This document shows positions 1 to 36,772 of a DNA stretch of 36,772 bases, in pieces; within the stretch, counting starts at the first letter, position 1, and the number at the start of each line of letters is the position of its first letter. The position numbers and the translations under genes are program-made. The DNA lies in assembly GCA_903822545.1 (NCBI GenBank), contig CAIJPN010000045.1, forward strand, positions 1 through 36,772. Reading direction: 5' to 3'. The notes under the pieces were generated by a model, which saw nothing but the letters and a program-made list of their open reading frames with translations, made no database searches and was not told the origin of the DNA. The stretch is from an uncultured Anaerolineae bacterium (GTDB taxonomy: Bacteria; Chloroflexota; Anaerolineae; Anaerolineales; Villigracilaceae).

Positions 1-152
1 CCGATTTGTGACGTACTACCATCACAACCCTTATCATGCGGATCTTGGCCATTACAAGATGTCCCATTGCACCCCGCTGCCTTCGCAAATCCGAGCGGAA
101 TAAATAGTGCAAGGATAATGATTAAAAAGGTGATAAGTTTTACTGTTTTCAT
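1..152 (-). CDS. Secreted DUF2690-like protein, partial (C-terminus outside window)
   Basis: I read the first 50 codons on the minus strand from an ATG at 152, preceded by a strong Shine-Dalgarno (GGAGGATGCT). Residues 1-25 form a signal peptide: MKTVK, then a hydrophobic core (LITFLIIILALFIPLGF), then small residues AKAA. The mature part begins with closely spaced cysteines in the pattern C-x4-C-x8-C within GCNGTSCNGQDPHDKGCDG. That pattern resembles the short exported DUF2690 (YjfA-like) proteins known mainly from actinobacteria, whose function is unknown. The gene runs off the left edge, so total length and the remaining cysteines are not visible. The family assignment rests on a short motif and is tentative; that the protein is secreted and Cys-rich is well supported. 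Confidence 0.7.
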   Translation of the reverse strand, partial: MKTVKLITFLIIILALFIPLGFAKAAGCNGTSCNGQDPHDKGCDGSTSQI

Positions 153-297
153 AGCATCCTCCGTGATGGATATAATCAGATGGGTGGTATTAGGTTAATA
201 CGAAAATCAATCCAGAAGTTTTGTATTTATATTCGCCAATAACCGCCTCTTTGTTAAACTATTTACTCGGTGATTATGGCGCTTTTGGTGCTTCGCG

Positions 298-952
298 TCA
301 ATTACGGAAATCCCCACCTTTATCCAGCCACCAAATGATGGCATCCGCCCTTGAAGTTACGCCCAGCTTCCTGTAAAGATTGGTCAGGTGTTTTTCTACG
401 GTATTGTTTTTGATACCCAGGAATGTTGAAATTGCATTATTATCCAGCCCCCCTGTCAGCATTTGCAGGATTTCGCGCTCACGGGGCGATAAACTGTCCC
501 ATTTCCCGCTGACCTCCCGCCGCCAGCGGCTTACCCTTTCCAGTTGCGCCTTGTCAAAAAGGAATTCCCCGCGTGCCGCGCGCCGAATCGCAGAAATCAA
601 TTGCCCGGCGCGCAAGGTTTTATCCAGGTAGGCTGTTGCGCCTGCATCCAGCATGGCAGATAGATAAGCGTCGCGGTCATGACCGGTTAAGACCAAAGTA
701 ATGGTTTCAGGGTAGTTTTCGCGCGCCTATTTTTCAAATTCGGCTGGAGAAAAATTGGGCATCTTCAAGTCGAGCAAAATAATTTTGGGTTGCATATCCG
801 CTAACATTTTTTTTTGCTTCATCCCCATCCCCAGCCTCGCCAATCACGCAAATATCCGGGGCCTTTTCAAGCATGGCCCGCACCCCGGCCTGTAAAGGCG
901 GGTGATCGTCAACAATCAATACAGAAATCTTATTGTTCTTGGAAGTGGTCAT
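298..952 (-). pseudogene. NarL/LuxR-type response regulator, broken by frameshift and nonsense codon
   Basis: The start is an ATG at 952 with AGGAG nearby (MTTSKNNKISVLIVDDHP). The first half is a receiver domain up to GEAGDGDEAKK. There the minus strand has a run of nine A (T at 807-815) and the frame is lost. Removing one A restores the expected receiver core MLADMQPKIILLDLKMP, which contains the phospho-accepting Asp. That restored frame then meets a TAG at 727-729 (EFEK-stop-ARENYPE), most simply a CAG Gln codon mutated to TAG. Beyond it the frame is open to 298 and encodes the rest of the receiver (TGHDRDAYLSAMLDAGATAYLDK) and a LuxR helix-turn-helix (LSPREREILQML, NNTVEKHL). Two independent lesions make a single sequencing error unlikely. 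The fragment from 696 downstream could still make a HTH-only protein if reinitiated. Confidence 0.8.
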
Positions 953-989
953 CGTTTTTCTCCTGTGTGTCTGGATAGACCATAATATT

Positions 990-2351
990 TTACATCCCTT
1001 TGCCCGCCCGCTCAAACGCCAGCCCCGCTTGCAGCACAGTGGCTTCATCCCAGGCTTTGCCGACCAGTTGCAGGCCGACCGGCATCCCGTCCGCCTGGCC
1101 GCAGGGGACGGAAAGCGCCGGGAGGCCGGTCAGGTTGAAGGGCGCGGTGAAGCGCGTCAGGCGCGGGGCGTAAGCCGCAGAGTTGAGTCCCTCGATGGGC
1201 GCGGCGATGGCGGCGGTAGTGGGCAGCATCAGCAGATCGTATTCTTCAAAAAACAGCTCAAAATAACGCTTCATCTCGCTCTGCGCGCGCCGCGCCAGCG
1301 CATATTCGGTGGATGTGACCGCCCGGCCCTTTTCCAGCCGTTCGCGGATGTCTGGGCCGAACCAATCGGGGTGCTCTGCGAGTCTTTCGCGGTGGAAAGC
1401 GGCGGCGTCGGCTACCACCATGGTACCGTTGGCGGCGGCAGCTTCGCGCAGGCGCGGGATTTCAACCTCGACCACTTCCGCGCCCAGGCTTTTGAAGACA
1501 CTGGCAGCGGCTTTGACCGCATCCAGTACACCGGGGTCGGCTTCGGAGATGTAATCGCCAACTGCGAAAGCGATTCTGTAGGCCAGGAGCTTGCCCCCAG
1601 TTGGGACGTTATCCCGGCCATCGCGCGAAATAGAATTTCGCGGTACCGCAGAATTCGGGTCGCGGGCATCATATCCCGCCATCACCTGGTACAACATCGC
1701 CACATCTTCCACCGTTTTGGCGATGGGGCCAATGTGATCGAGATTCCACGAGAGTGGGAGGACGCCCCGTGTGCTGACCCTGCCAAAGGTTGGTTTCAAC
1801 CCGACGACACCGCACAGCGCCGAGGGGATGCGGATCGATCCACCCGTATCTGTGCCCAGCGCGCCGAGCACCATGCCGCTGGCTACAGCCGCTGCGCTGC
1901 CGCTGGATGAGCCTCCCGTAATACGGGCCGGGTCGTGCGGGTTGTGGACATTGCCGGTGTGGGCGTTAATGCCGGTAATCCCCAGGGCGATTTCGTGGGT
2001 GTTGGTCTTGCCCATGATGATTGCGCCCGCTGCCCGCAGTTTTTCCACCACGAAGGCGTCTTTCAGCGCTGGTTCATGCCCAAAAAACCTGGGCGACCCG
2101 GCAGCGGAGGGTAGCCCGGCCACGTCGATCAGGTCTTTGATGGCGAGGGGAATGTGTGCCAATGTTCCTGTAGGGGCAGAGCATCCCACAAGGGGACGAT
2201 GTTGCTCCGCCTTTACAACGGCGAAAGCATTCAGCGTGGGGTTCTTTGCCTCGATAACGGCGAGACAGGCTGCGGCGAGTTGTTCCCCGGTAAGTTCGCC
2301 AGCCTGGAGTAATTTTTGGGCGGAGGAGATGGTCAGGGTTGATGGTTCCAT
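990..2351 (-). CDS. Amidase-signature family hydrolase
   Basis: This protein of about 453 residues starts at MEPSTLTISSAQ. An in-frame extension to 2435 exists but would read through the terminator hairpin at 2413-2440, so I reject it. The amidase-signature triad is present: Lys near residue 72 (AIKDLIDVAG), the Gly/Ser loop near 146-152 (GGSSSGS) with the cis-Ser, and the nucleophile Ser near 172 (GTDTGGSIRIPSA), followed by GVVGLKPTFGRVS. Members hydrolyse amide bonds; the family includes GatA, acetamidases and aryl-amidases. No gatB or gatC is adjacent, and the C-terminal part is shorter than typical GatA, so I favour a general amidase over the tRNA amidotransferase subunit. The substrate cannot be told from sequence. 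It lies downstream of the winged-helix gene and upstream of the broken regulator. Confidence 0.85.
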   Translation of the reverse strand: MEPSTLTISSAQKLLQAGELTGEQLAAACLAVIEAKNPTLNAFAVVKAEQHRPLVGCSAPTGTLAHIPLAIKDLIDVAGLPSAAGSPRFFGHEPALKDAFVVEKLRAAGAIIMGKTNTHEIALGITGINAHTGNVHNPHDPARITGGSSSGSAAAVASGMVLGALGTDTGGSIRIPSALCGVVGLKPTFGRVSTRGVLPLSWNLDHIGPIAKTVEDVAMLYQVMAGYDARDPNSAVPRNSISRDGRDNVPTGGKLLAYRIAFAVGDYISEADPGVLDAVKAAASVFKSLGAEVVEVEIPRLREAAAANGTMVVADAAAFHRERLAEHPDWFGPDIRERLEKGRAVTSTEYALARRAQSEMKRYFELFFEEYDLLMLPTTAAIAAPIEGLNSAAYAPRLTRFTAPFNLTGLPALSVPCGQADGMPVGLQLVGKAWDEATVLQAGLAFERAGKGM

Positions 2352-2412
2352 ATCCCAATTATCCCTTAAAACTTGAAGAATTTGACGCCATTTTTGCGCC
2401 ATGCCGTTAAAC

Positions 2413-2441
2413 AAAAAATGCTGCCTGAGCAGCATTTTTTT
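2413..2441 (-). terminator. Intrinsic terminator (bidirectional) after the winged-helix gene
   Basis: A perfect 12-bp inverted repeat has arms at 2413-2424 and 2429-2440 around a CTGA loop. The AT-rich outer half gives a T run on either strand. It sits 24 nt beyond the stop of the gene ending at 2465 and ahead of the amidase start, so it separates the two transcription units and supports the amidase start at 2351. Confidence 0.85.
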
Positions 2442-2464
2442 GTTTATTGACCTGTAAAAAGTTG

Positions 2465-2962
2465 CTACTTGACCGATTCCATCTGGGTGTTGGTGATCTC
2501 AACTTTGGCAACAAAGGAGCAGCCTTCATTGCGCACTACTTCGATCCAGCGTGAACTGCCAGGGATTTTTGCGGTTTTTTTGCGGATGCGCGAAATTAAC
2601 GGGCTGATGACCTTGATCGGGGCGTTTTTTGAATCGATGTTGCAGTAGCGTACCGAATCTTCGTAAGAGACTACTTTGCCAGAGTTTGCAACCAGCAAAT
2701 GGATCAGCCGGTTTTCGGCTGGAGAGAAGTAAACGCGCTGCTGCCCCTGGCGGATAAAACGCTTGGATGGGTCATATTCGATACCATCTTGTTCAGCCAC
2801 CCCTGCTCCCGCCATTGTTTGCCGTACCTGCGCATTAATCTGTTCGGGAGAGATGTTTGACATCAGGGCAATACGTACTGCCAAATCTAAATTTGTCAGC
2901 GCATCTTCATATGGGATAAAGTTTGTGTTGGTCGGTCCTGCCATTGGTAATCTAGAATGCAT
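2465..2962 (-). CDS. Winged-helix (OmpR-type) DNA-binding protein without receiver
   Basis: This protein of about 165 residues has a C-terminal half that reads as an OmpR/PhoB-type winged helix: a YDPSKRFIRQGQQRVYFSPAENRLIHLLVANSGKVV start, then recognition-helix and wing segments (VISPLISRIRKKTAKIPG, WIEVVRNEGCSFV). The N-terminal 65 residues are not a receiver and contain no phospho-acceptor motif. An ATG at 2971 directly abuts the AGGAGG Shine-Dalgarno with no spacing, whereas the ATG at 2962 is spaced about 9 nt from it, so I choose 2962 (MHSRLPMAG). It is probably a transcription factor; its signal and targets are unknown. It lies downstream of the two-component pair at 3078-7311 but has its own leader and terminator. 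Confidence 0.8.
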   Translation of the reverse strand: MHSRLPMAGPTNTNFIPYEDALTNLDLAVRIALMSNISPEQINAQVRQTMAGAGVAEQDGIEYDPSKRFIRQGQQRVYFSPAENRLIHLLVANSGKVVSYEDSVRYCNIDSKNAPIKVISPLISRIRKKTAKIPGSSRWIEVVRNEGCSFVAKVEITNTQMESVK

Positions 2963-3037
2963 GAGTTCCATCCTCCTATCCCAATTATATTTCCTGTTTG
3001 GTTACGATGACTTATCGGTTCTGTTTCCCTTATACCG

Positions 3038-3050
3038 TATAGTGACTATA
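3038..3050. promoter_or_regulatory. Small palindrome in leader of winged-helix gene
   Basis: The sequence TATAGTGACTATA is a 6-bp inverted repeat around one central base. It lies about 75 nt upstream of the winged-helix start and just after the response regulator stop at 3078. A TATAAG hexamer on the minus strand is only a few bases away and could act as a -10 element. Its position suits an operator, but there is no second copy in the window to support that. Confidence 0.3.
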
Positions 3051-3077
3051 GCCAGGTGGATAAAAGGTTCAAAGGTT

Positions 3078-3731
3078 TTATTTGTCGAGCAAACCCATCT
3101 TCATGGCAGTGGCAACCGCTTCCGTGCGGCTTTGCACATTGAGCTTGGATAAGATATTGCTTGTGTATTGTTTTACGGTGGAAAGCTGCAAAACCAGCCG
3201 CACCGCAATCTGTTTATTGGTAAGTCCCTGGGCCAGCAGGCGCAGCACATCCCATTCGCGGTCACTCAATTCCGCTTTCATCACATCGTTTCCGCTAGAG
3301 CTGGTCTGTAACATGCGCAGCATCACATCGGATGCTTTGGGATCGAGGATGGTTCTGCCCCGGTAGGTTTGGCGGATGGCGTCGGCCAGTTCATCCACAC
3401 TGACATCTTTATACAGGAACCCACGCGCCCCGGCTTTTAATGCCGCTTCGATGAGTTTTTCCTCGCTGAAAGATGTCAGCGCAATCACGGCCACGCCAGG
3501 CGCTTCTTTTTGGATGGTGGCAATGGCCGCTGCTCCATTCTGTTCGGGCATAACCATATCCATCAGCACCACATCAGGGTGTTCGCGTCGGAAGAGTTCC
3601 AGCCCATCACTGGCATTGGATGCTTCGCCCACCAACTGTAAATCGGGGAACCCGCTGACGAACATTGCCAGCCCTTTGCGTACCATTGGGTGGTCATCCA
3701 CAATCAACACTTTTATGATGTCATCAGGCAT
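3078..3731 (-). CDS. NarL/FixJ-family response regulator
   Basis: This protein of 217 residues starts at MPDDIIKVLIVDDHP, with AGGAAA upstream. Residues 5-120 are a receiver with the acidic pair VDDHP, phospho-acceptor Asp near residue 58 (VVLMDMVMP), a Thr/Ser switch (ALTSF) and the conserved Lys (FLYKDVS). Residues 150-217 are a LuxR-type helix-turn-helix (LSDREWDVLRLLAQGLTNKQIA, STVKQYTSNILSKL). The start overlaps the end of the upstream kinase gene by 8 nt, so the two are translationally coupled and form a cognate pair. It is expected to bind DNA as a dimer once phosphorylated. All catalytic residues are intact, unlike the related broken regulator at 298-952. Starts further upstream would lie inside the kinase gene and are not supported. 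Confidence 0.93.
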   Translation of the reverse strand: MPDDIIKVLIVDDHPMVRKGLAMFVSGFPDLQLVGEASNASDGLELFRREHPDVVLMDMVMPEQNGAAAIATIQKEAPGVAVIALTSFSEEKLIEAALKAGARGFLYKDVSVDELADAIRQTYRGRTILDPKASDVMLRMLQTSSSGNDVMKAELSDREWDVLRLLAQGLTNKQIAVRLVLQLSTVKQYTSNILSKLNVQSRTEAVATAMKMGLLDK

Positions 3732-6700
3732 GTTTGTTTCCTTTGGGAGGTTGCCAACTACATAAAACACGAGTTCCCTCTCCCGGTTGGCTTTTGATGG
3801 TGAGTGTGGCGCCAATTTCAGCGGCGCGTTCTTGCATGATCATAATGCCGAATCTGTCGCCGGGGATGTTGTAAGTATAGAACCCGCGCCCATCATCTGC
3901 GATGAGCAACTCAATCCCGTCACCATTGCGATGCAACTGTAAATTTATTTTAGCAGGAAATGCGTGTTTGATGATGTTATTTAGCGCCTCCTGGGCAATT
4001 CGATAACAGGCGATCTTGACCTGCGGCGGCAGGCTGCTCCCCGCTTGCAAAGAAACCTGAGCAATGGCCTCTGTGCGCGCGCCAAGGGCATCAGCCAGGT
4101 GTGAGAGTAACACTGCCAGGTCGGTTTTTTCCAGGCCTTCCGGGCGCAATTCCAGCAGCAGTACGCGCATTTCTCCCAGGGCGCTTTTGACCAGCCGCGA
4201 AAAATGATCCACCCGCTCCCACAGTGCTTCCGGGTTGATGGTGTCTTTCTGGCGCAGCAGCATTTCGGATGTCAGGCGCGCCGAAAAAAGCGTCTGACTG
4301 ATAACATCATGCAGGTCACGCGCCAACCGTTGGCGTTCTTCCAGTGTGGCCAGTTCGCGTTCCTGCTCTTGTAAGATTTTCTGCTCGGTGATGTCACGCC
4401 CTACAGATTGGAACTCGATCACATGCCCATCCGAATCAACGATGGCGCGGTCAATCCAGTGCTGCCAGTGAACTTCGTTGTTTGGCCCCAAAACGGGATG
4501 TTCATATTCTATTTTCCCGAGTTGCCTGGTCAGTTTTTCGATATTTTGTCGGATGCTGGCCCAATCGTCCGGCGGGATCAACTCAAGGAAACTGCGCCCG
4601 ATGAGTTCATCCTGGGCTTTGTCAAAGAAACGGCAGTAAGCCTGGTTAACGAAAACCAGCGTTGTATCTGGCAAAAATCGGCAGATTAATTCGGTCTGAT
4701 CTTCGACGATGGCGCGGTAGCGCAGTTCACTGGCTTTTAGCGCTTCCTCGGCCATTTTGCGCTGGGTTATATCGCGTGAAACCCCGTAGACTTCCCTGTG
4801 CCCGGTGGTTTCGTTTTGCACCAGCTGGAAGGTGGCTTCTGTCCAGATGGTGGAGCCATCTTTGCAGGTATTTTCTAGCTGGTCGATGAAATATTCGCTT
4901 TCACCCTGTGCGCCGGTTTCCAGGTTTTCAGAAATTTTCTGCCAGAAATGTTTGAAGGAACTCGGGGTTAGCGCCTCGCTGATGCTCTGCTCCAGTACTT
5001 CTTCCACGCTGTAGCCGCGTAGCCACTCTACCGATGGGCTGATGTAGGTAAACCAGGATGTCTCAAGGTCGACGATCCAGATGACATCCCAGATATTTTC
5101 GGCCAGCAAACGGTAATGTTTCTCGCTTTCTTTCAGGGCAAGCTCGTTTTGTTTGCGTTTGGTAACATCGCGGGTGATGGTGATCAGTGATTTGGTGTTG
5201 CCATCCTGATCTTTTTCTGGGTAGATGTGCGATTCAAGATAGATTTGTTCGTTCTGGTCAGCAAATGTCAACTCAATATCTGCTGGCTGGCCGGTTCTAA
5301 TAACCTGGTTTAGCGTGGTTTCGAAAAATTGGATATTCTCTGGTGGGAAACCTGATTCTGACAGGGTTTTTCCGAGCAGGTCTTCGGGTTTGGTGCTCGG
5401 AAACCGGCTGAAAGATGGGCTGATGTACTGGTATTGCAAATTCAGATCATAGCGGATAACAATATCGCTCATGTTCTCAATTAGCGAACGAATACTGGCA
5501 TCGCTTTCGCGCAGGGCGGCTTCAGCGCGAAAACGCTCGGTGATGTCGCGCAGGTGGATGATGTAGCCAACTTCTGCATCCGGGTTGGCCAGCGTGGTGA
5601 TGTACAGGTCGAGATAGATTTTCCCCGATTTGGTAGTCTGGTATAGATTGCGCGATTTAACTCGTTCAAAGTCGAACAAAATCTCGGTGCGAACGTTTTC
5701 GCCCCGGCGCAGCTGTTCTTTTTCATCGGCACTCAGGTTGGGGTCATTGAAAAGCTGGAATCCGCGGACTTCTTGTGGGTTCACCAGCCCAAATATATTT
5801 GCCCCAACGGTGTTGATGTCGATTAAATAGCCTGCCTGGTTATAGATCTCTATGCCGATGGGGGATTCTTCATAGATGAGTTTGAATTTGGCTTCGCTCT
5901 GCTGCAAGGCCAGTTCTGCGGCTTTGCGGTCGGTGATATTGGTGCTGATGATCACCAACTCGCTTTGCGGGTCGGCCAGGTCGGTAACTGCTACCCGGTT
6001 TTCAAACCAAATAACCTGGTTGTTCAAGATGGTACTGGTCAGGTAAGCCTGGGATTGGCCGGTTTCCAGGGTGGCATGCAGCGCCTGTTGAATGGTGTCA
6101 TGGTATGCAGCCGGGATGAAGTCCAGCAGTGGTTTATCCATGAACATCGAAGCCGGTAAGTTATTTACCGGGTGGTTGATATAGCGAATGATGCCTTGCC
6201 GGTCAATGCTGGTGATGATATTGGGGGCATTTTCCACATAAGACTTAAAGCGCTGCTCGCTATGGAGCAAAGCATTCTTGATGGCCTTGCGCTCCGAGAT
6301 ATCATGGAAGATGAACAGGCTGCCCAGGCTGCGCCCAGAACTTTCCAGGATGGGGGAGATGGTCAAATCGTAGTTGCAAGGTTTGCCATTTATGGTTATC
6401 AAGATCTCTTCTTTGGCTGCGGAGACGCCGGCGAATTGCTCGAAAAGCACCCGCCAGGGATTAGGCAGGGCGATGGGTTTGATCCCGATGGCGGCTTCTG
6501 AAAGCCCGCAAGCGGCCTGGGCGCTGCGGTTGAAATCCACAATGTAGCCGCTGCGATCGAGCACTATCACCAGGTCGGCGATGTTTTCCATCACTGAAAA
6601 ACGCGCCACCGGCGTTATTTTGAAGATGCGCGAGTCGCGCATTACCCAACTGTACATCAGGCTGGAGATGGTGAATGTAAAAGTGGTGATGTCCCAGCCG

Positions 6701-7311
6701 GTGACGGGCGTGTAACCCAACTGGTAGGTGATGCCGGTGAGTATCGGCAGTAATGTGGCGGCGGCGATGATCAGGGTGTGGTGCAGCTTTAGGGCATGGG
6801 TTTTGAATGATGTGATGATCACCCAAAGGGTGAATATCATCAACACAAAGGAATAAGCGATGTGCAGCCAGAACAGCCAGCCTTTTGCCGAAACCAGGAT
6901 CGGCAGGTGGGTCAGGGTTGTTTCCAGGTGAAAGTTGTAGCGCAGCAGGTTGTGGAACGGGCTGGTGAGCAGCGCCAGCAGGGTCAACCCTGGAATGAAC
7001 ATCAGCCCAGCCAGGTGTTTGCATGTTTGCCACTGGCGTTTTCCACTGTATTCAAGCGCAAACCATAAGATGGATGGCGTGATAAAGATGGCGGGGATGA
7101 ACTGCACCTGTGCCCAGAAAACTTTGCCAGCCAGGCTCGGCGCCGCGAATTTTAGGGTATCAAAGAAACATAATCCCAGGGCGAGCCAGATCGTGATGGT
7201 GATGATGCGCGCTGTGCGGTTATAACTGAAGTGGCGCATGTATAGCGCCAGCCCGAAGAGAATAATGCTGGATGTGATTGGTGCGAGAATAAGGTGTTCG
7301 TAAGTAATCAT
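3724..7311 (-). CDS. Membrane histidine kinase: 7TM sensor, six PAS, HisKA_3, HATPase
   Basis: This 1195-residue protein starts with a block of about seven membrane helices (residues 1-225) of the 7TM histidine-kinase sensor type. Six PAS modules follow at about 235-345, 350-465, 470-595, 600-720, 725-855 and 858-980. Several end in a DIT/DVT/NIT-(E/D/K)RK-type connector (TNITDRK, TRDVTKRK, SRDITQRK). The kinase core is of the NarX/DegS type: HisKA_3 with phospho-His near 1001 (RQRLARDLHDVISQTLFSA) and an ATPase domain with an N-box (EALNNIIKHA, about 1108) and G-box (DDGRGF, about 1139). It presumably phosphorylates the regulator encoded immediately downstream. No haem- or flavin-binding signature stands out in the PAS domains, so the signal is unknown. 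The start has AGGAAG very close to the ATG. Confidence 0.93.
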   Translation of the reverse strand: MITYEHLILAPITSSIILFGLALYMRHFSYNRTARIITITIWLALGLCFFDTLKFAAPSLAGKVFWAQVQFIPAIFITPSILWFALEYSGKRQWQTCKHLAGLMFIPGLTLLALLTSPFHNLLRYNFHLETTLTHLPILVSAKGWLFWLHIAYSFVLMIFTLWVIITSFKTHALKLHHTLIIAAATLLPILTGITYQLGYTPVTGWDITTFTFTISSLMYSWVMRDSRIFKITPVARFSVMENIADLVIVLDRSGYIVDFNRSAQAACGLSEAAIGIKPIALPNPWRVLFEQFAGVSAAKEEILITINGKPCNYDLTISPILESSGRSLGSLFIFHDISERKAIKNALLHSEQRFKSYVENAPNIITSIDRQGIIRYINHPVNNLPASMFMDKPLLDFIPAAYHDTIQQALHATLETGQSQAYLTSTILNNQVIWFENRVAVTDLADPQSELVIISTNITDRKAAELALQQSEAKFKLIYEESPIGIEIYNQAGYLIDINTVGANIFGLVNPQEVRGFQLFNDPNLSADEKEQLRRGENVRTEILFDFERVKSRNLYQTTKSGKIYLDLYITTLANPDAEVGYIIHLRDITERFRAEAALRESDASIRSLIENMSDIVIRYDLNLQYQYISPSFSRFPSTKPEDLLGKTLSESGFPPENIQFFETTLNQVIRTGQPADIELTFADQNEQIYLESHIYPEKDQDGNTKSLITITRDVTKRKQNELALKESEKHYRLLAENIWDVIWIVDLETSWFTYISPSVEWLRGYSVEEVLEQSISEALTPSSFKHFWQKISENLETGAQGESEYFIDQLENTCKDGSTIWTEATFQLVQNETTGHREVYGVSRDITQRKMAEEALKASELRYRAIVEDQTELICRFLPDTTLVFVNQAYCRFFDKAQDELIGRSFLELIPPDDWASIRQNIEKLTRQLGKIEYEHPVLGPNNEVHWQHWIDRAIVDSDGHVIEFQSVGRDITEQKILQEQERELATLEERQRLARDLHDVISQTLFSARLTSEMLLRQKDTINPEALWERVDHFSRLVKSALGEMRVLLLELRPEGLEKTDLAVLLSHLADALGARTEAIAQVSLQAGSSLPPQVKIACYRIAQEALNNIIKHAFPAKINLQLHRNGDGIELLIADDGRGFYTYNIPGDRFGIMIMQERAAEIGATLTIKSQPGEGTRVLCSWQPPKGNKHA

Positions 7312-7384
7312 CTTCCTGCCAGGGAATAATAGGTGCTGGAAAAAAGTAAGAGGATTGATTATAACCGTCAGGCGCTTTTGACGA

Positions 7385-7390
7385 TATAAT
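7385..7390 (+). promoter_or_regulatory. Possible -10 element upstream of GyrA-C-like gene
   Basis: A perfect TATAAT (context GACGATATAATTACTG) lies about 48 nt before the ATG at 7438, in the short divergent spacer between the kinase and this gene. No convincing -35 hexamer is present at 16-18 bp spacing, so the call rests on the -10 alone. Confidence 0.4.
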
Positions 7391-7437
7391 TACTGCCCTT
7401 TCGCAGCAATTTCCCCTCGCGTTCAAAGGATTTTCCC

Positions 7438-8586
7438 ATGAGTTTTTCTGAAAAAATCGATGAATGGATCAAGGAAGCCGAAGCGCGCCCGGCCTCGGCA
7501 CTGCTGGTGCTTAAACTGGTCGCCAACCGCCTGCGCGAACTGGCCGAGCAGAACGAAACGCTGCTCAACGAAAACATCGCCTTGCGCGATGGCACGCGCG
7601 TGGAAGAGTACCAAAAGCGCATCACTCATCTCGAATACCAGCTCGAAATACTCAAACGGCGCGTTGGCTCGGGCGCAGAACTGCCCATCCAGGCCGAAAT
7701 CCCTGCCAGCCTGCTCATTTACAATGCCCACGGACGCATCGCGCGCTTCGTGATTGATCCGGCGGCCCCGGTTTTTGGCAAACTCGATGGCGAAATCGTG
7801 CAGGATGGGGAATTCCCGCGCTTGTTGGCGATTCCGGGCGACGAGGAAGTGCTGCTACTGTTCACATCTGGTCGCATCGCCACCTGCCCCGTCAGCGGAA
7901 TCCAGGCCATGCCGCCGGGCGCTGCCTGGGCTTGGGACAAGGCCGACCTGCCCGAAGAACCGCACGCCGGGGAAATGCTGGCCTGCATCATGCCGCTCTC
8001 GCGCCTGTCGCTTGCTGATAGTTTCATGCAGGCCAGCCGCCGGGGCTGCGTCAAAAAAACCCTGACCACGGTGGCCCAATCCATACTGGACAACCGCTAC
8101 CTGGGGCGTGGCGCCATCCAAAAATCTGACCAGCCTTTTGATGTGCTGCTGGCCCAGAAAAAAGAACGCTATGCGCTCGTCACCTACGAAGGCCGCCTGA
8201 TGGGCATCGATGTGGGCGATCTCTCCTACGCCGCCGAAGAGCGCATTCGCATCAGCGCCACCGACTACATCATCGGCGCGTTCACCATCCAGCCAGGGCA
8301 GAACATCCTATGCGTTACGCAGAACGGCAAAGTTATCCAGCGCGAGGCCGGGTTTCTCGAAGTAGCCAAAACCGGCGCATCACGCGGACAGGCGCTCATC
8401 CCCCAGGCGCGGCTGGATGCGGGCGTGCGTTTTGTCGGCGCAGTGGCGGCGCGGGATGTGGACCAACTTGTGGCGCTGGATGCCACGGGGAATCTATCTG
8501 TCCATTTAACGGGAGACGTGGCCGGGGCGGGAAGCATCCGCCCTGGGGCTGTGATCCTGTCCATTGGGCTGATCCCAACCCCGTAG
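7438..8586 (+). CDS. Coiled-coil protein with stand-alone GyrA C-terminal-like propeller repeats
   Basis: This 382-residue protein begins at ATG 7438 (AAGGA upstream). Residues 20-75 are charged and leucine-rich and look like a coiled coil (LVANRLRELAEQNETLLNENIAL, YQKRITHLEYQLEILKRR). The rest contains repeated blades like those of the GyrA/ParC C-terminal DNA-wrapping domain: LLLFTSGRIATCPVSGIQ near 140, SFMQASRRGCVKKT near 195, YALVTYEGRLMGIDVGDL near 245, ILCVTQNGKVIQREAGFL near 290, and LVALDATGNLSVHLTGDV near 343. There is no topoisomerase breakage-reunion domain, catalytic Tyr or clear GyrA-box, so it is not a gyrase. It could bind DNA or act as a propeller scaffold. It is followed 60 nt later by an Hsp70-like gene on the same strand, suggesting an operon. 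Confidence 0.75.
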   Translation: MSFSEKIDEWIKEAEARPASALLVLKLVANRLRELAEQNETLLNENIALRDGTRVEEYQKRITHLEYQLEILKRRVGSGAELPIQAEIPASLLIYNAHGRIARFVIDPAAPVFGKLDGEIVQDGEFPRLLAIPGDEEVLLLFTSGRIATCPVSGIQAMPPGAAWAWDKADLPEEPHAGEMLACIMPLSRLSLADSFMQASRRGCVKKTLTTVAQSILDNRYLGRGAIQKSDQPFDVLLAQKKERYALVTYEGRLMGIDVGDLSYAAEERIRISATDYIIGAFTIQPGQNILCVTQNGKVIQREAGFLEVAKTGASRGQALIPQARLDAGVRFVGAVAARDVDQLVALDATGNLSVHLTGDVAGAGSIRPGAVILSIGLIPTP

Positions 8587-8646
8587 CGCAGGATTAACAT
8601 CCCGCGCTGGCTAATAGGCAGGAACGAGGAAAATACAGGAGAACCC

Positions 8647-9978
8647 ATGAAAGTTGGCATTGACTTTGGCACATCCAACTCTGGCGTCGCCATCTACGAC
8701 GGCCAGCGTGTGACCGTATTGCCAATTGATCGGCAAAATGTGCTGCCCGAAGTGGTTAAAACCGTGCTATACGTTACCCGCGACTACGAGTGTTTCATCG
8801 GACAGGAGGCGATTGCGCAGTATTACCGCGACAACGTCAACCGCCAGCGCCGTTTTGTGAAAAAATGGGCCGGTGAAATCGATGTGATCGGCGCGGATAT
8901 GCACTTTGTGCGCGATGTCTACGTGATGGTAGATGAGATGAAGCCGGGGCGGCTGATGCAATACCTGAAAACTGCGCTGCGCAAGGAAGGTTTTCACGGC
9001 ACACAGGTTTTTGAGCGCTTTTACACCCCCGGTGACTTGGCGCAGGCCTACCTGGGACTGCTCAAACAACGCGCCGAGCAGATTTTGGGGGAAAAGATCG
9101 ATGCTGTGACCCTGGGCCGCCCGGTGAAGTTTGCGGCCACGCCCGAAGGCGACCGCCGCGCCGAAGAGACGCTGCGCGCCGCCGCGCATGCAGCCGGTTT
9201 TGAGCAGGTGGATTTTGAGTTGGAGCCAATCGCCGCCGCACTCGATTACGAGCAGACGCTCGAAAAACCCCAAAACGTGATCATTTTCGACTTTGGCGGT
9301 GGCACGCTGGACATTGCCGTAATGCGCCTGGGCGGCCCTTCGTCAGGCTCGGGGCGTAAAGTATATGCCAGCGGTGGCGTGGATATTGCCGGTAGCGATT
9401 TCGACCGTGCTATCATCGAAAAGCGTATGTTGCAGCACTTCGGCTTGGGGCGCATCAACCACCAACCAGAGATTTTGGAGATGATCCAGGCCGTCCCAGA
9501 TTGGATGGCGCTGCCCGAGCTTGCCACACCGCTGAATCGCAACACGCTCGAAAAAGCCATCCGCGCCGGGCTGGCTCCTGCGCGCCTGAAAGCGCTGCAA
9601 GGGCTGATCTACAACGACCTGGCCTTCACCTTCTACAACCGGGTGGAGGCCGCCAAAATCGCACTTTCCAGCCAGGGTGCCACCACCATCAGCCTGGACG
9701 ACAGCGGTATCGCACTCTGGGAGTTGTACACACGCCACCAGTTTGAATCTGACATCTTTGATTATCTTGGCAAAGTGGAAAAAGTGCTGCTCGATACCCT
9801 GGCCGCCTCCGGGCTGGAGCCGGGCAATATCGACGCCATCGTCAAAACCGGCGGCTCTTCGAATATCCCGCTATTTGCGGGAATGCTGGCGCGAATTTTC
9901 GGTGCCGGCAAAGTCAAGCAATCGAACGCTTTCAGCAGCGTGGTGGCAGGGCTGGCGATACGCGCAAAAGCCGGGTAG
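8647..9978 (+). CDS. Hsp70-family protein, YegD-like
   Basis: This 443-residue protein has a strong AGGAG before the ATG. The actin/Hsp70 ATPase motifs are intact: phosphate-1 (VGIDFGTSNSGVAIYD, residues 3-18), phosphate-2 (IIFDFGGGTLDIAVMRL, about 214-230) and the adenosine motif (VKTGGSSNIPLFAGML, about 399-414). There is no classical substrate-binding beta-sandwich or lid after the ATPase domain, and the length matches the E. coli YegD type (about 450 residues) rather than DnaK (about 640). It lacks dnaJ or grpE neighbours, so it is unlikely to be the housekeeping chaperone. Pairing with the GyrA-C-like protein upstream suggests a shared function, possibly with that protein acting as client or adaptor; this is inference. 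Confidence 0.88.
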   Translation: MKVGIDFGTSNSGVAIYDGQRVTVLPIDRQNVLPEVVKTVLYVTRDYECFIGQEAIAQYYRDNVNRQRRFVKKWAGEIDVIGADMHFVRDVYVMVDEMKPGRLMQYLKTALRKEGFHGTQVFERFYTPGDLAQAYLGLLKQRAEQILGEKIDAVTLGRPVKFAATPEGDRRAEETLRAAAHAAGFEQVDFELEPIAAALDYEQTLEKPQNVIIFDFGGGTLDIAVMRLGGPSSGSGRKVYASGGVDIAGSDFDRAIIEKRMLQHFGLGRINHQPEILEMIQAVPDWMALPELATPLNRNTLEKAIRAGLAPARLKALQGLIYNDLAFTFYNRVEAAKIALSSQGATTISLDDSGIALWELYTRHQFESDIFDYLGKVEKVLLDTLAASGLEPGNIDAIVKTGGSSNIPLFAGMLARIFGAGKVKQSNAFSSVVAGLAIRAKAG

Positions 9979-10107
9979 ATACATAAGATTCACCCAGGTT
10001 TTTACGCTTTGCAATGATTCGGCAACGGAATATTTTCTGATACGCGGAACAATTTCGGGCTGGGGGACATCTATCCAGAAATAAGCAAAATTTATCTGGA
10101 GGCTCAA

Positions 10108-10860
10108 ATGTTCACAAAAAAACTCATCCAAATCCTTGTCATCCTGGCAGTGCTGGCAACATCATTTGTCACTGCTCCCAGCGCATTGGCCGCTTCTTCT
10201 GTGTGCGGCGGTAACGTAACTGTCGTTAGTGGTGACACACTGCGCAAAATCGCGGACCGCTGCTACACTACCGTATCTGCGCTGCAACTGGCAAATAACA
10301 TCAGCAACCCCAACCTGATTTATGTCGGGCAGGTGCTGGTTATGCCGGGTTCGCTACTCAAAGGCAGCGGTAACATCGATATTTATATCGTGGCGCATGG
10401 CAACAGCCTTAAAACGGTTGCGGAATTATTCTCCACCACGGTGGATACTCTGCTCAAACTGAATCCTGCCATTACCAACCCCAACCTGATCTACGAAGGG
10501 CAGCGTATCAACATCCCGACGCCGGGTTCCACCATCCCAACACCTCCCACGCCCCCGGCTGGCGGCTCCACCTACACCGTACAGACTGGCGACACCCTGC
10601 GCAAGATCGCTAACCGGTTGAATACCACCGTTGACGCTATCATCAAAGTCAACCCGCAGATCGTCAACCCGAATCTGATTTACGCCGGACAGGTGATCAA
10701 CCTCCCCGCCGGGTTGTCTACCCACACCGTCCAGCGCGGTGACACGCTCAAGATCATCGCTGCCAAATATGGCACCACCCTCGAGAACTTGCTGGCGCTC
10801 AATCCGCAGATCACGAATGCAAATTTGATTTACGTTGGGCAGGTTATCCGTCTGAAATAG
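10108..10860 (+). CDS. Secreted protein with four LysM domains
   Basis: This 250-residue protein has GGAGG six bases before the ATG. A signal peptide covers residues 1-30 ([25 protein letters not shown]). Four LysM modules follow at about 36-81, 91-136, 152-197 and 203-249. Each has the GDTL- or GNSL-type opening and an N(P/A)NLIY-x-GQ ending, which are hallmarks of peptidoglycan or chitin-oligomer binding. A Pro/Thr linker (PTPPTPPAG) separates modules two and three. The first module carries a Cys pair (VCGG and DRCY) that may form a disulphide. No catalytic domain is present, so it is a wall-binding protein rather than a hydrolase. It follows the Hsp70 gene after 129 nt with its own ribosome site and ends at a strong terminator. 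Confidence 0.92.
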
Positions 10861-10861
10861 C

Positions 10862-10922
10862 AAACCTGGAATAAAAAGACCGCATCCTCTCTTTGGGGAT
10901 GCGGTCTTTTTATTCCAGGTTT
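10862..10922 (+). terminator. 26-bp hairpin terminator between convergent genes
   Basis: A perfect 26-bp inverted repeat has arms at 10862-10887 and 10897-10922 with a 9-nt loop. The core (GACCGCATCC/GGATGCGGTC) is flanked by A5 and T5. It begins just after the LysM stop (10860) and ends just before the stop of the convergent gene at 10929, so it can serve both strands. Confidence 0.92.
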
Positions 10923-10928
10923 CTGGGT

Positions 10929-11861
10929 TTATTTGTCGACGATTGTGGCCGAAACTACCCAGCGTTGCTCCGCTTCTGTTTGCGAAAGCACCACCAACAA
11001 GCAGGATTGGGTTTCTGTCAATTTTTCGACAACTGGTACTTGTTGGATGCTGTTGATTTCATAAAAAGCGTTTTCACCGTTGGTGTATGACACTTTGATG
11101 ATGTCACCCGCCTGGAAGGTTTTTACAACCGCTTCCAGTTGGATATTCCACGGTAGGGAGACCAACTTGCAATATTCGCTGCCCTGCACCCATTCTGGGC
11201 CTTGGGGATTCCACTTCCCATTATCAATTTTGCCTTTGTTCAAGTTAAATTGCCATCCGCCGGGTAATTCCAGGTTATTGGGAACGGGCGTTTTCACTTC
11301 GGCAGTTTCTGTTGGGGCGGGTGGCTGAACGCTGGCGGAACTTTTCGCAAAGTAAGAGACACCCATGAAAACAACAATGGCCAGGATTAGCGCCAGGACA
11401 CCCAGCATAATTTTTTCGCTTGGCCTGAGCTCTTTATCATCGGTGATGGGCATGGATGGCGCTTTAACCGTTGGTTCAACATAATCTTCCAACGCCAGGT
11501 TACGCAATCCCTTGTAATCACCCTTTGTCGAGCTGTTTGGGGTTGCCGTGGGTTGTTGCGGGGGCTCTTCATATGTGTATTGCCCCTGAGCCTGGTAGTT
11601 TTCCGGCACAACTGGCGAACCCGAATCAGCCTCATCTTCATCATCAAACAAAGATTCTCGGGCCCAGGAAGATGGTTCCGGTTTATTGTTTCCTTCAACT
11701 GGAGCTGCTGGTGTCAAATCTTCTTCTGGCGGGTCGTCAAACAGGGAACGCCTGATCATATTCATGGCATCGTCATGTTGACTCTGATTGCGCTCATTTT
11801 TTATTTGATCAGCACTTGATCCAGATGAACTCTGTCCGTTTTCTTTTTTCGGATTGTTCAT
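10929..11861 (-). CDS. Single-pass membrane protein with degenerate sortase-like extracytoplasmic domain
   Basis: This 310-residue protein has GGAG upstream of ATG 11861. Residues 1-149 are acidic, polar and probably disordered, with two near-identical motifs (RRSLFDDPPEED at about 37 and RESLFDDEDEAD at about 68). Residues 150-172 are one transmembrane helix (IMLGVLALILAIVVFMGVSYF). A short Pro/Thr spacer is followed by a compact domain (about 195-310) that ends like a class D/E sortase: AGDIIKVSYTNG, FYEINSIQQV, then SCLLVV (Cys 287) and RWVVSA (Arg 300). The sortase catalytic His (usually in a GH motif before the L-x-GD segment) is not seen; CKLVSLPWN occupies that place. I therefore call it sortase-like and probably not a transpeptidase. 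It is the last gene of the kinase/CpaE/GerMN operon, 32 nt after the preceding gene. Confidence 0.65.
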   Translation of the reverse strand: MNNPKKENGQSSSGSSADQIKNERNQSQHDDAMNMIRRSLFDDPPEEDLTPAAPVEGNNKPEPSSWARESLFDDEDEADSGSPVVPENYQAQGQYTYEEPPQQPTATPNSSTKGDYKGLRNLALEDYVEPTVKAPSMPITDDKELRPSEKIMLGVLALILAIVVFMGVSYFAKSSASVQPPAPTETAEVKTPVPNNLELPGGWQFNLNKGKIDNGKWNPQGPEWVQGSEYCKLVSLPWNIQLEAVVKTFQAGDIIKVSYTNGENAFYEINSIQQVPVVEKLTETQSCLLVVLSQTEAEQRWVVSATIVDK

Positions 11862-11893
11862 TTAAAAATCTCCGCAAGCAATGATAATCCCAT

Positions 11894-14347
11894 TTAAGGC
11901 ATAACAACAGGCAGATCACCATTGCCAACCTTAAACAAAACCGTCATAACCCCATCTGTTGCCAGGAGCAGGTCTTGTCTCCATGACGGATCGAGCAAGG
12001 TCACTGTCACCGGTATTCTGGGAGCATAACCGCTCATGTCGAAAGATACACTCCCGTTGATCGTGTTTCCGGTGAGCACAGTCCCATCTGGAAGCGTCAC
12101 TTTTACACCTACATTGTTCAGCCATTCATCGGCTTCTGCCAGGTTATTACCGTTTCGATCATTTACCACAAACACCATGATGCGAGCGCGGGAAACAATA
12201 GGCGTTGGGCTTGGTTTGGGTGTGGATGTTGGGGCATATATCGGAATATTGGGAATTAATGCAAGTTGTCCCATGGTTTGCCGGTTACTATCAAAGGCCT
12301 GCAGGTTGCTCCAAAATTTTTCAACATATTCTTTGGCACCTGAACATCTAATTTCGTTGGCAACCAATTCCCAGGTCATGGGTTTGCCGCTGTCAGAAAT
12401 CTTGGCAACCGCATTTTGCAGGCAGCCCAACCCGCTGTGGTATGAAACCAGCGTAAACTTCCAATAGTTTTCGTAAGTGGTGGTCTCTTTGTATGAATCA
12501 AGCAGGTGTTTGACCTGTGCGCAGTTGGATTGTAATACAACACCTACCAGCGGAATGCTTTGTTTGGCTTTGTCACGGTCGATCCCTTGTGGACAGGTGG
12601 CACAGGTAGCGCTGAGCGATTGCAAGAAAGCCCCACGAATCATCCGCTGTATTGCTGGCGGTTGGTAAGCATAAGGCGTGCTGCAGTCTCCCACTACAGG
12701 TTCGCAAGCGATTTTGTAAACTGCTGTATTGTAACGAAGCAGCACATCTACGCCCAATTGGTTAACTTGCCCCAGGCCGATTTCATCAATATATGCGCGC
12801 GCATCTGACGGCCAGAACTGTGATTCAACCTCGATCAGCGTTTTTAAAATTTTGGGTGGAAGCCGGTAATTGCGACTGACCATCCACAGGCTGAAATCAA
12901 ATTGGTTCTGCCACCTTACCATTTCCGGGAAGGCTTTTTCCAGCCCACATTGGTTGGGCGCATTACCGATTAAACCTCCGTTGGGGCAGGAACTGGCATC
13001 CACCACACCACTCATTATTAACTTGGCGGCCAGGTAATGCAGCTTCTTCTGGGTGTTCAACTCTTGGGGTGTCAGCACAAATTCGCCCCAGACAGTCTCT
13101 GGTGGGGCAGGTATGTTCCAGGTTTCTGCGCAGGCATCGGTTACATAAAATGGGCGGCTCTGGGTGGTTAGGTTGACAAAATAATCGTTGCCCTGTTGAT
13201 AAACCTTGATGTTGGCATTAATCGTTTGGCTGTTTTCTCCATGAGCCTGGGCAAAGAATGTCAGGATCGTGTTATCTTCCACATCTACAACACAGGGTAC
13301 ATCGTGGCAGATAAATTCCTTGAAATTGTTCAGCATCCCCCGAATTTCCACCGGTTCGTTGATGATTGATGAAAACCCGTAGAGCGTAACATACGGCCGG
13401 GGTAATGCGCCTGAATCAGCCTGAATGAAGGCAAAAACTTCCCCACGCGGCATCAGGTTGGGTTGCTCGATGATGATTCCAGGCGTGGATAATGGAATGC
13501 CAGCAAGGCTGGTCATGGTTGGTGAAAGGATCGGTGTTGCGGTGCTGGTCTGGGTGGGTGTGCTGGAAGGAGTCCGGGTGCTTGTGGGCGTAGGTGTGCT
13601 GGTTGGTGTTCGGGTTTTGGTTGCAGATGGGGTGACAGATGGCGTTGATGTATTCGTAGCTGTGCTTGTGTTGGTTGGTGTCGCTGTGAAAGTGGCTGTA
13701 TTGGTTGGCGTTGGTGTTTTTGTGGGCGGCAGTGGCGTTGCAGATGGAAGCGGGCTTGGCGTTATTTGCAGGCAGGCTGGGGCCGAATCGATCACATCCT
13801 TGGGCGATGTGGTCTGATCATGCTCATCGTAAACTTTTACTGCTTTGATTTCACTGAACTGCTTCAAGTTGGCTGTGATCAGGTGGGCAATATTCAACTC
13901 AGCATATTGGGGTTGGCATGTTCCCAACAGGTAAACCTTTGCAACGCCCCCCACGATTTCTAATTTGCGATACGCCGTGAAGCCATCATACAGTGCTATA
14001 TAACCGTTGGTATATTTTTCGGTCGCCCCCGGCCCCTTAAAATACTCATCCAGCAAAGCCTGAGGCAGGTTGATGGAGGAACGCAAGTAACGTTCTCCTG
14101 CCACCAGGTATGGGGGATTTTTGGTTGCCAGGCGCGAACTGCTGGCAAAATAGATTCTGTACAGGTAATAATTGGGGGTGGCGCTCGGGATGATTGTGTT
14201 TGTGGCGGTGAGGCTGGCATCAGTAGGCAAGTAAACATAACCCGCTTTTGCTTGTGCTTCGCTGCTCCCGATCATTCCCAGGAACAACGCGCCCAGCAAA
14301 AGTGGAATTAATATTAGCTTGACTACATCACCCTTTGCCACAAACAT
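11894..14347 (-). CDS. Exported GerMN / Thr-Pro linker / transglycosylase-like protein
   Basis: This 817-residue protein starts with an N-terminal signal or anchor (residues 9-33). Residues 60-175 resemble a GerMN domain ([41 protein letters not shown]). Residues 196-290 are a Thr/Pro/Ser linker with TPT, TAT and TST repeats. Residues 300-430 are of unknown fold. Residues 480-650 resemble a lytic transglycosylase: a putative catalytic Glu near 508 ([11 protein letters not shown]), [10 protein letters not shown] near 523 and SYHSGLGCL near 635. A second linker leads to a beta-rich Cna-B/SdrD-like C-terminus (residues 721-806, [23 protein letters not shown]). It has many paired cysteines. It probably remodels or binds peptidoglycan outside the membrane. 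It starts 10 nt after the upstream gene stops, consistent with an operon. The domain calls come from motifs only. Confidence 0.75.
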
Positions 14348-14357
14348 AAGTTCAGTT

Positions 14358-15560
14358 TCACTTCCCAGACATACGATTCGTTACCCGTTTCCAGGCTTGT
14401 GATGGCGCAGCAGGCGGGATATTCTTATAAACATCATCGGTCAACTTGTAGGCCATATTTTCTAATTGCACCCCGATGGGTAGTTCTGGTATCCTGAGCA
14501 TGAACGGTTCGCCAAAATTGATCGCTTTGAAAACTTCGTTCGGCTCGAACGGGAGAACATAATCGAAAGTGCGTCCCAAGACTTTTTCAAGCTGTGCTTG
14601 CTTGATCCCAACGTGATTGCTACTATAGTTCAATATCAATTTTACCTTATCTGGCGGATACCCGAGGCGATCATAAATATTGATGGCGCTATCAGCTGCA
14701 CGCAGGGATGCCATATCTGGTGAAATCACCAACATTATATCCTTGGCAAGGTTGAGTAATGTGATCGTTTCATCTGAAAAATCATGAGGCACATCAAGAA
14801 CGATAAATTCGTAACGCTCCTTGAGCCTGTCAAAAATTTCTTTCCAGAATTCCACCTTGAAGGAATCCACAGCTATTGGATATTTTGGGGATGCAATGTA
14901 ATTTAATCCACTTTTGTGCTGACTCACCAGGGTCTCAATAAACCCATCATCCAAACTGCCCAGCGGCACATCGACACAATCTTCCCAGTTTGCTTTGGGA
15001 GAACCATCCAGCATCATCGCCACCTGCCCGGCTGCTAATACTGCATCGGCGATGAGCGTGGGCTTGCTCCAGATGTTATAGAAAGCGACTGCCAGGTTGA
15101 TTGCAAGGCTGGTACATCCGATTCCGCCCCGCAAGCTGTGTACCGCGATTATGCTGGAAACCATCTCCTGTTTTTGCTGCGCAATCTGGATGGCCTTTCC
15201 GCGTCGCGCCAGGATACCCAAACGCGCAACCAGTTCTTCGGGTTGGAAAGGCTTAACCAGGTAATCATCTGCTCCCAGATCAAAGGCTTTCAATTTGTCT
15301 TCTAGCAGGTTTTGGGCGGTCACAAAAATAACCGGCACATGGCTGAAATTTGGATCGCGCCGAATACGCTGGAGAATATCGAAACCAGTAAAATCTGGCA
15401 GCTGCAGATCCAGGATAATCATATCCGGCTTATAAGCCGGGATGGCTGCCAGGCCTTCCTGCCCCGTTTGGGCGTATTTTAGTTCGTATTGTTCTTTTTC
15501 CAGCGCACGAGAAATCATCTTTTGGTACAGCGGTTCGTCATCGATCAGTAAAATGCGCAT
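14358..15560 (-). CDS. Receiver fused to CpaE/MinD-like ATPase with atypical P-loop
   Basis: This 400-residue protein has AAGGAG nine bases before ATG 15560. Residues 1-120 are a complete receiver: IDDEP, phospho-acceptor Asp 51 (MIILDLQLPD), the switch Thr (FVTAQN) and Lys 103 (YLVKPF). Residues 135-400 are a ParA/MinD/CpaE-type ATPase (SSIIAVHSLRGGIGCTSLAINLA; FIVLDVPHDFSDETI; MLVISPDMASLRAA). The deviant Walker A normally reads KGGxGKT, but here it is RGGIGCT, so both lysines are replaced. CpaE/TadZ proteins often keep a degenerate P-loop and work in polar localisation of Tad pili, but no tad genes are nearby. It lies between a hybrid kinase and wall proteins, so it may be phosphorylated by that kinase and act on localisation at the membrane (inference). 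Confidence 0.88.
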   Translation of the reverse strand: MRILLIDDEPLYQKMISRALEKEQYELKYAQTGQEGLAAIPAYKPDMIILDLQLPDFTGFDILQRIRRDPNFSHVPVIFVTAQNLLEDKLKAFDLGADDYLVKPFQPEELVARLGILARRGKAIQIAQQKQEMVSSIIAVHSLRGGIGCTSLAINLAVAFYNIWSKPTLIADAVLAAGQVAMMLDGSPKANWEDCVDVPLGSLDDGFIETLVSQHKSGLNYIASPKYPIAVDSFKVEFWKEIFDRLKERYEFIVLDVPHDFSDETITLLNLAKDIMLVISPDMASLRAADSAINIYDRLGYPPDKVKLILNYSSNHVGIKQAQLEKVLGRTFDYVLPFEPNEVFKAINFGEPFMLRIPELPIGVQLENMAYKLTDDVYKNIPPAAPSQAWKRVTNRMSGK

Positions 15561-15597
15561 AATTATGTACTCCTTGGAAAAATTGCCAACAAAAAAT

Positions 15598-18342
15598 TTA
15601 CTGCCGGCTATCGAAAACCCGCAGTGCGGTGGCTCGCAATATCATTATACTGTCACTTATCCCGGTGATAAGCTCATTTGCCTCGCCAGTTTCACCTTTC
15701 ATTAGTTGTGAATCTAACTCGGCTGCCAGCGTAGATAGTTTCATCGCGCCAAAATTGGCGGCTACGCCTTTCATATTATGTGCCTGGCCCGAGACTTTTT
15801 TCCATTCCCCGTTCCCTGCATCTTTTTTCATGGTTGCGACTTTTTCGGGCAGCGCTTCTACAAACTCTTTCAGCAGTTCCCGGTAGAATGAAAAATCATT
15901 ACTGAACCGCGAAAGCGATCCTTGCACATCCAATATCGGTTTGTCATCGCTGCTTTGCTGAATTTCAGGTGTTTTGCGGTCAGATAATGCCGTATAAATG
16001 CTGGTTCCCATGCAAGAATCGATTGCCTGGAGTACCCGTTTGGTCTCAAATGGCTTTGGGATGTAGTCGTCAATCCCAGCTTCGGTCAGCTTTTGCATAT
16101 TTCCCTGCATCGCATAAGCGGTCAGGGCAATAATGGGGATGTGGGTTTTGCCTTTTTCATGTTCGCGAATGCGGCGGCTGGCTTCCAGGCCATCCATTTC
16201 GGGCATTTGTAAATCCATGAAGATGAGATCAAAATTTTTCGTTATCGCCGCTTCTACTGCTTCCCGACCGTTCGATGCAATTTCAACCATGTGCCCCTGG
16301 CGGGTGAGCATGATACTCATCATCTTTTGATTGAGCTCGTTATCTTCAGCCACCATGATTCTTAACCCGCGAATTTGCAGACCGCCGGTTTGCTTTTTCT
16401 TCTTCTGTTCTTTGGAAATTTGCGGTCTCTGGTTGCCCTGGGTTTCCAGCGCATACTGGATCACCTCGCGCACTTGTGACTGACAGATGGGCTTAACCAA
16501 GTGCCCTGAGTAACCCATTTCATGCGCACGCGCCAGTTCGTTCAGCCGCCCCATCGAAGTCAGGATAACCACCTTGACTTCCTGGGTGATCGGTTCTGAG
16601 CGAATTTCCCTCAGGGTGGCTTCGCCGTTCATGTCGGGCATTTGCATATCGAGCAGCACCAACTCGAATTTCGAATTAGTCATAACTCCGCGGAAAAGAG
16701 CCGGGATGACATCCCCGCCGCTGGAAACGCTTTTCACTTCACAGTCCAGGTCTTCCAGCATTCGGGTCAGGTATTCACGGCTGGCAGCATTATCATCAAC
16801 GACCAGCACACGCGTATCTCGCAAATGCAAAGGCAGGATTTCCTTGGGCGTATTCTGCGGGAATTTCCCAAAATCAGCCACAAATACAAACCGGCTGCCG
16901 GTTCCTGGAACACTTTCCACGCGGATTTGCCCACCCATCAGCTCCACCAGCTCTTTGGAAATGCTCAAACCCAGGCCGGTACCGCCATATTTGCGAGTGG
17001 TCGAACCATCTGCCTGCACAAAGCGTTCGAAAATGGCTTTTTGCTGCTCGGGGGTGATTCCTATGCCCGTATCTGCTACCTCAAAACGCAATGATATCCG
17101 GTCTTTGGTTTCTTCCGCGATTTCGACATCAATGGATACTTCACCTTTGCTGGTGAATTTGATCGCATTGTCGACCAGGTTAGTTAACACCTGGCGCAAT
17201 CGCCCGGGGTCGCCAATCAGGTTGGTCGGCACTGTGGGGCTGATGTAAGACAGCAATTCCAGGTTTTTCTTTTCTGCCCGGCTCGAAAGTATAGATGTAA
17301 CCCCCTCAACAACATTGTGCAGCATAAAGGGGATATGTTCCAGCGTAAGTTGGCCCGCTTCCAGCTTTGAAAAGTCAAGCACGCTGTTCAAAACATCCAG
17401 TAATGCCCCGGCACTGTTGCGGGCGCTTGAAAGCAGGTTATATTGCTCGGTGTTCAGGTCTGTTTCGATGGTCAGATCGATCATCCCGATCAGGCCATTT
17501 AAGGGTGTGCGGATTTCGTGGCTGATGTTGGCGACAAACTCGCTTTTGGCCCGGTCTGCCTGTTCAGCTACCAGGCGCGCCTGCACCTGTTCGGTAATAT
17601 CGTGGTAGATCCACAGGGCACCTTCCATCTGGCCTTCCACCAGCAATGGCACACCTGCCGCCTCAACGTAAATATTTGTTCCGTCTTTGCGGCGGCGTTG
17701 CGAAATGGTTTTTACCAGGCTGCCTTTTACCAGCTTGTCCGTCGAGGATGGGTCGTTGTTTGAGTTTTCACGGCGCAGCAAGTGGTGAATATTCTCCCCA
17801 ACGACTTCATCGTGATCATAGCCAAACATTTCCTCGAACGCCGGGTTGCAGGTCAATATCTGGTGGGCCGTGTCGGTGGTCAGGATGGCCGTTGGGCTGT
17901 TGGCAATCAGCGCTTCGAGAAAATCCTTCTGCTGCCGGATTGTGGCTTCCGCTTTCTTCTGTTCGGTGATGTCGCGGATAATATAAATGTGCCCGGCTTT
18001 TTCATCACTCAGCAAGATCGGGTACTGGGTTACATCCAGCCACTGGTGACTTTTACCTCGCAGAACCTCGCCCTGGCAATCCACCAACCGCAGCGGGGTG
18101 TTGTTACGTTCACCAATAATAATTTTGTCGACATCCGTATTTACCAGGGCATCGAAGGTGGTGTGCAAATCAGAGATGGCCGCTTTGTTACAGCGGATAA
18201 TCTTTCCATCATTGTTCGCGACAATGATGGCATTTTGCACGGCATCGAAAATTGCTTCCCATTCGCGTTTACCGCGTTCGAGAACATTGTCGAGCCAGGT
18301 TCGGTCGGTGTCTTGGGGCGGAAGTTCATTTTTTGCAGGCAT
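15598..18342 (-). CDS. Soluble hybrid histidine kinase PAS-PAS-HisKA-HATPase-REC-REC-Hpt
   Basis: This 914-residue protein starts at [11 protein letters not shown], with GAGG nine bases upstream. It has no membrane segment. Domains in order: PAS about 25-130, PAS about 140-252, HisKA with phospho-His 275 ([16 protein letters not shown]), HATPase about 375-492 ([24 protein letters not shown]), receiver 1 with Asp 565 ([13 protein letters not shown]), receiver 2 with Asp 710 ([13 protein letters not shown]), and Hpt about 810-914 with phospho-His 855 ([14 protein letters not shown]). This is the complete BarA/ArcB-type phosphorelay set in one chain. The natural partner is the receiver of the CpaE-like protein encoded 37 nt downstream. 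PAS ligands are unknown. All phosphotransfer residues are intact. Confidence 0.95.
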
Positions 18343-18425
18343 GTGACTGTGCCTCGTCGTTGCGCGTGATTGTAAGCAAAAAAGTCTGATTTTTTAGAGA
18401 ATTCAAAGGTTTATAACAATAGATT

Positions 18426-18461
18426 TTTTAGAGACCGTGCCCAAAGGCCCGGTCTCTAAAA
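18426..18461 (-). terminator. Hairpin just after rny stop
   Basis: A 12-bp perfect inverted repeat has arms at 18426-18437 and 18450-18461, with a GCC/GGC pair inside the loop. It lies directly after the rny stop (18463) on the minus strand and before the hybrid kinase start. The T run after it on the minus strand is short, so termination may be partial, letting rny transcription reach the kinase operon. Confidence 0.55.
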
Positions 18462-18462
18462 T

Positions 18463-19995
18463 TTATTTTGCGTAATCCACTGCGCGGGTTTCTCGGATGA
18501 CAGTAACTTTGATTTGCCCGGGATATTGCATGGTTTCTTCGATCTTCTTGGCGATATCGCGCGCCAGCCTGGTTGATTCGAGGTCATCGATTTCTTCTGG
18601 CTTGACGATGATGCGCACCTCGCGTCCTGCCTGGATGGCGAAGGCTTGAGAAACACCCTTGAAGGTCATCGACATTTCTTCCAGCGTGCGGATGCGTTTG
18701 ATGTACGCTTCCAGGTCTTCGCGCCGTGCTCCAGGTCGCGCCCCCGAGATAGCATCTGCTGCTTCGGCGATGATGGCTTCCACTGTCTCCTGTTCCACCT
18801 CATGATGATGTGCAGCGATGGCATTCACGATCAGCGGATGAACACCATAACGTTTACAAAATTCTGCACCCAGCAGGGCGTGTGTACCTTCCTGATTATG
18901 ATCCATGGCTTTGCCAATATCATGCAAGAAAGCACCTGCTTTGGCAATTTCAACGTTTGCGCCTAACTCAGCAGCCAAAATCCCGGCCAGCTTTGCCACC
19001 TCAACGGCATGTGAGAGCTGGTTTTGCCCATACGATGTGCGGAATTTCAAACGGCCCATCATGCGCAATACTTCAGGATGCAAACCGGCTACGCCCGCGT
19101 CGAAAGCGGCCTGTTCACCAGCTTCGTTGATGATTTTTTCCACAGCGCGCGTTTCCTCATCAATGATTTTCTCGATGTGGGCCGGGTGGATGCGTCCATC
19201 TACCGTCAGGCGGGTTAGGGCGCGGCGACCAATTTCACGTCGCACCGAGTCGAAGCACGAGATTGTGACGGATTCGGGCGTATCATCCACGATCACATCC
19301 ACCCCAGCGGCCTGCTCAAATGCGCGGATATTGCGCCCGTTGCGGCCTACGATACGTCCCTTCATTTCTTCATTGGGCAGCGGTACTACTGCGCTGGTTA
19401 CTTCGGCCACATGCTCCGATGCAACCCTTTGGATGGCATCTGCGATCAGGTGGCGAGCGCGCTTTTCACCCTCCTCGCGAGCCTCCGTCTCAATCTGGCG
19501 GATGATGCGTGCCATATCACCGCGCGCTTCTTTTTCTACTTCATCGAGCAAAATCTGTCGCGCCTGGTCACGTGGCATTTCAGCAATCTGCTGGAGTTTT
19601 TCCATCTGCTGGCCATATAACTTTTCAACATCGTTGGCGCGCCTGTCGATTGTGCTCTGGCGCTTATTCATGGTTTGTTCTTTTTGTTCCAGGCGTTCAA
19701 TGCGGCTGTCCATCTCGTTGCGACGACGGTCGAGACGCTCGGTTTCACGATTCAATTCATTGCGACGAGAATTGATATCTTTCTCAGCATCTTGAACAAT
19801 TTTCAACGCCCGGTCACGGGCATCCAACTCCACTTTGCTGGCTTTTTCAGTTGCTGATTGGATGATGTTTTGCGCCTGGGCTAGTTCCTCCTGCCGGGCC
19901 TTTTCTACCTGGTAACGGTTCACAAAAAATCCCAGGGCGGCCCCAGCTGCAAGCATGATAATCCCTACGAGAAAATATCCTAAAAATGGGGGCAT
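18463..19995 (-). CDS. rny: Ribonuclease Y
   Basis: This 510-residue protein is the expected length for RNase Y. It has an N-terminal membrane anchor (residues 5-25, LGYFLVGIIMLAAGAALGFFV). A long Glu/Arg/Lys coiled coil spans about 30-195. A KH domain lies at about 203-265 (EMKGRIVGRNGRNIRAFEQAAGV). An HD domain follows from about 325, with the catalytic HD at 358-359 (GAFLHDIGKAMDH) and AAHHHEVE near 394. It is an endoribonuclease that starts mRNA decay at the inner membrane face. AAGGAT precedes the ATG by six bases. The gene follows recX by 20 nt, so the two are likely co-transcribed. Confidence 0.97.
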   Translation of the reverse strand: MPPFLGYFLVGIIMLAAGAALGFFVNRYQVEKARQEELAQAQNIIQSATEKASKVELDARDRALKIVQDAEKDINSRRNELNRETERLDRRRNEMDSRIERLEQKEQTMNKRQSTIDRRANDVEKLYGQQMEKLQQIAEMPRDQARQILLDEVEKEARGDMARIIRQIETEAREEGEKRARHLIADAIQRVASEHVAEVTSAVVPLPNEEMKGRIVGRNGRNIRAFEQAAGVDVIVDDTPESVTISCFDSVRREIGRRALTRLTVDGRIHPAHIEKIIDEETRAVEKIINEAGEQAAFDAGVAGLHPEVLRMMGRLKFRTSYGQNQLSHAVEVAKLAGILAAELGANVEIAKAGAFLHDIGKAMDHNQEGTHALLGAEFCKRYGVHPLIVNAIAAHHHEVEQETVEAIIAEAADAISGARPGARREDLEAYIKRIRTLEEMSMTFKGVSQAFAIQAGREVRIIVKPEEIDDLESTRLARDIAKKIEETMQYPGQIKVTVIRETRAVDYAK

Positions 19996-20015
19996 GTCAG
20001 ATCCTTATTCAATAT

Positions 20016-20648
20016 TTATGTGCTTGTCGGATGAGTTTCTTCCCAAACTTGCCTGACTACCTGCACAATGACCTCGTACGAAAAGCCCCTTCGTCCTAAA
20101 AAACCGCCCAATTTTGTACGAAACTCCAACCATTCAAGGTTTTGCAGTTTTTGGGCGTATTTTTGAGCCGCCTGTTGTGCCAGTTGACCTTCATCCACAT
20201 TCTCTTCCAGTACATCGTGGATAAGCTCTTCTGGCATGCCCTTTTGGCGTAATTCAAATTGGAGGGCGCGGCGGCTGCGCGGGCGGAAGGTATTGCGGTT
20301 TTCCACCCAGGCGCGGGCAAAGTCAGTGTCGTTGACCAGTCCATTGTGCTGGAGACGTTCCAGCACGTTTTCGATTACACTCTCGGAGAACTTATGTTTT
20401 TGCAGGTTCTTGCGCACTTCAGATGATGAACGTGGGCGGTATCCCAGGAATACCAGCGCCTGCTGCATGGCCACCTCGCGCGCATCTTCTTCTTGCAGCG
20501 CAGCGATTTTCCCGTCGCTGATCTCCTGGCCCACTTTCAGCCAGGCAGCTACGATATTGGCTAACCCAAAAGCAAACTGGTCATCGAGATAAACATTGAC
20601 CCGCTGCGGGTTCCTTTTCTGTACTTCGAGAGCCGTAATTTTCTTCAT
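20016..20648 (-). CDS. recX: Regulatory protein RecX
   Basis: This protein of about 210 residues starts at MKKITALEVQKRNPQRVNVYLD. An upstream in-frame extension to 20675 is possible but would lie inside a terminator-like hairpin. RecX hallmarks are visible: the N-terminal beta region, three tandem three-helix repeats (ALVFLGYRPRSSSEVRKNLQKHKFS, VLERLQHNGLVNDTDFARAWVENR, ALQFELRQKGMPEELI), and FLGRRGFSYEVI at the end. RecX binds RecA filaments and inhibits recombinase activity. RecA is not in the window. The ribosome site is weak. The gene is followed by rny after 20 nt. The hairpin at 20664-20696 with a T run ends about 8 nt before the start, suggesting leader control or an upstream RNA. Confidence 0.92.
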   Translation of the reverse strand: MKKITALEVQKRNPQRVNVYLDDQFAFGLANIVAAWLKVGQEISDGKIAALQEEDAREVAMQQALVFLGYRPRSSSEVRKNLQKHKFSESVIENVLERLQHNGLVNDTDFARAWVENRNTFRPRSRRALQFELRQKGMPEELIHDVLEENVDEGQLAQQAAQKYAQKLQNLEWLEFRTKLGGFLGRRGFSYEVIVQVVRQVWEETHPTST

Positions 20649-20655
20649 CCGTTGA

Positions 20656-20696
20656 TAAAAAATACAGCCGCGCACCCATTTTCAGGCCACGGCTGT
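20656..20696 (-). terminator. Terminator-like hairpin directly upstream of recX
   Basis: On the minus strand ACAGCCG (20690-20696) pairs with CGGCTGT (20664-20670) around a 19-nt loop and is followed by ATTTTTTATC. This is the shape of an intrinsic terminator, yet it lies 8-16 nt before the recX start codon. It could end an upstream transcript or act as an attenuator. Confidence 0.5.
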
Positions 20697-21005
20697 AACA
20701 TATTCCCTGAAATACGCCTTTTTCCCGCCCTTTGGGCAGGTCTTTTCTAGATAAACGAAGTCAGACGGCGTTTATAGCCATCTTAACATCTCTTATACAT
20801 TGATGAAGGCGTTCTTTTTTGATAGCTTCCCGTCCTGAACCGCGGTTGGGATGAGTTGCTGTCAAGTTATTGCCTGCAAATTCAGGGGCAGGCAGGTCCA
20901 GTTTTCATTTCCAGGGGTATTTTATGAGCCAGGCCGCAAAATCAGGCGGCGCTTGTAGAGTGTTTTGAACAGTGAAACACACTTCGTACAATTATACATG
21001 GAAAT
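20697..21005. other. Gene-free stretch upstream of recX with small hairpins
   Basis: No open frame with a convincing ribosome site is seen on either strand. There is a small hairpin at about 20724-20741 (GCCC-TTT-GGGC core), another at about 20932-20950 (GCCGC/GCGGC), and a minus-strand TATAAT at 20991-20996 without a good -35. I looked for conserved pieces of RNase P RNA, tmRNA and SRP RNA and found none. It may be a long recX leader or an unrecognised RNA. Confidence 0.35.
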
Positions 21006-21039
21006 AAAAAAATCTGCACCAAATGGCGCAGATTTTTTT
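21006..21039 (+). terminator. Hairpin with A7/T7 flanks in intergenic region
   Basis: The arms 21006-21017 and 21028-21039 (core ATCTGC/GCAGAT) are perfect over 12 bp, with further C-G pairs inside. They are flanked by A and T runs, so the element could work on either strand. It lies about 160 nt before the next gene and ends no visible coding sequence. Confidence 0.6.
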
Positions 21040-21200
21040 ATGCGGTGATGTTCTTGTAACGTTGTTTTTCTTGGGTTTCTTTCTATAAATTTTGATGATC
21101 CTTCATATGTTCTTTACAAAGCGAATGTATCATGTAGTCAAGATAACCGGAAACGGAAATCGCACAAAAAAACAACTGTAAATTAAAAGGAGAAATTCAA

Positions 21201-21734
21201 ATGAAAAAGACTTTGATCGTTATCGCTCTGCTGGTGGCTGCTCTTGCTGTCTTCGGTGTTGGCGCTGCTTTTGCCCAGGGGACTCAACCCCCGGCTGCTA
21301 CGGGCTATGGCCCTGGTCGTGGTGGAATGGGCGGAGGAATGATGGGTGGCGGCTATGGCCTGATGCAAAATTATGTTGAGCAGGCTTTGGCTGAAAAACT
21401 CGACATTACTGAAGCTGATGTGGAAAAAGCCCTGGCCGCTGGCACCACCATGTACCAGATTGCTCTCGACAAGGGCATCAAGCAGGAAGATCTGGCTGCC
21501 TTTATGACTGATGTTCACAAAGCTGCCTTTGAGAAGGCTGTTGCTGCGGGTGTTGTAACCCAGGCCCAGGCTGATTTCATGCTCCAGCGCATGCAAGGCG
21601 CTGCCCAGAATGGCTACGTCAACTGCCCGATGAACGGTGGAACCGCTACTGCTCAAACCGGCTACGGGCGCGGCGGTGGACGTGGGCGTGGCGGTATGAT
21701 GGGCGGATACCAGCAGCCCCAGAACCAGCCATAA
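21201..21734 (+). CDS. Small secreted Gly/Met-rich protein, DUF2680-like
   Basis: This 177-residue protein has AAGGAG before the ATG. A clean signal peptide ends at AFA (residue 25). The mature protein has a Gly/Met/Arg-rich head (GRGGMGGGMMGGGYG), a helical middle (YVEQALAEKLDITEADVEKALAAG, then AAFMTDVHKAAFEKAVAAGVVTQAQADFMLQRMQG) and a Gly/Arg-rich tail (GRGGGRGRGGMMGG) ending QPQNQP. The helical middle resembles DUF2680-type exported proteins of unknown function. Clustered Met and Tyr, plus a single Cys (NCPMNGG), could bind metals, and a manganese-transport block lies next to it on the other strand; a link is speculative. The gene is a single transcription unit ending in a terminator. 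Confidence 0.78.
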   Translation: MKKTLIVIALLVAALAVFGVGAAFAQGTQPPAATGYGPGRGGMGGGMMGGGYGLMQNYVEQALAEKLDITEADVEKALAAGTTMYQIALDKGIKQEDLAAFMTDVHKAAFEKAVAAGVVTQAQADFMLQRMQGAAQNGYVNCPMNGGTATAQTGYGRGGGRGRGGMMGGYQQPQNQP

Positions 21735-21754
21735 TTCAGGCAAAAAACAAAAAG

Positions 21755-21787
21755 GTGGACGAGACACATTCTCGCCCACTTTTTTTT
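21755..21787 (+). terminator. Bidirectional terminator between convergent genes
   Basis: The arms 21755-21764 and 21770-21779 pair with one mismatch around a CACAT loop, flanked by an A run on the left and T8 on the right. It serves the small secreted protein on the plus strand and uspA on the minus strand. Confidence 0.88.
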
Positions 21788-21799
21788 GTTTTTCCTGGT

Positions 21800-22699
21800 T
21801 TACTCTTTCAGCGGAACCAGCAGCAGCGGCAAATGAGTTTTGCGCACCACATTGGGGGCAACTGACCGTGCCCAAAAGGCATTTACCCCAGCTTTGCGAT
21901 GTGTGCTGAGCAGGATTATATCGGCAGCGACTCGCGCCGCTGTTTCAACGATGATTTCTGCCGGATCTCCGCGCCCGATTTCTGCTTCCGTCTCATGCCC
22001 GGCCTCCAGAAACTCATTTAGGTGCATTTGCAGGTGCTCACGGGCAATTTCTTCATAAAAATCGAGCAGAACGGTGGCGCTGGATGGAAGCATGCTGCTG
22101 ATGGCTGCCTCCTGGCCGCTTAAGGTTTCGTAGGTGGGAATCACCGTCAGCAGGTAGGCTTCAGCCCCATAGGCTTTGCATAATTCTTCAGCGTAGTGCA
22201 AGCTTTCGTCGTGGACAGATTCGCTATCGAGTGGTACCAGGATGCGGCGCAGTCGGAACGGGCTGGAACCCACTGTTTCGGGCTGGAGCAGGAGCAGGGG
22301 CGTTTTTCCTCCGGCCAGTACCTGCTGGGCGATTGATCCAAAGATCAGGTCACGGAATCCGCCAGAGCCGTGCGAACACATCACAATCAGATCTGGGTTG
22401 AATTCCTCGCTGGCATGCTGGATGATGCTGGCAGCTACATCTTTTACCTCGGCGGTGTGAACGTGGGTTTCAACCTTGAGATCGCCGCCAAATGACAGGG
22501 CAACTTTTTGGAGATAAGCGCTGGCTTCATCTGGTTTGGTCAGGTGATGGTCGCTGTGGACTTCCTGTGGGGCATCTTTTTCGATGATGTGCAGCAGGGT
22601 GACAGGCGCGCCAAGTGTTTTTGCCAGCGAGGCCGCCGGGGAGACTGCCGTTTCAGCCAACTTTGAACCATCCAGAGGGACAAGGATATTTTTAAACAT
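21800..22699 (-). CDS. Tandem-domain universal stress protein (UspA family)
   Basis: This 299-residue protein starts at MFKNILVPLDGS, with GGGAG about seven bases upstream. An extension to 22765 would run into mntH and is rejected. There are two Usp domains: residues 1-147 (ILVPLDGSKLAETAV, IVMCSHGSGGFRDLIFGSIAQQVL) and 155-299 (ILVPLDSESVHDESLHYAEEL, ADIILLSTHRKAGVNAFWARSVAPNVV). The first keeps a Gly-rich ATP-binding loop (HGSGGFRDLIFGS). In the second the loop glycines are largely lost, suggesting only one site binds nucleotide. The stop of mntH lies 2 nt before its ATG, inside the ribosome-site region, so translation is coupled. Its likely role is stress response associated with metal uptake (inference). 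Confidence 0.93.
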   Translation of the reverse strand: MFKNILVPLDGSKLAETAVSPAASLAKTLGAPVTLLHIIEKDAPQEVHSDHHLTKPDEASAYLQKVALSFGGDLKVETHVHTAEVKDVAASIIQHASEEFNPDLIVMCSHGSGGFRDLIFGSIAQQVLAGGKTPLLLLQPETVGSSPFRLRRILVPLDSESVHDESLHYAEELCKAYGAEAYLLTVIPTYETLSGQEAAISSMLPSSATVLLDFYEEIAREHLQMHLNEFLEAGHETEAEIGRGDPAEIIVETAARVAADIILLSTHRKAGVNAFWARSVAPNVVRKTHLPLLLVPLKE

Positions 22700-22701
22700 A
22701 C

Positions 22702-24009
22702 TTAGCTCCCAAAAGCGAGTTGGTAGAGCAGGAAAAAGTTCAGGCTGATGATCAAGACCGCGCACACGCTGGCAAGAAAAGTGGTGATCGGTTTGTTGAC
22801 CAACGTGCCCATAATATCACGTCGCTGGGTGAACTGGATCAGCGGAATGATGGCGAACGGTAGCCCAAAGCTGAGCACCACCTGGCTGATGACCAGGGTT
22901 CGGGTGGGATCAAGGCCGCTGGCGATCACCAGCAGGGATGGGACGATCGTTACCAGGCGTCGCAGCCAGGGCGCGATGTGCCTGTGCAAAAATCCTTGCA
23001 TGATAACCTGCCCGGCCATGGTGCCCACTGACGATGACGATAGCCCGCTGGCCAGCAGCGAGATACCAAAAATATATTGCGAGGCGCGCCCCAAAAGCGG
23101 TTCGAGCGTACGGTGCGCTTCCTCAATCGTGCCAATATGTGTCATCCCGGTCTGATAGAAGGTTACTGCTGCCATAATCAGCATAGCCATGTTGATCAGG
23201 CTGGCTGCGCCCATTGCCACCACCACATCGATGATCTCATAATGGAACAATTTTTGCTGCATCTGGGGGTTCTTGACCACGATACGATCCTGCGTTAGCG
23301 CCGAATGCAGGTAAATCGCGTGCGGCATAACGGTAGCGCCCAAAATGCCGGTTGCCACCAGCACACTTTCAACGCTTGAAAAACTAGGCGTCACAGCATG
23401 ATAGAGCACATTGCCGAAATCGGGCTTCACCAGGAACATCTCAATCAAATAGCTGGCTGCCACCACCCCAATCATTGATGTGATGACTGCTTCCAGCGGG
23501 CGGAATCCATAGCGTTCCAATCCCAGGATCAGGAAAGTGATGACAGCTGTCAAAATCCCCGCCCATAACAGCGGCATTCCAAATAGCAGGTAAAACCCCA
23601 GCGCCGCACCCAGGAACTCGGCCAGGTCAGTGGCAATTGCCACCAGCTCAGCGATCGTCCACATGCCCCAGACCATCCACTTGGGGTAATTATCGCGGCA
23701 GTGTTCAGCCAGGTTGCGCCCGGTGGCGATCCCCAGTTTGGCAGAGAGGGTTTGCAGCAACATCGCCATCAGGTTTGATGCTACGATCACCCACAACAAC
23801 TCCAACCCAAACTGCGCGCCACCCTGGATATTCGTGGCAAAATTACCTGGATCCATATACGCCACGCTAGCGATAAAGGCCGGCCCCATAAAGGGCATCA
23901 GCCGTGCCAGCCAGCCCTTTTTACTCTTACCCGAAAGTACCTCCTTGGCCGATTTCACCGTGCCAGAATCACCCTTTCGAATTTCTTGATCGTTCATTGC
24001 GTTAGACAC
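22702..24009 (-). CDS. mntH: NRAMP-family Mn2+/divalent metal transporter MntH
   Basis: I choose a GTG start at 24009, spaced seven bases from GGAGG (435 residues, VSNAMNDQEIRKG). The ATG at 23997 is too far from that site, and the extension to 24069 would put GGAGG inside the gene. The NRAMP signature is present: the TM1 motif (VAYMDPGNFATNI), the TM6 motif (GATVMPHAIYLHSAL) and about 11 membrane helices (for example LLFGMPLLWAGILTAVITFLILG, TFLASVCAVLIISLNFFLLYQLAF). The DPGN and MPH residues are the metal ligands in this family, so proton-coupled import of Mn2+ (possibly Fe2+) is expected. It is followed by uspA after 2 nt, and upstream lie the methyltransferase and the DtxR-type regulator. 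Confidence 0.96.
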   Translation of the reverse strand: MSNAMNDQEIRKGDSGTVKSAKEVLSGKSKKGWLARLMPFMGPAFIASVAYMDPGNFATNIQGGAQFGLELLWVIVASNLMAMLLQTLSAKLGIATGRNLAEHCRDNYPKWMVWGMWTIAELVAIATDLAEFLGAALGFYLLFGMPLLWAGILTAVITFLILGLERYGFRPLEAVITSMIGVVAASYLIEMFLVKPDFGNVLYHAVTPSFSSVESVLVATGILGATVMPHAIYLHSALTQDRIVVKNPQMQQKLFHYEIIDVVVAMGAASLINMAMLIMAAVTFYQTGMTHIGTIEEAHRTLEPLLGRASQYIFGISLLASGLSSSSVGTMAGQVIMQGFLHRHIAPWLRRLVTIVPSLLVIASGLDPTRTLVISQVVLSFGLPFAIIPLIQFTQRRDIMGTLVNKPITTFLASVCAVLIISLNFFLLYQLAFGS

Positions 24010-24188
24010 AAACTCACCTCCATGTTTAGAGCGTAGAAACCCTGCCACCGCACTCCAAACCTTAATCAATCCTTTTTATAAAAATGCGATTGGCAATTAC
24101 CTCACTGGTAGCGATCGCTGTTCCGCTCATTCCAACCCGTGGCTGCCTCCTGCATAATGAACATCTCTGCACCTTATCAACCTCAGCG

Positions 24189-24782
24189 TCAAGTCAGTTT
24201 TGGCAGGAACCGTCCAGTATGCTTGATGTATTGGCGATACTCCTCACCAAACTTCTCAATTAACCTGGCTTCTTCTTCTGGCGTGCGGATGGCCATTACG
24301 ATGAATGAGAGCACACCCAACACAGCGATAAACCAGTTATCTGCCATCATGCCAAACGAAACAAAGAGTGTTGAGCCGACTGTATACAGCGGATGCCTGA
24401 TCCAGCGATAGGGGCCACTGGTGACCAGCTTGTGTTCCTTGCGTGTGGCGCTGGTAGGTGTGATACCGTTACCGAGACTGCTAAATAACCAGTAGATGGC
24501 AACCACGCACAGGCTGCCAAGCCCAACCCCAATCCAGCGTATTCCTCCGGGCAAGCCAATTTTTGACCAGGCCATCCACAATGGATCGAATAAATAGACC
24601 AGCGGGCTGAGCCACAGAACCAGCCCGCAGAGCCTGATAACGGTTAGCATAAACATACCGTCCACCTTGCGGGAAATTATTTCGCCAGTCTCCCGGTTGG
24701 CTTTGCGGCGGAAGTATGTCGAGATGCCTACCCCGGTGAAAAGGATAAATCCAGCCAGGATACGGAAAATGGTTTCGTTCAT
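24189..24782 (-). CDS. Membrane methyltransferase of the ICMT / phospholipid methyltransferase type
   Basis: This 197-residue protein has AGAGGA before ATG 24782. About five hydrophobic segments are seen (IFRILAGFILFTGVGI, MLTVIRLCGLVLWLSPLVYLF, WIGVGLGSLCVVAIYWLF, STLFVSFGMMADNWFIAVLGVLSFIVMAI). The conserved C-terminal SAM-binding region is clear: LVTSGPYRWIRHPLYTVG followed by EEARLIEKFGEEYRQYIKHTGRF, the hallmark of isoprenylcysteine carboxyl methyltransferase-like proteins. The substrate in bacteria is generally unknown (lipid, quinone or small molecule). The gene follows the DtxR-type regulator by 15 nt and probably shares its promoter. Confidence 0.88.
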   Translation of the reverse strand: MNETIFRILAGFILFTGVGISTYFRRKANRETGEIISRKVDGMFMLTVIRLCGLVLWLSPLVYLFDPLWMAWSKIGLPGGIRWIGVGLGSLCVVAIYWLFSSLGNGITPTSATRKEHKLVTSGPYRWIRHPLYTVGSTLFVSFGMMADNWFIAVLGVLSFIVMAIRTPEEEARLIEKFGEEYRQYIKHTGRFLPKLT

Positions 24783-24797
24783 TGTCCTCTCTTATTT

Positions 24798-25472
24798 TTA
24801 AAGTGGGTTGCAAACTACAAATATTTTGTCACTGATTGCTGAACCAACCACTATGGGCAATTTCTCATCCACCTGGATGCGCAAATTGTGATCGAACAGG
24901 GAATATTCAACAGCCTGAATTTTTGCCCCTGGAACCAGTCCGAGGCTTTCGAGGTGCCGCAACAGCGCTGAATCATCTGCCCGCACCCGCACGATAACCG
25001 CTTTCTGCGGCGGTCTCAGCGCCGAAAGCGCCAGGGACTCATCTGATGGCATTTCCAGTTCTGGGGTGGGGATCAACTCCCCATGTGGGTCGCGGATGGG
25101 GTTTCCGAGCGCCACCGCGATGCGGGATTCAAACTCCTCGCTAATGAAATGCTCCAAACGACAGGCTTCCTCGTGAACGTTATCCCACGAATAGCCAAGC
25201 ATGGTCACCAGGTATGTTTCGAGCAGCCGGTGGTGGCGGATAACTTCCAGGGCGGCGCGTTTACCTTCCGGGGTAAGAGTCACGCCCTGGTGTTTGCGGT
25301 AATTAACCAGCGGGTGGGTGCCACCAGCCAGTTTTTGCACCATTCCAGTAACGGAGGCAGGCGCAATTCCAAGACGCGCTGCCAGGGCGGTGGTGGATGC
25401 TGCCTCGCCGCCATCCGTGAGTGTATAGATTTCCTTCAAATAATCCTGAATGTTTTGGGTAATAGGTTTCAT
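24798..25472 (-). CDS. DtxR/MntR-family metal-dependent repressor
   Basis: This 224-residue protein contains an N-terminal winged helix (residues 5-70, IQDYLKEIYTLTDGGEAASTTALAARLGIAPASVTGMVQKLAG), a dimerisation/metal region (LTPEGKRAALEVIRHHRLLETYLVTMLGYSWDNVHEEACRLEHFISEEFESRIAVALG) and a C-terminal FeoA/SH3-like domain (about 152-224). The candidate metal ligands typical of the family are visible: the EVIRHHRLLETYL helix with Glu/His and the EEACRLEHFIS helix with Glu-Ala-Cys and Glu-His. It should repress metal-uptake genes when Mn2+ or Fe2+ binds, and mntH nearby is the obvious target. No clear Shine-Dalgarno precedes the ATG. Promoter and operator overlap just upstream, implying autoregulation. 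Confidence 0.92.
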   Translation of the reverse strand: MKPITQNIQDYLKEIYTLTDGGEAASTTALAARLGIAPASVTGMVQKLAGGTHPLVNYRKHQGVTLTPEGKRAALEVIRHHRLLETYLVTMLGYSWDNVHEEACRLEHFISEEFESRIAVALGNPIRDPHGELIPTPELEMPSDESLALSALRPPQKAVIVRVRADDSALLRHLESLGLVPGAKIQAVEYSLFDHNLRIQVDEKLPIVVGSAISDKIFVVCNPL

Positions 25473-25484
25473 TGGTTAAAATAA

Positions 25485-25504
25485 AAATTAGGTGTGACTA
25501 AATT
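25485..25504. promoter_or_regulatory. Imperfect palindrome, candidate DtxR/MntR operator
   Basis: The half-sites AAATTAG and CTAAATT flank a six-base centre (GTGTGA). The element overlaps the minus-strand -10 box and the predicted start site of the DtxR-family gene, the usual position of a repressor site. The arms resemble the TTAG/CTAA arms of DtxR boxes. No second copy was found upstream of mntH by eye. Confidence 0.5.
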
Positions 25505-25530
25505 ATAGTGAAAAAACAGGCCTTTGTCAA
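25502..25530 (-). promoter_or_regulatory. Consensus sigma-70 promoter of the DtxR-family gene
   Basis: On the minus strand TTGACA (25525-25530) is followed, after exactly 17 bp, by TATAAT (25502-25507). Both hexamers match consensus perfectly. Transcription would start near 25495, giving a leader of about 20 nt. Confidence 0.88.
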
Positions 25531-25597
25531 TATCCAAGGTTATGTGGGCCTGGCTTCGCCTAGCCAAAAGTTTTGTATACTCTCTGTAAGTTCGTGC

Positions 25598-25648
25598 TAT
25601 AATTACTAAGTCCTGCAACTTGACACAGTTTAGGCGCTGTGCTAAAGT
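25598..25648 (+). promoter_or_regulatory. Candidate promoter region of the Roadblock operon
   Basis: Two overlapping possibilities exist on the plus strand. One is a perfect TATAAT at 25598-25603 with only a weak TTGTAT-like -35. The other is TTGACA at 25620-25625 with TAAAGT at 25643-25648, spaced 17 bp. The second gives a leader of about 60 nt before the TTG start at 25717. Confidence 0.55.
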
Positions 25649-25716
25649 AAATTAATGCAAGTCAATCACCAGAATATTTCTGACTGATTGATTAATCCAT
25701 TTTTAGGAGGGCTGTT

Positions 25717-26088
25717 TTGTCCAAGTCACGTTCTCAACAAATGGTGGATCGTCTGCGAGAGTTGCAGGCATCCTCCCCGGATATTGAAGCCTCCGCGGTC
25801 GTTAGTGTGGATGGTCTGAGTATTGCATCAGCTCTCCCGCAGGGCGTCGAAGAAGACCGCGTATCAGCCATGTCAGCTGCCATGCTTTCTCTTGGTGAAC
25901 GCATTGCTAGCGAACTCGGACGTGGTTCGCTGGAACAAGTGTATATCAAAGGCGTAAAAGGTTACGTGGTTCTGATGTCGGTGGGCGAAGAAGCGGTATT
26001 GACTGCTCTCGCACGCGAGCAAGCGAAGCTCGGCCTGATCTTCCTCGATATGCGCCGCGCTACTGAAGACCTCACGAAACTTATCTAA
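25717..26088 (+). CDS. Roadblock/LC7 domain protein
   Basis: This 123-residue protein starts with TTG at 25717, six bases after AGGAGG. No in-frame ATG precedes MVDRLREL in a better position. The whole protein is one Roadblock/LC7 domain: an N-terminal helix (MVDRLRELQ), the strand-turn ASAVVSVDGLSIASALP, a helix ending GERIASELGRGSLEQVYIKGVKGYVVLMSVG, and EAVLTALAREQAKLGLIFLDMRRA. Roadblock proteins such as MglB dimerise and often act as GAPs or scaffolds for small GTPases. No MglA-like GTPase is in the window. It opens a four-gene cluster with a V4R sensor and a receiver, so a signalling role is likely. Confidence 0.9.
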   Translation: MSKSRSQQMVDRLRELQASSPDIEASAVVSVDGLSIASALPQGVEEDRVSAMSAAMLSLGERIASELGRGSLEQVYIKGVKGYVVLMSVGEEAVLTALAREQAKLGLIFLDMRRATEDLTKLI

Positions 26089-26101
26089 GGCGGAGACCGT
26101 T

Positions 26102-26737
26102 ATGACATCTATCCCTAAAGCTGGATTGTATTATCCCAATAAATTTGGCCTAATCATGATTAAGGCCCTGGAAGATGTGATGGGCAAGAACGGCCTCAAT
26201 GCCATTCTCAACCTGGCCGGGCTGAATTCTGTCGTTGACAATTATCCGCCGGACAATCTGGAAAAGCAGTTCGATTTTGGCGATATTTCGTCCATCAACA
26301 TTGCCTTGGAAGAGATGTACGGCCCACGTGGTGGTCGTGGTCTTGCTTTGCGCGCCGGGCGCGCCACCTTTGCAGATGCGCTGCGCAATTTTGGCGCGCT
26401 GGCGGGTGTAGGTGACCTGGCATTCAAAGTGTTGCCGCTTCAGGCAAAATTGCGCATTGGTGTGCCGGCCATGGCGAAAATCTTCAGCCAGGTTAGTGAT
26501 CAATTGAGCACGGTTGAAGAGCGTGAGAATGAATTTGTGTATACCATTCACAAATGCCCGGTTTGCTGGGGGCGTTCCGGGGTTGATAAACCGGTTTGCT
26601 TTGTTGCAACAGGCTTGCTCCAGGAAGGTTTGAAATGGGTTTCTGGCGGCAATGAATTCCGTGTGAATGAATCACGGTGTGTTGGCCTGGGTGATACAGT
26701 TTGTGAATTTATCATCCAGAAAGAACCGATTGCCTGA
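26102..26737 (+). CDS. V4R (4-vinyl reductase-like) sensor domain protein
   Basis: This 211-residue protein starts 13 nt after the Roadblock gene stops, with a GGAG ribosome site. The N-terminal helical part (residues 10-115) leads into a V4R domain at about 120-205. The domain carries conserved cysteines: CPVCWGR (152, 155), PVC (166), RCVGLGDTVCEF (193, 201), with GLLQEGLKWVSG between. V4R domains bind small ligands, often hydrocarbons or tetrapyrrole precursors, and the Cys set suggests a metal or redox site. No enzyme domain is attached, so it is probably the sensory partner of the Roadblock protein and the downstream receiver protein (inference from adjacency). Confidence 0.85.
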   Translation: MTSIPKAGLYYPNKFGLIMIKALEDVMGKNGLNAILNLAGLNSVVDNYPPDNLEKQFDFGDISSINIALEEMYGPRGGRGLALRAGRATFADALRNFGALAGVGDLAFKVLPLQAKLRIGVPAMAKIFSQVSDQLSTVEERENEFVYTIHKCPVCWGRSGVDKPVCFVATGLLQEGLKWVSGGNEFRVNESRCVGLGDTVCEFIIQKEPIA

Positions 26738-26790
26738 TCCAGGCAAATTCTGTTTCTAGAAAGCATCTTCCTGGCATTTGTGAGGCGTCT

Positions 26791-27645
26791 GTGGCTGAAG
26801 CAAAACCCAAAATCTTGATCGTGGAAGACGACCTTGATGTTGCGGATATGCTTAATGCGTATTTTCGCGTTCAAGGTTATGAAGTATTCACTGTAAACTG
26901 GGGGGAGGATGGTGTTCGTGCGGCCAGCACATCGCGCCCGGAACTGATTATCCTTGATATTCGTTTACCCGATATCGATGGTTATGAAGTTGCCCGTCGC
27001 TTGCGCTCAGACCGTAAGACGAGTCTCATCCCCATTATTTTCTTAACGGAAAAGCGTGATCGTGCCGATCGTTTGCACGGGTTGGAGTTGGGCGCAGACG
27101 ATTACATCACCAAGCCTTTTGATGTGCAGGAATTACGCTTGCGTGTGCGAAATGCTTTACGCCGCGCCAGTCAAGATACCCTGACCAACCCAGTAACTGG
27201 TTTGCCGGAAGGCGCGCTGGTAGATGAAAAACTGGAAGAATTCATCTCCAAAAACAGCGTTGGCTTGCTGACGATTGCGCTTGAAAACATTGATGTTTTC
27301 CGTGAGCATTATGGCTTTGTTGCTTCTGATGATGTTATGCGTGCTGTTAGCCTGATGATTCATAATGTGATGCGCGAAGTGGGCAACCCGGAAGATTTCA
27401 TTGGTCATCTCAGCCCCACCGATTTCATTCTTATGGTGGAACCAGGCATTTTGCCGAGCATGGAAGAACGTATTCGTACCCGTCTTGAACAGTCGCTCGA
27501 TTACTTCTATCCGATCAAGGATCGCGAGCAGGCTATGAGCCGCAAAAATCGTCTGATGGTGAGGGCTTCGCGGCTGGGCGCTGGTGAAATGAGCTTTACC
27601 AAAGCAGAGGAAATACGGGCTGAATTGATTGCTCGCAAGCGCTAG
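26791..27645 (+). CDS. Response regulator: receiver plus degenerate GGDEF-like domain
   Basis: This 284-residue protein has a GTG start at 26791 with GAGG upstream. Residues 6-125 are an intact receiver (IVEDD, Asp 56 in LIILDIRLPD, switch Thr in FLTEK, Lys in YITKPF). Residues 130-284 resemble a GGDEF fold: a DTLTNPVTGLPEGALVDEKL opening, a central FREHYGFVASDDVMRAVSLMIHNVM helix, and a position where GGDEF is expected that instead reads GHLSPTDFILMV. The cyclase motif is therefore lost and c-di-GMP synthesis is not expected; the domain may bind nucleotide or protein. It sits 53 nt after the V4R gene and 8 nt before the glycosyltransferase gene. Confidence 0.9.
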   Translation: MAEAKPKILIVEDDLDVADMLNAYFRVQGYEVFTVNWGEDGVRAASTSRPELIILDIRLPDIDGYEVARRLRSDRKTSLIPIIFLTEKRDRADRLHGLELGADDYITKPFDVQELRLRVRNALRRASQDTLTNPVTGLPEGALVDEKLEEFISKNSVGLLTIALENIDVFREHYGFVASDDVMRAVSLMIHNVMREVGNPEDFIGHLSPTDFILMVEPGILPSMEERIRTRLEQSLDYFYPIKDREQAMSRKNRLMVRASRLGAGEMSFTKAEEIRAELIARKR

Positions 27646-27653
27646 GAGCAGTT

Positions 27654-28382
27654 TTGCAAATTACGGTTATTATCCCAACCTATAACGAAGCGGAGAACCT
27701 GCCCAAGCTGGTCTCCGCTTTATTTTCGCTTCCGCTGCCAGGTTTGAAGCTGCTGGTGGTGGATGATAACAGCCCCGATGGCACCGGAAAAATCGCGGAT
27801 GAACTTGTGGCGCAGTATCCAGATCGGGTGTCAGTGCTGCACCGGCCCGGTAAGGGTGGCCTGAGCACGGCCTATATTGAGGGTTTTAAAATCCTGCTCA
27901 GGCAGGGGGCAGAAGCTATCGGGCAGATGGATGCTGATTTTTCACATGAGCCAGCCAAGTTGATCCAAATGGCAAAAGCGCTCGAATCAGCGGATGTGGT
28001 ACTCGGTTCGCGCTATGTGCCCGGTGGCAGTGTGGATGTGCGCTGGCCGTTATGGCGCAAGTGGCTATCTGGTTTTGGTAATTTTTATGCGCGCACGATC
28101 CTGGGGTTTCCATTGCGCGATGTGACCACCGGTTACCGATTATGGCGCCGCAAGGTGCTGGAGACGATGCCTTTGGATGGTGTTAAAGCCAACGGGTATA
28201 TTTTCCAGGTGGAAATGGCGTATATTGCGTATTTGCTAGGATTTTCGTTTACAGAAACGCCCATTTATTTTCCTGACCGGCGTTGGGGGAAATCAAAGAT
28301 GTCGTTCCAAATTCAGGTGGAAGCGGCGGTTGGGGTGTGGAAGGCGAAATGGAAATACCGGAATTTGAAACCAGCGAAGTAA
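27654..28382 (+). CDS. Polyprenol-phosphate mannose synthase-like GT2 glycosyltransferase
   Basis: This 242-residue protein has a TTG start at 27654, with TAGGAG overlapping the preceding stop. It has a GT2 fold: VIIPTYNEAENLPKLV (5-20), VVDDNSPDGTG (36-46), GKGGLSTAYIEGF, the metal-binding QMDADFSHEP, GSRYVPGG, TTGYRLWRR and the RRWGKSKM end motif typical of dolichol- or polyprenol-phosphate mannose synthases. There is no C-terminal membrane domain, matching the soluble type. It would transfer mannose (or another sugar) from a nucleotide sugar to a lipid phosphate carrier for wall or glycoprotein synthesis. It is the last gene before a strong terminator. Confidence 0.92.
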   Translation: MQITVIIPTYNEAENLPKLVSALFSLPLPGLKLLVVDDNSPDGTGKIADELVAQYPDRVSVLHRPGKGGLSTAYIEGFKILLRQGAEAIGQMDADFSHEPAKLIQMAKALESADVVLGSRYVPGGSVDVRWPLWRKWLSGFGNFYARTILGFPLRDVTTGYRLWRRKVLETMPLDGVKANGYIFQVEMAYIAYLLGFSFTETPIYFPDRRWGKSKMSFQIQVEAAVGVWKAKWKYRNLKPAK

Positions 28383-28384
28383 GC

Positions 28385-28427
28385 AAAAAGATGGCCTGGC
28401 AGTTAATTGCCAGGCCATCTTTTTTTA
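28385..28427 (+). terminator. 17-bp hairpin terminator between convergent genes
   Basis: Perfect arms 28385-28401 and 28408-28424 surround a six-base loop. A T7 tract (28420-28426) closes the plus-strand transcript, and A5 on the left arm gives a T run on the minus strand. It follows the glycosyltransferase stop by two bases and can also serve rsmA. Confidence 0.93.
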
Positions 28428-28487
28428 AGACGAATAAGCAAAAGGCCCTTGATCTGGGCTGTCGCTATGCCCAGGGTGATGCCCAAA

Positions 28488-29312
28488 TCATCCCTGGCAG
28501 AGCGCGCCCCACTCATCCAGCGATAATGTTTCGGCGCGGCGCATTGGGTCGATGTTGGCTTTTTCCAGCATTTGTGCGGCCTGCGTCGCCGGGATTGCCA
28601 GCCCGGCTGAGAGACTGTTTCGTAAAGTCTTGCGTTTCTGACTGAAGCCGGCTTTTGCCAGGCGGAAGAAGGTATTCAACTGTGGGGTGGGGATGAGCGG
28701 CTGGGGGTACATCTCCACGCGGATGATGGCGGAATCCACTTTGGGCGGGGGGTAAAAAGCCCCGGCAGGGATGGTGCTGACGATTTTTGGTTCCCCATAG
28801 ACCTGGATACTGAGCGCCAGCAGGCTCATGTCGCCGGGCGCGGCACAGATGCGCTCGGCGACTTCTTTTTGGATGGTCAGGACGATGCGGCGTGGGCGTG
28901 GGGTGTTCTCCAGCAGGTGGCGGAAGATGGCCGAGGTGATGTAATAGGGCACATTGGCGGCGACGATATATGCGGGGGTGTCGATTAATGCGGCGGGTGG
29001 GAAGTGCAAAATATCGCCGTGGATGATGCGGGTGTTGTGATACGGGGCGAGAACTGTCTCTAAAACGGGAATCAGGCTCAGGTCTAGTTCTACCGCTGTC
29101 ACTGTTTTGGCGGCGGCGGCCAGGTAACGAGTCAAACTGCCCAAACCGGGGCCAATTTCCAGCACTGAATCATCCGCCTGGATTTCTGCCGCGGCGGCGA
29201 TTTTTTCCAGTGCGGAGGCGTTTTGCAGGAAGTTCTGGCCGAGGCTTTTTTCGGGGCGCAGGCCGTGCTGGCGCAGGAGCGCAGCGGCATTGAGTGGGGG
29301 GATTGGGTTCAT
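28488..29312 (-). CDS. rsmA: 16S rRNA dimethyladenosine transferase RsmA (KsgA)
   Basis: This 274-residue protein starts at MNPIPPLNAAALLRQHG; the longer frame to 29378 would overlap the LCP gene extensively. SAM-binding motif I (VLEIGPGLGSLTRYL, about 50-64), the family opening KSLGQNFLQN (residues 22-31), the acidic VTAVELD, and the catalytic NVPYY (about 120-124) are all present, followed by AGFSQKRKTLRNSL. It dimethylates two adjacent adenosines in helix 45 of 16S rRNA during small-subunit maturation. Its ATG overlaps the LCP stop as ATGA, so translation is coupled to the upstream gene. Confidence 0.97.
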   Translation of the reverse strand: MNPIPPLNAAALLRQHGLRPEKSLGQNFLQNASALEKIAAAAEIQADDSVLEIGPGLGSLTRYLAAAAKTVTAVELDLSLIPVLETVLAPYHNTRIIHGDILHFPPAALIDTPAYIVAANVPYYITSAIFRHLLENTPRPRRIVLTIQKEVAERICAAPGDMSLLALSIQVYGEPKIVSTIPAGAFYPPPKVDSAIIRVEMYPQPLIPTPQLNTFFRLAKAGFSQKRKTLRNSLSAGLAIPATQAAQMLEKANIDPMRRAETLSLDEWGALCQG

Positions 29313-30460
29313 GGGCAGGTGAAGGCGGGTTGGGGGTTGGTGGATGGGGTGGCGAGTTGCGGGATGATCTGCGGCCAAAGGCCGGTGTTGAAGGCGTTGA
29401 CGTAGTCGCGCAAGGTATTGTAATCGGCTTTCCAGATGAAAACTTCTTTTTTGAATTCCGGGTCGTAGATGCGCCCGGCGGTCAGCAGGTTTTCGGGAAA
29501 GGATGCGAATATGATGTTTTGTGGTTCGATCAGCGGGGCCAGGCAGGCCAGCTGGCTGATTTTTTCGGGGCTAAGGTCGGTTTGGACGGCCTGGTCGAAG
29601 CTATCTATGATTTGCGGCAGGCGCGAGAGGTTGTAGGGATCGAGCAGGGCAGCGCGCAGTCCGCACAAGATGCGGCTCTGGTTGGCGCTGCGGTCGGTGT
29701 TTGTGCCGATGCGCAGGCGTGCCAGTGTCAGGGCGGATGCGCCGTCGAGGTGGTGTGTGCCTGCTTTGAAGTACAGGTCGCGGCGCGAGGCCTGGTCGGC
29801 TTTGCGGCCATCTACGGGGTAGGGCAGGGTTACGTCGATGCCGCCGATGGCGTTGACCAGTTTGGCGAAGGTGTACATGTTGATGGCGATGTAGGCTTCG
29901 GGTTGTGCGCCAAAGTTCAAATCGAGCGTGCGCGCCAGCAGGGTGGGGCCTTCACCGGGGCCGTTGTAGTAGCCAAAGCCGGGGTTGCCGTACAGATAGG
30001 CCTGGTTGAGCTTTTCATGTGTTATTTTGTGCTTCGGGTCGAGATCGGGGATTGCCACCCACAGGTCTCGCGGGAATTCGAGGATGGTGACGCGTGGGGT
30101 GATGAAATCCACACGCACCAGGCGGATGACATCGGCCAGCCCGTACAGGTAGTTTTGGGCGCGCGTGTCTGAGCCGATAGCGAGGATGGTCATGGTGTCG
30201 GGGCCGCCGCAGTGTGCGATGCTGGGAGCGATTTTGACCGTTGGCGTTGGTTCGAGTGGGCTGGGGCTGGGCTGTGCCACTTGCCGCGGAGGGGCGCCGG
30301 GGCTGGGTGCGGGTGTGTGCGTACCGGTAGCCGTCCGCAGTTGGATGGCCGGGCCAAGCGGCGCTGTCCAAAAGCGCGAAGCGCTCCAGGCCACGCCTGC
30401 CCAAATGAGCAGGGCGATCATGGTTACGATGAGAATTAAGATGTTTTCGAGTCGTTTCAC
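29309..30460 (-). CDS. LytR-CpsA-Psr (LCP) family wall glycopolymer ligase
   Basis: This 383-residue protein starts with GTG at 30460, overlapping the upstream stop as GTGA. An N-terminal membrane helix (residues 6-26, NILILIVTMIALLIWAGVAW) is followed by a Pro/Thr/Ser linker (about 45-80). The LCP domain then shows MTILAIGSDTR near 90, GLADVIRLVRVDF, a PRDLWV motif, FAKLVNAIGGIDVTLPYPV, LDGASALTLARLR and the DRSANQSRIL motif, the Arg/Asp set that contacts the polyprenyl pyrophosphate. LCP enzymes transfer teichoic-acid-like or other glycans from lipid carriers to the wall or to proteins. A polyprenol-phosphate glycosyltransferase at 27654 is in the neighbourhood but on the other strand. It has no good Shine-Dalgarno, in line with coupled translation. 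Confidence 0.93.
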   Translation of the reverse strand: MKRLENILILIVTMIALLIWAGVAWSASRFWTAPLGPAIQLRTATGTHTPAPSPGAPPRQVAQPSPSPLEPTPTVKIAPSIAHCGGPDTMTILAIGSDTRAQNYLYGLADVIRLVRVDFITPRVTILEFPRDLWVAIPDLDPKHKITHEKLNQAYLYGNPGFGYYNGPGEGPTLLARTLDLNFGAQPEAYIAINMYTFAKLVNAIGGIDVTLPYPVDGRKADQASRRDLYFKAGTHHLDGASALTLARLRIGTNTDRSANQSRILCGLRAALLDPYNLSRLPQIIDSFDQAVQTDLSPEKISQLACLAPLIEPQNIIFASFPENLLTAGRIYDPEFKKEVFIWKADYNTLRDYVNAFNTGLWPQIIPQLATPSTNPQPAFTCP

Positions 30461-31671
30461 GGCTGGAGCAATAAATCTGGGATGGTGGCCGGGGCCGGGG
30501 CCAGGAAGTAAACTGTCACCCAGCCGGTCAGGTGTTCGCCGGGGTCGTCTTCGGCGTATGCCAGGTCAATCCACGGGCTGCCATCGGGCATCCCGCCGCC
30601 GATATCGCCAATCGTCGCCACGCCGTAACCGGGCACATACACCTGCGTCCCGCCCAGCGCGTAATACAGCTGGCGCACCATCGCCACCACGCCGCGCTTC
30701 ACCGGCAGCCCGCTGGCGGTGCCATACGAGCAGCCATTTGTCCCAGAGTGGCAGGGCGAGTACCAGGTGGCGTACATCTGCATTGAATGCCAGTATTTCA
30801 ACGTCCCGCCGCCCGCATCGATGGGCGTCAGGCTGACTTTTGTGCCGTAGCCGACCACCTGCGCCACCGGCTGGCGTGTCACCGTCTCGGCCTCGCTGGT
30901 GCGGCTGACTTCCACGCCGTTTTCGGTGCGGATGCGCACCCGGCTGACCGCCAGCCCCGGCTCGCCAAACGTGATGATATTTTGCGTACCAACCGCCAGT
31001 TCATCGGTGGGGCTGTAGGTTGTTTGGAAAGGAATGGATTTTTCCTGCACGATAACCGATTCTTGTGCACGGATGATTTTCACCAGCCCGGACTCTGGCA
31101 GCGGGGCTGCCTCCGGGGGGAGGCTGGAATCCAGCCCGAGCAGCGCGATCCCGGCTGAGGCAAGCGCCTGCCCCACTGTCTGCGCGGAGGTTTTGACCGT
31201 TATATTGACGCCGTCCACGCTGATGGTGAGTTCACGCGCCGGGCGGTATGATACTGTTACCGGCGCCGTGAGCGGCGTCTGCGGCGGCGGCGAGACGAAA
31301 TCGGCGGCATCGAGCGTGATCCCGGCTTCGAGCAGGGCTGCGCCCACCGTTGGGGCGGCAGAGTCGAAGCTGCGCTGCCCATTTGGTGAGAGCAAAGTTA
31401 CGGGGAGGGCGCGCCGCAGCTGCAAAGTTAGGGCCTGGGCTGGCAGCGCAAAATCAGCGGGGAGCGGCTGCCCATCGAGATAGAACCGGTCGGCAGGGCG
31501 GAGTGTGAGACCTGCTTTTGCGGCCAGCGCAGCCGGGGTCTCGCCTCCCACGACCGGGAGGCTGTATACATTCCCATTATCCAAAAGGGAAAAGCTGGCC
31601 TGCGTTGGCTGCGCCGGTGCGGCGCAAGAAATTAGCACAAAGACCAGCACGAGCAATGGAAAGCGTTTCAT
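30457..31671 (-). CDS. DUF348/G5/3D-domain lipoprotein (YabE/Rpf-like)
   Basis: This 404-residue protein has a lipoprotein signal with lipobox LISC (Cys 16). Two or three ubiquitin-like DUF348 repeats lie at about 30-190 (for example LTISVDGVNITVKTSAQTVGQALASAG). A G5-like segment covers about 205-290 (SIPFQTTYSPTDELAVG, SRTSEAETVTRQPVAQVVGYGTK). The C-terminal 3D domain (about 300-395) reads YATWYSPC, GTASGLPVKRGVVAM, VPGYGVATIGDIGGGMPDG and IDLAYAEDD, with the Asp set of the family. Relatives such as YabE and resuscitation-promoting-like proteins act on peptidoglycan; the 3D fold resembles MltA. It probably cleaves or remodels wall glycans at the cell surface. It is translationally coupled to the LCP gene. 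Confidence 0.9.
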   Translation of the reverse strand: MKRFPLLVLVFVLISCAAPAQPTQASFSLLDNGNVYSLPVVGGETPAALAAKAGLTLRPADRFYLDGQPLPADFALPAQALTLQLRRALPVTLLSPNGQRSFDSAAPTVGAALLEAGITLDAADFVSPPPQTPLTAPVTVSYRPARELTISVDGVNITVKTSAQTVGQALASAGIALLGLDSSLPPEAAPLPESGLVKIIRAQESVIVQEKSIPFQTTYSPTDELAVGTQNIITFGEPGLAVSRVRIRTENGVEVSRTSEAETVTRQPVAQVVGYGTKVSLTPIDAGGGTLKYWHSMQMYATWYSPCHSGTNGCSYGTASGLPVKRGVVAMVRQLYYALGGTQVYVPGYGVATIGDIGGGMPDGSPWIDLAYAEDDPGEHLTGWVTVYFLAPAPATIPDLLLQP

Positions 31672-31690
31672 GGGGTGATTCTACTCGAAA

Positions 31691-31777
31691 ACGCCCTCAC
31701 CCCCGGCCCCTCTCCCGGTGGGAGAGGGGAGAATACTTCCCCTCCCCCACCGGGGGAGGGGTTAGGGGTGAGGGCGT
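31691..31777. repeat. Cloverleaf-like palindromic repeat (REP/MITE type)
   Basis: Outer 13-bp perfect arms (31691-31703 ACGCCCTCACCCC and 31765-31777) enclose two perfect 10-bp hairpins: 31707-31716 with 31720-31729, and 31739-31748 with 31752-31761, each with a three-base loop. The 87-bp element fills most of the spacer between the ABC-F gene and the G5/3D gene. C/G-rich palindromes of this CCCTCACCCC type are common dispersed repeats in bacterial genomes. No other copy occurs in this window. Confidence 0.85.
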
Positions 31778-31779
31778 GT

Positions 31780-33432
31780 TTATACCTGCCGTATTCCTCC
31801 ATTTTCCACCAGCCACAAATCTTCGGCGAAGCGTTCGATGAAGTAGCGGTCGTGGACGACGGCCAGGATGGTGCCTTTGAAGCTGGCCAGGGCCTGCTCG
31901 AAGCGTGCCCGCGAGGGGATGTCGAGGTGGTTGATGGGTTCGTCGAGGATCAGGAAGGTGCAGCCCTGGGCCACCAGCAGCGCCAGTTGCAGGCGGGCGC
32001 GCTCGCCGTAGCTGAGATGGGCCGCCGGGCGCAGCGGATCGTCGCCGCTGAACAGGAAAAAATGCAGGAAGTGTCGCGCTTCGGTTTCGTTGAACGGCGC
32101 AACCTTTTGGACGGTTTGCAGGGCGGTCAGGCGCGGGTCGAGCATTTCTTGTTCCTGGGTCATGTAGCCCATGCGCACGTTCGCGCCGATTTTGAGCGTG
32201 CCGCCCAGCGGCGGGAGTTTGCCTGCGAGGGTGCGCAGCAGGGTGGTTTTTCCCGCGCCGTTCGGCCCGCTGAAAGCGATGCGCTGCCCGGCGCGGATGG
32301 TGAGATTCAGGTTGCTCAGGAGTGGATTTTCTGTCGCGTAGCCAATATATAACGCTTCGGCCAGGACAACATCCCTGGATTGGTGGGCCGGTGCGCCGAA
32401 ATCCAGTTTCATTTGCCAGCTTGGGCGCGGTTTTTCGACTTTGTCTTCGTTGAGCAGTTTTTCGATGCGCGCTTCGATGTGTTTGGCGCGCCCGGCCACG
32501 TTTTTGGTGGCGCGGTTGCCGAAGAAGCCTTTGGCGAATTTGTCGCCGCCATCGGCTTTGCCGCCTTTTTTCATTTTGGTCAGGCCGCGAATGTGGGCGG
32601 CGGCGGCCTGGAGTTGGGCGATCTCGTCCTGTTGGTCTTGCCAGGCTTCGAGTTGTTTTTCGCGCTCGCTCAGCTTTTGTTCGATGTAGTCGGTGTAGTT
32701 GCCGGGGTAGGTGCGTACGCTGTGGCTGGCCGGGTCAAGCTCCAGGATGGTGGTGACGGTGTTGTCGAGGAAGGCGCGGTCGTGTGAGACGATCAGCGCC
32801 GCGCCGGGGAAGCCTTGCAGCCAGGTTTCGAGCCATTCGAGCATGGCGATGTCGAGGTGGTTGGTGGGTTCGTCGAGCAGCAGCAGGTTGGGCTGGTTGA
32901 GCAGTACGCGCGCCAGCATCAGCCGGGTTTTTTGCCCGCCAGAGAGGTGGGCGACAGGGGTTTCGAGCGGGAAGGTGTTGAGGCCGAGCGGGGTGAGGAG
33001 GGTGGCAAGCGGCAGGTGGAAGGTGGAAAGTGCCGCGATAGCGGAGTCGTAGCGAAGTTGAAGGGCCGAATCGCTGGGGTTTTGGGCAAGTGCCAGGGCC
33101 AGGGAGGCGATTTCAGCTTCGAGGCTTTCTTGGGTAGCGGCAGGCTGGTGCGGGGCGGAATCGGGATTCTGTTGCAGCAGGGAGGCGATGGTCGCGCCGG
33201 GGCTTGGTTCCAGTCCCTGGGCCAGGTATCCAACCTGTAGATTGACCTGGGTGCGGGCGATTGTGCCAGAATCGGCAGTCTCCAGCCCGGCCAGGATGCG
33301 CATGAGCGTGGTTTTTCCGCAGCCGTTGGGGCCGATGAGCCCGATGCGCTCGCGGGCCGAGATGCTGAAGGAGATGTCTTTGAGTATTGGCTGGATGCCG
33401 TAATGTTTGGTGATGTGGTGGGCGGTAAGCAT
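31780..33432 (-). CDS. ABC-F family ATPase
   Basis: This 550-residue protein starts at MLTAHHITKHYG; the frame continues to 33597 but would run through the repeat hairpins at 33458-33492, so I reject that. There are two ATP-binding cassettes. Domain 1 has Walker A GPNGCGKTT (about 34-42), signature LSGGQKTRL and Walker B LLLLDEPTNHLD. Domain 2 has Walker A GPNGAGKTT, a variant signature LSYGERARLQL and Walker B FLILDEPINHLD, in which Thr is replaced by Ile. A charged linker (RGLTKMKKGGKADGGDKFAKG and nearby) separates them. There are no membrane segments. Soluble ABC-F proteins act on ribosomes: they protect from antibiotics, rescue stalled ribosomes or aid translation. The subtype (Uup, EttA or resistance type) cannot be set by eye. 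The ribosome site is weak. Confidence 0.93.
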   Translation of the reverse strand: MLTAHHITKHYGIQPILKDISFSISARERIGLIGPNGCGKTTLMRILAGLETADSGTIARTQVNLQVGYLAQGLEPSPGATIASLLQQNPDSAPHQPAATQESLEAEIASLALALAQNPSDSALQLRYDSAIAALSTFHLPLATLLTPLGLNTFPLETPVAHLSGGQKTRLMLARVLLNQPNLLLLDEPTNHLDIAMLEWLETWLQGFPGAALIVSHDRAFLDNTVTTILELDPASHSVRTYPGNYTDYIEQKLSEREKQLEAWQDQQDEIAQLQAAAAHIRGLTKMKKGGKADGGDKFAKGFFGNRATKNVAGRAKHIEARIEKLLNEDKVEKPRPSWQMKLDFGAPAHQSRDVVLAEALYIGYATENPLLSNLNLTIRAGQRIAFSGPNGAGKTTLLRTLAGKLPPLGGTLKIGANVRMGYMTQEQEMLDPRLTALQTVQKVAPFNETEARHFLHFFLFSGDDPLRPAAHLSYGERARLQLALLVAQGCTFLILDEPINHLDIPSRARFEQALASFKGTILAVVHDRYFIERFAEDLWLVENGGIRQV

Positions 33433-33457
33433 GGTGAAAACCTGTGGCCCCTCCCGG

Positions 33458-33548
33458 CCTCCCCCAAATTCCAAAACCGAATTTGGGGGAGGGGATTGTG
33501 GGGATTGCATTCTCCATATTCCAAAACCGAATTGGGAGGAGGAGAATG
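33458..33548. repeat. Twin hairpins sharing the 16-bp motif ATTCCAAAACCGAATT
   Basis: The first hairpin has perfect 14-bp arms (33458-33471 and 33479-33492) with the loop CAAAACC. The second has outer arms CATTCTCC (33508-33515) and GGAGAATG (33541-33548). Both carry an identical 16-bp tip sequence at 33468-33483 and 33518-33533, exactly 50 bp apart. They lie just upstream of the ABC-F start, between it and the esterase operon terminator. Confidence 0.75.
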
Positions 33549-33550
33549 GG

Positions 33551-33587
33551 AGCATTAAAAACGAAAACCGGGGGCAAACGCCCCCGG
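33551..33587 (-). terminator. Intrinsic terminator of the CDF/ATP-grasp/esterase operon
   Basis: On the minus strand the perfect stem CCGGGGGC/GCCCCCGG (33568-33575 and 33580-33587) with a four-base loop is followed by TTTTCGTTTTT. It lies about 140 nt downstream of the esterase stop (33728). The spacer 33588-33727 shows nothing else I can name. Confidence 0.85.
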
Positions 33588-33727
33588 CTGGAATCATTTC
33601 AGCGGGTCGTACCCCAAATAATGGTGTATGGTCTACAGGTTGAGATGCATTTGTGTGGCTCCTGAATAATCGGACAGGGAAATTATATCACTGGGCTGGA
33701 GCGCAAAATCTCCCGATTTTGCTCTAA

Positions 33728-34471
33728 TTATTCAAGGTTTATCTTCTCAAGGAAATACGGCAGCATTTTGCGCCACCAGGGCCAGTCGTGGTTGACATCG
33801 TAACCCCACAGGTCGATCCAGGCCGGGATTTGCTTTTGCTCAAGGATTTGGCGCAACTCCCAGGCATCGTGGAGCATTTCATCTTCCCAGGCGCCCTGCC
33901 CGGCGCAGACGATGATCTGGCTCTGGCGGTACTGGTCGAGGTACCAGGGATCGTTCATGTTGCGCAAGAAACTGAGCGGCGAATTGAAATAAACGTTTTC
34001 GTCGCTGTAATCGCCGATGAACATATTTAGCCGGAAAACGCCGCTGATGGCGATTAGCGCATCGAAAATATCGGGGTGGCGGAAGAAAAAGTTGGCGCTG
34101 TGGTAGCCGCCCATGCTGACGCCAGTGGTCAGGAATTTTTGCGGGCTGCCGCCGCAGTGCTGGCGGATGAATGGCGCGACTTCATCTGTGATGTAGCGAT
34201 CGTAATCGTTGTGGCGGCGGGCGCGGTCGGCGGGATGGGCGTTCCAGTTGGTCCAGGTCTGGTTGTCCACGCTGTCAACGGTGAAAACTTTGACTTTCCC
34301 GGCTTCGATGAAGGGCGCGGCAGCTTCGATCATGCCGAAGTTTTCGAAGTCATAGAATCGGCCTTCCTGGGCTGGGAAAACCAACACGGGTTTGCCATAA
34401 TGCCCGTAGACTTTGAGCTCCATCTCGTGCCCGAGGGCCGGGCTGTGCCATTTGTGTTGTTCGATTTGCAT
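33728..34471 (-). CDS. Alpha/beta-hydrolase esterase (COG4947-like)
   Basis: This 247-residue protein starts at MQIEQHKWHSPALGHEMELKVYG and has no signal peptide. Hydrolase marks are the nucleophile elbow GVSMGG (Ser 119), preceded by FLTTGVSMGGYHSANFFFRHPD, a strand pattern like esterase D/FrsA, and a late His in DVNHDW (His 228). The oxyanion and acidic residues are harder to place (Glu 197 or Asp nearby). It probably hydrolyses an ester or thioester of a small molecule in the cytoplasm. It begins 3 nt after the ATP-grasp gene stops and is the last gene of the four-gene operon, so it likely acts on the ligase product or removes a by-product (inference). Confidence 0.88.
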   Translation of the reverse strand: MQIEQHKWHSPALGHEMELKVYGHYGKPVLVFPAQEGRFYDFENFGMIEAAAPFIEAGKVKVFTVDSVDNQTWTNWNAHPADRARRHNDYDRYITDEVAPFIRQHCGGSPQKFLTTGVSMGGYHSANFFFRHPDIFDALIAISGVFRLNMFIGDYSDENVYFNSPLSFLRNMNDPWYLDQYRQSQIIVCAGQGAWEDEMLHDAWELRQILEQKQIPAWIDLWGYDVNHDWPWWRKMLPYFLEKINLE

Positions 34472-34474
34472 GGT

Positions 34475-35638
34475 TTACGCCAATCCCTGGATGAATTTTG
34501 CCATCTGGATGATTTCATCCTGTTCCGGGGTGCGGATCAGGTAGCCGTAATCGCCCAGGGCTGCGCTGAATACGCCGCTGATGGGTTCGTGGTGGCAGAT
34601 GCGCGCACCTACTTCGGCCAGGACTTCTTCGTGGCTGTGAATGTAGTTGCGGTTGAACTTGCGTCCAATGTAGGCGCAGTGATAGGGCCGCGAGAATTTG
34701 GCGCTGAAGTGATTATGAACGACTACATGCGCCCATTCGGCGTAGATGTTGATGTCGTTGGCGAAGTTGAACATATCGGTGGTCAGGCCTCCGGGTGGGC
34801 GCATGTTGACTTCCAGCGCCACGATCTGGTTATCGGTGCGGCGGCGGAAAAACTCAAAGTGGAAGAAACGCTCTTTTACGCCAAAGGCTTTCAGTGTGCG
34901 CCGTCCGGCGGTTTCCAGGTCGGCGGGGATGTTGCGCAGCGAGTAGTAATAGACCAGGTCATCCTGGTTGACTGTTTCCATAATGCCCTGGCTGTACTGG
35001 TGGGCGGTATAAAAAACCAGTTTGCCATCGCGGTCGGTCAGACCATCGAAGGACAGGATGACGCCATCTACAAATTCTTCCATGATGTAATCGACATCGG
35101 GTTTGGTGGCGAAAAAATCTGCCAGCTCAGCCGGGGTGTGGATTTTGTAGGTTTTTGCTGCGCCGACGCCGATATCCGGTTTGGCAACAACGGGGTAGCC
35201 GGTTTCTTCGATCAGGCTGTTGGCATCTGCCAGGGTGCGCACCACCTTTCCGCGCGCTACCGGAACGCCAGCCTTGATGTACTGCTGTTTCATCAACGAT
35301 TTGCGCTTGATCTTGTCGATGCTGTCGTTGTTGACGCCAAAAATGTTGAAATCGGTGCGCAATTGGGCTTCGGTTTGCAGCCAGTATTCGTTGAGCGAGT
35401 CGATCCGGTCGATTTTGCCATAGCGGTGGGTGAAGTATCCCAGGGCGCGCAGCAAATCATCGTAATTGTGCATGTTGCCGACACGGTAGTACTCCGTCAG
35501 GGCGGCGCGCAATTCTGGGTGGAGCGATTCATAGTTTTCATCGGCCAGGCCCAGGACGGTGACGCCCAAATTCCGCAGTTGGATGGAAAAATTGCGGTAG
35601 TTGGGCGGGAAATGGGGGGAAAGATAAACGAAGTTCAT
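34475..35638 (-). CDS. ATP-grasp family carboxylate-amine/thiol ligase
   Basis: This 387-residue protein begins at MNFVYLSPHFPPNYRNF. N-terminal residues 1-110 form a Rossmann-like pre-ATP-grasp domain. The ATP-grasp core is at about 115-330: GVPVARGKVV, GYPVVAKPDIGVGAAKTYKI (Lys for phosphate), YIMEEFVDG (adenine-side EE), FHFEFFRR, and ALEVNMRPPGG with the metal-binding Glu and Asn. Such enzymes activate a carboxylate as acylphosphate and join it to an amine or thiol. No classical purK, ddl or carbamoyl-phosphate signature is visible, so the substrate is unknown. Its ATG overlaps the stop of the 52-residue gene by four bases (ATGA). Confidence 0.9.
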   Translation of the reverse strand: MNFVYLSPHFPPNYRNFSIQLRNLGVTVLGLADENYESLHPELRAALTEYYRVGNMHNYDDLLRALGYFTHRYGKIDRIDSLNEYWLQTEAQLRTDFNIFGVNNDSIDKIKRKSLMKQQYIKAGVPVARGKVVRTLADANSLIEETGYPVVAKPDIGVGAAKTYKIHTPAELADFFATKPDVDYIMEEFVDGVILSFDGLTDRDGKLVFYTAHQYSQGIMETVNQDDLVYYYSLRNIPADLETAGRRTLKAFGVKERFFHFEFFRRRTDNQIVALEVNMRPPGGLTTDMFNFANDINIYAEWAHVVVHNHFSAKFSRPYHCAYIGRKFNRNYIHSHEEVLAEVGARICHHEPISGVFSAALGDYGYLIRTPEQDEIIQMAKFIQGLA

Positions 35639-35793
35639 TGGTTTTCCTTCAGTTTTTCTTCTTCAAGCGCTTCGTGGGCGCGCTTTTGCATGGAGCGGCT
35701 TTCGATGTATAGCCCGCCAAAGACCAGGATGAGCATCAGCAGGCAGATGCCGTAGCAGATAAAGGTGGCCTGGTCTTCGGGGGTGATGAACAT
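35635..35793 (-). CDS. 52-residue single-pass membrane protein
   Basis: It starts at MFITPEDQATF (ATG 35793), spaced seven bases from GAGG inside the end of the transporter gene and only 1 nt after that gene's stop. A single hydrophobic helix occupies about residues 10-30 (TFICYGICLLMLILVFGGLYI). A charged C-terminal tail follows (ESRSMQKRAHEALEEEKLKENQ), predicted as a cytoplasmic amphipathic helix. I do not recognise a family. The tight overlaps on both sides suggest a small membrane partner of the transporter or an anchor for the ATP-grasp enzyme (inference). Confidence 0.75.
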   Translation of the reverse strand: MFITPEDQATFICYGICLLMLILVFGGLYIESRSMQKRAHEALEEEKLKENQ

Positions 35794-35794
35794 C

Positions 35795-36454
35795 TCAGGC
35801 CTCGCAGTGATCGTCGCCGCAGGAACATTCCATCCCGGCAGCTTTCTCGAAGGCTTCTTTGCCCTCATTATAGGAGAAGTAGATCAGCCCGAGTGCGCCC
35901 AGGCTGTCGATAAAGCCAAATCCGGTCAGCTGGTAGATGAGACTGGATGCCAGCAAAACGCACGACATGTAGATGCAGACCAGGGTGCAGTTGGCATCTG
36001 CCAGGATGGGGGCGGAGTCGAGGGCGTGGCCTACTTTGCGTTTGGCTGAAACCAGCGCCCACATCATGGCAATTGACACCAGCGAGATGATGATGCCCGG
36101 CAGGGTGGTTTCGGGCTTGTGCCCGGTGACGATGTTGGCGATGGCAGTCAGCGCCAGCCCGGCGGCCAGCACGTAAAAGGCTGTGCCGGTGATTTTCAGG
36201 GCGGTTTTCTCAAACTCAGAGCGCGATGTGCCGGGGTTTTGGCGGATGCGCAGCACCATGGCGACGATGCCCAGGCCGGATATCACTTCGATGAAGCTAT
36301 CCACGCCGAAGCCGAACAGGGCGATGGTTTCATCAGAAACGCCGAAGTAGATCGAAACCAGCCCTTCGAGCAGGTTGTAAAAAACGGTAAAAATGCCCAG
36401 GTACAGGGCGTATTGGAAGTACTTTTGGGTGTTGGCTTGGGTCAGGGTGGTCAA
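35795..36454 (-). CDS. CDF-type cation transporter membrane domain with Cys metal site
   Basis: This 219-residue protein starts with TTG at 36454, six bases after GGAG. There are six membrane helices in the CDF arrangement, without the C-terminal cytoplasmic metallochaperone-like domain. TM2 carries FGVDSFIEVISG (Asp 52, Glu 56) where YiiP has Asp-x3-Asp. TM5 carries LADANCTLVCIYMS (Cys 156, Cys 160) at the place of YiiP His-x3-Asp. The tail MECSCGDDHCEA adds three Cys and one His. The family exports Zn2+, Mn2+, Fe2+ or Cd2+ by proton exchange. Cysteine ligands here suggest a softer metal such as Cd2+, Cu+ or Zn2+ (inference). It heads the four-gene operon. Confidence 0.87.
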   Translation of the reverse strand: MTTLTQANTQKYFQYALYLGIFTVFYNLLEGLVSIYFGVSDETIALFGFGVDSFIEVISGLGIVAMVLRIRQNPGTSRSEFEKTALKITGTAFYVLAAGLALTAIANIVTGHKPETTLPGIIISLVSIAMMWALVSAKRKVGHALDSAPILADANCTLVCIYMSCVLLASSLIYQLTGFGFIDSLGALGLIYFSYNEGKEAFEKAAGMECSCGDDHCEA

Positions 36455-36772
36455 GGGAACTCCAGTAGATCAGGGGATATTTTTGTTTATTTTATCTCTT
36501 CTTCGTCCAGGCTATATAGCTTATAGAAGAGCGCATCAATGGCTTTTTTTTAGATGATTGTAATTTCGTTTGTGTTGCCTGTGAAAATCCCGTTTTGCAG
36601 TGGATTTTCTTGTGTTTTGCCTGGCGATGCTCATTTTTTCTGATTCTGCTGGAATTTGTGGTTAACGGCTGATGCCGGACATAGAAGTGGAGATCATCAA
36701 ATTGTGAAGCCAGTTGGAGTGGTAGACAAAGCCATTGAGCTTATGTGCTGGTGAAGAATAAGCGTGTTTGGC
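36455..36772. other. Gene-free right end, upstream of the transporter operon
   Basis: No gene with a ribosome site was found on either strand. On the minus strand a weak promoter is possible (TTGATG, 17 bp, TATAGC near 36508-36536). A roughly 30-codon open frame near 36670-36745 on the plus strand has no start and looks accidental or a remnant. Confidence 0.3.

Follow-up and report, generated by a model that had tools for sequence, protein, structure and literature searches.

A recurrent ATP-grasp ligase–esterase gene pair and its apparent insertion behind a transporter gene in an Anaerolineae bacterium

Our analysis of a 36,772-nucleotide stretch of DNA from an uncultured Anaerolineae bacterium (contig CAIJPN010000045.1, hereafter the window) indicates that an ATP-grasp ligase gene (GRASP) and an esterase gene (EST) stand together as a conserved pair in many bacterial phyla. 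In the window these two genes, together with the gene of a small membrane peptide (PEP), appear to have been inserted just 3' of the stop codon of a cation-diffusion-facilitator-like transporter gene (CDF), before the old terminator (Table 1). We lean toward the view that the locus is composite, with a ligase–esterase module and PEP inserted behind a resident CDF, and that the two enzymes share one small molecule.

Table 1. Coordinates of the genes and other features at the locus, in window positions
Feature	Position	Strand	Basis
CDF, short cation-diffusion-facilitator-like transporter gene	35795..36454	-	TTG start, 219 aa, Pfam
PEP, 52-aa protein gene, predicted membrane span and charged tail	35635..35793	-	ORF and homolog
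GRASP, ATP-grasp ligase gene (PF13535), 387 aa	34475..35638	-	Pfam, predicted structure, alignment
EST, alpha/beta-hydrolase esterase gene (PF00756), 247 aa	33728..34471	-	Pfam, predicted structure, alignment
Old CDF/ABC-F intergenic sequence, now 3' of EST	33566..33690	-	Alignment with the gaps in G224 and G028
Terminator hairpin	33589-33566	-	10 pairs, 8 of them G-C, then a T-rich tail
ABC-F ATPase gene, ORF as listed	31780..33597	-	Pfam; synteny in relatives

Predicted activities of the ligase and the esterase

GRASP passes the gathering cut-off of the Pfam family ATP-grasp_4 (E 2.6e-9, 37.3 bits against 27), and K113, K153, E187, E262, E276 and N278 are invariant in all 49 rows of its alignment; we take these to be the lysines and magnesium ligands of ATP-grasp enzymes. 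Judged by its structure model (pLDDT 95.5), the nearest solved structures are L-amino acid ligases. BL00235 (3VOT), RizA (4WD3) and BacD (3VMM) share the fold over its full length at Z 27-33 and 360-374 residues, with 3VOT at Z 32.8 (rmsd 3.5, 361 aligned) and 4WD3 at Z 31.5 (rmsd 4.1, 360 aligned), but these ligases are just 14-19% identical to GRASP, and PurK-type enzymes trail them by only some 3-4 Z units. Set against RizA by profile alignment, GRASP shares an upstream Glu as well as the Glu and Arg in the ExNxR motif, whereas RizA has Ala at the place of the invariant Asn278. The protein is not filed as BacD because its score against the NCBIfam BacD model, 22.1 bits, lies far under the cut-off of 850; no other L-amino acid ligase model was found among the listed matches.

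EST likewise passes its Pfam gathering cut-off (E 4.2e-13, 50.1 bits against 22) and yields a structure model with a pLDDT of 96.9. The serine of its GxSxG motif, S119, and H228 are invariant in 38 of 38 rows, and an acidic residue, a candidate for the third member of the triad, stands at position 196 in 37 rows and at position 197 in 33. The putative catalytic residues of both enzymes appear intact. Its alpha/beta-hydrolase fold resembles those of CE1/PF00756 esterases, namely the feruloyl esterases 5VOL and 7XRT, S-formylglutathione hydrolases and FphF (Z 23-25), and 5VOL has the same GxSxG serine and HDW histidine motif. EST differs from these structures in its low identity (12-18%), in having no obvious signal peptide and in an additional loop, GAWEDEM, at the acidic position, a loop that L046 and L047, two COG4947-like relatives, have in shortened form. 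Against the S-formylglutathione hydrolase FghA model TIGR02821 it scores 15.3 bits, with a cut-off of 281.7.

The same fold is used by acyltransferases, and EST could in principle move an acyl group to another acceptor rather than act as a hydrolase. Ag85 and corynebacterial mycolyltransferases are indeed among its structural matches at Z 21-23, only slightly below the esterases and S-formylglutathione hydrolases, a separation that is poor. Ag85-type enzymes, however, are secreted, and EST, by reading of its sequence, begins with no obvious signal sequence. We therefore regard a transferase as rather unlikely. Our best reading, from sequence and structure models, is that GRASP would be a cytosolic ATP-dependent carboxylate-amine ligase and EST a serine hydrolase, both acting on one small metabolite.

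Recurrence of the pair across bacteria

A search with an alignment of nine Chloroflexota and three plasmid-borne sequences found at least 583 GRASP relatives, and the best 80, from about ten phyla, were examined for their neighbors. Longest-ORF gene calls in high-GC loci often picked antisense frames, so adjacency was counted by profile matches. EST adjoins GRASP in 57 of these 80 loci, which are no random sample because they are the best-scoring relatives of a Chloroflexota- and plasmid-based alignment. It follows GRASP in the same orientation in 50 of the 57, 9-154 nt away, and in the other seven the two genes are divergent. In two of the 23 loci without EST the sequence stops no more than 200 nt past GRASP, and in a third (L094) it starts 230 nt ahead of that gene; the remainder have room for EST. 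At L115 a different, non-orthologous PF00756 esterase occupies the place of EST. Distances among GRASP sequences correlate with those among EST sequences (r=0.73 for 56 sequences, none of 1000 permutations as high) in a mirror-tree comparison made without species-tree control.

The partnership is not strict. On plasmids, EST adjoins GRASP in three of the four records that carry the latter, the exception being a Massilia plasmid, and a close EST is found in only five of the 11 Chloroflexota genomes with a close GRASP, from which we conclude that EST is dispensable or replaceable. Neither a tandem GRASP paralog nor a COG4947-like EST, used as query against plasmids, brought up informative context. 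A skeptic might see in all this a mere genomic association of mobile, handy genes with separate substrates; the EST-less loci and the patchy spread of GRASP (17 of 400 Chloroflexota) would suit that explanation. Equal adjacency in about ten phyla, the correlated divergence and the substituted esterase at L115 speak against it, and we consider it unlikely.

More distant relatives of EST lend the pairing independent support. The EST profile contains two COG4947-like rows and matches 93 of 400 Chloroflexota, only five of them at 370 bits or more and thus true EST. At 20 COG4947-like loci picked by hand from these matches, a RimK-like ATP-grasp gene lies nearby in 17, and 16 have a second ATP-grasp-like gene; a PF13535-type GRASP was found in none of the 20 by the GRASP profile at 1e-5. 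The resulting cluster of EST relative, RimK-like ATP-grasp, second ATP-grasp-like gene and GCS2 thus resembles the GRASP–EST pair in placing a related esterase by an ATP-grasp ligase, but draws on other ligase families and has more genes. The survey of amidoligase operons by Iyer et al. 2009 is said to describe ATP-grasp ligases beside hydrolases in conserved neighborhoods. ATP-grasp loci with alpha/beta hydrolases in conserved neighborhoods also appear in the accessible part of PMC8939145. No description of the GRASP–EST pair was found in the literature searched, which included the accessible parts of PMC4431377, PMC8939145, PMC2922099 and PMC6920838. Together, the adjacency, the correlated divergence and the ATP-grasp genes beside distant EST relatives bear out one suggestion of the earlier note, that ligase and esterase belong together and may share a molecule.

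Origin of the four-gene arrangement

The earlier note had described CDF, PEP, GRASP and EST as a coupled operon with one terminator, and this layout is confirmed: the four minus-strand ORFs are joined by a 1-nt gap, a 4-nt overlap (ATGA) and a 3-nt gap, and behind them lies a hairpin with a T-rich tail. A scan of the window found eight terminator-like sites where shuffled sequences gave 3.3 +/- 2.4, and the terminator claim therefore rests on conservation in relatives. The stretch that holds the hairpin aligns to the gap between CDF and the ABC-F gene in two relatives, G224 and G028, where hairpin and T-tract are kept. In the window the hairpin sits within the ABC-F ORF as listed; because its surroundings align with an intergenic gap in the relatives, the listed start is probably too far upstream and the real one near 33432.

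CDF itself passes the gathering cut-off of PF01545 Cation_efflux (E 9.2e-9, 35.8 bits against 26.6) and reaches 33 bits with the NCBIfam CDF superfamily model TIGR01297, below the cut-off of 82.35. It has a Cys-rich tail and, in a weak alignment to FieF (E 0.88), CxxxC where TM5 has HxxxD, features that point to a divergent relative of the family rather than a canonical member. Orthologs with 68-75% identity are present in 12 of 24 other genomes of the same family; none of the 24 has a GRASP match. The copy in G367 carries an in-frame stop. We compared 11 of these 12 loci, leaving out G387, where the contig ends. PEP, GRASP and EST are absent from all 11. In 10 of them the next recognised window gene is the ABC-F gene and/or a G5/3D-domain gene (in L170 after ~0.8 kb of other sequence), and in L163 no window gene besides CDF was recognised. 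L160 has CDF, ABC-F, G5/3D and LytR plus three more genes in the order of the window. These comparisons suggest that CDF - ABC-F - G5/3D - LytR is the ancestral order and CDF the older resident. Because the relatives' loci stand without the other three genes and the old intergenic sequence survives behind EST, we favor a model in which PEP, GRASP and EST were inserted.

PEP would have arrived with the two enzymes. A single convincing homolog, which starts with GTG at the corresponding position and stands before a radical-SAM/SPASM gene, backs the start chosen for the 52-aa reading frame. That homolog, in G410 (E 2.7e-13), and the window copy are the only convincing ones among 30 matches at E up to 1 in 100 same-family genomes, the other 28 having E 0.02 or weaker; a profile of the two rows matched one of 400 Chloroflexota, the window itself. 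The two sequences conserve an ESRxxQxRA stretch. Its best Pfam match is CcmD (PF04995; E 0.096, 13.2 bits against a gathering cut-off of 25.6), and both CcmD and PatX were rejected as below cut-off. A role as a usual partner of CDF has no support, PEP being found at none of the 11 CDF loci. Bearing on a possible link of PEP to tungsten-cofactor maturation, three TIGR04317-like genes (277-298 bits, cut-off 380) lie on other contigs of this genome, and matches below cut-off to the same family occur likewise in 14 of 14 control genomes.

The earlier note had read the four genes as one metal-linked small-molecule or peptide system, for example for a metallophore or a capped thiol; in a fuller form of this reading, CDF would export the product with the help of PEP. 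The tight junctions and single terminator would agree with this, as would the cysteines of CDF in its tail and in place of the His and Asp of FieF, and a second esterase in a distant cluster (L041) carries an Enterochelin_N domain. However, CDF and PEP were each found at none of the 80 GRASP loci and none of 15 Chloroflexota loci, and CDF is common in relatives that have no GRASP. To our knowledge, no CDF protein exports an organic molecule. We reject the four-gene metal system as quite improbable; the link to metal has no support. As far as was searched, the set of four is unique to this genome while its single genes occur elsewhere in other contexts, an outcome that the earlier note itself had named as counting against the proposal, and what endures of it is the pair. 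Modification of PEP by GRASP as a graspetide or in a peptide-tagging system, with EST trimming the product, is very improbable: PEP overlaps GRASP by 4 nt and its homolog stands before another class of maturase, but PEP, searched as the precursor, was found at none of the 80 GRASP loci, which lends no support to it as a usual partner of the ligase, its predicted membrane span and ESRxxQxRA stretch (seen in two sequences) do not look like leader and core, graspetide families are not among the listed Pfam and NCBIfam matches, and the nearest folds are dipeptide ligases.

A proposed small-molecule cycle

We envision a scenario in which a two-gene ligase–esterase module, with the PEP gene in front, landed behind the CDF stop codon. 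Because it sits between that stop and CDF's old terminator, the module probably rides on the CDF transcript. GRASP would most likely spend ATP on turning a carboxylate, probably that of an amino acid, into an activated acyl phosphate and then couple it to an amine. EST, as a serine hydrolase, would cleave a bond (ester, thioester or amide) in the small molecule that GRASP handles and could either deblock the substrate or product of GRASP or dismantle the product. The pairing is seen directly in the genomes and the insertion in their comparison; the common substrate and the sequence of reactions we infer.

More speculatively, GRASP and EST could be the complete, portable machinery of an undescribed cytosolic cycle in which an amide-linked, dipeptide-like compound is made and then unmasked or destroyed. 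Such a unit would have spread through some ten phyla and could settle before a resident terminator, borrowing its transcript. We offer this wider proposal only tentatively.

Insertion can thus build what looks like a four-gene operon, textbook couplings included, and tight junctions alone are no proof of common function. The pair should be cheap to test, consisting of two enzymes without obvious signal sequences and with no carrier protein seen and no large cluster. Its constancy across about ten phyla amid changing neighbors makes it a strong lead to an undescribed small molecule.

A composite gene set

CDF, PEP, GRASP and EST, which encode a short cation-diffusion-facilitator-like transporter, a 52-aa membrane peptide, an ATP-grasp ligase and an esterase, had been described in an earlier note as a coupled four-gene operon, perhaps a metal-linked system. 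The ORF coordinates bear out the four reading frames and their junctions, all on the minus strand; among the matches listed (25 of 27 for GRASP), none of the four products reaches an NCBIfam cut-off. We find that the set is a composite.

Features of the four-gene region in the window
Feature	Coordinates	Strand	Pfam
CDF	36454-35795	minus	Cation_efflux above cut-off
PEP	35793-35635	minus	nothing above cut-off
GRASP	35638-34475	minus	ATP-grasp_4 above cut-off
EST	34471-33728	minus	Esterase above cut-off

CDF matches (E<=1e-15) occur in 76 of 400 Chloroflexota genomes, including 12 of the 24 other genomes from the window's family, Villigracilaceae (68-75% identity); in the same sample, none of these 24 has a GRASP match. 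PEP, GRASP and EST were found in none of the 11 same-family CDF loci, out of the 12, that we compared (0/11; tblastn, 1e-4), which argues against a four-gene system as a unit. The next recognised window gene downstream of CDF is ABC-F or G5/3D, both of which follow EST in the window, in 10 of these 11 loci; in L163, CDF is the sole window gene recognised. Locus L160 keeps the window order for CDF, ABC-F, G5/3D, LytR (also downstream of EST) and three more genes. In two relatives, the CDF/ABC-F gap can be aligned to the stretch that follows EST in the window; the match spans from within the ABC-F ORF as listed to a point about 40 nt from the EST stop codon, and it contains a hairpin with a T-tract (33589-33566 in the window, minus strand) shared with the relatives. 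Because the ancestral gene order lacks the block and the old gap with its hairpin now stands behind EST, sequence comparison indicates that a ~2.1-kb block, which brought in PEP, GRASP and EST, was inserted after the CDF stop codon and ahead of the former CDF terminator.

The terminator hairpin thus lies behind CDF in the relatives (the L160 and L167 CDF/ABC-F gaps), whereas in the window it follows EST; the stem sequence differs between the two settings (GGGGGC/GCCCCC against GAGGGC/GCCCTC), with pairing preserved. PEP, GRASP and EST are close to CDF in GC (0.52-0.56; CDF 0.57) and GC3 (0.71-0.75; CDF 0.76), and slightly lower in GC than genes further downstream (0.61-0.64).

The transporter is a bystander. 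It is a 219-aa CDF-like protein without a cytoplasmic domain, with CxxxC instead of HxxxD in the TM5 motif when aligned with FieF, as also seen in the same-family orthologs whose ORFs were inspected, and with a Cys/His-rich C-terminus (CSCGDDHC). PEP is an unexplained passenger. Its one convincing homolog among 100 same-family genomes (48% identity; L186:9087-9233, minus strand) sits between a GAF histidine kinase gene and a radical-SAM/SPASM gene (7806-9071, minus strand; TIGR04317-like, scoring 268 bits where the cut-off is 380), in a genome whose GRASP matches are weak and partial only (E 4.8e-7 or weaker). The radical-SAM/SPASM protein resembles tungsten-cofactor maturases (TIGR04317), and its N-terminus reads like an AbrB domain, without confirmation by Pfam.

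Distribution of the ligase-esterase pair

The proposed grouping was half right: GRASP and EST belong together, and CDF and PEP drop out as members. A wider scan, in which each species was represented by a single genome, gave at least 583 GRASP relatives, and the best 80 were analysed. A profile search placed EST next to GRASP in 57 of these 80 loci: in 50 it follows GRASP on that gene's strand at a distance of 9-154 nt, and in seven the two are divergent. Neither CDF (phmmer, E up to 1e-3) nor PEP (E up to 1) was found in any of the 80. Pairwise distances of GRASP and EST, with species relatedness still included, correlate at r=0.73 across 56 sequences (the window and 55 loci, two loci with incomplete pieces being left out); none of 1000 label permutations was as high (maximum 0.22). 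Judged from record titles and taxonomic labels, many of them for metagenome bins, the 57 pair loci include members of Chloroflexota, Thermodesulfobacteriota, Myxococcota, Deinococcota, Bacillota, Melainabacteria/Cyanobacteriota, Bacteroidota, Pseudomonadota, Fidelibacterota and Muiribacteriota. Four plasmid records carry GRASP; EST adjoins it in three (Peptoclostridium, Pararhizobium, Sinorhizobium), and the Massilia plasmid has no EST match and no esterase among the annotated neighbours.

The 23 loci counted without EST include two that stop <200 nt after GRASP (L084, L112), one that starts 230 nt before it (L094) and L115, where another PF00756 esterase lies 16 nt downstream. Among the 400 Chloroflexota, GRASP occurs in 17 (E<=1e-20), 11 of these at >=49% identity. 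Close-subfamily EST (>=370 bits) is found in only five genomes, in all five beside a close GRASP. Against the pairing, 6 of the 11 close-GRASP genomes lack a close EST, namely G363 and five of one family; those five each have two COG4947-like esterases elsewhere in the genome. The window genome has one full GRASP, one short weak GRASP match and one EST, and its GRASP is sister to that of an Anaerolineaceae MAG (100/96). The GRASP-EST pair is a real module, uncharacterised as far as the literature was searched, of a known general kind, an ATP-grasp ligase with a hydrolase.

Predicted structures and proposed chemistry

The predicted fold of GRASP is closest to the L-amino acid ligases BL00235 and RizA. 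The model (pLDDT 95.5) fits BL00235 best (Z 32.8, rmsd 3.5, 361 aligned), followed by RizA (Z 31.5, rmsd 4.1, 360 aligned), with PurK behind these ligases (Z 28.6); a profile search also ranks RizA first (1.3e-25). Presumably, L-amino acid ligases of this kind belong to the class using aminoacyl phosphates. L-amino acid ligases need ATP, and ligases are split by two classes of intermediate, as outlined in PMC6920838. ATP-grasp enzymes are mainly carboxylate-amine ligases, some acting with thiols or hydroxyls, according to a reviewer's remark in PMC4431377; because of the latter, an ester or thioester product of GRASP is possible.

The EST model (pLDDT 96.9) matches both feruloyl esterases and S-formylglutathione hydrolases at Z 23-25, and Ag85-type acyltransferases score slightly lower. 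GRASP and EST both retain their putative catalytic residues, and no obvious signal peptide was seen by eye at the start of either. We envision that GRASP would ligate and EST would hydrolyse, both on one cytosolic small molecule, the EST step being substrate unblocking, product processing or product degradation.

Related ligase and esterase clusters

Tandem GRASP pairs occur in 9 of the 80 loci, one cut by a contig end, and a second kind of PF00756 esterase in five. Four of these five (L099, L115, L124, L128) group in a single, supported clade of the GRASP tree (98/93) spanning Bacillota, Thermodesulfobacteriota and Pseudomonadota; in L115 this different PF00756-like esterase (2540-3322, plus strand) takes EST's place behind GRASP. 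Four genomes of one Chloroflexota family carry clusters of three distant GRASPs (L038, L039, L040, L041) with EST-like esterases nearby, one having an Enterochelin_N domain.

Chloroflexota also carry COG4947-like relatives of EST, and in 17 of 20 such loci (L217-L236; the exceptions are L223, L230 and L234) a RimK-like ATP-grasp is close by; that of L217 has no Pfam match. A second ATP-grasp-like protein is present in 16 of the 20, and the one tested matched circularly permuted ATP-grasp weakly, below the cut-off. Several of the loci show a GCS2 carboxylate-amine ligase, with Pfam confirmation in L220, the one tested. With this conserved cluster and the GRASP-EST pair, there are thus two dissimilar operons in which one esterase family is tied to ATP-grasp ligases.
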